From Chloroflexota bacterium (lineage in GTDB: Bacteria; Chloroflexota; UBA11872; VXOZ01): a DNA stretch of 40,249 bases. A model generated the notes under the pieces. The model was not told where the DNA came from. It ran no database searches and saw nothing but the letters and a program-made list of their open reading frames with translations. Below, piece by piece: positions 1 to 40,249 of this stretch. A program made the translations under genes and the position numbers. The stretch covers positions 1 to 40,249 of the forward strand of contig JAPOQA010000033.1 of the NCBI GenBank assembly GCA_026710945.1. Reading direction: 5' to 3'. Each line of letters starts with the position of its first letter. Positions within the stretch are counted from its first letter, which is position 1.

Positions 1-115
1 GGTAGCGAGAACAGCCGCCCGCGCGCGGAGGAGAAACGAGGACGGGGGGGGGGAGGACAACCCCCCCCACAACAAGTAAAAAAGGGGGGGGGGGGGGGGG
101 GGGGGGAGCCCCCCT
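1..115. other. Low-complexity poly-G contig end
   Basis: Several long homopolymer runs of G, with one C run, fill roughly 42-106, in sequence otherwise unlike the rest of the window. Uninterrupted G runs at a contig edge are typical of two-colour sequencing artefacts or failed assembly. Nothing coding is visible. The sequence looks normal again from about 115 onward. Confidence 0.75.
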
Positions 116-207
116 GTGCCGCAGCTTGTCAACGCGACTAAAATCCGGCGCCGGCAAGGGCACACTGTTCACGTCAAGATACTTAGACTGCCGATGCGCA
201 TAGTCTA

Positions 208-1506
208 TCAATCAGCTAGGAAAAGTTCAACTACCGGCGTATGCACGCTCGGCTTCTGGATGGGCAATTCCAACGTAAGCAGGTCTTCGCCCCCGCTGGG
301 GTAGCGGTGGTGCTGGGTGAAGTCGAATGTCTTGACCTCGGAGCCGTCGTTCAGGAGTTGGGCGTAGCGCACGCGGTTGCGCAGGCCCGGCAGGTGCAGG
401 TACTTCAGCGGCCAGGCAAAGATGTGCAGGTACAGCCGGTTCGTTTCGGGATTGTACGTATAGCGGCAGTCCCGTGGCGGCGTGAACGGCGCTTGCGTGC
501 AGCCGTAGATCGCGCGCCCGTGCTGCCGCATCCACGCGCCAATCTCCGCCAGGGTCGCCTGCGCGCGCGGATCGAACTCACCGCGGCCGGTAGGGCCGAC
601 GTTCATGAGCATGTTCCCGCCCTTGGAAACGCAGTCGATAAGCATCTCCACCAGCAGTTGCGGCGACTTCCAGTCCAGGTTGTCGCGGTGATAACCCCAG
701 GAGCCGTTGAGGGTCTGACAGGCTTCCCAGTTGACGGGCTTGCCGTCCACGTGCAGCCAGCTCGGCGGGATGAATTGCTCCGGCGTATGGAAGTCTTGCT
801 CGATTTCGCTGCGGTTGTTGATGATGATAGCGGGGTTTATCTCCCGCACCATGCGGATCAGTTCCTCGCTCTGCCAGTCGTCCTTGCCCTTGCCTTTGCT
901 CCAACCGTAGTCTTGCTGGGAGTAGGAGAAGTCGAGCCAGAGGAGGTCGATGGTGCCGAACATCGTAAGGATCTCGCGCACCTGGCCGTGGAGGTATTCC
1001 GCGTACTTGCGCACGTCGCGGTCTTTCGTGGCCTCCCGGAACGAAACATCGTTCGCCTGGGGATGCACGCCGTCCACGGGAAAATCGGGATGGTGCCAGT
1101 CGATCAACGAATAGTAGAAGCCGACCTTGAGTCCCTCGGCACGGAAAGCATCTACAAACGGCTTTAAGAGGTCGCGCTGGGCGGGGGTGTTTGTAGCCTT
1201 GTAGTCGGTGAGTTGGCTGTCCCACAGGCAGAAGCCGTCGTGGTGCTTACTGGTAAGGACGACGTAGCACATGCCGGCCTCGCGGGCGATGCGCGCCCAT
1301 TCTGCAGGGTCGTAGAGGTCGGGGTCGAAGTGGTCGAAATACGGCTGGTAGTCCGCGTCGCTGATCTGCTCGTATTTCTTCACCCATTCGTGCCGGGCGG
1401 CCATGGCGTAAATGCCCCAGTGAATGAAGAGGCCGAAGCGGTCATGGGTCCACCAGGCGGTATTGCCGGGCGTCGATTCCGGTTGGGGGAGAGCGGCATT
1501 GCTCAT
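208..1506 (-). CDS. Alpha-L-fucosidase (glycoside hydrolase family 29)
   Basis: A 432-residue retaining exo-fucosidase that releases terminal L-fucose from glycans. The GH29 (beta/alpha)8 barrel starts almost at once with the family signature RFGLFIHWGIYA (residues 23-34). YVVLTSKHHDGFCLWDS (81-97) and VGFYYSLIDWHHPDF (128-142) follow. The expected nucleophile is Asp192 in LLWLDFSYS. The C-terminal ~90 residues form the usual small beta domain. No signal peptide is visible, so a cytoplasmic enzyme acting on imported oligosaccharides is likely. The ATG is preceded by AAGGAG at good spacing, and the length is normal for the family. The neighbouring redox genes are on the other side of a 244-base spacer, so the gene looks monocistronic. 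Family assignment is firm. The exact linkage specificity is not readable from the sequence. Confidence 0.93.
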   Translation of the reverse strand: MSNAALPQPESTPGNTAWWTHDRFGLFIHWGIYAMAARHEWVKKYEQISDADYQPYFDHFDPDLYDPAEWARIAREAGMCYVVLTSKHHDGFCLWDSQLTDYKATNTPAQRDLLKPFVDAFRAEGLKVGFYYSLIDWHHPDFPVDGVHPQANDVSFREATKDRDVRKYAEYLHGQVREILTMFGTIDLLWLDFSYSQQDYGWSKGKGKDDWQSEELIRMVREINPAIIINNRSEIEQDFHTPEQFIPPSWLHVDGKPVNWEACQTLNGSWGYHRDNLDWKSPQLLVEMLIDCVSKGGNMLMNVGPTGRGEFDPRAQATLAEIGAWMRQHGRAIYGCTQAPFTPPRDCRYTYNPETNRLYLHIFAWPLKYLHLPGLRNRVRYAQLLNDGSEVKTFDFTQHHRYPSGGEDLLTLELPIQKPSVHTPVVELFLAD

Positions 1507-1750
1507 CTTTATGACTCCTTGCGTGTTGTGGTGGTCTTTCCGACAAGCCTATCACAGGTATAGTGACGTAGTTGTAGCGCGCGAGGACTAGGTAGCTGGA
1601 TTCCTCGTACTGCACTCGTTACGATAGAATCTAGCTGGGATTGAAAGTGCGATGCCATGTGCGGCAAGATGGGCACAGCGGCTCGCCAAGCTATATGCCG
1701 GATCGGACAACGGCGGCAAACTGGCACGGAAGGATTAGGAGAATAGAATC

Positions 1751-2434
1751 ATGCAACGACGATCTGTATGCTCGCTTCTGCTCAGCGGCGCCTCCGTAGC
1801 CGCACTGGCGGCGTGCGGCGGCGGTTCAACATTGTTAAGCGATGAGGAGCAGGAGACGGCGAGCTCTACCCAAGAGGCCGCATCGCAAACGCAGGCAGAG
1901 CCAACCGCGGCTCCGGCGGAAGCGCAACCGACGGCCGAGGCCCCGAAGCAGGCGGAGGCTGCGCCAACAGCAGCACCCACGCTCGACATGCCTTATCTTG
2001 GCAAGGCCCCCGAGATAACTCTTACTGGCTGGTTCAATTCAGAGCCCATCACTATGGCAAGTCTGGAGGGCAAGGCCGCTGCCATGATTGTGTTTTGGAC
2101 GTATACCTGACCGGTCTGCCGCAGCGAAATCCCCAGTTTGGTGGATCTCTTCAATACCTACCACGATGACCGCTTCAAGCTGATCTCCGTGCACTTTCCG
2201 CACGCCGGATCTTCCCGAGACATCAGCGGCATTAAGGAGCGGGCCGACGCCCTCGGCGTCAACTATCCGGTGGTTGTAGACAACGATGAGGTGCTTTGGA
2301 ACGCCTATGGCACCCGCACGTGGCCGGCATTCTACGGCATCGATCGGCAGGGCAACATACGCTTTGCAAAGTTCGGCGGCGGCAATTTCGAATTAGTGGT
2401 TGATGCCGTGAAGCAACTCAAGGAGTTGGGCTAA
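1751..2434 (+). CDS. Selenocysteine-containing TlpA/thioredoxin-like lipoprotein (copy 1)
   Basis: A 227-residue product if the in-frame TGA at 2108-2110 is read as selenocysteine (residue 120). The N-terminus is an RR-containing lipoprotein leader, MQRRSVC...LAAC, with the lipid-carrying Cys before GGGS. An Ala/Glu/Pro/Thr-rich linker of about 50 residues follows. The thioredoxin fold then runs LGKAPEITL, GWFNSEPITMASLEGK, MIVFWTYT-U-PVC. The TGA therefore sits exactly where the first Cys of the redox CxxC motif belongs. The frame continues without break through PVCRSEIP, FKLISVHFPHAG, YPVVVDNDEVLWNAYGTRTWPAFYGID (two pieces, with the cis-Pro of TWP) and IRFAKFGGG to a TAA. The predicted role is an extracytoplasmic thiol/selenol oxidoreductase or peroxidase-like protein, probably reduced by the nearby CcdA. 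A nonsense mutation is unlikely because the paralogue at 2723-3391 has the identical TGA and both halves stay conserved. Other genes here, such as dnaE, use TGA as stop, so the code is not generally reassigned. Confidence 0.85.
2129..2146 (+). promoter_or_regulatory. Candidate bacterial SECIS hairpin for copy 1
   Basis: Eighteen bases downstream of the TGA, inside the coding sequence, ATCC (2129-2132) pairs with GGAT (2143-2146). After a bulged U (2142), CCA (2133-2135) pairs with TGG (2139-2141), leaving the loop GUU (2136-2138). The loop G lies 26 bases after the UGA, inside the window known for bacterial SECIS elements, and a G early in the apical loop is the known consensus. Below the stem, G2126-C2149 and A2127-U2148 could extend it past a mismatch. 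The fold was done by eye and no energy was computed. SelB binding is inferred. Confidence 0.5.
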
Positions 2435-2494
2435 GCGGCAGTGTCGCTATCCGCTTGAACTAGATTCCGGCAAAGCTGTCGCAGAGACACGAAT

Positions 2495-2530
2495 ACAGTA
2501 CCCAGTGTTCACATGAACACTGGGTACTGT
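2495..2530 (+). terminator. Perfect 17-bp palindrome, likely terminator of the + strand selenoprotein gene
   Basis: Arms 2495-2511 and 2514-2530 are perfectly complementary with only CA between them. In RNA the innermost pairs would open to form the loop. TTTCTATT follows on the + strand, a modest U-rich tail. It lies 60 bases past the TAA of the upstream gene and before the convergent gene, where a terminator is expected. Confidence 0.65.
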
Positions 2531-2645
2531 TTCTATTGAAGCAGAAGCTCCTCGGTCGTTCGAGGACGCACATTGCAGGCGCAGGTCACCGCTTTTAAGA
2601 GGCAGCGGCAAGAATCCGGCATGCGGGCTTGTCGCACATTTAAAA

Positions 2646-2686
2646 CAAGCCGTCTGCGGTGTAATGAGCACACCGCAGACGGCTTG
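2646..2686 (-). terminator. Perfect 17-bp hairpin, likely terminator of the - strand selenoprotein gene
   Basis: Arms CAAGCCGTCTGCGGTGT (2646-2662) and its exact complement (2670-2686) enclose a 7-base loop. Read on the minus strand, the stem is followed by TTTTA, as in a Rho-independent terminator. It lies just beyond the stop codon of the gene at 2723-3391. The + strand side also has TTGTTT, so it may work in both directions. Confidence 0.75.
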
Positions 2687-2722
2687 CTTGTTTCGACAGA
2701 TGTCTAAGAATCAGCAGGTACG

Positions 2723-3391
2723 CTAGCCCGCAGCCTTGAGCTTTTCAATCACTTCAAGGATGGAGTCGATACCGGCGCCGACCTGCTTGAAGCGGATGTC
2801 ACCTTGTTTATCGACTGCGTAGGCAACCGGCCAGGCATTGTTGCCGTAGTCGTTCCAGGCTGACAGGTCGTTATCGATCGCGACCGGGAAATTGACATTG
2901 AGTTCCGCGGACTTCTCGGCAATGACGCTCACGTCCGTGGATGCGCCCAAGGCCGGGAAGTGGATGCTGATGAGCTTGAAACTGTCGTCAACGAGCGTGT
3001 TCTGGATATCCACCCAACTGGGGATTTCGCCGCGGCAGACCGGTCAGGTGTAGGTCCAGAAGACAATTAAGGCAGAGGCCTTGCCTTCCAAGCTAGACAA
3101 CGTAATGGCATCGGAATTGAGCCATTCCGTGAGCGTAATCTCCGGCGCCTTGCCAAGGTTGGGCAGGTCGAGTTCGGGCGCTGCCGTCGGCTCAGGCTCC
3201 GCCTTCGCTTCGGGCTCAGCCGTCGGTTGCGCTTCCTTGGGAGCGGCGGTTGGCTCCACCTTGGCCTCTTGCGCGGTTTCGGCTGGCTTCTCCTCCTCAG
3301 TGTCGAGCAGCGTTGAGCCGCCGCCGCACGCCGCCAGTGCGGCTACGGAGGCGCCGCTGAACAGCAATGCGCATACAGAACGTCGTCGCAT
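2723..3391 (-). CDS. Selenocysteine-containing TlpA/thioredoxin-like lipoprotein (copy 2)
   Basis: A paralogue of the convergent gene at 1751-2434, of 222 residues with TGA (complement of 3044-3046) read as selenocysteine 116. The leader MRRRSVC...LAACGGGST is almost identical to copy 1 and carries a lipobox. A Glu/Ala/Pro/Thr linker follows, then the thioredoxin fold with LGKAPEITLTEWLNS, SALIVFWTYT-U-PVCRGEIP, FKLISIHFPALGAS, FPVAIDNDLSAWNDYG and the cis-Pro segment NNAWPVAYAVDKQG. A strong GGGAGGAGA ribosome-binding site precedes the ATG. The gene lies 227 bases downstream of ccdA on the same strand, so co-transcription is possible. The proteins diverge clearly after the TGA, yet both keep the frame, the UxxC motif and the C-terminal half. 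That is selection on a full-length product, not decay. Confidence 0.85.
3008..3025 (-). promoter_or_regulatory. Candidate bacterial SECIS hairpin for copy 2
   Basis: On the minus strand the same position after the TGA folds as in copy 1. ATCC pairs with GGAT, a bulged U follows, then CC/GG closes an AGUUG loop with its G 26 bases after the UGA. G-C and A-U pairs below the stem are also kept across one mismatch. Part of the conservation could reflect the shared peptide EIPS, so covariation in more homologues would be needed to prove RNA-level selection. Confidence 0.5.
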
Positions 3392-3618
3392 AGGTCTCCT
3401 CCCTTTTGCTGGTACTATCCCCGCAAAAACCGCAATGCTTGGGAATCTGCCTGTTTCAACTCGCCGTCATTGCGAGACGGCCCTTGTTTTCGGCGCTGCC
3501 ATGGGCTGCGGCGAGGGCGTTGGATCGGATGCTTTGCCGCAACCCGTGCTCGCACTTCGAAGCATAGGGCGAGCCCCAAGGATCGAGTGTAACAATCTTC
3601 CTGTCGCCATCTCTCATA

Positions 3619-4374
3619 CTAACGCTCAAATGCCAAGATTTCTAATGAGAAAAAGCCGAGAACTCCGGACAGCATTGCCAGGAAATTCGTTGCAACAGCA
3701 ATTCCCATCAAGATCAAGAAGACTCCGCTTGTGCGCTCGACTACGAGCATGTGGGACTTGAGCCAGTTCATGAGGGATGCTGCGCGCTCGACGGCGGCGG
3801 CCATCGCGAGAAACGGGATGCCCATTCCCAATGCGTAGATTGCCAGCAAGATTCCGCCGCGGGCCACCGTGTCAGCGCCGGATGCCTGGAGCAAAATGGC
3901 GCCCAGAATCGGCCCCACGCACGGCGTCCAGCCGGTGCCAAAGACCAGGCCGATCAGGAAAGACGTGATCGGACCGGTTTTCTCCGTATCTATGCGGCCC
4001 AGCGGTGTATTGCGGAGCGAGACTTCCCGTTGCAAGATCTGCTGGAGCCACGGAATACGCAGGAATCCCAGAAAGCTAAGCCCAAAGATAACGAGAAGCG
4101 CGCCGCCGACAAGCCGCATCGTGGGAAGACCTTGCTGAAAGGCAAGGCCAACAAACGTGATAGCAATGCCGAGGGCGACGAAGATAGTGCCGAAGCCCAA
4201 TATAAAGGCCAACGCGTTGATGAGAACGGCCCGTTGGGCAGACTTTTCGTGGCGGACCGCGTTGACGTGGCGACCACCGAGATAGACAAGATATGCCGGT
4301 ACCAGGGGGAGAAAACAGGGCGATAAAAATGAGAGAATGCCGGCGCCAAATGCAATACCAACGTCAACAAGCAT
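3619..4374 (-). CDS. ccdA: CcdA-type thiol-disulfide electron carrier membrane protein
   Basis: A polytopic membrane protein of 251 residues with about six hydrophobic segments. It carries reducing equivalents from cytoplasmic thioredoxin to extracytoplasmic thiol proteins. The two redox cysteines sit in the diagnostic contexts ILSFLSPCFLPLVPAYL near the N-terminus and GTGWTPCVGPILGAI in the second half. I chose the ATG at 4374 (MLVDVGIAFGAG), with AAGGG upstream, over a start 14 codons earlier, because the first membrane segment starts directly after it. The gene lies upstream of, and on the same strand as, a selenocysteine thioredoxin-like lipoprotein. No cytochrome c maturation genes are visible, so the local partner is more likely the two selenoproteins than CcmG/ResA-type haem ligation. 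Confidence 0.9.
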   Translation of the reverse strand: MLVDVGIAFGAGILSFLSPCFLPLVPAYLVYLGGRHVNAVRHEKSAQRAVLINALAFILGFGTIFVALGIAITFVGLAFQQGLPTMRLVGGALLVIFGLSFLGFLRIPWLQQILQREVSLRNTPLGRIDTEKTGPITSFLIGLVFGTGWTPCVGPILGAILLQASGADTVARGGILLAIYALGMGIPFLAMAAAVERAASLMNWLKSHMLVVERTSGVFLILMGIAVATNFLAMLSGVLGFFSLEILAFER

Positions 4375-4535
4375 AGGATAAGCCCTTACCACGCAACGCA
4401 CTACTCCCCTATCCATGCCCAGTATAACGAAAGTAGAGATGTTTTTTTGTAACCGCGCCTACAATTGGGACGGTTTTGCCAAAGTCAGTCTGGCAGTTTG
4501 CGTATCTGCGCTCTCGGATACGCCAGTAGGTGGCT

Positions 4536-5486
4536 TTACGTGAGGAGGTAGAGTCCGCTCACCGAGGTCTCATTGTGCACGCGGTGTATGGCTTCGGCGA
4601 AGAGCTGTGCCACCGAGAGGATAGTCATATTGGGCGTAATCTTATCTGACGGAATGTGCACAGTATCGGTGAGGATCACTTCTTGGATGAAGTCGAGATT
4701 AAGCCGGTCCGGGGCTGTGCCGGCAAGAAGACCGTGTACTGCCGCCAAGCGCAACCGAGGTCTGGCGCCGGCGTTGATGACGGCGTGGGCGGTCTCGACG
4801 ATGGTACCGCCCGTGGTGATGATGTCATCGATGATGATAGGCGACTTACCCTTTAGGTCGCCAATCATGCCGACGATCCGCGACGTGGTGGCGGATTCGC
4901 GAGCCTTGTGGATTAGGGCTAGGGGCACCCCCAAGCGTTCCGCGTACTGCTCGGCAAGCTTGGCGCGGCCGACGTCCGGCGCGACAATGACGGAATCCGA
5001 AAGGTCTTGTTGCTTTATATAGTCGATGATCAGGGGTACAGCCGAGAGGGTTTCGAACGGGATATTGAAGAAGCCCTGCATCGCGGGCGCATGGATGTCG
5101 GTGAGGATGATGCGGTTTACGCCGACGGATTGGAGCATGTCCGCCACCACCTTGGCGCTGATCGGCTCGCGCCCGTGGGCCATGCGTTCCTGGCGGGAAT
5201 AGCCAAAGTAGGGGATCACCGCGGTTATGCGCTTGGCGGAAGCGCGGCGCAGCGCGTCAACAATGAGCAAGAGTTGCATCAAGTTGTCATTCACGGGCGC
5301 CGAGGTTGGTTGAACGACGTATACGTCGCAGCCGCGCACACTTTCGTTCACCATTACCAGCGTCTCAGAGTCCGGAGCCTCTTGAATGTTGACCTCACCG
5401 AGACCCGTCCCGAGCAGGTCGGCAATCTCGGCTGCCAATGGATTGTTGGCCATACCCGAGAATATCTTGATGTCGCCATTAACCAT
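4536..5486 (-). CDS. prs: Ribose-phosphate pyrophosphokinase (PRPP synthetase)
   Basis: A 316-residue cytoplasmic enzyme making PRPP from ribose 5-phosphate and ATP for purine, pyrimidine, His and Trp synthesis. The N-terminal domain starts KIFSGMANNPLAAEIADLLG. Further family motifs are VVQPTSAPVNDNLMQLLLI, IPYFGYSRQERM (flexible loop region), the metal/ATP-binding segment ILTDIHAPAMQGFF, VVAPDVGRAKLAE and the PRPP loop IIIDDIITTGGTI. Length is normal. The ATG follows AGAAGGGG. The gene starts 43 bases after the ddl stop on the same strand, so the two are probably one transcript. Confidence 0.96.
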   Translation of the reverse strand: MVNGDIKIFSGMANNPLAAEIADLLGTGLGEVNIQEAPDSETLVMVNESVRGCDVYVVQPTSAPVNDNLMQLLLIVDALRRASAKRITAVIPYFGYSRQERMAHGREPISAKVVADMLQSVGVNRIILTDIHAPAMQGFFNIPFETLSAVPLIIDYIKQQDLSDSVIVAPDVGRAKLAEQYAERLGVPLALIHKARESATTSRIVGMIGDLKGKSPIIIDDIITTGGTIVETAHAVINAGARPRLRLAAVHGLLAGTAPDRLNLDFIQEVILTDTVHIPSDKITPNMTILSVAQLFAEAIHRVHNETSVSGLYLLT

Positions 5487-5529
5487 TGCGGCTGCCCCTT
5501 CTCATGTTCCTTTGCCCCCATTATGCGCC

Positions 5530-6639
5530 TTAGCGCGCGGTCTCCTGATCGTTTACTTCCTGATAGCGCTCCTGCGCTAACCTGATCAATTCGTCCAGCA
5601 GGTCCGGGTATGCCAGCCCTGAAGCTTCCCAGAGCTTGGGATACATACTAATCGGCGTGAACCCGGGTATGGTGTTGATCTCATTCACGTATACCGCCCC
5701 GGTCTCACCGTTTATGAGAAAGTCAACGCGCGCCATGCCGCAACACTCAAGCGCCTGGAAGGCGCGAAGTGAGAGGTCTTGAAGCTCTGCAGTGAGTTCT
5801 TCAGCAATGGGCGCCGGCACGTGGAGAGCGGAGTCGGCTTCGTACTTGGCCGCGTAGTCATAGAATTCGTGGGCCGCCACGATTTCGCCCGGCACGGAGA
5901 CGATCGGCGCATGATTGCCAAGCACGGAGAGTTCGATTTCCCGGGCATGGGGAACCGCCGCTTCGACGATGATTCTGCGGTCGTAGCGCGCCGCGGTATC
6001 AAGAGCAGGGCCGATTTCGTCTCGATTATGGACTTTCGAGATGCCTACGCTCGAGCCGAGGGCAGCAGGCTTTACAAAGAGCGGATAGCTAAGGCTTGCT
6101 TCAATCTCTTCCAGGCTATCCTTAGGCTGAGACCGCCATTGGCGCCGGGCCAGGGCGAGAAAGTCAACAATCGGTAGGCCGGCGTGACTAAAGAGCTTCT
6201 TTTGTACGATCTTGTCCATGCCCAGGGCCGAACTGAGCACGTCGCAGCCCACGTAGGGGACGTTGGCGAGCTGCAGGAAGCCCTGGATGCTGCCATCTTC
6301 GCCGTTGGGTCCGTGAAGTATTGGCAGTACGACGTCCAGTGCGCGGGCGATAGATTGATTGTTAGAATCCTGGGGCGAGCTGCGGTGTGCCAAGGCGGCG
6401 TCAGGACTGAATGCAAGTTGTGACGAATTGCCGTCAGTGGAAAGGTCCATTTGGTCCGCAAGAGCGCGTTGTGGATCAACATTCAACAGCCAAGTCCCCT
6501 CGCGTGTGATACCGATGGGCACCACCTCGTACTTGCATGGGTCGAGCGCTGCTAATACCGAACGGGCAGATATCACCGATACGTCATGTTCTGCTGAACG
6601 GCCGCCAAACAACAGGCCGACACGGAGCTTGTTGCTCAT
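5530..6639 (-). CDS. ddl: D-alanine--D-alanine ligase
   Basis: A 369-residue ATP-grasp ligase that makes the D-Ala-D-Ala dipeptide of peptidoglycan precursors. The N-terminal signature is RVGLLFGGRSAEHDVSVISA. ILHGPNGEDGSIQGFLQL is the typical substrate segment. VKPAALGSSVGISKV is the ATP-grasp lysine and loop region, and VNEINTIPGFTPISMYPKL carries the metal-binding Asn/Glu and C-terminal loop. The ATG has only a weak purine-rich stretch upstream. It is divergent from murF, whose product uses this dipeptide, across a 402-base spacer, which suggests shared control of the wall precursor pathway. prs lies immediately downstream. Confidence 0.96.
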   Translation of the reverse strand: MSNKLRVGLLFGGRSAEHDVSVISARSVLAALDPCKYEVVPIGITREGTWLLNVDPQRALADQMDLSTDGNSSQLAFSPDAALAHRSSPQDSNNQSIARALDVVLPILHGPNGEDGSIQGFLQLANVPYVGCDVLSSALGMDKIVQKKLFSHAGLPIVDFLALARRQWRSQPKDSLEEIEASLSYPLFVKPAALGSSVGISKVHNRDEIGPALDTAARYDRRIIVEAAVPHAREIELSVLGNHAPIVSVPGEIVAAHEFYDYAAKYEADSALHVPAPIAEELTAELQDLSLRAFQALECCGMARVDFLINGETGAVYVNEINTIPGFTPISMYPKLWEASGLAYPDLLDELIRLAQERYQEVNDQETAR

Positions 6640-7041
6640 AGTTAAAGAAGCACCGGTGTCCGTTTGCTATGCTGACGTGAGGTGGCATCATTATAGCAGG
6701 TTGGCGTAGACTCTCATAGGGATTGGTGACGGGCCATGCCGTCAGGGGTCTGACGTAAACGGTATTTTCCAGAGGATTGGGATTTTGGGCGCTGCTTTGG
6801 CCCTCGTGACGCCGGGCGATTTGGGATGGTAGCTTCGGCCTCGGATAGTTTCTGCATGCATTATTCCGGCATGAGAAGTGCAAACACCTCAGGAAGCCGG
6901 TTGCCGTCAATCCACGTCAAGGACCTGTGCAGGCCGACAATTCAGTCGTGAGAGCTAATGTGACAATGGCGTTCAACTTGTGAGTCATCCCCATCCCGCC
7001 CAACGATAGCCAGCACTCAACTTAGAGGGAGCACGCCACAC
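6640..7041. other. Divergent spacer between ddl and murF
   Basis: This 402-base stretch should contain the promoters of both divergent cell-wall genes. I see no convincing gene, RNA gene or palindrome in it. It is less GC-rich near the ddl start (around 6655-6700). Promoter boxes could not be assigned with confidence. Confidence 0.5.
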
Positions 7042-8466
7042 TTGTTCTACTTGGCCGACCTCTACCGAGCGCTACGCCGCGAACCGCCCCGTGGTCTGGA
7101 GGCGGCGCGCTTACCCTGTACGGGTCTATGCCATGATTCCCGCATTCTGCAGCCGGGCGAGGTTTTTCTCGCGTTGCGCACCGATCAGCGGGACGGACAT
7201 GAATTCATTCCCAATGCAGCGCAGAAGGGTGCGGCTGCGGTTCTTTGCCAACGACCGCGTTCTGATGTTGACATACCACAGATCCGGGTGAGGGACCCAA
7301 ACGATGCCGCGTGGAAGCTCGCCTCCTATTTGGTGCGGCAGCGGCCCGGCCTGCGCATTGTGGCGGTAACGGGCAGTTACGGCAAGACGACTACGAAAGA
7401 AGCAATAGCGAGCGTATTGGCAGAACGCTTTGCAGTATGCAGTGCACTTGGAACTGAGAATAACGAGATCGGGATCCCGCGGACGGTCGTGCGTTGCAGG
7501 CCGGAGGACGAAGTACTGGTGTTGGAGATGGGAGCCCAATGGCGCGGTGAGATTGCCGGCTACTGCCGCAAAATCCGTCCCCACGTCGGCGTGGTAACGG
7601 CGGTGGGTCCCGTTCATCTTGAACTTTTCGGATCGCTTGACCGCGTGCAGCATGCCAAGTCCGAGTTGGTTCAAGCTCTGCCGGCGCGCGGCACGGCTGT
7701 ACTCAACGGGGACGATCCGCGCGTAAGGCAAATGTCCGCCAATACAAGTTCAGATGTCATTACCTATGGAATTGAGGGAGGGACGGACATTACGGCTCAG
7801 AACGTGCATACTTTGCCTGATGGCTGGACGCAGTTCGACGTGAGTACCGGATCTGAAAAGAGGCAAATGAAGACGCGAGTGCTGGGCCAAGCCGGAGTTT
7901 ACGCCGCGCTCGCCGCGACAGCCGTGGGACGTGAGTTTGGTTTGACATTGGACGAGATAGCGCAAGGGCTGGCGAAAGTCACTCCTGCGCCGGGCCGCCT
8001 GCAGGTGCGGCAGGGACGCAACGATTCGGTGTTGCTCGATGATGCCTACAACGCCAACCGCGTCTCCGCAACGCTTGCCCTGGAATCGCTTGCGCAGCTA
8101 GGTGGGCAAGGCAAGAGCATTGCGGTATTCGGAGACATGCTGGAGTTAGGGGAATTTACGGCTGAAGAACATCGTCTCTTGGGTCAGGCTGCAGCGCGTC
8201 TTGTTGATCGCTTGATAACGATCGGCGACGATAGTTCCGAAACTGCGGCGGGCGCCCGTGCGGCAGGCATGGACCCGGCCCTCATCACAGAGTTTGCGGC
8301 GAATCATGTTGACGATGATGCACTGGAAGCTGCCTTGAAATCTGCAGAGTCGCTCTTGGCAGCGGAGGTGAACCCGCAAGACGTCGTGTTGATTAAGGGG
8401 TCACACGGCATGGGACTCTACAGGCTTGCTGAACGATGGGCAGTAGGAGGTCCCGCAGACGAATAG
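7042..8466 (+). CDS. murF: UDP-N-acetylmuramoyl-tripeptide--D-alanyl-D-alanine ligase
   Basis: A 474-residue cytoplasmic Mur ligase that joins D-Ala-D-Ala to the UDP-MurNAc-tripeptide. The N-terminal domain (about 1-100) has CHDSRILQPGEVFLALR and DGHEFIPNAAQKGAAAV. The ATP-binding P-loop is VAVTGSYGKTTTKEA, followed by TENNEIGIPRTV and LEMGAQWRGEI. The C-terminal domain has the substrate segment LLDDAYNANRVS and IAVFGDMLELGEF, both diagnostic for MurF. The start is a TTG with GAGGGAG upstream. It is divergent from ddl, which makes its dipeptide substrate. Confidence 0.95.
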   Translation: MFYLADLYRALRREPPRGLEAARLPCTGLCHDSRILQPGEVFLALRTDQRDGHEFIPNAAQKGAAAVLCQRPRSDVDIPQIRVRDPNDAAWKLASYLVRQRPGLRIVAVTGSYGKTTTKEAIASVLAERFAVCSALGTENNEIGIPRTVVRCRPEDEVLVLEMGAQWRGEIAGYCRKIRPHVGVVTAVGPVHLELFGSLDRVQHAKSELVQALPARGTAVLNGDDPRVRQMSANTSSDVITYGIEGGTDITAQNVHTLPDGWTQFDVSTGSEKRQMKTRVLGQAGVYAALAATAVGREFGLTLDEIAQGLAKVTPAPGRLQVRQGRNDSVLLDDAYNANRVSATLALESLAQLGGQGKSIAVFGDMLELGEFTAEEHRLLGQAAARLVDRLITIGDDSSETAAGARAAGMDPALITEFAANHVDDDALEAALKSAESLLAAEVNPQDVVLIKGSHGMGLYRLAERWAVGGPADE

Positions 8467-8469
8467 ACC

Positions 8470-8495
8470 TGTCTCGTGTGGTGGTAACCGAGACA
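8470..8495 (+). terminator. Weak hairpin after murF
   Basis: TGTCTCG (8470-8476) pairs perfectly with CGAGACA (8489-8495) a few bases after the murF stop. There is no U-run, so intrinsic termination is doubtful. Confidence 0.35.
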
Positions 8496-8651
8496 ACCCC
8501 AAAGTGTGGGATTGAGAATGCAGCAAGGAGAGGCCACTCTGCTTGCTGTGGGTGGTTTGCAAGAGCGCGCTTCTGATGAAGCGCGGGGATAGTGGGTACT
8601 TGTGCGTCCGTTTGGGAGCGGACGTGCTAGTGGATACAAAGAGGGTGGAAT

Positions 8652-9635
8652 ATGTTTGCGCTGATCTTAGCGTCAGTTTGGTTTGCTATTACTATCGATT
8701 CGGGTCCTACGACGGAACTATGTACGCAACTCAATACCGTGCGGGAGAGTCTAAGAGTCGCGGGTTGGCTGGGAGTAGACCAGTTTTACGAGGACAGTTG
8801 CGTGCCGGAGCGGGCTACTCCAACTACGACGGAGATCGCGGGGCTACAGCTCAAGGCTGCTCCGGCATCCGACGGAGGCATAGACTACGGTCGCTGGATG
8901 TACGAGCAAGGCGGCTGGGACGACGTCGATGACGATGGCTGCAACACACGCGAGGAGGTCCTGGTAGCCGAAGCGCAAACGCTTGAAACGGATGATGAGT
9001 CCTGCGTGCCCGGCGGTACGTGGTTGTCATGGTATGACGGGGCGACGATCACGGAGGCATCGGGCATAGACATCGATCACATGGTGCCGCTGGCAGAAGT
9101 ACACGAGTCGGGGGGATGGCGGTGGTCTTATGCGCGGCGCTATGCATACGCAAACGATCTGATCTTGTCGCAGACATTGACCGCGGTGTCGGCTTCGAGC
9201 AACCGCTCGAAGGGCGCGCGAGATCCGGCAGTATGGAAGCCGCCTGCAGAATCGGCGTGGTGTCAATATGCGCAAGATTGGATTGCGGTCAAGGTGTTCT
9301 GGGAGCTCAGCGCGGATGATGCCGAGGTCGCAGCGCTGGGCACGATGTTAGAGAAGTGCGACGAGACTCCGGAAATAGTACTCCCTACTCCTACGCCGAC
9401 GCCAACCCCGACTCCAACGCCAACCGCGACACCCACGCCGACGCCTACTGCTACGCCCACCGCAACGCCGACGCCTACTGCTACCCCAACGGTGTATGCA
9501 AGCTGTGCGGCGGCTGAGGCGGCGGGGGTAGAGCGCGTGCAGGGAAGTAATGGCGACGGCCGCGGCTTCCCAATAGAGATCATTGCCGACCCGCCGCGCG
9601 ACGGTGATGGTGATGGGGTTGTGTGCGAGCAGTAA
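8652..9635 (+). CDS. Secreted HNH-family nuclease with Thr-Pro linker and Excalibur domain
   Basis: A 327-residue modular protein. Residues 1-15 are hydrophobic and may act as a short, uncharged signal or anchor. About 75-237 is an HNH/DUF1524-like nuclease domain, with DIDHMVPLAEVH (His143), YANDLILSQ and the closing SSNRSKGARDPAVWKPP (Asn184). All expected catalytic-type residues are kept. About 244-281 is a nearly pure Thr-Pro/Ala repeat, encoded by a matching DNA repeat at 9387-9492. Residues 282-327 match the Excalibur calcium-binding fold: YASCAAAEAAG with a terminal DGDGDGVVCEQ calcium loop and paired Cys. Such nucleases usually degrade DNA outside the cell, for nutrition or defence. 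The ATG has GAGGGTGGA upstream, and an in-frame stop at 8628-8630 rules out a longer N-terminus. Confidence 0.87.
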   Translation: MFALILASVWFAITIDSGPTTELCTQLNTVRESLRVAGWLGVDQFYEDSCVPERATPTTTEIAGLQLKAAPASDGGIDYGRWMYEQGGWDDVDDDGCNTREEVLVAEAQTLETDDESCVPGGTWLSWYDGATITEASGIDIDHMVPLAEVHESGGWRWSYARRYAYANDLILSQTLTAVSASSNRSKGARDPAVWKPPAESAWCQYAQDWIAVKVFWELSADDAEVAALGTMLEKCDETPEIVLPTPTPTPTPTPTPTATPTPTPTATPTATPTPTATPTVYASCAAAEAAGVERVQGSNGDGRGFPIEIIADPPRDGDGDGVVCEQ

Positions 9636-9643
9636 GACTTCCC

Positions 9644-9678
9644 GCGAGTGCTCACTCGCTCTCACGAGTGCTCACTCG
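9644..9678. repeat. Two tandem palindromes after the nuclease gene
   Basis: The palindrome CGAGTGCTCACTCG occurs twice, at 9645-9658 and 9665-9678, separated by six bases. The first copy extends by one pair on each side. It lies directly after the nuclease stop codon. It may act as a terminator or mRNA-stabilising element, though there is no U-run. Confidence 0.7.
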
Positions 9679-9802
9679 CACGGAGACCATGGCGCTTCCC
9701 AAAAGGAGTGCGCGAAAATGGGCGAGAATGGTGAAGAATGCCCCTCACCCTGGCCCTCTCCTCCGGTCGGCCGTCTCATAAACGCATCGCTCCGTTTAGA
9801 CT

Positions 9803-9918
9803 TGCCCTTCGACCCTTCGACAGGCTCAGGACAGGCAGGCTCAGGGCGAACGTAACAGGCAATGATCCGTTCGTGCTGAGCACTTCGGCAAGCTCAGTAC
9901 AGGCTTGTCGAAGCACGA
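9803..9918. repeat. Dispersed palindromic repeat, family A (two copies)
   Basis: Family A carries the core TTCGACAGGCTCAGNACAGG. One copy lies at about 9803-9852. The other is at 9871-9918, bounded by the perfect inverted ends TCGTGCT and AGCACGA. Further copies occur in spacers at 24254-24297, 26018-26066, 26107-26149, 29731-29755 and 29806-29846. None lies inside a gene. Just upstream (about 9739-9765) is a family F repeat, CCCTCACCCTGGCCCTCTCC. Confidence 0.75.
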
Positions 9919-9919
9919 T

Positions 9920-10264
9920 TTAGCTTATCGAGTCGACCTTTGAGACTGCCTCCCAGGCAGAGGAGGCAAACCGCTCGTCTATGAACAGTGATGCATAAGC
10001 GTTTCCTCGAGGGAGAGGCGAAGTCACATCGAACATTGGGGTTCCGTGTGTAGAGAATTCTGCGCCTGCGACCCAGCGTGTGCGTTGGTCGCCGCTTGGA
10101 TCGAAATAGATGTGGCCGGGAGCAATTGGGGTATGTGCCGGATGGATTCTCGCTCGCATCCGGCAAGGGACAGGTCTCTTTTGGCAATGATGGCATGAGA
10201 CAGAGACAATACTCGTGGGATTGATAGACTTTGGCGCTCTCTGAGTCTTGGCGAGCGTGGAATC
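9920..10264 (-). pseudogene. Possible degenerate gene upstream of dnaE
   Basis: The spacer before dnaE is lower in GC than its neighbours and has two minus-strand frames that each look protein-like over part of their length. The downstream frame (stop at 9920) is open back to about 10264 without a good start codon. It includes SCHHCQKRPVPC, a possible metal-binding cluster, and then GHIYFDPSGDQRTRWVAGAE. The upstream part reads better in another frame (about 10180-10450), for example AFKKMSDPIELPIARFHA. A frameshifted remnant would explain this. I recognise no family, and no ribosome-binding site is visible. Confidence 0.3.
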
Positions 10265-10479
10265 TGGCTATAGGCAGTTCAATCGGATCCGACATTTTCT
10301 TGAATGCTTGTCTCATCTTTGCGATACCCTTACGGCAAGCGGAATCGAGCGGATTGTAGGTCTGGAAACGTAAGCCGTCAAGACTGTTATTCGCTTTCAT
10401 TCTCTCCGCATTCCAGGTATTCTTAACCGAGTTAATTTCCCTCTTGACGTAGTGCCGGTCCCGGGAGCCGTGTGCCCGC

Positions 10480-13400
10480 ATGAAGCAATTCACCCACCTG
10501 CATTTGCATACGCATTACAGCTTGTTGGATGGCATGAGCCGCATGCCGGAGTTGATGGATTGCGCCAAGGAATTGGGCTTTGAGGCCATCGCCCTCACCG
10601 ACCATGGCGTGCTGTACGGCGCTATCGAGTTCTATGAAGAGGCCCGCAGCCGGGGCATCAAGCCCATCTTGGGTTGCGAGGTCTACGTGGCGACGCGCTC
10701 GCGCTTCGACCGCGAACCGAAGGTGGACGACCGGCAGTACCACCTCACGCTGCTGGCAAAGAACAATGAGGGCTACAGCAATCTGGTCAAGCTGGCAACA
10801 CAGGCGCAGCTCGAGGGCTTTTACTACAAGCCGCGCGTGGACCACGAACTGCTGGAACAATATAGCGAGGGCCTCATCTGTCTATCCGGTTGTCCGTCCG
10901 GGGAGATTCCGCGCGCGCTCCGTGACGGGAATGCGGAGAAGGCGCGGGACGTGGCGCTCCACTACCGCGACGTGTTTGGCGCGGAAAACTTCTACATCGA
11001 GATACAAGACCATGGCATGGAGTGGGAGCAGGAAGTTACCGCAAAGCTCGTAGAGTTGGCGCGGGACCTCGAACTGCCTTTGGTGGCCACGAACGACGGG
11101 CACTACACCCGCCGTGAGGATGCTGAAGCCCACGACGTGCTCCTGTGCATCCAGACCAACAGCAACGTCAACGATGCCAACCGCATGCGCATGGAGACCG
11201 AGGAGTTTTATCTGCGCAGCGCCGACGAGATGTGGGAGCGGTTTGCGGAGTTTCCCGAAGCCCTGACGAACACCGTGAAGATCGCGGAGCAGTGCAATGT
11301 TGAGCTGGCCCTCGATCAGCGCATCCTGCCCCATTTCGAAGTGCCGGAGGGGCACGACGCGCGTTCCTATTTGAAAGAGGTCTGCACGGCAGGACTAGAG
11401 AAGCTCTATCCCGATGCCGCTGCCTCGGCCCACGAGCGATTGAAGTACGAACTGGACGTGATTGGGGAGATGGGCTTTTCCTCGTACCTTCTTATCGCCG
11501 CCGACTTTGTCAATTGGGCCAAAGAGCAAGGGATTCCGACCACAGTGCGGGGTTCTGCAGCGGGCAGTCTGGTCTGTTACACCGCCGGCATTACCGACAT
11601 CGATCCTTTGCACTACGGCCTGATCTTCGAGCGTTTTCTTAACCCCTCGCGCTACACCATGCCGGACATCGACGTAGACCTCATGGACGTGCGCCGAGAC
11701 GAGGTCATCGAATACGTGACGGAGAAATACGGCGCCGATCACGTGGCGCAAATCATCACGTTTGGCACGATGAAGGCGCGGGCCGCCGTCCGCGACGTGG
11801 GTCGGGCGCTCGGCATGACGTATGGCGACGTGGATCGCGTTGCCAAGCTGGTCCCCATCATGTCCACGGTGGATGACGCGCTGCGAGACTCACCGGACCT
11901 GCAGCAAGTCGCGAACGAAGAACCGCAGGTGCAGCGCCTGCTTGACTTGGCCAAGAACCTGGAAGGCGTGGCACGCCATGCGTCCACCCATGCGGCGGGC
12001 GTGGTGATCTCGCGGGAGCCGCTTACCGAGTACGTCCCCTTGCAGCGCAACGTCGGCGACGATGGCGTCATGACCCAGTTTGAAATGAACGCCATCGAGA
12101 AGATCGGGTTGCTCAAGATGGACTTTCTCGGCTTGCGCAACCTCACCGTGCTGGACCGCGCGGTGCGTTTCATTGCGGAGACCCGGGGTGAAACCATAGG
12201 TCTCAGAGAGATTCCGCTGGACGATAGCAAGACGTTTGAACTGCTCTCATCGGGAGAGACGACCGGCGTCTTCCAGTTGGAGTCCGACGGCATGCGGCGC
12301 TACGTGAAAGACCTGCAACCGGACCGCATCGAGGACGTCATGGCGCTGGTGGCGCTGTATCGTCCAGGCCCCATGGCATACATCCCGCAGTACGTCGCCA
12401 GACGTCACGGCCGCGAACAGGCTACGGCACGGCATCCATTGATGTCTGCAGTGCTGGAGAGCACATACGGCATTATGGTCTACCAAGAGGACGTAATGGC
12501 CGTAGCGCAGGCGGTGGCCGGCTATACGTTGGCGGAAGCAGATAAGTTGTGCTACGCCGTCCGCAAGAAGATTGCGCATGAATTGCAAGAGCATCGCGAG
12601 CGGTTTGTCAGCGGAGCCGTGGCAAACGGCCTCTCAAAGAAAGTCGCGGAGGCGATCTTCGACGACTTCGAACCTTTTGCGCGGTACGGATTCAATCAAG
12701 CCCACGCCACGTGCTATGGCACGATTGCGTACCAGACCGCCTACCTCAAGGCAAACTACCCCGCCGAATACATGACCGCGGTCTTGAGTACGGAGCTTGG
12801 GAATTCAGACAAGATCATTGAAGCAGTGCGCGAGTGCAGCAGGTTGGATGTTGCGGTAGCCCCGCCGAATGTAAACGGGAGCGAATCCAATTTTGCGGTC
12901 AAGGAAGGTACGATCTTTTTCGGCCTCGCCGCGGTCAAGAACGTGGGAACGGCTGCGGCCGAAGCAATTGCCGCTGAGCGGGCGGAGGAACCCTACCAAG
13001 ATTTCTACGACTTTTGCCTACGTATCGACCAACGGGTCGTGAACCGACGCGCCTTGGAGAGCCTCATTAAAGTTGGGGCGCTGGATAGCATGGGTGACCG
13101 GGCAGCCCTCCTGGCGAGTTTGGACGACGTGCTTGCATCCTCGCAGAAAGCACAGAGCATTAGCAATCAGGGTCCGACGCTCTTCGAGACGTTCTTAGGC
13201 GAGGAGCAGGCAGCCATGCTCACCAGCTTCACGCTCCCTGAAACTGAGCCCGCTACACCGGAAGAAAAGGGCATCTGGGAGAAGGAACTGCTCGGCGATT
13301 ACCTCTCAGAGAACCCATTCAAGCCGCACATTGAACGAATGCGCGCAGTGGCCGACATGACTACGGCAGAGGTGACGCAGGAGCGTGAGGGCAAGCGAAT

Positions 13401-14187
13401 CACGTTGGCAGGGCGCGTTGGGTCTGTGCGCAAGATATTCACCCGAAAGGGTCAGAATATGGCAATGCTTACCCTTGAAGACGAGAAAGGCCAGATCGAC
13501 GTAACCGTCTTTCCCAAGCTATACGCAGGGCGCGCTGACTTGCTTGAAAACGGCAACTTTGTTGTCGTGAAAGGGCGCGTGGAGCAAGATAGCCGCGACG
13601 ACGTGCTGCGCATTTTGGCGGAGAGCGCAGAGCTGCTGGATGAAGTAACCGCTGAGCAACGGGACGGCGCGCAGCCTATTGCGCAAAATGGTGATCCGAC
13701 AGCGAGGGTTTCCGAGAACGTTGAAAATGCTCCATCCGCGCGGGAGGACGGTCTCCCCGATTGGGTGCCGGTCGGCGCCGCAAATTCTGCGGAAGCTTCA
13801 ACTGCAGCGGCTGAAACTGAGGCTGCGGAGAAAGTGGAAGTAGAGGCTGTGGCGACACCTGTGGCGGTTACCCCGACGCAGGAGATCGATGACGAGACCG
13901 AACCACAGGTGAGCCAACCCGCTGAAGAGCCGGTGGATCGGACGGGGCCGGAGGTTGAGCTTGTGCTCCAGCGCACGCCGGATGACGCGGAGGACTTAGG
14001 ACGATTGCAGCGGCTTGCCGGAGTCGTGATGCGTAATCCCGGTGAAACGCGCATCGCGCTGCGGATTATTCTCAACGGTACGCACGTGCGCCTGGAGACT
14101 CATGATCGGATTGCACTGACGCCGGAGGTGGAGGACGAGATCGAGGCTTTGTTGGGCACTGCGCCGATGCGGAAGTCGGTCCCGTGA
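10480..14187 (+). CDS. dnaE: DNA polymerase III subunit alpha
   Basis: A 1235-residue replicative polymerase catalytic subunit of the C family. The N-terminal PHP domain starts HLHLHTHYSLLDG and has AIALTDHG and ATNDGHYTRREDAEAHD, so most metal ligands seem kept. The palm has VRGSAAGSLVCY and PDIDVDLMDVRRDEVI. Asp396 and Asp398 correspond to the catalytic pair, and Asp548 in LLKMDFLGL to the third acidic residue. VALYRPGPM and ARYGFNQAHATCYG (fingers) follow. An OB fold lies at about 975-1055 (ITLAGRVGSVRKIFTRKG). Residues about 1065-1155 are an acidic, Ala/Glu/Thr-rich linker before a small C-terminal domain (ELVLQRTPDDAEDLG to the end). The ATG is supported by the immediate match to the family N-terminus. 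Confidence 0.97.
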   Translation: MKQFTHLHLHTHYSLLDGMSRMPELMDCAKELGFEAIALTDHGVLYGAIEFYEEARSRGIKPILGCEVYVATRSRFDREPKVDDRQYHLTLLAKNNEGYSNLVKLATQAQLEGFYYKPRVDHELLEQYSEGLICLSGCPSGEIPRALRDGNAEKARDVALHYRDVFGAENFYIEIQDHGMEWEQEVTAKLVELARDLELPLVATNDGHYTRREDAEAHDVLLCIQTNSNVNDANRMRMETEEFYLRSADEMWERFAEFPEALTNTVKIAEQCNVELALDQRILPHFEVPEGHDARSYLKEVCTAGLEKLYPDAAASAHERLKYELDVIGEMGFSSYLLIAADFVNWAKEQGIPTTVRGSAAGSLVCYTAGITDIDPLHYGLIFERFLNPSRYTMPDIDVDLMDVRRDEVIEYVTEKYGADHVAQIITFGTMKARAAVRDVGRALGMTYGDVDRVAKLVPIMSTVDDALRDSPDLQQVANEEPQVQRLLDLAKNLEGVARHASTHAAGVVISREPLTEYVPLQRNVGDDGVMTQFEMNAIEKIGLLKMDFLGLRNLTVLDRAVRFIAETRGETIGLREIPLDDSKTFELLSSGETTGVFQLESDGMRRYVKDLQPDRIEDVMALVALYRPGPMAYIPQYVARRHGREQATARHPLMSAVLESTYGIMVYQEDVMAVAQAVAGYTLAEADKLCYAVRKKIAHELQEHRERFVSGAVANGLSKKVAEAIFDDFEPFARYGFNQAHATCYGTIAYQTAYLKANYPAEYMTAVLSTELGNSDKIIEAVRECSRLDVAVAPPNVNGSESNFAVKEGTIFFGLAAVKNVGTAAAEAIAAERAEEPYQDFYDFCLRIDQRVVNRRALESLIKVGALDSMGDRAALLASLDDVLASSQKAQSISNQGPTLFETFLGEEQAAMLTSFTLPETEPATPEEKGIWEKELLGDYLSENPFKPHIERMRAVADMTTAEVTQEREGKRITLAGRVGSVRKIFTRKGQNMAMLTLEDEKGQIDVTVFPKLYAGRADLLENGNFVVVKGRVEQDSRDDVLRILAESAELLDEVTAEQRDGAQPIAQNGDPTARVSENVENAPSAREDGLPDWVPVGAANSAEASTAAAETEAAEKVEVEAVATPVAVTPTQEIDDETEPQVSQPAEEPVDRTGPEVELVLQRTPDDAEDLGRLQRLAGVVMRNPGETRIALRIILNGTHVRLETHDRIALTPEVEDEIEALLGTAPMRKSVP

Positions 14188-15116
14188 TCGGCATCGGGAA
14201 CAGTCGGCATTGCCGCCTTCCATCGCTGCGGCGTGTCTTGCTCTGTGCGTTGGTGGTAGCTTTGAGCGCACTCGGTCCCTTCACCGGGGAGACTGCCCGG
14301 GCCGAGACTGTCCGACCTGACTTGCGGTCGGGAGACCGCTTCACGATCTTGCTGGTTGGTCTCGATCGTAGGCAGCCACAAGAGTATTCGCGCAGCGACG
14401 TCATCATGCTGCTCAGCATCGAGCGCAATTCCCGCACGCTTTCCCTTCTCTCAATACCCCGCGATCTATGGGTTACCATCCCCGGCTATGGATGGAACCG
14501 TATCAACGCTTCGTACTTTCTCGGCGAGTACTACGAGTCAAACGGCCCGGAGTTGGCGCGCCAGACCGTTGAATCGGTTTTCGACGTGCCCGTACATGCG
14601 GTGGCGGCAATTGACTTTACCGGCTTTACGGCGCTTATCAATAGTTTTGGCGGTGTTGAGGTTTTGGTTGCCAAGACCCTGATCGACAACTTGTATCCAA
14701 CGTTTGATTACGGATACACACGCATTGTCATTCCCGCAGGCTTACAGCACATGGACGGCGCTACCGCCCTAATCTATGCGCGCACGCGGCATCCGGACAA
14801 CGACTTCAAACGGATGGGCCGCCAGCAGAACATCATCACTTCTGCGCGCGCCGGACTCTTTACGGACGAAATGATCGTCATATTCCCACTGCTCCTCCAG
14901 CGGTTCAATGAATTAGTTGAGACCGATCTTACGGTTGCCGAGCAGCTCATTCTCATGCGTGATCTCTATTTGCTTAACGATGTACCGATCAATGCCCGCG
15001 TTATCGAGCCGCCCTTGGTTTACGACTATGTAACGGATGGCGGCGCGCAGGTATTGCTGCCTAACTGGGGGCTTGTGCGTCCCATAATTGGGGAGATGTT
15101 CGGCAATACGGATTAG
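14184..15116 (+). CDS. LytR-CpsA-Psr (LCP) family envelope protein
   Basis: A 310-residue protein with an N-terminal signal or anchor (LLCALVVALSALGPF, about 19-33) followed by the extracytoplasmic LCP domain from about residue 50. Family landmarks are FTILLVGLDRR, SRSDVIMLLSI, LSLLSIPRDLWVTIPGYGWNRIN, DFTGFTALINSFGGVEV, ALIYARTRHPDNDFKRMGRQQNII. The key Arg residues that bind the pyrophosphate of the lipid donor are present (IPRD, YARTRH, RMGRQQ). LCP enzymes transfer polymers from undecaprenyl carriers to the wall or other acceptors. The GTG start overlaps the dnaE stop (GTGA), so translation is probably coupled. The link to DNA replication is unlikely to be functional. Confidence 0.92.
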   Translation: MIGIGNSRHCRLPSLRRVLLCALVVALSALGPFTGETARAETVRPDLRSGDRFTILLVGLDRRQPQEYSRSDVIMLLSIERNSRTLSLLSIPRDLWVTIPGYGWNRINASYFLGEYYESNGPELARQTVESVFDVPVHAVAAIDFTGFTALINSFGGVEVLVAKTLIDNLYPTFDYGYTRIVIPAGLQHMDGATALIYARTRHPDNDFKRMGRQQNIITSARAGLFTDEMIVIFPLLLQRFNELVETDLTVAEQLILMRDLYLLNDVPINARVIEPPLVYDYVTDGGAQVLLPNWGLVRPIIGEMFGNTD

Positions 15117-15252
15117 AATCCTGAGCCGTCGCGGCATAGTGACGGAGAGCTAGACTGCGTATCCCTTGTGTGTGACATTGAGGAATCAGTCCTGGGTAAA
15201 TTATCCGGGATTAGTAGTTAGAGACTTGATACTTTCGCAAGGCTGAGCTTCT

Positions 15253-15538
15253 TGTCATTCCTGTAAGTGTCAGGTAATTCGTTGACAGATTTGAGAACAA
15301 AAGCAACCTTTCGCAGTGTTAGACATGACTAGCACACATGTCATTCCGAACGAAGCGCAGCGGAGTGTCGCTCTTTGCGCGGAATCTAGAGTGCTGAGGC
15401 CCTGAAAGAGTGTTGAGCATGGACCCTAGATTCCGCGAACAGTGTTCGACGCTACGCTCGGAATGACAAGGCCTTGTAGCGCTTTCTACGGGAAAGCGAA
15501 TTCTGTCAACGAATTACTCAACACTTTCAAGAATGACA
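15253..15538. mobile_element. MITE-like element with 37-bp terminal inverted repeats
   Basis: Left end 15253-15289 and right end 15502-15538 match in inverted orientation at 32 of 37 positions, both starting TGTCATTC and reaching GTTGACAGA inward. Inside is a second inverted pair, roughly 15339-15396 against 15422-15474. It begins TGTCATTCCGAACGAAGCG and returns as CGCTACGCTCGGAATGACA (family E). No coding frame is visible. The element fills most of the 750-base spacer between the LCP and SDR genes. A non-autonomous transposable element or a compound of palindromic repeats fits best. Confidence 0.6.
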
Positions 15539-15712
15539 GATCGAGGAGCCGATCTGGGTGAGGTACGCGTGGCGTCTTGCATCTGCACAGACAAATCCGT
15601 ATCTCCTAATTCCATATTTATCTCCCGCGACATGTTCTTTCGAACGCGATCATGGAGCACGTGTGGATGCTTTGGTACTCCCAAGCAGATGACGAGTGCT
15701 TGAAGTTGCGAA

Positions 15713-15767
15713 GATGGATTCCTGCCCCGTATTGGGGTACGGGACAGGCTTTGCGCGGGAATGACGG
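15713..15767. repeat. Dispersed repeat D interrupted by palindrome G
   Basis: Family D reads GATGGATTCCCGTTTCCACG then GGAATGACGG in its uninterrupted copy at 20141-20170. Here GATGGATTCC (15713-15722) and CGCGGGAATGACGG (15754-15767) are separated by an insert containing CCCCGTATTGGGGTACGGG. A related palindrome, CCCCGTATCGAGTACGGGG, occurs at 35878-35896. Confidence 0.6.
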
Positions 15768-15868
15768 AGCTCGGTGTTCTATTGTCATAGGAATGGCAGT
15801 CCGGGCTGCGCGCTCATCGCATTGCATTGCAAGCAAGATCATTAGCAGACGGCGCAAGGAACATTAGC

Positions 15869-16630
15869 GTGGAACGTCCATTTACAAACAAGGTCGCGTT
15901 GGTCACAGGCGCGGCATCCGGGATTGGCCGCGCTGCCGCCTTGGCGTTTGCGCGTGTAGGCGCTCGTGTGGTGCTTGCGGATGTTGATGTGCAGGGCGGG
16001 GAAGAAACGGCACAACTGGTTACGAAGAGCGGTGGGGAGGCCGCATTCCACAAGGCAGACGTGAGTTCGTCCACCGACGTAGAGAAAGTAGTGTCTGTTG
16101 CCTCGCAAACCTACGGACGCTTAGACTTTGGATTCAATAATGCCGGCGTGCTCGGCAGCGGAGCCGCAATGATCGACTTTACGGAAGACGACTGGGACGA
16201 CGTGATGGGGGTCAATCTCAAGGGTGTGTGGCTCAGCATGAAATACGAGATTCCCGCCATAATGCAGTCGGGCGGTGGGGCAATAGTTAATGTGTCTTCA
16301 GTGGCGGGCCTGGTGGGCAGCCAGCACAGTCCGGCTTACGCCGCCAGCAAACACGGCGTGGTGGGTCTGACGAAAACGGCGGCGCTCCAATACGCTCCCC
16401 ACGACATCCGCGTGAATTGCGTCTGCCCGGCCGCGGTCTTCAGCCCCATGTTGGAGACGTTGGTAACGCGCAATCCTCAGGTCGGCGATAGACTCTTGGC
16501 TTCGCAGCCGAACGGCCGGTTTGCCAGTCCTGAGGAAGTTGCTGAAGTGGTGGTGTGGCTCTGTTCCGATGCGGCATCGTTCGTGACCGGAGCCGCGCTG
16601 CCGGTGGACGGCGGCTACACGGCGCAGTAG
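15869..16630 (+). CDS. SDR-family NAD(P)-dependent oxidoreductase
   Basis: A 253-residue classical short-chain dehydrogenase/reductase. The cofactor loop is VALVTGAASGIGRAAAL, followed by ADVDVQGGEE (an Asp favouring NAD), FGFNNAGVLG, VNVSSVAG (catalytic Ser), and YAASKHGVVGLTK (Tyr and Lys). The C-terminus FVTGAALPVDGGYTAQ is typical. I chose the GTG at 15869 (MERPFTNKVALVTG), with AAGGA eight bases upstream, over a start 14 codons earlier that lacks one. The substrate cannot be read from the sequence. FabG-like, sugar and steroid/alcohol dehydrogenases all share these motifs. It appears to be transcribed alone. Confidence 0.92.
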   Translation: MERPFTNKVALVTGAASGIGRAAALAFARVGARVVLADVDVQGGEETAQLVTKSGGEAAFHKADVSSSTDVEKVVSVASQTYGRLDFGFNNAGVLGSGAAMIDFTEDDWDDVMGVNLKGVWLSMKYEIPAIMQSGGGAIVNVSSVAGLVGSQHSPAYAASKHGVVGLTKTAALQYAPHDIRVNCVCPAAVFSPMLETLVTRNPQVGDRLLASQPNGRFASPEEVAEVVVWLCSDAASFVTGAALPVDGGYTAQ

Positions 16631-16723
16631 AACACAGGGTGCGCCAGCCTGTCGTGGCAGCCGCTCCAGTAGTAACTCACTGCCGAATAACCCCCGCTCT
16701 ACCGGCAGCCAATGCCTCGTTGT

Positions 16724-18097
16724 CTAGTCCGAATGCCAGAGGTTCCCCGTGAAAGATGGGAAGAGCGCGGCCAGCAGCACCTGCGCCTTGTCCGATGCGC
16801 GGCAATCAGGATCGCTCTCTTTGATTTGGGCATAGCTGCGGCGTCCGCCGAGCAGTTCGAGGAAGGTCAAGTCCGGGAAGCAGGCGTCGCTGGGCTCAAC
16901 TTCACTGTGGTTCAGAGCAGCGACGTCAGCAATCCGTCCCTCTGCAAACGCGAGCCGCAGACCGCCGCGGAAGAAGTCCAACGTCAGCGTACCGGAGTAG
17001 CCTTCCGCAGGCGTACCGAGGAGATGCCGCTCCAATGCCGGGCGCACGTGGCGCAGAAACGCCGCCAGATCGGGAATGCGAATATACCAGGCGTACCCCC
17101 AACTTGAAGACCGGACCGAGTCCGGCAGGCCGGCGTAAACGGGGTCATCGCGGCCCAAAACGAACTCTATCAATCCCGGCTGCGCGCGCTCATCTTCCCC
17201 ATCCGTGTTCCAGAGCGAATGAACATGCCGTGAGAGTGCCGGCGGCAGGTCCGGCGCCACGTTAAGGTGACTGATGCCCGGCGCAAGCGCGCATTGGCGC
17301 ACCGAGAGAAGCCAAGGACCGGGCTTGGCGGCGAACGGGTGGTGCTGGATGTAGCCTACCGGTGTTTGCGCCGTGTCCTCGATGATGAGCCACGGCCGGT
17401 AGACTTCGCTGTCGGGAGAGCGGCCGGCGAGCTCCCATTCCCAATGCGCGTCGGAGCGCACCACGCTAAAGAGTTGCCGCCGGGCGGCATGATCGTAGAC
17501 GGCACGCACAAACGCGTGGTCGGACTCGCGTAGAGGGCGGACGCGATAGCGCGAGGTGTGTTTCGTGTCGGGCAGCGGTGCGCGTACTTTGCGGCCGTAG
17601 TAAAGATCGATGGCATACGCGTAGCCGAATTGGCGGTAGTACCAGGGGATGCCGGTGATGGACTGCATCAACTCACCCTTTGACGCGCTGAGCCCGTGGA
17701 TGGCGTCCATCTGCGCGCGCACCAGGCCGCGTCGGCGATAGGCCGGGTCCGTGGCCACGTGCTCAATGCGCCCGCAGCCGAACGGAATGCCCCCGTATGA
17801 CCAGGTCTGCGGGATGATGCAGAGCGACGAGACGATCTTGCCGGTGCGCGTATCCTCGACCACGGTGAAGTCACCTGCTCTGGTCGTCGGATGTTTGCCG
17901 GACATGAGCTCGTGGGCCCACTCGGCCACGGGGTCAGCGGGCGAACTGTATTCGGGCACGCGTTCGATGTAGTCGACCAAGGCGTCGAAGTCTTCAGGCA
18001 CGGCAAAGCGCAGGCGCAAGTTGTCGCCGAGGTCGAGGGGTGTCTGGGGCAATGGCGAAGTGTTTGGCGGCTTCATGAGAACGCATAGGTCGGTCAC
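16724..18097 (-). CDS. GNAT-family N-acetyltransferase (Eis-like architecture)
   Basis: A 457-residue protein, far longer than single-domain GNATs. The N-terminal GNAT domain has the acetyl-CoA loop VATDPAYRRRGLVRAQM (about 113-129), followed by GIPWYYRQFGYAYAIDLYYG. A second, weaker GNAT-like region (about 180-300, VRPLRESDHAFVRAVYDHA) and a C-terminal SCP2-like segment (about 380-440, GYSGTLTLDFFRGGLRLAF) fit the three-part plan of Eis-type enzymes, which acetylate amines such as aminoglycosides or protein lysines. The actual acceptor is unknown. The GTG start has no strong ribosome-binding site, and the ATG at 18076 (MKPPNTS) is an alternative. Confidence 0.82.
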   Translation of the reverse strand: MTDLCVLMKPPNTSPLPQTPLDLGDNLRLRFAVPEDFDALVDYIERVPEYSSPADPVAEWAHELMSGKHPTTRAGDFTVVEDTRTGKIVSSLCIIPQTWSYGGIPFGCGRIEHVATDPAYRRRGLVRAQMDAIHGLSASKGELMQSITGIPWYYRQFGYAYAIDLYYGRKVRAPLPDTKHTSRYRVRPLRESDHAFVRAVYDHAARRQLFSVVRSDAHWEWELAGRSPDSEVYRPWLIIEDTAQTPVGYIQHHPFAAKPGPWLLSVRQCALAPGISHLNVAPDLPPALSRHVHSLWNTDGEDERAQPGLIEFVLGRDDPVYAGLPDSVRSSSWGYAWYIRIPDLAAFLRHVRPALERHLLGTPAEGYSGTLTLDFFRGGLRLAFAEGRIADVAALNHSEVEPSDACFPDLTFLELLGGRRSYAQIKESDPDCRASDKAQVLLAALFPSFTGNLWHSD

Positions 18098-18297
18098 TCG
18101 GTAGGTTGCTCGCCCAATCGTACCATTGATGAGAATACACTGGCTACATGCGGCTGTGTTTGCGGATTGAGGATTGTCGTGCTACGTTTTGTGCAGTATC
18201 TAAATGGTGGAACTCGCAATAAACGGTCGGCTGGCCGGCCAAACTTAGAATTTGAGCGATCCGCACGTTCTTGGCGGCAAAGGAGTTACCGAAACTC

Positions 18298-20043
18298 ATG
18301 GCAGAATTTACCACACGCCCCGTAATCACGGGTACGTTCGGCGTGGTGACGACGGGGCACTACCTGGCGACGGCAATTGGAATGCGGGTGCTGGAAAACG
18401 GTGGGAATGCCATAGATGCCGGTGTGGCGGCCGGCTTTGCGCTCAATCTTCTGAAGCCCCATTCGAACGGCATCGGCGGCGAGAGTCCAATTCTCATTCA
18501 CCGCGCCGCCGCTGACGGCCCGCAGACTGTTGCCATTAACGGCCAGGGCATGGCGCCAAAGCGAGCAACCATCGAGTGGTTTCGCGCGCAGAACATCGAC
18601 CTCATTCCAGGTGACGGTTTCTTGCCGGCCACGGTGCCGGGCGCGTTTGGCGCGTGGGTTACGTCGCTGCTGCGGTATGGGAGACTGAGCCTCAAGGAGA
18701 CGTTGGGCCCGGTGGTGGACATGGCCCGCGACGGCTTTCCCATGTATGCGGAATTGAGCCGCTCACTTGCAACCCACGCGGAGAAATTTCGCACCCGCTG
18801 GCCGACGTCGGCCGAGGCATTTCTAAATAACGGCGCGGTACCGGAAGTTGGCTCGCTGTGGCGGCAGCCGACCTGGGCGGCCACCTTTCAAGCAGCCATA
18901 GACGTGGAGATGCGAGAGCAGCATCGCGGGCGGGAAGCGGGGTTACGCGCTGCCCTCGACTATTTCTATCGCGGCGACGTGGCCGCAAAGGCTGCTGACT
19001 TTGCAGCGAACACGGAGATTCTTGACGCCAGCGGTGAGCCGCACCGGGGCCTGATTACTGCGGAGGATTTCGCCGCCTTCCGCACCAAGGTTGAGCCGCC
19101 TGTCACGGTCAACTATCGAGGCATTGACGTCTATAAATGCGGTCCTTGGTGCCAAGGACCTGTCTTCTTACAGCAACTCACACTGCTGGAGCAATACGAC
19201 CTGGCGGGCTTGGGCCACAATTCACCTGAGTATATCCACACCGTGGTCGAGGCGGCGAAGCTGGCCTTCGCAGACCGCGAGACGTACTACGGCGATCCGG
19301 CATTTGTGCACGTTCCGTTTGACCGGCTCTTGAGCAAAGAGTACGCCGCGGAGCGCAGCACGTTGATTGATCCGGCAGCGGCTTCCGCCGAACTGCGGCC
19401 CGGCGGCCTGCCGCCGCAGACCTTGGAAACGCTGCCAGGCGACCCGGCGTTCTACGCCTTTGATACGACCCATTTGGACGTTATCGATGCGGAAGGCAAC
19501 ATGTTTTCCGCCACGCCGAGCGGAGGTTGGTTGCCGTCCTCGCCGGTTGTTGAGGGTCTCGGCTTCCCGTTGGGCACACGCGGGCAGATGTTCTCTCTCG
19601 ATAAGGACCATCCCAATGCCCTCATGCCGGGGAAGCGTCCCCGCACGACCTTGACACCTTCGCTGGCAATGAAAGACGGCAGGCCGCATATGGTCTTCGG
19701 CACGCCCGGCGGCGACATGCAGGACCAATGGACGCTACAGTTCTTTCTCAACGTGGTGGATTTCGGTATGAATCTACAGGAAGCGATTGAGGCCCCGTCT
19801 TTTCATACCATGCACTTCCCCAGTTCGTTCTACCCCCGCGCCGCCTATCCCAAGAGAGTGGTGGTGGAGGGCCGCATTTCAGCAGAAACACGCGCCGCGC
19901 TCGAGGTGCGCGGCCATGAGATCGTCGTGGGAGGGGACTGGGCGCACGGCCAGGTCACGGGTGTTCGTTTCGATCCGGATACCGGTCTGATTGAAGGTGG
20001 AGCATCTCCGCGGACGATGGTCCCCTACGCCATGGGGCGGTAG
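18298..20043 (+). CDS. ggt: Gamma-glutamyltransferase family protein
   Basis: A 581-residue Ntn-hydrolase that cleaves or transfers gamma-glutamyl groups, as in glutathione breakdown. The start is ENGGNAIDAGVAAGFAL and the oxyanion and substrate parts are typical, with GIGGESPILIH. The autoprocessing site is AFDTTHLDVID. The new N-terminal nucleophile would be Thr390, followed by GEVD-type features replaced here by PSGGWLPSSPV. GKRPRTTLTPSL and FGTPGGDMQDQW complete the small subunit. No signal peptide is seen, unlike many periplasmic homologues, so a cytoplasmic acylase-like or gamma-glutamyl hydrolase role is possible. The ATG follows AAAGGAG at 12 bases. Confidence 0.9.
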   Translation: MAEFTTRPVITGTFGVVTTGHYLATAIGMRVLENGGNAIDAGVAAGFALNLLKPHSNGIGGESPILIHRAAADGPQTVAINGQGMAPKRATIEWFRAQNIDLIPGDGFLPATVPGAFGAWVTSLLRYGRLSLKETLGPVVDMARDGFPMYAELSRSLATHAEKFRTRWPTSAEAFLNNGAVPEVGSLWRQPTWAATFQAAIDVEMREQHRGREAGLRAALDYFYRGDVAAKAADFAANTEILDASGEPHRGLITAEDFAAFRTKVEPPVTVNYRGIDVYKCGPWCQGPVFLQQLTLLEQYDLAGLGHNSPEYIHTVVEAAKLAFADRETYYGDPAFVHVPFDRLLSKEYAAERSTLIDPAAASAELRPGGLPPQTLETLPGDPAFYAFDTTHLDVIDAEGNMFSATPSGGWLPSSPVVEGLGFPLGTRGQMFSLDKDHPNALMPGKRPRTTLTPSLAMKDGRPHMVFGTPGGDMQDQWTLQFFLNVVDFGMNLQEAIEAPSFHTMHFPSSFYPRAAYPKRVVVEGRISAETRAALEVRGHEIVVGGDWAHGQVTGVRFDPDTGLIEGGASPRTMVPYAMGR

Positions 20044-20140
20044 AAGGATTATTGACGCAGGGCGGCAAAGCTACCTAAAGATGGCCAAAGGTACAACTGC
20101 GGCTAATGCATAGTCTCGATAGCAAATTGCTAAAGACGAA

Positions 20141-20170
20141 GATGGATTCCCGTTTCCACGGGAATGACGG
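20141..20170. repeat. Dispersed palindromic repeat, family D
   Basis: This is the uninterrupted copy of family D: GATGGATTCCCGTTTCCACG followed by GGAATGACGG. The ends are complementary around a short loop (ATTCCCGT with ACGGGAAT-type pairing). Related copies are at 15713-15767, 24101-24130 and 26200-26229 (the last two inverted). Confidence 0.75.
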
Positions 20171-20221
20171 AACCGAGCCCGGCGTGTGGTCATTTTGTCT
20201 TGCAGTACAGGAAGACTTTTC

Positions 20222-21259
20222 GTGACGCCTGAATGGCCTGAATCATATCCTGATCCAGCGCTTGTGCCCCGCCTGCAACAGTTGGTGTGGGGCAAGGCCA
20301 CCACGCAGTGTTTGTTTGTCGCCGCAAAGCTGGGTATTGCCGACCTGTTGGCAGACGGCCCGCAAACTGTGGATGAACTCGCTGCAGAGACGGAGACGAG
20401 CGCGGAGGCGCTCTATCGCGTCTTGCGTCTCTTGGCAAGTTTGGATGTGTTTGTGGAATTGGAGCCGCGGCAGTTTGCGCTCACCCCCATGGCGGAACTG
20501 CTGCAAGCGGATGCGCCTTGTTCCTTCCGCGACTACGCGATCGTGCACGGCAGCGAGTGGTACAACCGGGCGTGGGCGCATCTGCTCTACAGTGTCGAAA
20601 AGAACGAGCCGGCATTTGACCTTGCCTGTGGGCTTTCGCTCTTCGACTTCATGGAACAAAACCCCGACGCGGCAACTGACTTCAATAACTCGATGACGGC
20701 GCTTTCGCGCTTCGAGGCCGCCGGTGTCTGTGCTGCCTATGACTTTTCCGGTTTCGGCACCGTGGTGGACGTGGGGGGCGGTCACGGTCGCCTGCTGACC
20801 GAAGTCCTCGCAGCCTATCCCGCGCTCGACGGCATTCTCTACGACCGGCCGAATGTGGTTGATGCTACCAGAGCGGAGCTTGAAGCCTCGGAATTCGGCA
20901 GTCGCTGCCGGGTTGATGGCGGCGATTTTTTCACGGGCGTTCCCGCTGGCGGCGACGTCTACCTCCTCAAGCACATCATCCATGACTGGGACGATGAGCG
21001 GTCTGCGGTGATCCTGCGGAACTGTCGCGACGCCATGACGGCGGGTGGCCGGGTGCTCGTTATAGAAGGCGTGATGCCGCCGGGCAATGAGCCGTCGAAC
21101 AGCAAGCTCTGGGACGTGGTGATGCTCGCGCTGACCTCCGGCGGGCGTGAACGCACGGAAGAAGAATACGTGGAACTCTTTGCCCAAGGCGGTCTTTCCC
21201 TTAGCCGGGTTGTTCCCACGCATGCCGTGGTGAGTATCGTCGAAGGCACGGCTGCCTAG
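20222..21259 (+). CDS. SAM-dependent O-methyltransferase (acetylserotonin/hydroxyindole OMT-like)
   Basis: A 345-residue two-domain methyltransferase. The N-terminal winged-helix dimerisation domain has QCLFVAAKLGIADLLADGP and ALYRVLRLLASLDVF. The C-terminal Rossmann domain has the SAM loop VVDVGGGHGRLLTEVL, LYDRPNVV, and the catalytic-type LLKHIIHDWDDERS with its general-base His. The end, ERTEEEYVELFAQGGL, is typical of this family, which methylates small phenolic or polyketide-like molecules. The GTG at 20222 (MTPEWPESYPDP), with AGGAAGA upstream, is preferred over the in-frame GTG at 20186. The substrate is unknown, and no biosynthetic cluster surrounds the gene. Confidence 0.9.
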   Translation: MTPEWPESYPDPALVPRLQQLVWGKATTQCLFVAAKLGIADLLADGPQTVDELAAETETSAEALYRVLRLLASLDVFVELEPRQFALTPMAELLQADAPCSFRDYAIVHGSEWYNRAWAHLLYSVEKNEPAFDLACGLSLFDFMEQNPDAATDFNNSMTALSRFEAAGVCAAYDFSGFGTVVDVGGGHGRLLTEVLAAYPALDGILYDRPNVVDATRAELEASEFGSRCRVDGGDFFTGVPAGGDVYLLKHIIHDWDDERSAVILRNCRDAMTAGGRVLVIEGVMPPGNEPSNSKLWDVVMLALTSGGRERTEEEYVELFAQGGLSLSRVVPTHAVVSIVEGTAA

Positions 21260-21505
21260 CCGAATTTCGGCACACACTAGATGGGTAATCCCGACCCGTT
21301 GCTCACTTGTCGTGCTGCTAGTCAATTGATATGATGCAGGGCAAGTAAAGGACTATCGAGGAAGGAGGGACTTGGAAAACGCTCAATGCGGCAGGCACAC
21401 TTCTTGCTGAACTTTTTTCAATACAGCAAAGACGTTGGTGCAGCCGCTTCACAGCAAACTCACTGCTTAGACGTGTTTACCCAGAACTGCTAAAGGAGAC
21501 AAAGA

Positions 21506-22909
21506 ATGTACAAGTCAACGGACGTGAACGTGACCCGGCGGCGGATGCTTGGCATTGGCGCCGGTATGCTTGGAAGTGTGGGACTCTTGGCCGCGTGTGG
21601 GCAGGTAGCCGCGCCGGTGGAAGAAGCGCCGGAGATGGAAGAGAAGGAAGCCGAGGCGGAAGCGCCCAAGATGGAGACCGTGCAGGTTGACTTCTGGTCG
21701 CTCAACGGTTTCTGGGCCTCATTCACCGAGGGCGTGGGAATGGAACTGCGCGACGAGTTTAACTCGATGCAGGACGCAATCTTCATCAACACCATGCCTA
21801 CGCCGTGGAGCGAGACGTTTGAGAAACTGCCTGCTGCGGTGGCGGCCGACGCCGCGCCCGATATGTCATTCGCGCCGCGTTTCACCATCAAGACCCTTGC
21901 CCACGGTGGCCTGGCATCGGAGATGACCGAAATGGTCAAGGCCTCTGCCACCATAGATACCGGCGATATGTGGGAAGAGATCCTGAATGATGCCGTTTGG
22001 CAGGGGCGCCAGTTTGGGATGCCCTTTACGCCCGACGCCCGCACGCTCTTCATCGGCCACGAAAACCTGATCGAGGCCGGTCTGGACCCGGAGAATCCGC
22101 CCGCCACGTGGGATGACCTCTACTCAGCCATCGGCAGGCTGGTGGAGAAAGACGGCGCGAAACTCTCCCAGCTTGGCTACGTCCCGCATTGGGGCCCCGG
22201 CAGTATCTTCGCGTGTTGGATGGTGGCGGTCTGGCAGTTGGGCGGCGCCATTATTAGTGCGGACGACAGCACCTCGACGCTCGACAATGAGACAACGGTG
22301 GCCGCGTTCGAGCACATGCTCCGCATCTATGATTTGCAGGATGGCTTCTTGGCGGCAGATGAATTCCGAGGCGATGTCGATCCCCGGATTGTCTTCACCG
22401 ACCGCGGCGCCAGCATGATCTATACGATCTATGACACGCCGCACCAGCCCAACTACAAAGCGGGCTTCGACAAGCTCGAATACAGCGCAGCTCCGGTGCC
22501 TTTGCCGCCGGGTGGCAATACCGTGACGTATAGCGGCTGCGGCGACAACATCATCCCCAACGGCTCCAAAAATCCGGAGCAGGCCTTTAAGTTTATCGAG
22601 TGGCTCTTCGAGGCGCCGCAAGACCTCCGCCACGCTTTGGGTAAGAGCCGGCTGCCCATGCGCAAGTCCGTAGCCAACAGCGAGGACTTCATCCAGGGCG
22701 ATCCGTTGCGCAAGGAGGCCGTGGACTCGATGGCGGTTGCCGGTTTCGTCGTTGGAGCGCCGGGCGGCATCGGCCTGATCGGCATTCACAACACCATGGC
22801 ACAGACCATCTTCAAGAAGGAAACGACCATCCAAGAGGCGCTTAAAGAGGCCGATCAGTTGGCTCAGGAAGTGCTGAACGAATCGTTGGCGAACTCGGTG
22901 CTTCAGTAA
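21506..22909 (+). CDS. ABC transporter extracellular solute-binding lipoprotein (family 1)
   Basis: A 467-residue sugar-type binding protein. The N-terminus has a Tat-like twin-arginine motif (TRRRMLGIG) and a lipobox ending LLAAC, then a Glu/Ala/Pro-rich spacer. The mature part has the periplasmic-binding fold: VQVDFWSLNGFW, PAAVAADAAPDMSF, MPFTPDARTLFIG, ENPPATWDDLYSA and AFKFIEWLFEAPQDLRHA. These proteins capture sugars or related solutes outside the membrane for an ABC importer. No permease or ATPase lies beside it. A GGAG-containing site precedes the ATG. A hairpin terminator-like structure follows. Confidence 0.92.
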   Translation: MYKSTDVNVTRRRMLGIGAGMLGSVGLLAACGQVAAPVEEAPEMEEKEAEAEAPKMETVQVDFWSLNGFWASFTEGVGMELRDEFNSMQDAIFINTMPTPWSETFEKLPAAVAADAAPDMSFAPRFTIKTLAHGGLASEMTEMVKASATIDTGDMWEEILNDAVWQGRQFGMPFTPDARTLFIGHENLIEAGLDPENPPATWDDLYSAIGRLVEKDGAKLSQLGYVPHWGPGSIFACWMVAVWQLGGAIISADDSTSTLDNETTVAAFEHMLRIYDLQDGFLAADEFRGDVDPRIVFTDRGASMIYTIYDTPHQPNYKAGFDKLEYSAAPVPLPPGGNTVTYSGCGDNIIPNGSKNPEQAFKFIEWLFEAPQDLRHALGKSRLPMRKSVANSEDFIQGDPLRKEAVDSMAVAGFVVGAPGGIGLIGIHNTMAQTIFKKETTIQEALKEADQLAQEVLNESLANSVLQ

Positions 22910-22955
22910 AGTTCGCATGTAGGATACGAACCGCACTGGTTTGTGACCGTTATGG

Positions 22956-22991
22956 GCCGCCCCTCACGCGCCATTAGGCGCAAGGGGCGGC
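22956..22991 (+). terminator. Hairpin after the solute-binding protein gene
   Basis: GCCGCCCCT (22956-22964) pairs with AGGGGCGGC (22983-22991). An inner stem GCGCC/GGCGC closes an ATTA loop. It lies 47 bases after the stop codon. It lacks a U-run, so it may stabilise mRNA as much as end transcription. Confidence 0.5.
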
Positions 22992-23079
22992 TCAACTCTA
23001 TATGCCGTCGCATTGCGTCCAGTTCGCGGCTTGCGTATTATCGACCCAGAAACAAGCAAGAAACTAAGGAGTTAGGCCG

Positions 23080-24117
23080 GTGAGAATACTGCTCTCAGGT
23101 GCATCGGGACGCGTGGGTACGAACCTAACGAAAGAGTTGCTCGCGCGGGGTCATCAGGTGCGGGGCATGGTCTTTCCGGGCGACCCGAAGGAGGACAAGC
23201 TCGATGCCTTTGATGTTGAGATCGCAAACGTGGGGCTGGATGACACTGATGGCATCGCCAAGGCGGCGGTGGGAGTGGATGCCGTAGTCCACACCGCGTG
23301 CGTCATGTCGCGACCGCCCTCCATGGAGAAGTTCACGTACTACGACATCAACACTACCGGCACCATGCGCTTGTTGCAGGCGGTGGCTGAGCAGGGCGAA
23401 AAGCTGCACCGGTTTGTGCACATCAGCAGTGATACGGTCTACCCCATGCCGTCGCTCCTCTACGCCCCGGTGGACGAGCAACACCCGCGCCTGCCGATCA
23501 AAGAGTACGGCATGATCAAAGTGCTCAACGAAGAAATGGTGGAGCACTACCGGCGCGAGTACGGACTGAGGACCACGATCATACGCCCCGGCGCAATTTT
23601 GGCGGGTGAGGAGATATTCAACGGTTGGGCCGCAGGCTTGGCGGCGCAACAGTATCGCGAGGCGAACCACGCCCAATGCGGTCCGCTGCATCACCCCGAA
23701 ATGGCGGAGAACCTTGCCAAGCTGGATGAGGCGGTGAAGCAGCGCACGGACGATCCCAGCAAGCTGCTGGTCAACTACCACGACCGCGACGGCAACCCCT
23801 GGCTGTGGCAACGCACCGACGCCCGGGACGTGGTGCACGGCATCATGCAAGCATTGGAAGAGGACGGCGGGGTCGGTGCGACTCTGAACATGCACGGTCC
23901 CTACGCCATTCCATTCAGTGAAGCGACGCCAGTGCTCAGCGATCTATTGGGCCTGCCGGTGTTGGACTGGGAAGCGCCGGCCTGCTGGCAGTATTGGGCG
24001 GATAACAGTGCGGCGAAGTCGCGGGTGAATTATGCCCCGCAGCATGACTTCCACCGTATGATCGCCGATGCGGTGGCGCTGCGTGAAGGCAAGGAGACAA
24101 CGGTCATTCCGGCGTAG
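23080..24117 (+). CDS. NAD-dependent epimerase/dehydratase (extended SDR)
   Basis: A 345-residue extended short-chain dehydrogenase. The cofactor site is ILLSGASGRVGTNLTKEL. VDAVVHTACVMSRPP follows, then FVHISSDTVYP (catalytic Ser/Thr region), and the YGMIK motif supplies Tyr and Lys. TTIIRPGAILAGEE is the usual substrate-binding entry. Such enzymes epimerise or reduce nucleotide sugars or related compounds. The specific substrate is not evident. The start is GTG with AAGGAG upstream. The last codons and stop (TVIPA*) lie inside a copy of dispersed repeat D. Confidence 0.9.
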   Translation: MRILLSGASGRVGTNLTKELLARGHQVRGMVFPGDPKEDKLDAFDVEIANVGLDDTDGIAKAAVGVDAVVHTACVMSRPPSMEKFTYYDINTTGTMRLLQAVAEQGEKLHRFVHISSDTVYPMPSLLYAPVDEQHPRLPIKEYGMIKVLNEEMVEHYRREYGLRTTIIRPGAILAGEEIFNGWAAGLAAQQYREANHAQCGPLHHPEMAENLAKLDEAVKQRTDDPSKLLVNYHDRDGNPWLWQRTDARDVVHGIMQALEEDGGVGATLNMHGPYAIPFSEATPVLSDLLGLPVLDWEAPACWQYWADNSAAKSRVNYAPQHDFHRMIADAVALREGKETTVIPA

Positions 24118-24130
24118 ACGGGAATCTATT
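24101..24130. repeat. Dispersed repeat D overlapping the end of the epimerase gene
   Basis: CGGTCATTCCGGCGTAGACG then GGAATCTATT is an inverted copy of family D. It contains the last five codons and the TAG of the epimerase gene, so the repeat supplies part of the C-terminus. Confidence 0.6.
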
Positions 24131-24157
24131 GGCTTCAGCGCATTAGGTTCCATTCCA

Positions 24158-24182
24158 GGCGGGGGACAAGCCCCCGCGCTAC
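24158..24182. repeat. Dispersed palindromic repeat, family B
   Basis: The core GCGGGGGACAAGCCCCCGC forms a 7-bp stem with loop ACAAG and is followed by GCTAC. The same unit occurs four more times at 31651-31886. It lies in the 360-base spacer before the sulfatase gene, which otherwise holds only repeats. Confidence 0.8.
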
Positions 24183-24241
24183 GATGTGACCGGCGGAGTG
24201 CTGATACATGGCGCGGACCCTGGTGTCGCTGCCAGGCATCC

Positions 24242-24313
24242 GGTAGCGCAGGCCATTCGACAGGCTCAGCACAGGCCTGCCGAAGTGCTCAGGACACGTT
24301 TGCGACCTGCGCC
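24242..24313. repeat. Family C palindrome split by a family A repeat
   Basis: GGTAGCGCAGG (24242-24252) and GTTTGCGACCTGCGCC (24298-24313) are the two halves of family C. That family is uninterrupted at 35812-35838 (GGTAGCGCAGGTTTGTAACC). Between them sits a family A repeat (ATTCGACAGGCTCAGCACAG to about 24297). This suggests one repeat moved into another. Confidence 0.6.
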
Positions 24314-24477
24314 GTACGCGACGTTATCGAGGTATCGCGCTAAGTTCGGCTATGCTTTAAGACTAAGTTGTTGAACCACTAGAGTGCATGGATTACTAGA
24401 TTTCTCGCTGCGCTCGAAATGACATAAATGGGACTGAGGCCTACATAAACTGGACTGGGTGCTAAGAAGAGTCGAAG

Positions 24478-25965
24478 ATGAAAGTACTTTACATCGACAT
24501 TGATTCCCTGCGCCGTGATCACTTGGGCTGCTACGGGTACGAGCGGCCGACCACGCCGAACCTAGACCGGCTGGCGTGGGAAGGCGCGCGCTTCACCAAC
24601 ATGTATGCCGCCGATACGCCGTGTGTGCCGGCGCGGGCGAGCATCTTCACCGGACGTTGGGGTATCAAGACTGGACTGCTCACTCACGGCGAGCGGGCGC
24701 AATCCATTGGCGACTACGGGCGGCCGGCAGGCGAATTGGACACGAAGCCCTGGGAACAAGACGCCCGCTACGCCGGACCGACGTATCCTCCCATCGGCAG
24801 TCGAGCGCCGCAGGTGCAGCAGTATCTGGCTGAGCAGAAAGGGGAGGCAGGCTTGCGTACGGCGGTGGTCTCGACGTTTGGCGATCAGGCGTCTTGGTTC
24901 CGCATGGGCTGGAATGCGTACTACCGTCCGCAGTGGCATTTGGGGCACAGCAACGTGGAAGCGCCGGAGATTACGGCGCATGCACTGGCTTGGCTGCTAG
25001 ACCACGCGCAGGACGATTTCTTCCTCTACGTCCACTACTGGGACCCGCACCAATCGTACAAAGCACCGCAAGCGTATGTGGACAAGATGCTTACCTACCC
25101 GCCGCCTGACTGGCCGTCCGACGAGCGGATCAAAGATGACGCCGAGCGCTACGCTCACATGCCGAACTCCGCCGGTTCGCACCGCATCCGGGGCAAGGAA
25201 GATTTCGATTACTGGATGGCGATGTACGATGCCGAGATCGCCTATTGCGACGAGTACGTCGGGAGGCTGCTGGATGCGTTAAAGGTAGTGGGTATTCTGG
25301 ATGATACCCTCATCATTGCCGCTACCGATCACGGCGAGAATCAGGGCGAACACAGCGTTTACGGCGACCACTGGGGCGTCTACGAGACCGATGCCCACAT
25401 CTGGATGCTCGCGCGCTGGCCGCAGGGCGGGATTCGGCCGGGCACGGTAGTAGATGCGGCGGGCTATACGCTGGATCTTGGCCCGACCCTATGCGCGGTT
25501 GCCGATTTGGAAACACCGGCACGCTGGCAGGGGCGCTCGCTCCTGGAGATGATGCGGGGCGAGCCGGAACCGCAGCCGCGACGCGACTACGTGTACTTGG
25601 AGCACGGCCTATGGTCGGCACAGCGGGCGATTCGCACCATCGACGCCGCGGACGGGCGCGACTGGAAGCTCATCAAGAGCTACCACGGCGGTTTGATGAA
25701 CTGGCCGCTGACTCAGCTCTTTGATCTGGCGAATAATCCGCGTGAGGAAGCCAACGTGGCGGATGCCAACCCCGCAGTCACGCGGGACCTGGAATACCGC
25801 CTCTGGCAGTGGGAAGAGGAGCAACTCCAGGGCTGGCCTGATCCGCTGAAGAAGGTGGCCCAAGAGGGCCCGCAAACGGTGCTCAGCGCTCTGGAAAACA
25901 TGCAAGAGGGCCCATTCCAGTGGCCGAACCCGGCAGGCCACGTGGTACCGCACAAGCGGCCATAA
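24478..25965 (+). CDS. Sulfatase (arylsulfatase type, formylglycine-dependent)
   Basis: A 495-residue sulfate-ester hydrolase of the alkaline phosphatase superfamily. The N-terminal metal site is VLYIDIDSLRRDHLGCYGY. The activation motif is CVPARASIFTGR, with Cys49 in C-x-P-x-R to be converted to formylglycine. HYWDPHQSYKAP and the second metal site IIAATDHGENQGEHSVYGDH follow. No signal peptide is visible, so it probably acts in the cytoplasm on imported sulfated substrates. Together with the fucosidase at the start of the window this could serve sulfated fucan degradation, but they are 23 kb apart. The required formylglycine-generating enzyme is not in this window. Confidence 0.94.
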   Translation: MKVLYIDIDSLRRDHLGCYGYERPTTPNLDRLAWEGARFTNMYAADTPCVPARASIFTGRWGIKTGLLTHGERAQSIGDYGRPAGELDTKPWEQDARYAGPTYPPIGSRAPQVQQYLAEQKGEAGLRTAVVSTFGDQASWFRMGWNAYYRPQWHLGHSNVEAPEITAHALAWLLDHAQDDFFLYVHYWDPHQSYKAPQAYVDKMLTYPPPDWPSDERIKDDAERYAHMPNSAGSHRIRGKEDFDYWMAMYDAEIAYCDEYVGRLLDALKVVGILDDTLIIAATDHGENQGEHSVYGDHWGVYETDAHIWMLARWPQGGIRPGTVVDAAGYTLDLGPTLCAVADLETPARWQGRSLLEMMRGEPEPQPRRDYVYLEHGLWSAQRAIRTIDAADGRDWKLIKSYHGGLMNWPLTQLFDLANNPREEANVADANPAVTRDLEYRLWQWEEEQLQGWPDPLKKVAQEGPQTVLSALENMQEGPFQWPNPAGHVVPHKRP

Positions 25966-26017
25966 CCATCAGCGCGCGTGCGTTCGTCATTGCCATGAAA
26001 AAGCGGTCTTGCCGTAC

Positions 26018-26275
26018 GCCCTGAGTACTTCGACAGGCTCAGCACAGGCTTTGTCGAAGGGTGAGCGGCGGAAGCGGTTAAGAGCTTGCGACACTCATCT
26101 CTCCCTTCATGCTTCGACAAGGGCTTCGCGCAGCCCTCAGCACGAACGGAGAGATCGGAGTTCATTTTCATTCCCTTGTGCGGCCTGGGCAAAGCCATGG
26201 TGATTCCCGCGTGGGCGGGAATCCATCCTGTCCTCCGCCGGTTGTTGCCTGGACTCCGGCGAAAGCCGGAGTGAC
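26018..26275. repeat. Cluster of dispersed repeats (families A and D)
   Basis: The spacer after the sulfatase carries two family A units (26018-26066 with TTCGACAGGCTCAGCACAGG, and 26107-26149). Two family D units follow: 26200-26229 (GATTCCCGCGTGGGCGGGAA) and 26249-26275 (CTCCGGCGAAAGCCGGAGTG). No gene is visible from 25966 to 26500. Confidence 0.75.
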
Positions 26276-26475
26276 GATCCTTTGACTTCAGGCCCGGCAG
26301 GGGCCGCGTGGGCAGTAGGGATTCCAGGAGGGGGGTTAGAAAAAGAGTGACGGAGGACAACACGCCGCTAGCAGGCGCGAGAGAGTTGGATACGTCTGAC
26401 TAGCCACTCAACAGGCATTATTCCTTTGGCGGGCTCCGCGACTGAGCGGCAGCGCCTCACTCTTGCCCAGCAATT

Positions 26476-26492
26476 CGCGCCCTATTGGCGCG
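26476..26492 (-). terminator. Short hairpin after the YgiT-type gene
   Basis: CGCGCC (26476-26481) pairs with GGCGCG (26487-26492) around a five-base loop, just beyond the stop on the minus strand. The following bases are only mildly T-rich (AATTGC). Confidence 0.4.
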
Positions 26493-26500
26493 TGCGCACT

Positions 26501-26725
26501 CTATGCGAACTCATACAAGGGGACGCTGCTCGCCGGCTGACCCTTTTGTTGTATGAGCGTTTCGACCTTGCGCACTGTGTCTGGATGGAGCAGCGTGTCG
26601 CCACAGATTGCACACACCTCAGCCGGCACGTGGTCGATGACAATTACTTGCCCTTCGCGCCGCACGGTGTGTACGATGCGTTTCGCTTCGTATTCACCAG
26701 GACAGCCTTGAATGCTGCATTTCAT
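26501..26725 (-). CDS. YgiT-type zinc-finger antitoxin-like protein
   Basis: A 74-residue protein, MKCSIQGCPGEYEAK at the start. The paired cysteines C3, C8, C38 and C41 (VCAICGD) form the YgiT/MqsA-type zinc finger. The middle has the usual VDHVPAEVC-like segment and the C-terminus (ETLIQQKGQPASSVPLYEFA) is the short family tail without a DNA-binding helix domain. I chose the ATG at 26725 because it overlaps the TGA of the upstream toxin-like frame (ATGA), the normal coupling of such pairs. These proteins are usually antitoxins of DUF4258/MqsR-like RNase toxins. Here the toxin is truncated, so this is probably an orphan antitoxin. Confidence 0.82.
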   Translation of the reverse strand: MKCSIQGCPGEYEAKRIVHTVRREGQVIVIDHVPAEVCAICGDTLLHPDTVRKVETLIQQKGQPASSVPLYEFA

Positions 26726-26885
26726 GTCGCTTGCCCTCTCTGCCATGGGGTTACCCACTTGGGCGACGTAGGTTCATATACGGTAATTATGACGAGAATG
26801 GGAAGAGCCGTCGTGCAAACGACATGCAAGACCCGCCCATACCACCCACTTCCGTTAAAGCAAGTAGTTTGAAAACGCCCAACAT
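26722..26885 (-). pseudogene. C-terminal remnant of a DUF4258-type toxin
   Basis: Read on the minus strand, the frame that ends at the TGA (26722-26724) gives GWYGRVLHVVCTTALPI, then VIITVYEPTSPKW, then VTPWQRGQAT. The LHVV, VITVYEP and PKW blocks are the C-terminal half of DUF4258 proteins, which are RelE-fold toxin candidates paired with YgiT-type antitoxins. The N-terminal half (usually starting with a His-rich RxxxRxxxRGI segment) is absent. The hydrolase gene ends immediately upstream at 26886, on the same strand. There is no start codon or ribosome-binding site. Truncation by rearrangement is the best explanation. Confidence 0.65.
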
Positions 26886-28841
26886 CTATCCCGTGATGCT
26901 AGGCTGCCATTGCCCAAGATTCATCACATGCCGTATCGCGCCGGGGGTGCCGAGGCGGCTATAGAGATCCTCCGTCCAGCCGAAGGTGCCGGGACGTGGA
27001 CCCAAGAAGACTAGTTCCATGGGCCAGAGGAGGCCTGCGGCTTGGGGCAGGTCGGCGTGTTGGAGCGCAAACAGGATTTCGCTGGCGATGCCGGTGCCGT
27101 CAGGGCTGGAATGCGCGGCCAGCGATTCCGGCAGATCGCTCAGAATGAGCGCTTCTAAGTTGCCGTGGAGCAGCGCCACGTAGAGCGCTACTACTGCCAT
27201 CTGGCCGCGACCGGCCAACGCCAGCCGCGAGCTATCCACACCGGGCAGGTGTGCAACGGCATCCAAGGCGCGCAGCGTATCGTAGACCTGCATCGACGCC
27301 ACGGTGCGGCCGAGAAGCATACACGCCCGGCGCACGTGCCAATCAAGTTCCGTACCCCAGGCATTGTCTCCGGTGCCGCGCGGCTCTGCCACCACCCGTG
27401 CCCAGGAGCTATCGAGGCCTTGCAGCCAGTCTTCCGTGGCGCGGCGTTGCTCGTGGGGCGTACGCAGCGCGACGACGGCCGGTGCATCGGCATCTGCTTC
27501 CGGCAGAGTCCAAGACCCGTGCAGCCGCCAGCCGCCTTCCGACGTGTAGGCAAACCTGCCGCCAGCGACCGCATCGCCGCGCCCGGTCTCGTATTCGACC
27601 TCCGCGTCTAGAGAACCTGGCGTGCTGGGGAAGTGTCTGAACGACATCTCTGCAAGCTTGGCGCGCGCCTTGTCGCGGACGGCTGCCAATTCGTCTGCAT
27701 TCGCAATAGTCGGCAGTTCCGGCAGCGTGAAGAAGTCCTCGTGAATAGTCGTGACGCGCTCGGACGTAGGCACGCCGTTTTGATAAACGCGGAGCGTGGC
27801 GGCATCCTCTTGCACTTCAGGACGGTCGTCAATGTCGCCTGCTGCCTCCGGCGATACGTCCTTATTTGCCAGGTGGCGCAGGAACCAGGAGAAGATGCCG
27901 CGGCGCGAGTTGGCGTGGTAGGAGTGGCCGCCGGGCGTCTCGATCAAGATAGTGTTCTCGCTCGCGCCCACGTGATCGTAGATCTGCTTGATTCCCGCAA
28001 AGGTCTCGCGGATTGAGCGGATGTGAAAGATACCGTCGCGATTGGCGGAGCCGATAAGCATAGGGCGCGGCGCGATGAGTCGCGCCACGTCGGCCAGCTC
28101 CCAGCCATAGGCGTTGACGAAGAACATGCAGTCGCAGTGGCCGTCTAGCGTGCGCTCGCACACGTGGGAAGCAAACGTAGCGGTACCGCAGACTGGCGCT
28201 ACCACCTTCACGCGTTCGTCCGCCGCGGCAATCCACCAGCTTACCGCGCCGCCGCCCGAGATGCCGGTGACACCCAGGCGCGCGCTGTCCACTTCCGGCA
28301 ATGACGCCAGCAAATCAAGGCCGCGCACGCCGTTCCAGAGTTCCACACCGGCGGGGGTGTAGCCCTGGCTGAACCAATTGAACCAGCCACGATGGCACGT
28401 ACCGTGATGGTGTCCCTCTATCTCGCCAAGCTGGATCGTTTCCACGAGCAAGCAGGCGAAGCCGAGTTGGGCGAATTTGCGGGGATGCGCCTGATAGTGC
28501 TCCTTCTGCTTCTGCGCGTGGCCGCAGACATAGAGGACGCCGGGCACGGGGCCGTCGACATTCGTCGGCAAGTAGAGGTTGCCGGTCACATAGAGTCCGG
28601 GCAGGCTTTCGTAGTAGACGTTCTGAATGCGGTAACCGTCCCGTTGCGTTTCCTTGGTCACGCACATGTTCAAAGGCGGGCGCTCCGCCAAGGCCATGTG
28701 GGAGGTGATGCCCATCATTTCGTAGTACTGCGCCTGCCATTGTACACGGGCCTGCGCCCAGTCTTCCGGCGCGGGCAAGTCCTGCAAGGATTCCCCATGC
28801 ATACGCCTGGCTTCGTTGGAAAGGTAGGTGCGAATGTCCAC
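26886..28841 (-). CDS. Tandem alpha/beta-hydrolase (acetylxylan esterase-like)
   Basis: A 651-residue cytoplasmic hydrolase with two alpha/beta-hydrolase regions. The first (about 85-370) has VLYVCGHAQKQK, the nucleophile elbow GISGGGA with Ser195, LIAPRPMLIGSANRDGIF (acidic region) and ETPGGHSYH with the likely catalytic His. This resembles Abhydrolase_7 and CE15/acetylxylan esterase-like enzymes. The second region (about 400-651) has the matching elbow position as LALAGRGQMAV, so the nucleophilic Ser is missing and this half is probably structural. The GTG start (MDIRTYLSNEARR) lies two bases after the stop of the nitrilase gene, with GAAAGAGG upstream, so the two form an operon. The substrate is not identifiable. 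Confidence 0.85.
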   Translation of the reverse strand: MDIRTYLSNEARRMHGESLQDLPAPEDWAQARVQWQAQYYEMMGITSHMALAERPPLNMCVTKETQRDGYRIQNVYYESLPGLYVTGNLYLPTNVDGPVPGVLYVCGHAQKQKEHYQAHPRKFAQLGFACLLVETIQLGEIEGHHHGTCHRGWFNWFSQGYTPAGVELWNGVRGLDLLASLPEVDSARLGVTGISGGGAVSWWIAAADERVKVVAPVCGTATFASHVCERTLDGHCDCMFFVNAYGWELADVARLIAPRPMLIGSANRDGIFHIRSIRETFAGIKQIYDHVGASENTILIETPGGHSYHANSRRGIFSWFLRHLANKDVSPEAAGDIDDRPEVQEDAATLRVYQNGVPTSERVTTIHEDFFTLPELPTIANADELAAVRDKARAKLAEMSFRHFPSTPGSLDAEVEYETGRGDAVAGGRFAYTSEGGWRLHGSWTLPEADADAPAVVALRTPHEQRRATEDWLQGLDSSWARVVAEPRGTGDNAWGTELDWHVRRACMLLGRTVASMQVYDTLRALDAVAHLPGVDSSRLALAGRGQMAVVALYVALLHGNLEALILSDLPESLAAHSSPDGTGIASEILFALQHADLPQAAGLLWPMELVFLGPRPGTFGWTEDLYSRLGTPGAIRHVMNLGQWQPSITG

Positions 28842-28843
28842 GG

Positions 28844-29665
28844 CTACGCCTCTTTCGGTATGTAGAGATCTGGTTGACGGTCGTCCAAATAGGTGGCTAC
28901 GGTGCGCCACTGTTGCCAATCGGGGTGGTCGAGCTCCAGCGACGCCACGGCTACCCCTTCGCCCTCGTCGACTTTGGCGAGAAACCCGCCTGACGGGGCT
29001 GCGATGCAGGAGTGTCCCAGGCTCTTCCAGCCCTCTTCCACGCCGACGCGGTCGGCCATGGCCACGTGCACGGTGTTCTCCAAGGCGCGCGTGGCCACAA
29101 GGCCGCTTACCACCGTGCCGCTCCAGCCCAGGCCGCGCTGCCAGTCGTTGGTGATCCAGTCGGTGCTGTTCAGGATGACCTCAGCGCCTTCCAGGACAAG
29201 ACGGCGGATGTACTCGGGGAAGATGAGGTCGTAGCAAATCGTCAGCGCCACGCGGGTACCGCCAATGTCGAACAGGGCCGGCTCGGTGCCGGGAGTGAAG
29301 GCCTCTCGTTCAGCCGAAAAGAGGTGGACCTTGCGGTAGGCCCCGTGCAGGCTGCCGTCCGGGGCGAGCAGGACGGCGCTATTGTAGAAGCAGTCCTGGC
29401 CTTGCTCGATCATGCCGGCCACGACGTAGCACCGGTGGCGCTGCGCGATCCGGCCGAGCTCGTCGGTGGTCGGACCGGGGATTGGCTCCGCCAGCGCGCC
29501 GATGCGGTCGCCGACGAAGTACCCGGTGGTCGCGAGTTCCGGCAGCACGGCCACGGTTGCGCCTTGTGCCGCGGCGGCTGCCACGAGGCTGTCGGCGCGC
29601 GCAAGGTTGGCGGCCACGTCGCCGAGCACGCAATCCATCTGAACAACAGCAAGTTTGAAGGACAT
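28844..29665 (-). CDS. Carbon-nitrogen hydrolase (nitrilase superfamily amidase)
   Basis: A 273-residue C-N hydrolase with the complete Glu-Lys-Cys triad: Glu43 in LPELATTGYF, Lys112 in YRKVHLF and Cys144 in LTICYDLIFPE. It belongs to the broad amidase/carbamoylase branch, which hydrolyses amides or N-carbamoyl compounds. The exact substrate is unknown. I chose ATG 29665 (MSFKLAVVQMD) because GGGAGG lies just upstream and the family match starts here. A start 25 codons earlier is less likely. The downstream hydrolase gene begins two bases after its stop, so they are translated as a pair. Confidence 0.93.
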   Translation of the reverse strand: MSFKLAVVQMDCVLGDVAANLARADSLVAAAAAQGATVAVLPELATTGYFVGDRIGALAEPIPGPTTDELGRIAQRHRCYVVAGMIEQGQDCFYNSAVLLAPDGSLHGAYRKVHLFSAEREAFTPGTEPALFDIGGTRVALTICYDLIFPEYIRRLVLEGAEVILNSTDWITNDWQRGLGWSGTVVSGLVATRALENTVHVAMADRVGVEEGWKSLGHSCIAAPSGGFLAKVDEGEGVAVASLELDHPDWQQWRTVATYLDDRQPDLYIPKEA

Positions 29666-29730
29666 GGTCGCGCCTCCCGCCTTAGACCTGAGAGTCTCCT
29701 GCTCTATCCCATCCGTTAGCAAGGATACAC

Positions 29731-29846
29731 CCTTCGACAAGCTCAGGGCGAACGTAAGCGTGTGAACTCTCCGAACTACTCAAGCCGAATGGGATTGATG
29801 ATGTGCCGTTCTCGCTGAGCCTGTCGCAGCGCGCTGTGCGACAGGC
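29731..29846. repeat. Dispersed repeat family A (two copies)
   Basis: Copies read CCTTCGACAAGCTCAGGGCG (29731 onward) and CGCTGAGCCTGTCGCAGCGC with a returning GCGACAGGCT (29813-29846). They occupy the spacer upstream of the nitrilase-hydrolase operon. Confidence 0.65.
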
Positions 29847-29868
29847 TAGACTAGCCAATCGAAAAACC

Positions 29869-29904
29869 AAACGGAGAGGCGGCAAGTTCGCCGCCTCTCC
29901 GTTT
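29869..29904 (-). terminator. Strong intrinsic terminator of the solute-binding protein gene
   Basis: A perfect 15-bp stem, AAACGGAGAGGCGGC (29869-29883) with its complement at 29890-29904, encloses a six-base loop. Read on the minus strand it is followed by GGTTTTTCG, a proper U-run. It lies 57 bases after the stop codon of the gene at 29962-31368. Confidence 0.85.
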
Positions 29905-29961
29905 GCAATTGGCTAGGTTTGTGCTCTCGCTGATGCGTGAACGAGAGACCTTAATCCTTGC

Positions 29962-31368
29962 CTAACTTTCAAGCTCCTGGGAGATGAGCTTGACGGTCTC
30001 GGCCAGAGCGCCGCGCAGGTCGAGTTCGCTCTCACCGCTCATGGCATCGCGTACGATCTGCCATTGCTCATTGGCTGACGTGTAGCGCCTAAAGAACGGA
30101 TAGGCCTTGCCTCTCGCACCGACGTCGGGCACGACGCCGAGCTGTGGCAGGTCCTCCACCGCTTTCGTCCACTCCGGCGTGTTGTAGAAGTCCAATCGCG
30201 GCGAGACCTGGTTGACGAGGAGCAGCTTCTGCACCTGTGCCTCCAGGCCGCACGTGAAGCGGCTGAATTCAAACGCCAAGTCTGGATTTGACGTACCGTC
30301 AGGCACAACCATCATGTTGATCCAGGTCGCGCCACTGGTCGTACCATCGGTGCTTGGCCCCTGCGGCATAGGCACCATCCAGAAATTGAAGTCTTCGGGG
30401 AATTCGTCGCGGACATAGTAGGCGGCCCAGGTACCCCAGGAGATGCCGGACCCTTGGCCTCCCTTGAGAATGTCTAGGTTACTGCCCGGGAAGCCTTCAA
30501 CTCGGTCCTTGTAGCGCACGTGCTGGATCTGACGGTGCTCCGCTACTTCCAGCGCCTGGGCAGTGTCGAAGATGGCTTCAGTGAGCTCGGCGTTGTGCAT
30601 TTCGCCGCCGTTTGCGTAAAGCCAGGCGGCAAACTCGGGCATGCCGGGAATGTGATAGGTAAAGCCGATGCGAGAGTAATTGCCGCCGGAGTCCTTGCGG
30701 GAGAGCCTCTCCACGGTTGCGGCCAAGCCTTCCCAGGTCAACTGGTCCTCGCCTTTGGGATCAAGACCCGCATCTATATAGTGGTCCTGATTAATCACCA
30801 TCACGTAGGAGTCCGGGCCCCAGAAAGAGAGGCCAAAGACTTTGCCATCCGCAATGCGATAGGGATTGGCGCTGGGCATGAACTGGTCGGCTCCAACGTC
30901 CGGGGTCGTGGCGGCGTGTGCGGTGAGATCCATGAGGATGTCGTTATCCCACAGGTCACGTCCCCATATGATGGAGCTATGCACCACGTCGGCGGTAACG
31001 CGTGCAGCGGATTCCGTCGTAAGCTTTTGAATATACTCCGCGCCAAAGGGTACGTGCGAATACTCTACCGCCTCTACCTGCGGATTCGCTTCGCGGAAGG
31101 TTTCATCCGCCCAGGTGAACCAGACTTCCCATGTCGTCGCCGTGCGGCCTGGCTGGCGCCAGTCGCGGAAGACCAAGGTGACCTTTTCCATCTCAGGCTG
31201 CTTGGCTTCCTCTTTGGGCGCCTCACCTTCCGCCATCTCCTCCTTAGGCATGGCTTCGCCTGTGCTTCCACCACCACACGCAGCCATCAGCAAGAATCCG
31301 CCTGTTGCTGCACCTCCGGCGAGAAAACGCCGGCGCGAAAACACGTGAGTAGACTTGCCCGTATCCAT
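29962..31368 (-). CDS. ABC transporter extracellular solute-binding lipoprotein (family 1)
   Basis: A 468-residue binding protein with a Tat-type leader (FSRRRFLAGGAA), lipobox LLMAAC and a charged Glu/Pro/Lys spacer. The mature fold has VTLVFRDWRQPGRTATTW, ANPQVEAVEYSHVPFGAEYIQKL, DQLTWEGLAATVERL and PDLAFEFSRFTCGLEAQ. It probably binds a sugar or similar solute for an importer encoded elsewhere, as no permease is adjacent. ATG 31368 has GAGGAG upstream. A start 17 codons earlier would put extra residues before the signal peptide. It is transcribed alone and ends in a strong terminator. Confidence 0.92.
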   Translation of the reverse strand: MDTGKSTHVFSRRRFLAGGAATGGFLLMAACGGGSTGEAMPKEEMAEGEAPKEEAKQPEMEKVTLVFRDWRQPGRTATTWEVWFTWADETFREANPQVEAVEYSHVPFGAEYIQKLTTESAARVTADVVHSSIIWGRDLWDNDILMDLTAHAATTPDVGADQFMPSANPYRIADGKVFGLSFWGPDSYVMVINQDHYIDAGLDPKGEDQLTWEGLAATVERLSRKDSGGNYSRIGFTYHIPGMPEFAAWLYANGGEMHNAELTEAIFDTAQALEVAEHRQIQHVRYKDRVEGFPGSNLDILKGGQGSGISWGTWAAYYVRDEFPEDFNFWMVPMPQGPSTDGTTSGATWINMMVVPDGTSNPDLAFEFSRFTCGLEAQVQKLLLVNQVSPRLDFYNTPEWTKAVEDLPQLGVVPDVGARGKAYPFFRRYTSANEQWQIVRDAMSGESELDLRGALAETVKLISQELES

Positions 31369-31610
31369 AGCTACTATCTCCTCTTTCGGTACTATGGAGG
31401 TGTGAACCTGGATAAACAATAAATAAGCGGGTGTATAGTGTCAAGGGCCTGGGGAGCTAGCCGTTTCGCATCAGAGAAGAGGCGGGACGATGGCGCCGAT
31501 GGGGGCCCTGTGACCGTGACCGACGCGGAGTGGTTCCGGCACTCTCGTTTTGCAGCACGCGGCGATGGGAAATCATAGCAGTAGCCCGGAATGAGTCGCA
31601 GATTGCGTCA

Positions 31611-32002
31611 GGAGGCGGGGAGCCAGCCCCGGCGCAGAGGTAGATTGAGAGGCGGGGGACAAGCCCCCGCGCTACCGTAGGGCAAGAGGCGGGGGACAAG
31701 CCCCAATGTTTTCACATTAAACATAATGTCGCCGAGCACCACGCCTCATATCCCCGGTAGCGCATGTTTGCAACCTGCGTTCCTGTAAGGTCAATCCTTT
31801 TCGTGCCTGTTTCCCTTTGCTCTGGCGGGGGACAAGCCCCCGCGCTACGGTAGGGCAAGAAGCGGGGGACAAGCCCCCGCGCTACGGTGGACCAAGAAGC
31901 AAGGAACAGACACCAATGGTTGTCACTGCGACCGCCACAGTTGAGTACAAGCCGCCACAAGGTGTCGTGCAAATGGGCGCAGGCTGCAAACCTGCGCTAC
32001 CG
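31611..32002. repeat. Repeat-rich spacer (families B and C)
   Basis: Four copies of family B (GCGGGGGACAAGCCCCCGC or its start) lie at 31651-31675, 31688-31704 (truncated), 31824-31848 and 31862-31886. Family C palindromes lie at 31755-31780 (GGTAGCGCATGTTTGCAACC) and, inverted, at 31976-32002. The whole 31369-32022 stretch has no credible gene. Confidence 0.8.
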
Positions 32003-32022
32003 GAGGCATGTGAGCCGGGGTT

Positions 32023-32487
32023 CTAGCCGGTGGCATGCGGTTGGCGCCCGCGGGAGGCGCACCACTCTTCGTATGACGGCACGTCCTCGTTGACGACCCA
32101 GAGGAAGTAGTATGCGCCGGTCTCGCCGAGGAAGCCGAAGCGCTTGCACAAGTCCTTGACGGTGGGCTCGAAACCGCCATGCGAGCGCAGGTAGTTTTGA
32201 AAACTCCCGTGTTCCTCTTCCAGGTCGCGCATCGTCTGTGCATTCTTTATGATGGCCGCCAGCTTGCGGCGGTTGCGGATGACGCGTTTGTCCTGCGCCA
32301 GATCATCCAGTTCTTTCTCGCTTAAGAAGGCAATCGCAACCGGATCGAAGTTGCGCATAGCCGCTTTGATGTCGGTCCACTTTGCTTCCACCACGGCCCA
32401 CGACATGCCGCTGTGGAAGACTGCCTTGCACATGACTTCGAGATAGTCGGCAAGAGACTGCGGTTCTATTTTCTGCGGAGCTTCCAT
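32023..32487 (-). CDS. Tag-like HhH-family DNA glycosylase (divergent, short)
   Basis: A 154-residue protein matching the core of 3-methyladenine DNA glycosylase I: FHSGMSWAVVEAKWTDIKAA, AMRNFDPVAIAFLSEKELDDL, RVIRNRRKLAAIIKNAQTM and LCKRFGFLGETGAYYFLW. The normal N-terminus with its zinc-ligand Cys/His is absent, and the C-terminus lacks the paired His/Cys. The conserved Glu before the GLSW segment also appears replaced. The fold is likely kept, but activity on 3-methyladenine is doubtful. ATG 32487 follows GAGAGGGC. Its location upstream of, and divergent from, gatC implies no obvious functional link. Confidence 0.75.
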   Translation of the reverse strand: MEAPQKIEPQSLADYLEVMCKAVFHSGMSWAVVEAKWTDIKAAMRNFDPVAIAFLSEKELDDLAQDKRVIRNRRKLAAIIKNAQTMRDLEEEHGSFQNYLRSHGGFEPTVKDLCKRFGFLGETGAYYFLWVVNEDVPSYEEWCASRGRQPHATG

Positions 32488-32732
32488 GATGCCCTCTCCG
32501 GACGTTTGGAATGGCAAGGAAACCGCTCGCCATTGAAAGAGTGTCTTCAGCAATTCGTGCAGTATGCCAGACCGTTAGACGGACAGCAATGCTGGAGAGG
32601 TCGCATACTTCGTGAGGTTCGGAAGAAGCCGGGCGATGAGAAACCCACAGTCACGGTCATGCCTGGCATTCCTTGTGGGTAGGCCCATGAAATCGGTATA
32701 ATCGAGGTGAACCTACGAAAGGCAAAGCCGTT

Positions 32733-33044
32733 GTGAAAGCAGCAGAAGACGCAGATACTATAACGCGAGCCGATGTTCAGCACGTGGCTGACTTGGCTCG
32801 GCTGGCGCTCTCCCCTGAAGAGGAGGAGCGCTTCCAACATCAGCTTAGCGCAGTGTTTGAACACTTTCAGAAGCTTAGTGCCTTGGACACTGAGCAGATT
32901 CCCCCGACTGCGCAAGTGATCCCCCTTATAAACGTCATGCGGCCGGACGCGGTCGAACCATCGCTAACGGAACAAGAGGTGCTGGCCAATGCGCCGGACC
33001 GCGAGGGCGATCAGTTCCGCGTGCGTGCCATCCTGGATTTCTAG
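32733..33044 (+). CDS. gatC: Asp-tRNA(Asn)/Glu-tRNA(Gln) amidotransferase subunit C
   Basis: A 103-residue small subunit that wraps GatA and GatB together. Typical signatures are ITRADVQHVADLARLALS, EEEERFQHQLSAVFEHFQKL and the C-terminal PDREGDQFRVRAILDF. The start is GTG. gatA follows after three bases, so they are one operon. Confidence 0.95.
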   Translation: MKAAEDADTITRADVQHVADLARLALSPEEEERFQHQLSAVFEHFQKLSALDTEQIPPTAQVIPLINVMRPDAVEPSLTEQEVLANAPDREGDQFRVRAILDF

Positions 33045-33047
33045 TCT

Positions 33048-34523
33048 GTGAACCTCACTGCTCTGACCGTCCATGAGGCCCAAGACCTGCTTAGCCGTGG
33101 TGAGACTACGTCTGTAGAGCTCACTGAGGCGGTCTTGTCACAAATCGAGGCTGTGGACGAGCGGGTACAAGCCTTCGTCACCGTGACTGCGGACCGGGCT
33201 CGCGCGCAGGCTATGTCGGCTGATGAACGCCGCGCGCAGGTCGGTGCAGGCGCGCCGCCCCTGTTGGGTATTCCGACCGCCATTAAGGACGTGATGAGCA
33301 CGAAGGGTGTGCGCACCACGTGTTCATCGCGTATGTTGGAAAACTATATTCCCCCGTATGATGCCACGGTCATGAAGAAGCTGAATGCACAGGGCATCGT
33401 GTTGGTGGGCAAGACCAACATGGATGAGTTTGCCATGGGTTCCAGCACGGAGCATTCAGCCTTCTTCACCACGCGCAACCCGTGGGACACCGATCGGGTA
33501 CCGGGCGGTTCCAGCGGCGGTTCGGCAGCGGCGGTTGCTGCTGACGAAGCAATCTTTTCGTTGGGCTCCGACACCGGCGGTTCGATCCGGCAACCAGCCG
33601 CCCTTTGCGGCGTGGTTGGCATGAAGCCGACGTACGGGCGCGTGTCACGGTATGGTCTCGTCGCGTTTGCTTCCTCGCTGGACCAGATCGGACCGTTTAC
33701 GAAGGACGTCACCGACTGCGCCATGGTGCTGGAAGCGATTTGCGGCCATGATCCGCGTGACGCCACGTCAGCCCCCCAAACTGTGCCAAACTGGCGGGAA
33801 GAGATGAAGCAGGATGTCAGCGGACTGCGGATTGGGGTACCGCGTGAGTATTTTGGCGCAGGCACCGACCCGGCAGTCGAACAGTCGGTTCGCCAGGCTA
33901 TAGATCAGTTGGTTGGTTTAGGTGTTGCGGTTGAGGACGTTTCTCTGCCCCACACCGACCATGCGCTCGCCACGTATTACATTATCGCCCCGGCGGAAGC
34001 CAGCGCGAATTTGGCGCGCTACGACGGCATCAAATATGGATACTCAGATCAGGAAGCAGAGACGATGTGGGAAGCGTACAGCCGCACACGGGGCCGGGGC
34101 TTTGGTTCCGAGGTGAAGCGGCGCATTCTCGTCGGCACCCACGCGCTCTCCAGCGGTTATTACGACGCCTATTATTTGAAGGCGCAGAAGGTACGTACAT
34201 TGATTGCGGCGGACTTCCAGCAGGCGTTTGAGCGTGTAGACGCCATCGTGTGCCCCACGTCCGCAACCGTTGCCTTCAAGATTGGCGAACGGGTTGACGA
34301 CCCAATTAGCATGTACTTGTCTGACCTGTACACCTTGCCCTGCAACGTCGCGGGCCTGCCCGGCATTTCCCAGCCGTGCGGACTCGTGCAGGGACTACCC
34401 GTCGGGCTGCAATTCATTGGTAAGCCGTTCGACGAGTCAACGCTCTTGCGACTGGCGTACGCCTACGAACAAGCGAGCGGCAACCGCTACAAACCTGCCC
34501 TCTCTCAAGGAGCACCACAGTAA
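33048..34523 (+). CDS. gatA: Asp-tRNA(Asn)/Glu-tRNA(Gln) amidotransferase subunit A
   Basis: A 491-residue amidase-signature enzyme that releases ammonia from glutamine for transamidation. The catalytic Lys80 (GIPTAIKD), Ser155 or the adjacent Ser156 (GGSSGGS) and nucleophile Ser179 ([12 protein letters not shown]) are all in place. [20 protein letters not shown] is the family signature. The start is GTG, three bases after gatC. The stop overlaps the next ATG by one base, so the downstream aminotransferase is coupled to it. Confidence 0.97.
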
Positions 34524-35734
34524 TGACCGCATCCTCTATCACAGGCACAGGCCCGGCCACTGAGGCCGACGTTACCGGTAGGATGTCGTCCCGCGTCCGA
34601 CAGGTGCCGGCCTCCGGCATTCGCAAGTTCTTCGACATACTTGCGAGCATGGACGACGTCATCTCGCTCGGTGTAGGAGAGCCCGACTTTGTGACCCCTG
34701 CACATATCTTGCAAGCCGGAGTAGACTCGCTCGGCCAGGGCGAGACGCACTACACCTCGAACTACGGAATCATCGAGTTACGAGAGGCAGTGGCGGAATA
34801 TCTCAGCAAACACTATGGTGCCGACTACGATCCAAAGACGGAGATTCTCATTACCGCCGGCGTGAGTGAAGCAGTCGACATTGCCTTGCGCGCCGTGATC
34901 GATCCCGGCGATGAGGTAATCGTGCCGGAGCCCGCGTATGTCTCGTACCGACCGTGCATAACATTCGCCGGCGGTGAGCCGGTTGGCATAAACAGTTCGG
35001 CGGAAACCAACTTCCGCATCACCGCAGAGCAAATCAGCGCGGCGATCACACCGCGGACCAAGGCATTGTTACTGGGCTTTCCGGCAAATCCGACCGGGAC
35101 CATGTTGCCCCGCGCGGAGTGGGAGCAGATTGTCGACCTGGCTCGCAAGCACAATCTCATCATGCTCTCCGACGAGATCTACGGGCGACTTGCCTACACG
35201 ATGGAGCACACGTGCGTCAGCGCTCTCCCCGGGGCCTGGGACCGCACCATCCTGCTCGGCGGCTTTTCGAAGTCCTACGCCATGACCGGCTGGCGCATCG
35301 GTTACGTGGCCGCGCCGAGCGCGGTGTTGGAATACATCATGAAGGTGCACCAGTACGTGCTGATGTGCGCGCCGACCATGAGCCAGTACGCGGCCCTGCA
35401 AGCCGTGCGGCACGGCGAAGCCGACATCGAGCAGATGCTCGGTGAGTACACCAAGCGGCGTACGCTCATCGTTGACGGTTTGAATGACATGGGGCTTGAC
35501 TGCGTGGAGCCGGACGGCGCGTTTTACTGCTTCCCCAGCATACGTTCGACCGGACTCTCGTCCCAGGAGTTTGCGGAACGCTTGTTACAGGAAGAGCACG
35601 TCGCCTGTGTGGCGGGAGATGCTTTCGGCCCGTGCGGCGACGGCCACGTGCGCATGTGCTATGCCGTGCCGACCGCCGACATTGAAGTAGCGCTAGAACG
35701 AATCGCGAATTTCGTCAAGCGCGCGCAAGTGTAG
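34523..35734 (+). CDS. Class I/II PLP-dependent aminotransferase
   Basis: A 403-residue fold-type I aminotransferase in the aspartate/aromatic aminotransferase group. Landmarks are ISLGVGEPDFVTP, HYTSNYGIIELREAVAEYL, VPEPAYVSY, LLGFPANPTGTM, SDEIYGRLAY, and FSKSYAMTGWRIGY with PLP-binding Lys250. FYCFPSI and HVRMCYAV close the protein. It makes or uses glutamate or aspartate, but the precise amino acid is not readable. The ATG overlaps the gatA stop, an unusual placement between gatCA and gatB. Acidic amino acid supply for tRNA amidation is a speculative link. Confidence 0.95.
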   Translation: MTASSITGTGPATEADVTGRMSSRVRQVPASGIRKFFDILASMDDVISLGVGEPDFVTPAHILQAGVDSLGQGETHYTSNYGIIELREAVAEYLSKHYGADYDPKTEILITAGVSEAVDIALRAVIDPGDEVIVPEPAYVSYRPCITFAGGEPVGINSSAETNFRITAEQISAAITPRTKALLLGFPANPTGTMLPRAEWEQIVDLARKHNLIMLSDEIYGRLAYTMEHTCVSALPGAWDRTILLGGFSKSYAMTGWRIGYVAAPSAVLEYIMKVHQYVLMCAPTMSQYAALQAVRHGEADIEQMLGEYTKRRTLIVDGLNDMGLDCVEPDGAFYCFPSIRSTGLSSQEFAERLLQEEHVACVAGDAFGPCGDGHVRMCYAVPTADIEVALERIANFVKRAQV

Positions 35735-35811
35735 AGTAGCCATTCGCGTGTCGCTAACGGCCATGTGCAATGAGTGACACAACTTTGTAATTCAGTGAGA
35801 ATGGGCCGTCC

Positions 35812-35905
35812 GGTAGCGCAGGTTTGTAACCTGTGCTTCAGAGAAAATAAGACACGTCAGGTGGCGTAGGTTTGTAACCCCGTATCGAGTACGGGGCAGA
35901 CTCTG
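35812..35905. repeat. Dispersed repeat family C (two copies, one with palindrome G)
   Basis: The first copy is GGTAGCGCAGGTTTGTAACC (from 35812) with pairing around TGT. The second (about 35861) reads GGCGTAGGTTTGTAAC and then CCCCGTATCGAGTACGGGG. The latter is a palindrome related to the insert at 15723-15751. The spacer holds no gene. Confidence 0.65.
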
Positions 35906-35927
35906 CGTCAGCGTGGGAGCAGAAGAA

Positions 35928-37394
35928 ATGGCAACTGCCGTAGCAGAAAAATACCGCACCGTTATCGGTCTGGAATTCCACGTGCAGCTCTTGACGGAGA
36001 GCAAGATGTTCTGCGCGTGCAGCGCGCAGTACGCCGCCCATCCGCCGAATACCGTCGTCTGCCCTGTCTGTCTTGGCCTACCCGGTGCCCTGCCGGTCAT
36101 CAACGAGAAGGTCATCGAGTGCATCGTGATGACGGGCATGGCGCTGAATTGCCGGATTCCGGAGTTCGCCAAGTTCGACCGCAAGAACTATCCCTACCCC
36201 GACCTACCCAAGGGTTATCAGATCTCCCAGTTCGACTTGCCATTTTGCATAGAAGGAAACCTTGCATTGGACGAGGAAGATGGCGGTCGCAACATTGGGA
36301 TTACGCGAGTTCACCAAGAGGAAGACACGGCGAAGTCGACCCACGTGACGGCACCAAGCGGCGAACGATATTCACTCGTTGACTTCAACCGCTCCGGGGT
36401 GCCGCTCATGGAGGTAGTGACGGAACCGGACATTACCACGCCGCAGGAGGCGGCGGCGCTGGGACGCAAACTGCGCCAAATCGTGCGTTACCTTGGCATT
36501 TCCACCGGCAACATGGAAGACGGCGCCATGCGCTGCGACGCCAACATCTCGGTGTGGCCGGCGGACGCGCCTCTTGGCGACATCAAGGTTGAAGTCAAGA
36601 ACATGAACTCATTCCGCGCTGTGGAGCGGGCCTTGCTGTTTGAGCAAGAGCGGCAGACCGGCATTTTGGAGAGCGGCACCGACACGCGCGTCACCGAAAC
36701 TCGCGGCTGGGTAGAGACTACAGGCGAGACGGTATCGCAGCGCTCCAAAGAAGAAGCCCATGACTACCGCTACTTTCCTGAACCGGACCTCCCGCCCTTG
36801 CAACTGTCACGGGAATGGGTGGAGGGAGTCAGAGAGAAACTTCCTGAGTTGCCGGGAGCAAAGCAGCAACGCTTCATGACCGCCTACGATCTTTCAGCCT
36901 ACGACGCTGCCCTGCTCACGCAGACTCGTGACTTGGCAGGGTATTTCGAGACGGCGTCGGCGCGCGCCAAGAATGCGAAGGCCGTAGCAAATTGGATGCT
37001 TCGCAACCTGCTGCAACGCCTTAATGAGTCTGGCAGCGAGATCAACGACTGCAAGATAACGCCCGATGCGCTTGCCGACATGATCATGATGATTGAGTCG
37101 GGCGAGATCAGCAACCGCATGGCGCAGGAAGTCTTCGACCAGATGTTCGACACGGGCAAGAGTGCGCGCGATATTGTGGAGGAACAAGGTCTGGCACAGA
37201 TCAGCGACGAGGATGCACTCGGGGAAATCGTGGCCCAGGTTATTGCGGAAAACCCCGACGCTGTGCAAGACTTTAAGCAGGGGAAGAAACGGGCCGTCGG
37301 CTTCTTGGTCGGTCAAGTGATGAAGGCCACGCGCGGCAAAGCAAACCCCGGCATCGTAAATCAGAAGCTGCAAGAAGAGTTGCGCCAGGTCTAA
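35928..37394 (+). CDS. gatB: Asp-tRNA(Asn)/Glu-tRNA(Gln) amidotransferase subunit B
   Basis: A 488-residue subunit that activates the tRNA-bound acid and channels ammonia from GatA. The start (YRTVIGLEFHVQLLTESKMF) and the zinc site CACSAQY...CPVCLGLPG are typical. Further motifs are KNYPYPDLPKGYQISQFD, ITRVHQEEDTAKS, DFNRSGVPLMEVVTEPD and GAMRCDANISVWP. The C-terminal YqeY-like tail domain (about 340-488) ends GKANPGIVNQKLQEEL. ATG 35928, with GGGAGCAG upstream, is chosen over a GTG five codons earlier. A repeat-filled spacer separates it from the gatCA-aminotransferase operon. Confidence 0.97.
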   Translation: MATAVAEKYRTVIGLEFHVQLLTESKMFCACSAQYAAHPPNTVVCPVCLGLPGALPVINEKVIECIVMTGMALNCRIPEFAKFDRKNYPYPDLPKGYQISQFDLPFCIEGNLALDEEDGGRNIGITRVHQEEDTAKSTHVTAPSGERYSLVDFNRSGVPLMEVVTEPDITTPQEAAALGRKLRQIVRYLGISTGNMEDGAMRCDANISVWPADAPLGDIKVEVKNMNSFRAVERALLFEQERQTGILESGTDTRVTETRGWVETTGETVSQRSKEEAHDYRYFPEPDLPPLQLSREWVEGVREKLPELPGAKQQRFMTAYDLSAYDAALLTQTRDLAGYFETASARAKNAKAVANWMLRNLLQRLNESGSEINDCKITPDALADMIMMIESGEISNRMAQEVFDQMFDTGKSARDIVEEQGLAQISDEDALGEIVAQVIAENPDAVQDFKQGKKRAVGFLVGQVMKATRGKANPGIVNQKLQEELRQV

Positions 37395-37517
37395 ACGGGT
37401 GGTGTTCGACTCATGGTGTAGACTCAGCGCCAAAGCGATGGGCTGTCTGGCTCAACGAAGAGTCTAAGCTGTGCGCTTTGTCCGGCAGGGACGCCGGTAA
37501 AGAAGGAGGCATAGTAC

Positions 37518-38786
37518 ATGTCCGAGCTTATCGATCAACAACACCGGATTAATCCGCTCTCGATCGCTCTCGACCAGTTTGACCGCACGGCGGAAATCTT
37601 GCACCTTGACGACGATATGCGCAAGGTGCTCCGCGTCCCCAAGCGCGAACTCACGGTCAATTTTCCCGTGCGCATGGACGACGGCAGACTGGAGATGTTC
37701 TCCGGCTATCGTGTCCAACATAACGTGAATCGCGGCCCGGCCAAGGGCGGTATTCGCTTTGCGCCCGACGTGGACATCGAGGAAGTGCGTGCGCTGGCGA
37801 TGTGGATGACGTGGAAGTGCGCCCTGGTGGGCATTCCCTACGGCGGTGCGAAAGGCGGCGTTGCGTGCAATCCAAAGCAGCTCTCGCGCACCGAGCTTGA
37901 GGGGCTGACGCGCAGATTCACGACGGAGATATACACGCTGATCGGCCCGGAATCCGATATTCCCGCACCCGATATGAACACTGACTCGCAAATCATGGCG
38001 TGGATTATGGATACCTACAGCATGCAACGCGGGTACTCTGTGCCCGCAGTCGTGACCGGCAAGCCCCTGGAGATTGGCGGCTCCGCGGGAAGAACCGAAG
38101 CTACCGGACGCGGGGTGACCTATGTGGTCGAGGAGGTGCTCGGCCACCAAGAGGAGCGGTTGGAAGACAAGACTGTGGCTATTCAGGGATTCGGTAACGT
38201 GGGTTCGCATGCCGCTGAACTCTTGGCGGCACAGGGGGCAAAGGTGGTGGCAATCTCGGACGTCAGCGGCGCCGTTTACAATGCCCGTGGGCTTGACGTG
38301 AACGCGGCGCTGCAGATCAAAAACGAAGGCGTGCTGGTGAGCGACCTGCCCGGCGGCGAACGCATTAGTAACGATGAACTCTTGGAACTGCCCGTGGATA
38401 TCTTAGTGCCGGCGGCCATCCACGGCCAGATAACGGCGGAAAACGCGGATGACATTCGCGCCCGCTTTATTGCCGAAGCCGCCAACGGCCCCACGACTCC
38501 GGAAGCAGACGAAATTCTGCGCGACCGGGGCATTGTGGTTATCCCCGACGTTCTCTGCAATGCGGGCGGCGTCACCGTCTCCTACTTCGAGTGGGTGCAA
38601 GGTCTGCAGTCGTTCTTCTGGGAAATCGAGCAGATTCGCAGGCGGCTGAAGAGCATTCTAGGCCGCGCCACACAGGAGACCATTGCGACCGCGGAAAAGT
38701 ATGACGTTGATCTCCGCATGGGAGCGTCCGCCGTCGGTGTGAGCCGCGTGGCGGAAGCTACGCTATCCCGCGGAATATATCCCTAA
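37518..38786 (+). CDS. gdhA: Glutamate dehydrogenase
   Basis: A 422-residue hexameric-type enzyme that interconverts glutamate with 2-oxoglutarate and ammonia. Substrate and catalytic segments are NVNRGPAKGGIRFAPDV, MTWKCALVGIPYGGAKGGV and PAPDMNTDSQIMAWIMDTYS. The C-terminal Rossmann domain has VAIQGFGNVGSHAAELL and VLCNAGGVTVSYFEWVQ. The length fits the short class, often NAD-dependent or dual. GAAGGAGG precedes the ATG. It follows gatB by 123 bases on the same strand and may be independently transcribed. Confidence 0.96.
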   Translation: MSELIDQQHRINPLSIALDQFDRTAEILHLDDDMRKVLRVPKRELTVNFPVRMDDGRLEMFSGYRVQHNVNRGPAKGGIRFAPDVDIEEVRALAMWMTWKCALVGIPYGGAKGGVACNPKQLSRTELEGLTRRFTTEIYTLIGPESDIPAPDMNTDSQIMAWIMDTYSMQRGYSVPAVVTGKPLEIGGSAGRTEATGRGVTYVVEEVLGHQEERLEDKTVAIQGFGNVGSHAAELLAAQGAKVVAISDVSGAVYNARGLDVNAALQIKNEGVLVSDLPGGERISNDELLELPVDILVPAAIHGQITAENADDIRARFIAEAANGPTTPEADEILRDRGIVVIPDVLCNAGGVTVSYFEWVQGLQSFFWEIEQIRRRLKSILGRATQETIATAEKYDVDLRMGASAVGVSRVAEATLSRGIYP

Positions 38787-38895
38787 GCAAGCCCGTGGGG
38801 CGAACGTGAGTCATCCCGCACTACCTATGACTTCCTGCACAAAGGGGAGCGCAGGGTTCCCCTTCCCTATAGGGTAGCGCTGCAGTCCCTTCACC

Positions 38896-38995
38896 CCGAG
38901 AGCATAGTAGTTCCCTCTCCCCAAGAGCACAGTAGTTCGCTCTCCCAGAGAGTACAATAGTCCCCTCTCCCCGAGAGTACAATAGTCCCCTCTCC
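38896..38995. repeat. Four tandem 25-bp repeats
   Basis: Exactly four consecutive 25-base units (38896-38920, 38921-38945, 38946-38970, 38971-38995) share the pattern CNNAGAGNANAGTAGTNCNC with an ending CTCTCC. Units three and four are almost identical. It is not part of a gene. The last unit runs into a CCCTCTCC/GGAGAGGG hairpin (family F). Confidence 0.85.
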
Positions 38996-39143
38996 TGGGG
39001 GAGAGGGTAAGGGTGAGGGCGAATCCCTGCCACCCTACCCATTCTCACCGAATCGACTACAAAACCATGTAGTCACCTGCAGGGGAAAGGGGGCGAGCTA
39101 CGCGAGGATCCCCTCACCCCGGCCCTCTCCCCCAGGGAGAGGG
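38986..39143. repeat. Inverted pair of dispersed repeat F
   Basis: CCCCTCTCCTGGGGGAGAGG with GTAAGGGTGAGGG (about 38986-39020) and CCCCTCACCCCGGCCCTCTC with CCCCAGGGAGAGGG (about 39110-39143) are the same unit in opposite directions. Each forms its own CCCTCTCC hairpin. A third partial copy is at 9739-9765. No coding sequence lies between gdhA and 39198. Confidence 0.7.
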
Positions 39144-39197
39144 AGTCGTCTGCGTGCCAGCCAAGTGTTCTTAGCCCGTACACGCGGGAGTTTCACG

Positions 39198-39995
39198 TTA
39201 CTCGATAGCGAACGTCACACGAATGTGCGCGGTAACACTCACGGCGCCGCCCTGCACGGGTGAGGAAAAACCGCCACTGTCAAATGCGGCTTCCGCGGCA
39301 AAGGCGACTCCTCTCGCTTCCGGTCTTTCAATCCACTCTTCATTGACCACGAGCGCAGAGCCAAGCGTTACGCCGAGCGTATCGGCAATAGTCTGCGCTT
39401 TGGCCTGGGCATTCTGCACCGCCGCGATCAGCGCGTCTGTCACGATGGTCTCGGAGTCGCTCAAGCCGAACCGCACGCCGCCGACTTGGTTGGCGCCGGC
39501 AGTAACCGCCGCGTCAAGCACCGAGCCTGCTTTTTCGATATCGTGGACCCTGACGCTTATATCGTTTGACGCCCGGTAACCAACGATTTGTCGCTGCTCA
39601 CCGGGTTGCACCAGGGAGCGGTCTTCGTAGACGGGATAGAGGTTGATGCCGGAGGTCTGAATATCTTCTTCTGCAATCCCGGCGTCCAGGACCGCGGCCA
39701 CCACGCCCGTCATCTGCTCGCTGTTGAGTGCCAGTGCCTCCTTTGCGGTTTCTCCCGTCGTCTGTACGCCGAGCGACAGTGTGACCAAGTCCGGTTTGGC
39801 GCTCACCGTGCCTTGACCCTGTACTGAAATGCTACGCTCGAGAGATTTCTCTTCGCCGCCGTTGTAGGCCGTCGCTGCCGAGGCTTCGGCTTCCGCCGCC
39901 GGGGACGCGGCCTGCACCGCCGCGGTGGCGCATCCAGCCAAGAGCAGTAGGCTCGCGATGGCTAGCAGACCAACGAACTTCTTCGTGAAACGCAT
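39198..39995 (-). CDS. SIMPL-domain (DUF541) lipoprotein
   Basis: A 265-residue protein with a lipoprotein leader (MRFTKKFVG..., LLLLAGC lipobox) followed by the SIMPL/DUF541 domain. SISVQGQGTVSAKPDLVTLS is the family opening. TSGINLYPVYEDR, IVGYRASNDISVRVHDIEKAG and the terminal VSVTAHIRVTFAIE match too. The family forms large envelope-associated oligomers and has been linked to stress protection. The mechanism is unknown. ATG 39995 follows AAGGAGTGACC. The stop is followed by the repeat-rich spacer, so the gene is probably monocistronic. Confidence 0.93.
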   Translation of the reverse strand: MRFTKKFVGLLAIASLLLLAGCATAAVQAASPAAEAEASAATAYNGGEEKSLERSISVQGQGTVSAKPDLVTLSLGVQTTGETAKEALALNSEQMTGVVAAVLDAGIAEEDIQTSGINLYPVYEDRSLVQPGEQRQIVGYRASNDISVRVHDIEKAGSVLDAAVTAGANQVGGVRFGLSDSETIVTDALIAAVQNAQAKAQTIADTLGVTLGSALVVNEEWIERPEARGVAFAAEAAFDSGGFSSPVQGGAVSVTAHIRVTFAIE

Positions 39996-40111
39996 TTCGG
40001 TCACTCCTTCTTTAGAGCCTATGTCTGAATATAATAGTGCTCGCTCACAACAGCGCACGGACTATTGCGGACCCCAAGCGGTTTTCTTGCCTTACAAAGG
40101 GAAAACATCCT

Positions 40112-40122
40112 AGGGCGTGTCG
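40112..40122 (-). mobile_element. Likely right end of an IS5-type element
   Basis: GGGCGTGTCGTCAA starts at 40113 and runs into the transposase stop codon, as expected for the inverted end of IS5/IS427-group elements. The preceding CTA could be part of a target duplication. The other end is outside the window. Confidence 0.55.
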
Positions 40123-40249
40123 TCAAAGTAATTTCATCCAAATGGCCAGTGCCCGGATCTGGCAGGCAGCCAGGTACGATGCCGTCTTTTTGGCGTAGCG
40201 AGTGGCCACTGCCCGCCATTCCTTGAAGTCTCGAAAGCCATTCTCCACC
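40123..40249 (-). CDS. IS5-family transposase, C-terminal fragment (contig edge)
   Basis: The partial minus-strand frame that ends at 40123 encodes VENGFRDFKEWRAVATRY, then AKKTASYLAACQIRALAIW, then MKLL. This is the C-terminal end of IS5-group DDE transposases, with the Glu of the DDE triad in VENGFRDFK and the usual RxxATRY. The rest lies beyond the window edge. That the contig ends inside a transposase is normal, because multi-copy elements break assemblies. Confidence 0.85.
   Translation of the reverse strand, partial: VENGFRDFKEWRAVATRYAKKTASYLAACQIRALAIWMKLL

Follow-up and report, generated by a model that had tools for sequence, protein, structure and literature searches.

We propose that two convergent paralogous genes, here called A and B, in the stretch of Chloroflexota DNA that was analysed (40,249 nt; hereafter the window) encode selenocysteine (Sec)-containing lipoproteins which would act as CcdA-fed reductases, the substrate being left open. 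The probability of this explanation as a whole is put at about 0.65. Its selenoprotein part alone, namely that the UGA of both genes is read as Sec, is nearly certain as judged from the sequences, and the part in which CcdA feeds the two proteins and electrons flow in the reducing direction would be fairly likely. The two genes, their Sec codons and the repeats lying between them are as follows.

1751..2434, + strand: gene A, selenoprotein thioredoxin-like lipoprotein of 227 aa with the motif FWTYT-U-PVC (translation with TGA as Sec; PF00578, 5e-15; TGA kept in 5/5 genomes)
2108..2110, + strand: Sec codon UGA of gene A, codon 120 (translation, codon alignment)
2495..2530, no strand: terminator-like perfect inverted repeat lying between genes A and B, with arms of 17 bp (repeat search)
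2643..2689, no strand: a further terminator-like inverted repeat whose 20 nt arms are 95% complementary (repeat search)
2723..3391, - strand: gene B, paralogous selenoprotein lipoprotein of 222 aa with the motif FWTYT-U-PVC (translation; PF00578, 8e-11; TGA kept in 5/5 genomes)
3044..3046, - strand: Sec codon UGA of gene B, codon 116 (translation, codon alignment)

The proteins encoded by genes A and B share 62% identity. Each gene contains one internal TGA, which stands for the first residue of a CxxC motif, and then runs on to a normal stop. The original prediction had reported this in-frame TGA at the first Cys of the motif in two paralogues and had expected standard gene calling to split both; the coordinates and frames were confirmed, and under the standard code each gene indeed falls into two ORFs, of 119 and 98 aa for gene A and of 115 and 96 aa for gene B. 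The window was scanned for in-frame TGA codons with at least 40 open codons on either side and a Cys nearby, and among the 23 candidates obtained a convincing thioredoxin context was found only in genes A and B. Elsewhere in the window, positions 1-110 at the contig end consist of homopolymer G/C runs, likely an assembly artefact, and the genes for an alpha-L-fucosidase and a sulfatase (208-1506 and 24478-25965) fit a glycan-degrading, host-associated lifestyle.

The source genome (3.52 Mb in 70 contigs, 98.4% complete) was searched for selA, selB, selD and tRNA-Sec (selC), which the original prediction had proposed to look for, and all four are present. The tRNA-Sec scored 67.1 bits, above the curated cut-off, and was called SeC(tca) by ARAGORN; selB, selA and selD scored 360, 559 and 380 bits, respectively, all above their curated cut-offs. 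The selD gene has a TGA Sec codon of its own, in a CAGU motif. TGA is also an ordinary stop in this organism, as the alpha-L-fucosidase gene next to gene A ends with it.

To the source genome we added five further genomes of the genus, four of which carry the pair. The pair, the gene order and both TGAs are kept in all five genus genomes with the locus (10/10 genes), and in the fifth further genome, a 69%-complete assembly, a third paralogue alone was seen. This third Sec paralogue (FWTYGUINC, lipobox LSAC) lies on contig C20 of the source genome (1387-1959 in the extracted locus), adjoins a leuS-like gene and has its TGA in 6/6 genus genomes. Altogether, TGA occupies alignment column 120 in 16/16 genes from six genomes (10 pair members and 6 third paralogues), and in the codon alignment this is the sole column with TGA throughout; therefore, neither chance nor sequencing error can account for it. 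The within-group dN/dS values after the TGA are 0.077 for gene A, 0.111 for gene B and 0.069 for the third paralogue, which are low and indicate that the downstream part is translated and under selection. A further likely selenoprotein, of the WASWUGC type and resembling NF041054, was observed in the same genome (C39:77950-78378). The named records of the relatives are Chloroflexota MAGs, and their isolate codes suggest that they are probably of marine sponge origin.

As the original prediction had anticipated for an alignment of homologues, the TGA column holds only U or C, and the two residues exchange within two genera. In one genus (g18), U is found in G112 and G376 and C in G331; in the other (g52), U is found in G336 and C in G147 and G238. 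A tree of 64 domains needs six Sec/Cys changes, of which well-supported branches make five or more unavoidable. In the tree, A and B form sister clades whose split is older than the species split, and the third paralogue is the nearest group to them. Of 40 genomes searched for selA, 38 have it; the other two (G029 and G309) show Cys forms alone among the matches found for the protein.

A hairpin resembling the bacterial SECIS (bSECIS) element is present downstream of the UGA in both genes.

2129..2146, + strand: hairpin resembling a bSECIS in gene A, AUCCCC-AGUUU-GG(U)GGAU, with G as the second loop base and lying 19-36 nt past the UGA (synonymous dip, Sec/Cys contrast)
3008..3025, - strand: hairpin resembling a bSECIS in gene B, AUCCCC-AGUUG-GG(U)GGAU (Sec/Cys contrast; compensatory basal-pair change in two relatives)

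The bacterial SECIS model comprises a loop of 3-9 nt, a stem of 4-16 bp, a G at loop position 1 or 2 and a spacing of 16-37 nt (PMC13188914). The hairpins of A and B agree with it, having the loops AGUUU and AGUUG with G at position 2, 24 nt past the UGA; in the third paralogue an identical stem carries the loop GGUCU. The energy criterion used was an MFE of -7.5 or below. When the flanks were included, constrained folds of A and B had energies between -8.2 and -14.8, with a different hairpin as the lowest-energy candidate of the window gene B; the hairpin alone in a 33-nt window, with a short stem of 6 bp, is weak, at about -7 to -8.7 kcal/mol and thus around the threshold. Synonymous divergence (pS) is about 0.45 over most of the gene and falls to 0.158 over codons +4 to +10 and to 0.058 over codons +7 to +13, the minimum coinciding with the position of the hairpin. 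A complete stem at the matching position was found in 20/23 Sec genes versus 2/42 Cys homologues, a contrast in which the stem was picked from the Sec genes, so that only the Cys genes test it independently; the exact six-pair stem occurs at 0.3% of random window positions. The remaining three Sec genes, which encode FWTFCUINC proteins, have another hairpin, visible by eye. These three long proteins, encoded by genomes from another family of the same class, are apparently selenoproteins, and the one that was checked has NHL repeats in an NHLRC2-like layout.

Covariation was also seen. The basal pair of the gene B stem changes from A-U to G-C on both sides in two species, whose identical rows were entered once in the count, and relatives from another family of the phylum have an equivalent, different stem (AUUCCUU-CGUUG-AAGGAAU), in which a U-A pair is exchanged for C-G. 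As this amounts to one pair in each set and most stem pairs never vary, the support from covariation is small, and it is the synonymous dip and the Sec/Cys contrast that carry the argument for the SECIS. The Cys gene of G147 (C19) keeps the whole stem and has lost the loop G; it is likely, from its sequence, to be a fossil of a recent change from Sec to Cys.

From these results, the UGA of both genes would be decoded as Sec by the genome's own SelA, SelB, SelD and tRNA-Sec at a SECIS hairpin about 19-36 nt downstream. That the TGAs are instead true stops, of decaying pseudogenes or two-piece genes, or that TGA has been reassigned in this organism, is hardly credible: TGA usually terminates translation and ORF calling with the standard code ends at it, but the codon is retained in 16/16 genes, separate assemblies agree, purifying selection past it is strong, synonymous constraint dips at the SECIS position, the Sec machinery is complete and the fucosidase gene next door uses TGA as its stop, so that sequencing error, pseudogenes and code reassignment are ruled out.

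The N-terminal part of both proteins is that of a lipoprotein, and the elements of gene A are located as follows.

1751..1816, + strand: signal peptide of gene A with lipobox LAAC, lipid Cys at residue 22 (lipobox in 10/10 pair members)
1817..1990, + strand: Ala/Pro/Glu/Thr-rich linker of gene A, about 58 aa, predicted disordered (composition; pLDDT below 50 over most of residues 1-72)

In all ten pair members, residues 19-22 read LAAC, in agreement with the lipobox pattern [LVI][ASTVI][GAS]C, and the linker after it is rich in Ala, Pro, Glu and Thr. We infer from the lipobox that both proteins are lipid-anchored. This is in line with the original prediction, which had described them as lipid-anchored with long linkers and had assigned them to an extracytoplasmic redox system as selenoproteins; the latter is supported by the Sec machinery and the U/C-only column, with the extracytoplasmic anchoring deduced from the lipobox. 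Export by the twin-arginine route is possible, as suggested by an RR-x-V start and the presence of tatC.

For the domain that follows the linker, A and B score above the gathering thresholds of PF00578 and PF08534. In the NCBIfam search no model reached its cut-off for either protein, and the best sub-threshold match was ResA. The predicted model of the domain has a pLDDT of about 87-97 (94-97 in most blocks), and in it the Sec lies immediately before a helix (residues 121-137); WP is invariant. The profile, the fold and the position of the motif at the helix start place both proteins in the TlpA/ResA/DipZ thioredoxin-like superfamily (PF00578/PF08534). The best solved match is the C-terminal domain of DipZ, both by fold (E 6e-15, rmsd 1.9) and by sequence (7e-37), and it is followed in the fold search by ResA and the pneumococcal lipoprotein Etrx2 (2yp6). 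Thus, the earlier description of the proteins as TlpA-like holds at the superfamily level, but the nearest solved structure is that of DipZ.

Beside gene B lies a gene that the original prediction had not mentioned.

3619..4416, - strand: ccdA (DsbD_TM), probable membrane electron carrier with two conserved Cys (SPC, WTPC) (PF02683, 4e-19; synteny)

In all genomes carrying the pair, ccdA is the immediate upstream neighbour of gene B; in the window it shares the strand of gene B, and gene A is on the opposite one. The order fucosidase-A-B-ccdA-prs-ddl is kept in 4/4 relatives compared, and the neighbours of the locus besides ccdA are unrelated housekeeping genes. The CcdA of the window matches the membrane half of a DipZ-type fusion (E 3e-12), and such fusions, consisting of DsbD_TM and a Trx domain, are present in the same phylum. 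The adjacent ccdA makes an electron route of the split-DipZ kind likely; taken together, the fusions in the phylum, the homology and position of CcdA and the kept gene order suggest that the pair is best read as a split, doubled DipZ. In the proposed route, the lipobox Cys would anchor each protein on the outside of the cytoplasmic membrane, and the disordered linker would carry a thioredoxin domain of the DipZ/TlpA type with the active site Sec-Pro-Val-Cys. CcdA would pass electrons from cytosolic thioredoxin to both Sec lipoproteins, whose Sec/Cys pair would then reduce oxidised extracytoplasmic partners. The fused CcdA domain in DipZ is thought to relay electrons likewise.

The main rival to this explanation is that the principal job of the pair is cytochrome c maturation, one or both proteins being CcmG-type apocytochrome c reductants fed by CcdA. 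Elsewhere, CcdA and proteins of the TlpA/ResA fold do serve cytochrome c maturation. It is the Ccm (System I) cluster of the genome (C41:11000-25000) that gives this possibility its weight, as the cluster encodes CcmB, CcmC, CcmE, CcmF and CcmH together with a CcmA-like ATPase, and a CcmG gene was not found there; the sub-threshold match to ResA points the same way. However, the locus of the pair is unlinked to the ccm cluster, Cys paralogues with the motifs FWATWCTPC and FFAPWCPHC in the genome could be the CcmG, and the nearest fold is DipZ and not CcmG, so we regard a main role in cytochrome c maturation as unlikely. ResB is absent from the genome, and a ResA/System II route, which would need this partner, is thus ruled out.

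It is more improbable still that A and B are extracytoplasmic selenol peroxidases of the AhpC/TSA-like kind, which would act on peroxide themselves and relay no electrons to protein disulfides. Sec serves well as a peroxidatic residue, and the Pfam assignments are AhpC-TSA (PF00578) and Redoxin (PF08534). Nevertheless, the motif is UxxC with both residues conserved, which is the thioredoxin/TlpA arrangement, and the top fold matches are DipZ, ResA and Etrx2 and not peroxiredoxins. True Prx selenoproteins have the motif TxxU (PMC13188914). Also unsupported is MsrAB as the substrate, as in pneumococcus, since MsrB is absent from the genome.

The reading of the pair as CcdA-fed Sec reductases can be compared with several known systems. 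DipZ, a CcdA-Trx fusion (PDB 2hyx/5cyy), has the same Trx-like domain and a CcdA-type membrane partner, but here CcdA and the Trx domain are encoded by separate genes, the Trx protein is doubled and is a lipoprotein, and Sec replaces the first active-site Cys. A and B also lack the C-terminal Thioredoxin_10 domain found in DipZ-type fusions; having neither the fusion nor this domain, they would work like DipZ without being members of that family. The nearest studied analogue is the Etrx1/Etrx2-CcdA system of Streptococcus pneumoniae, in which two paralogous surface lipoproteins of the thioredoxin fold are fed by CcdA (PMC3914529). Pneumococcus has two ccdA genes, its system is spread over two separate operons and SpMsrAB2 is known as a substrate (PMC3914529), whereas here there are one locus, one ccdA and no MsrB, and Sec is the first active-site residue. 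The ResA-like WAxxUGC selenoprotein NF041054 likewise has Sec in a ResA/TlpA fold, but its motif is UGC, and A and B score 26.9 and 33.6 bits against its 300-bit cut-off.

Selenoproteins of the UxxC Prx-like, Redoxin-like and TlpA/Trx-like kinds have already been catalogued (PMC13188914 Table 1, 2026; PMC2398784 Table 2, a marine survey of 2008). Compared by their table entries, they belong to the same Pfam families as A and B and have the same UxxC motif, so the novelty that the original prediction had seen in lipid-anchored TlpA-like selenoproteins was overrated. Neither table names a CcdA-linked convergent lipoprotein pair. None of the papers in the collection searched had both 'selenoprotein' and 'DipZ'; neither this nor the silence of the tables proves absence from the literature. 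Titles and abstracts on Chloroflexi selenoproteins and sponge symbionts contained nothing on the locus. The doubled, CcdA-linked, lipid-anchored arrangement is unusual within a known kind of UxxC selenoprotein.

More tentatively, with the odds slightly against it, the locus may be a split and doubled DipZ in which both Trx domains are Sec lipoproteins with different substrates, that is, a dedicated selenium-based reducing system of the outer face in a probable sponge-symbiont clade, not previously described as a system. With this finding, a lineage where standard ORF calling splits such genes gains a conserved pair of lipid-anchored Sec proteins and a third Sec paralogue, and in the wider family the exchange of Sec and Cys within single genera amounts to a clean natural experiment. 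The finding also connects thioredoxin-like selenoproteins of the UxxC type with the extracytoplasmic reducing route of CcdA and DipZ, and thereby gives them a testable function.
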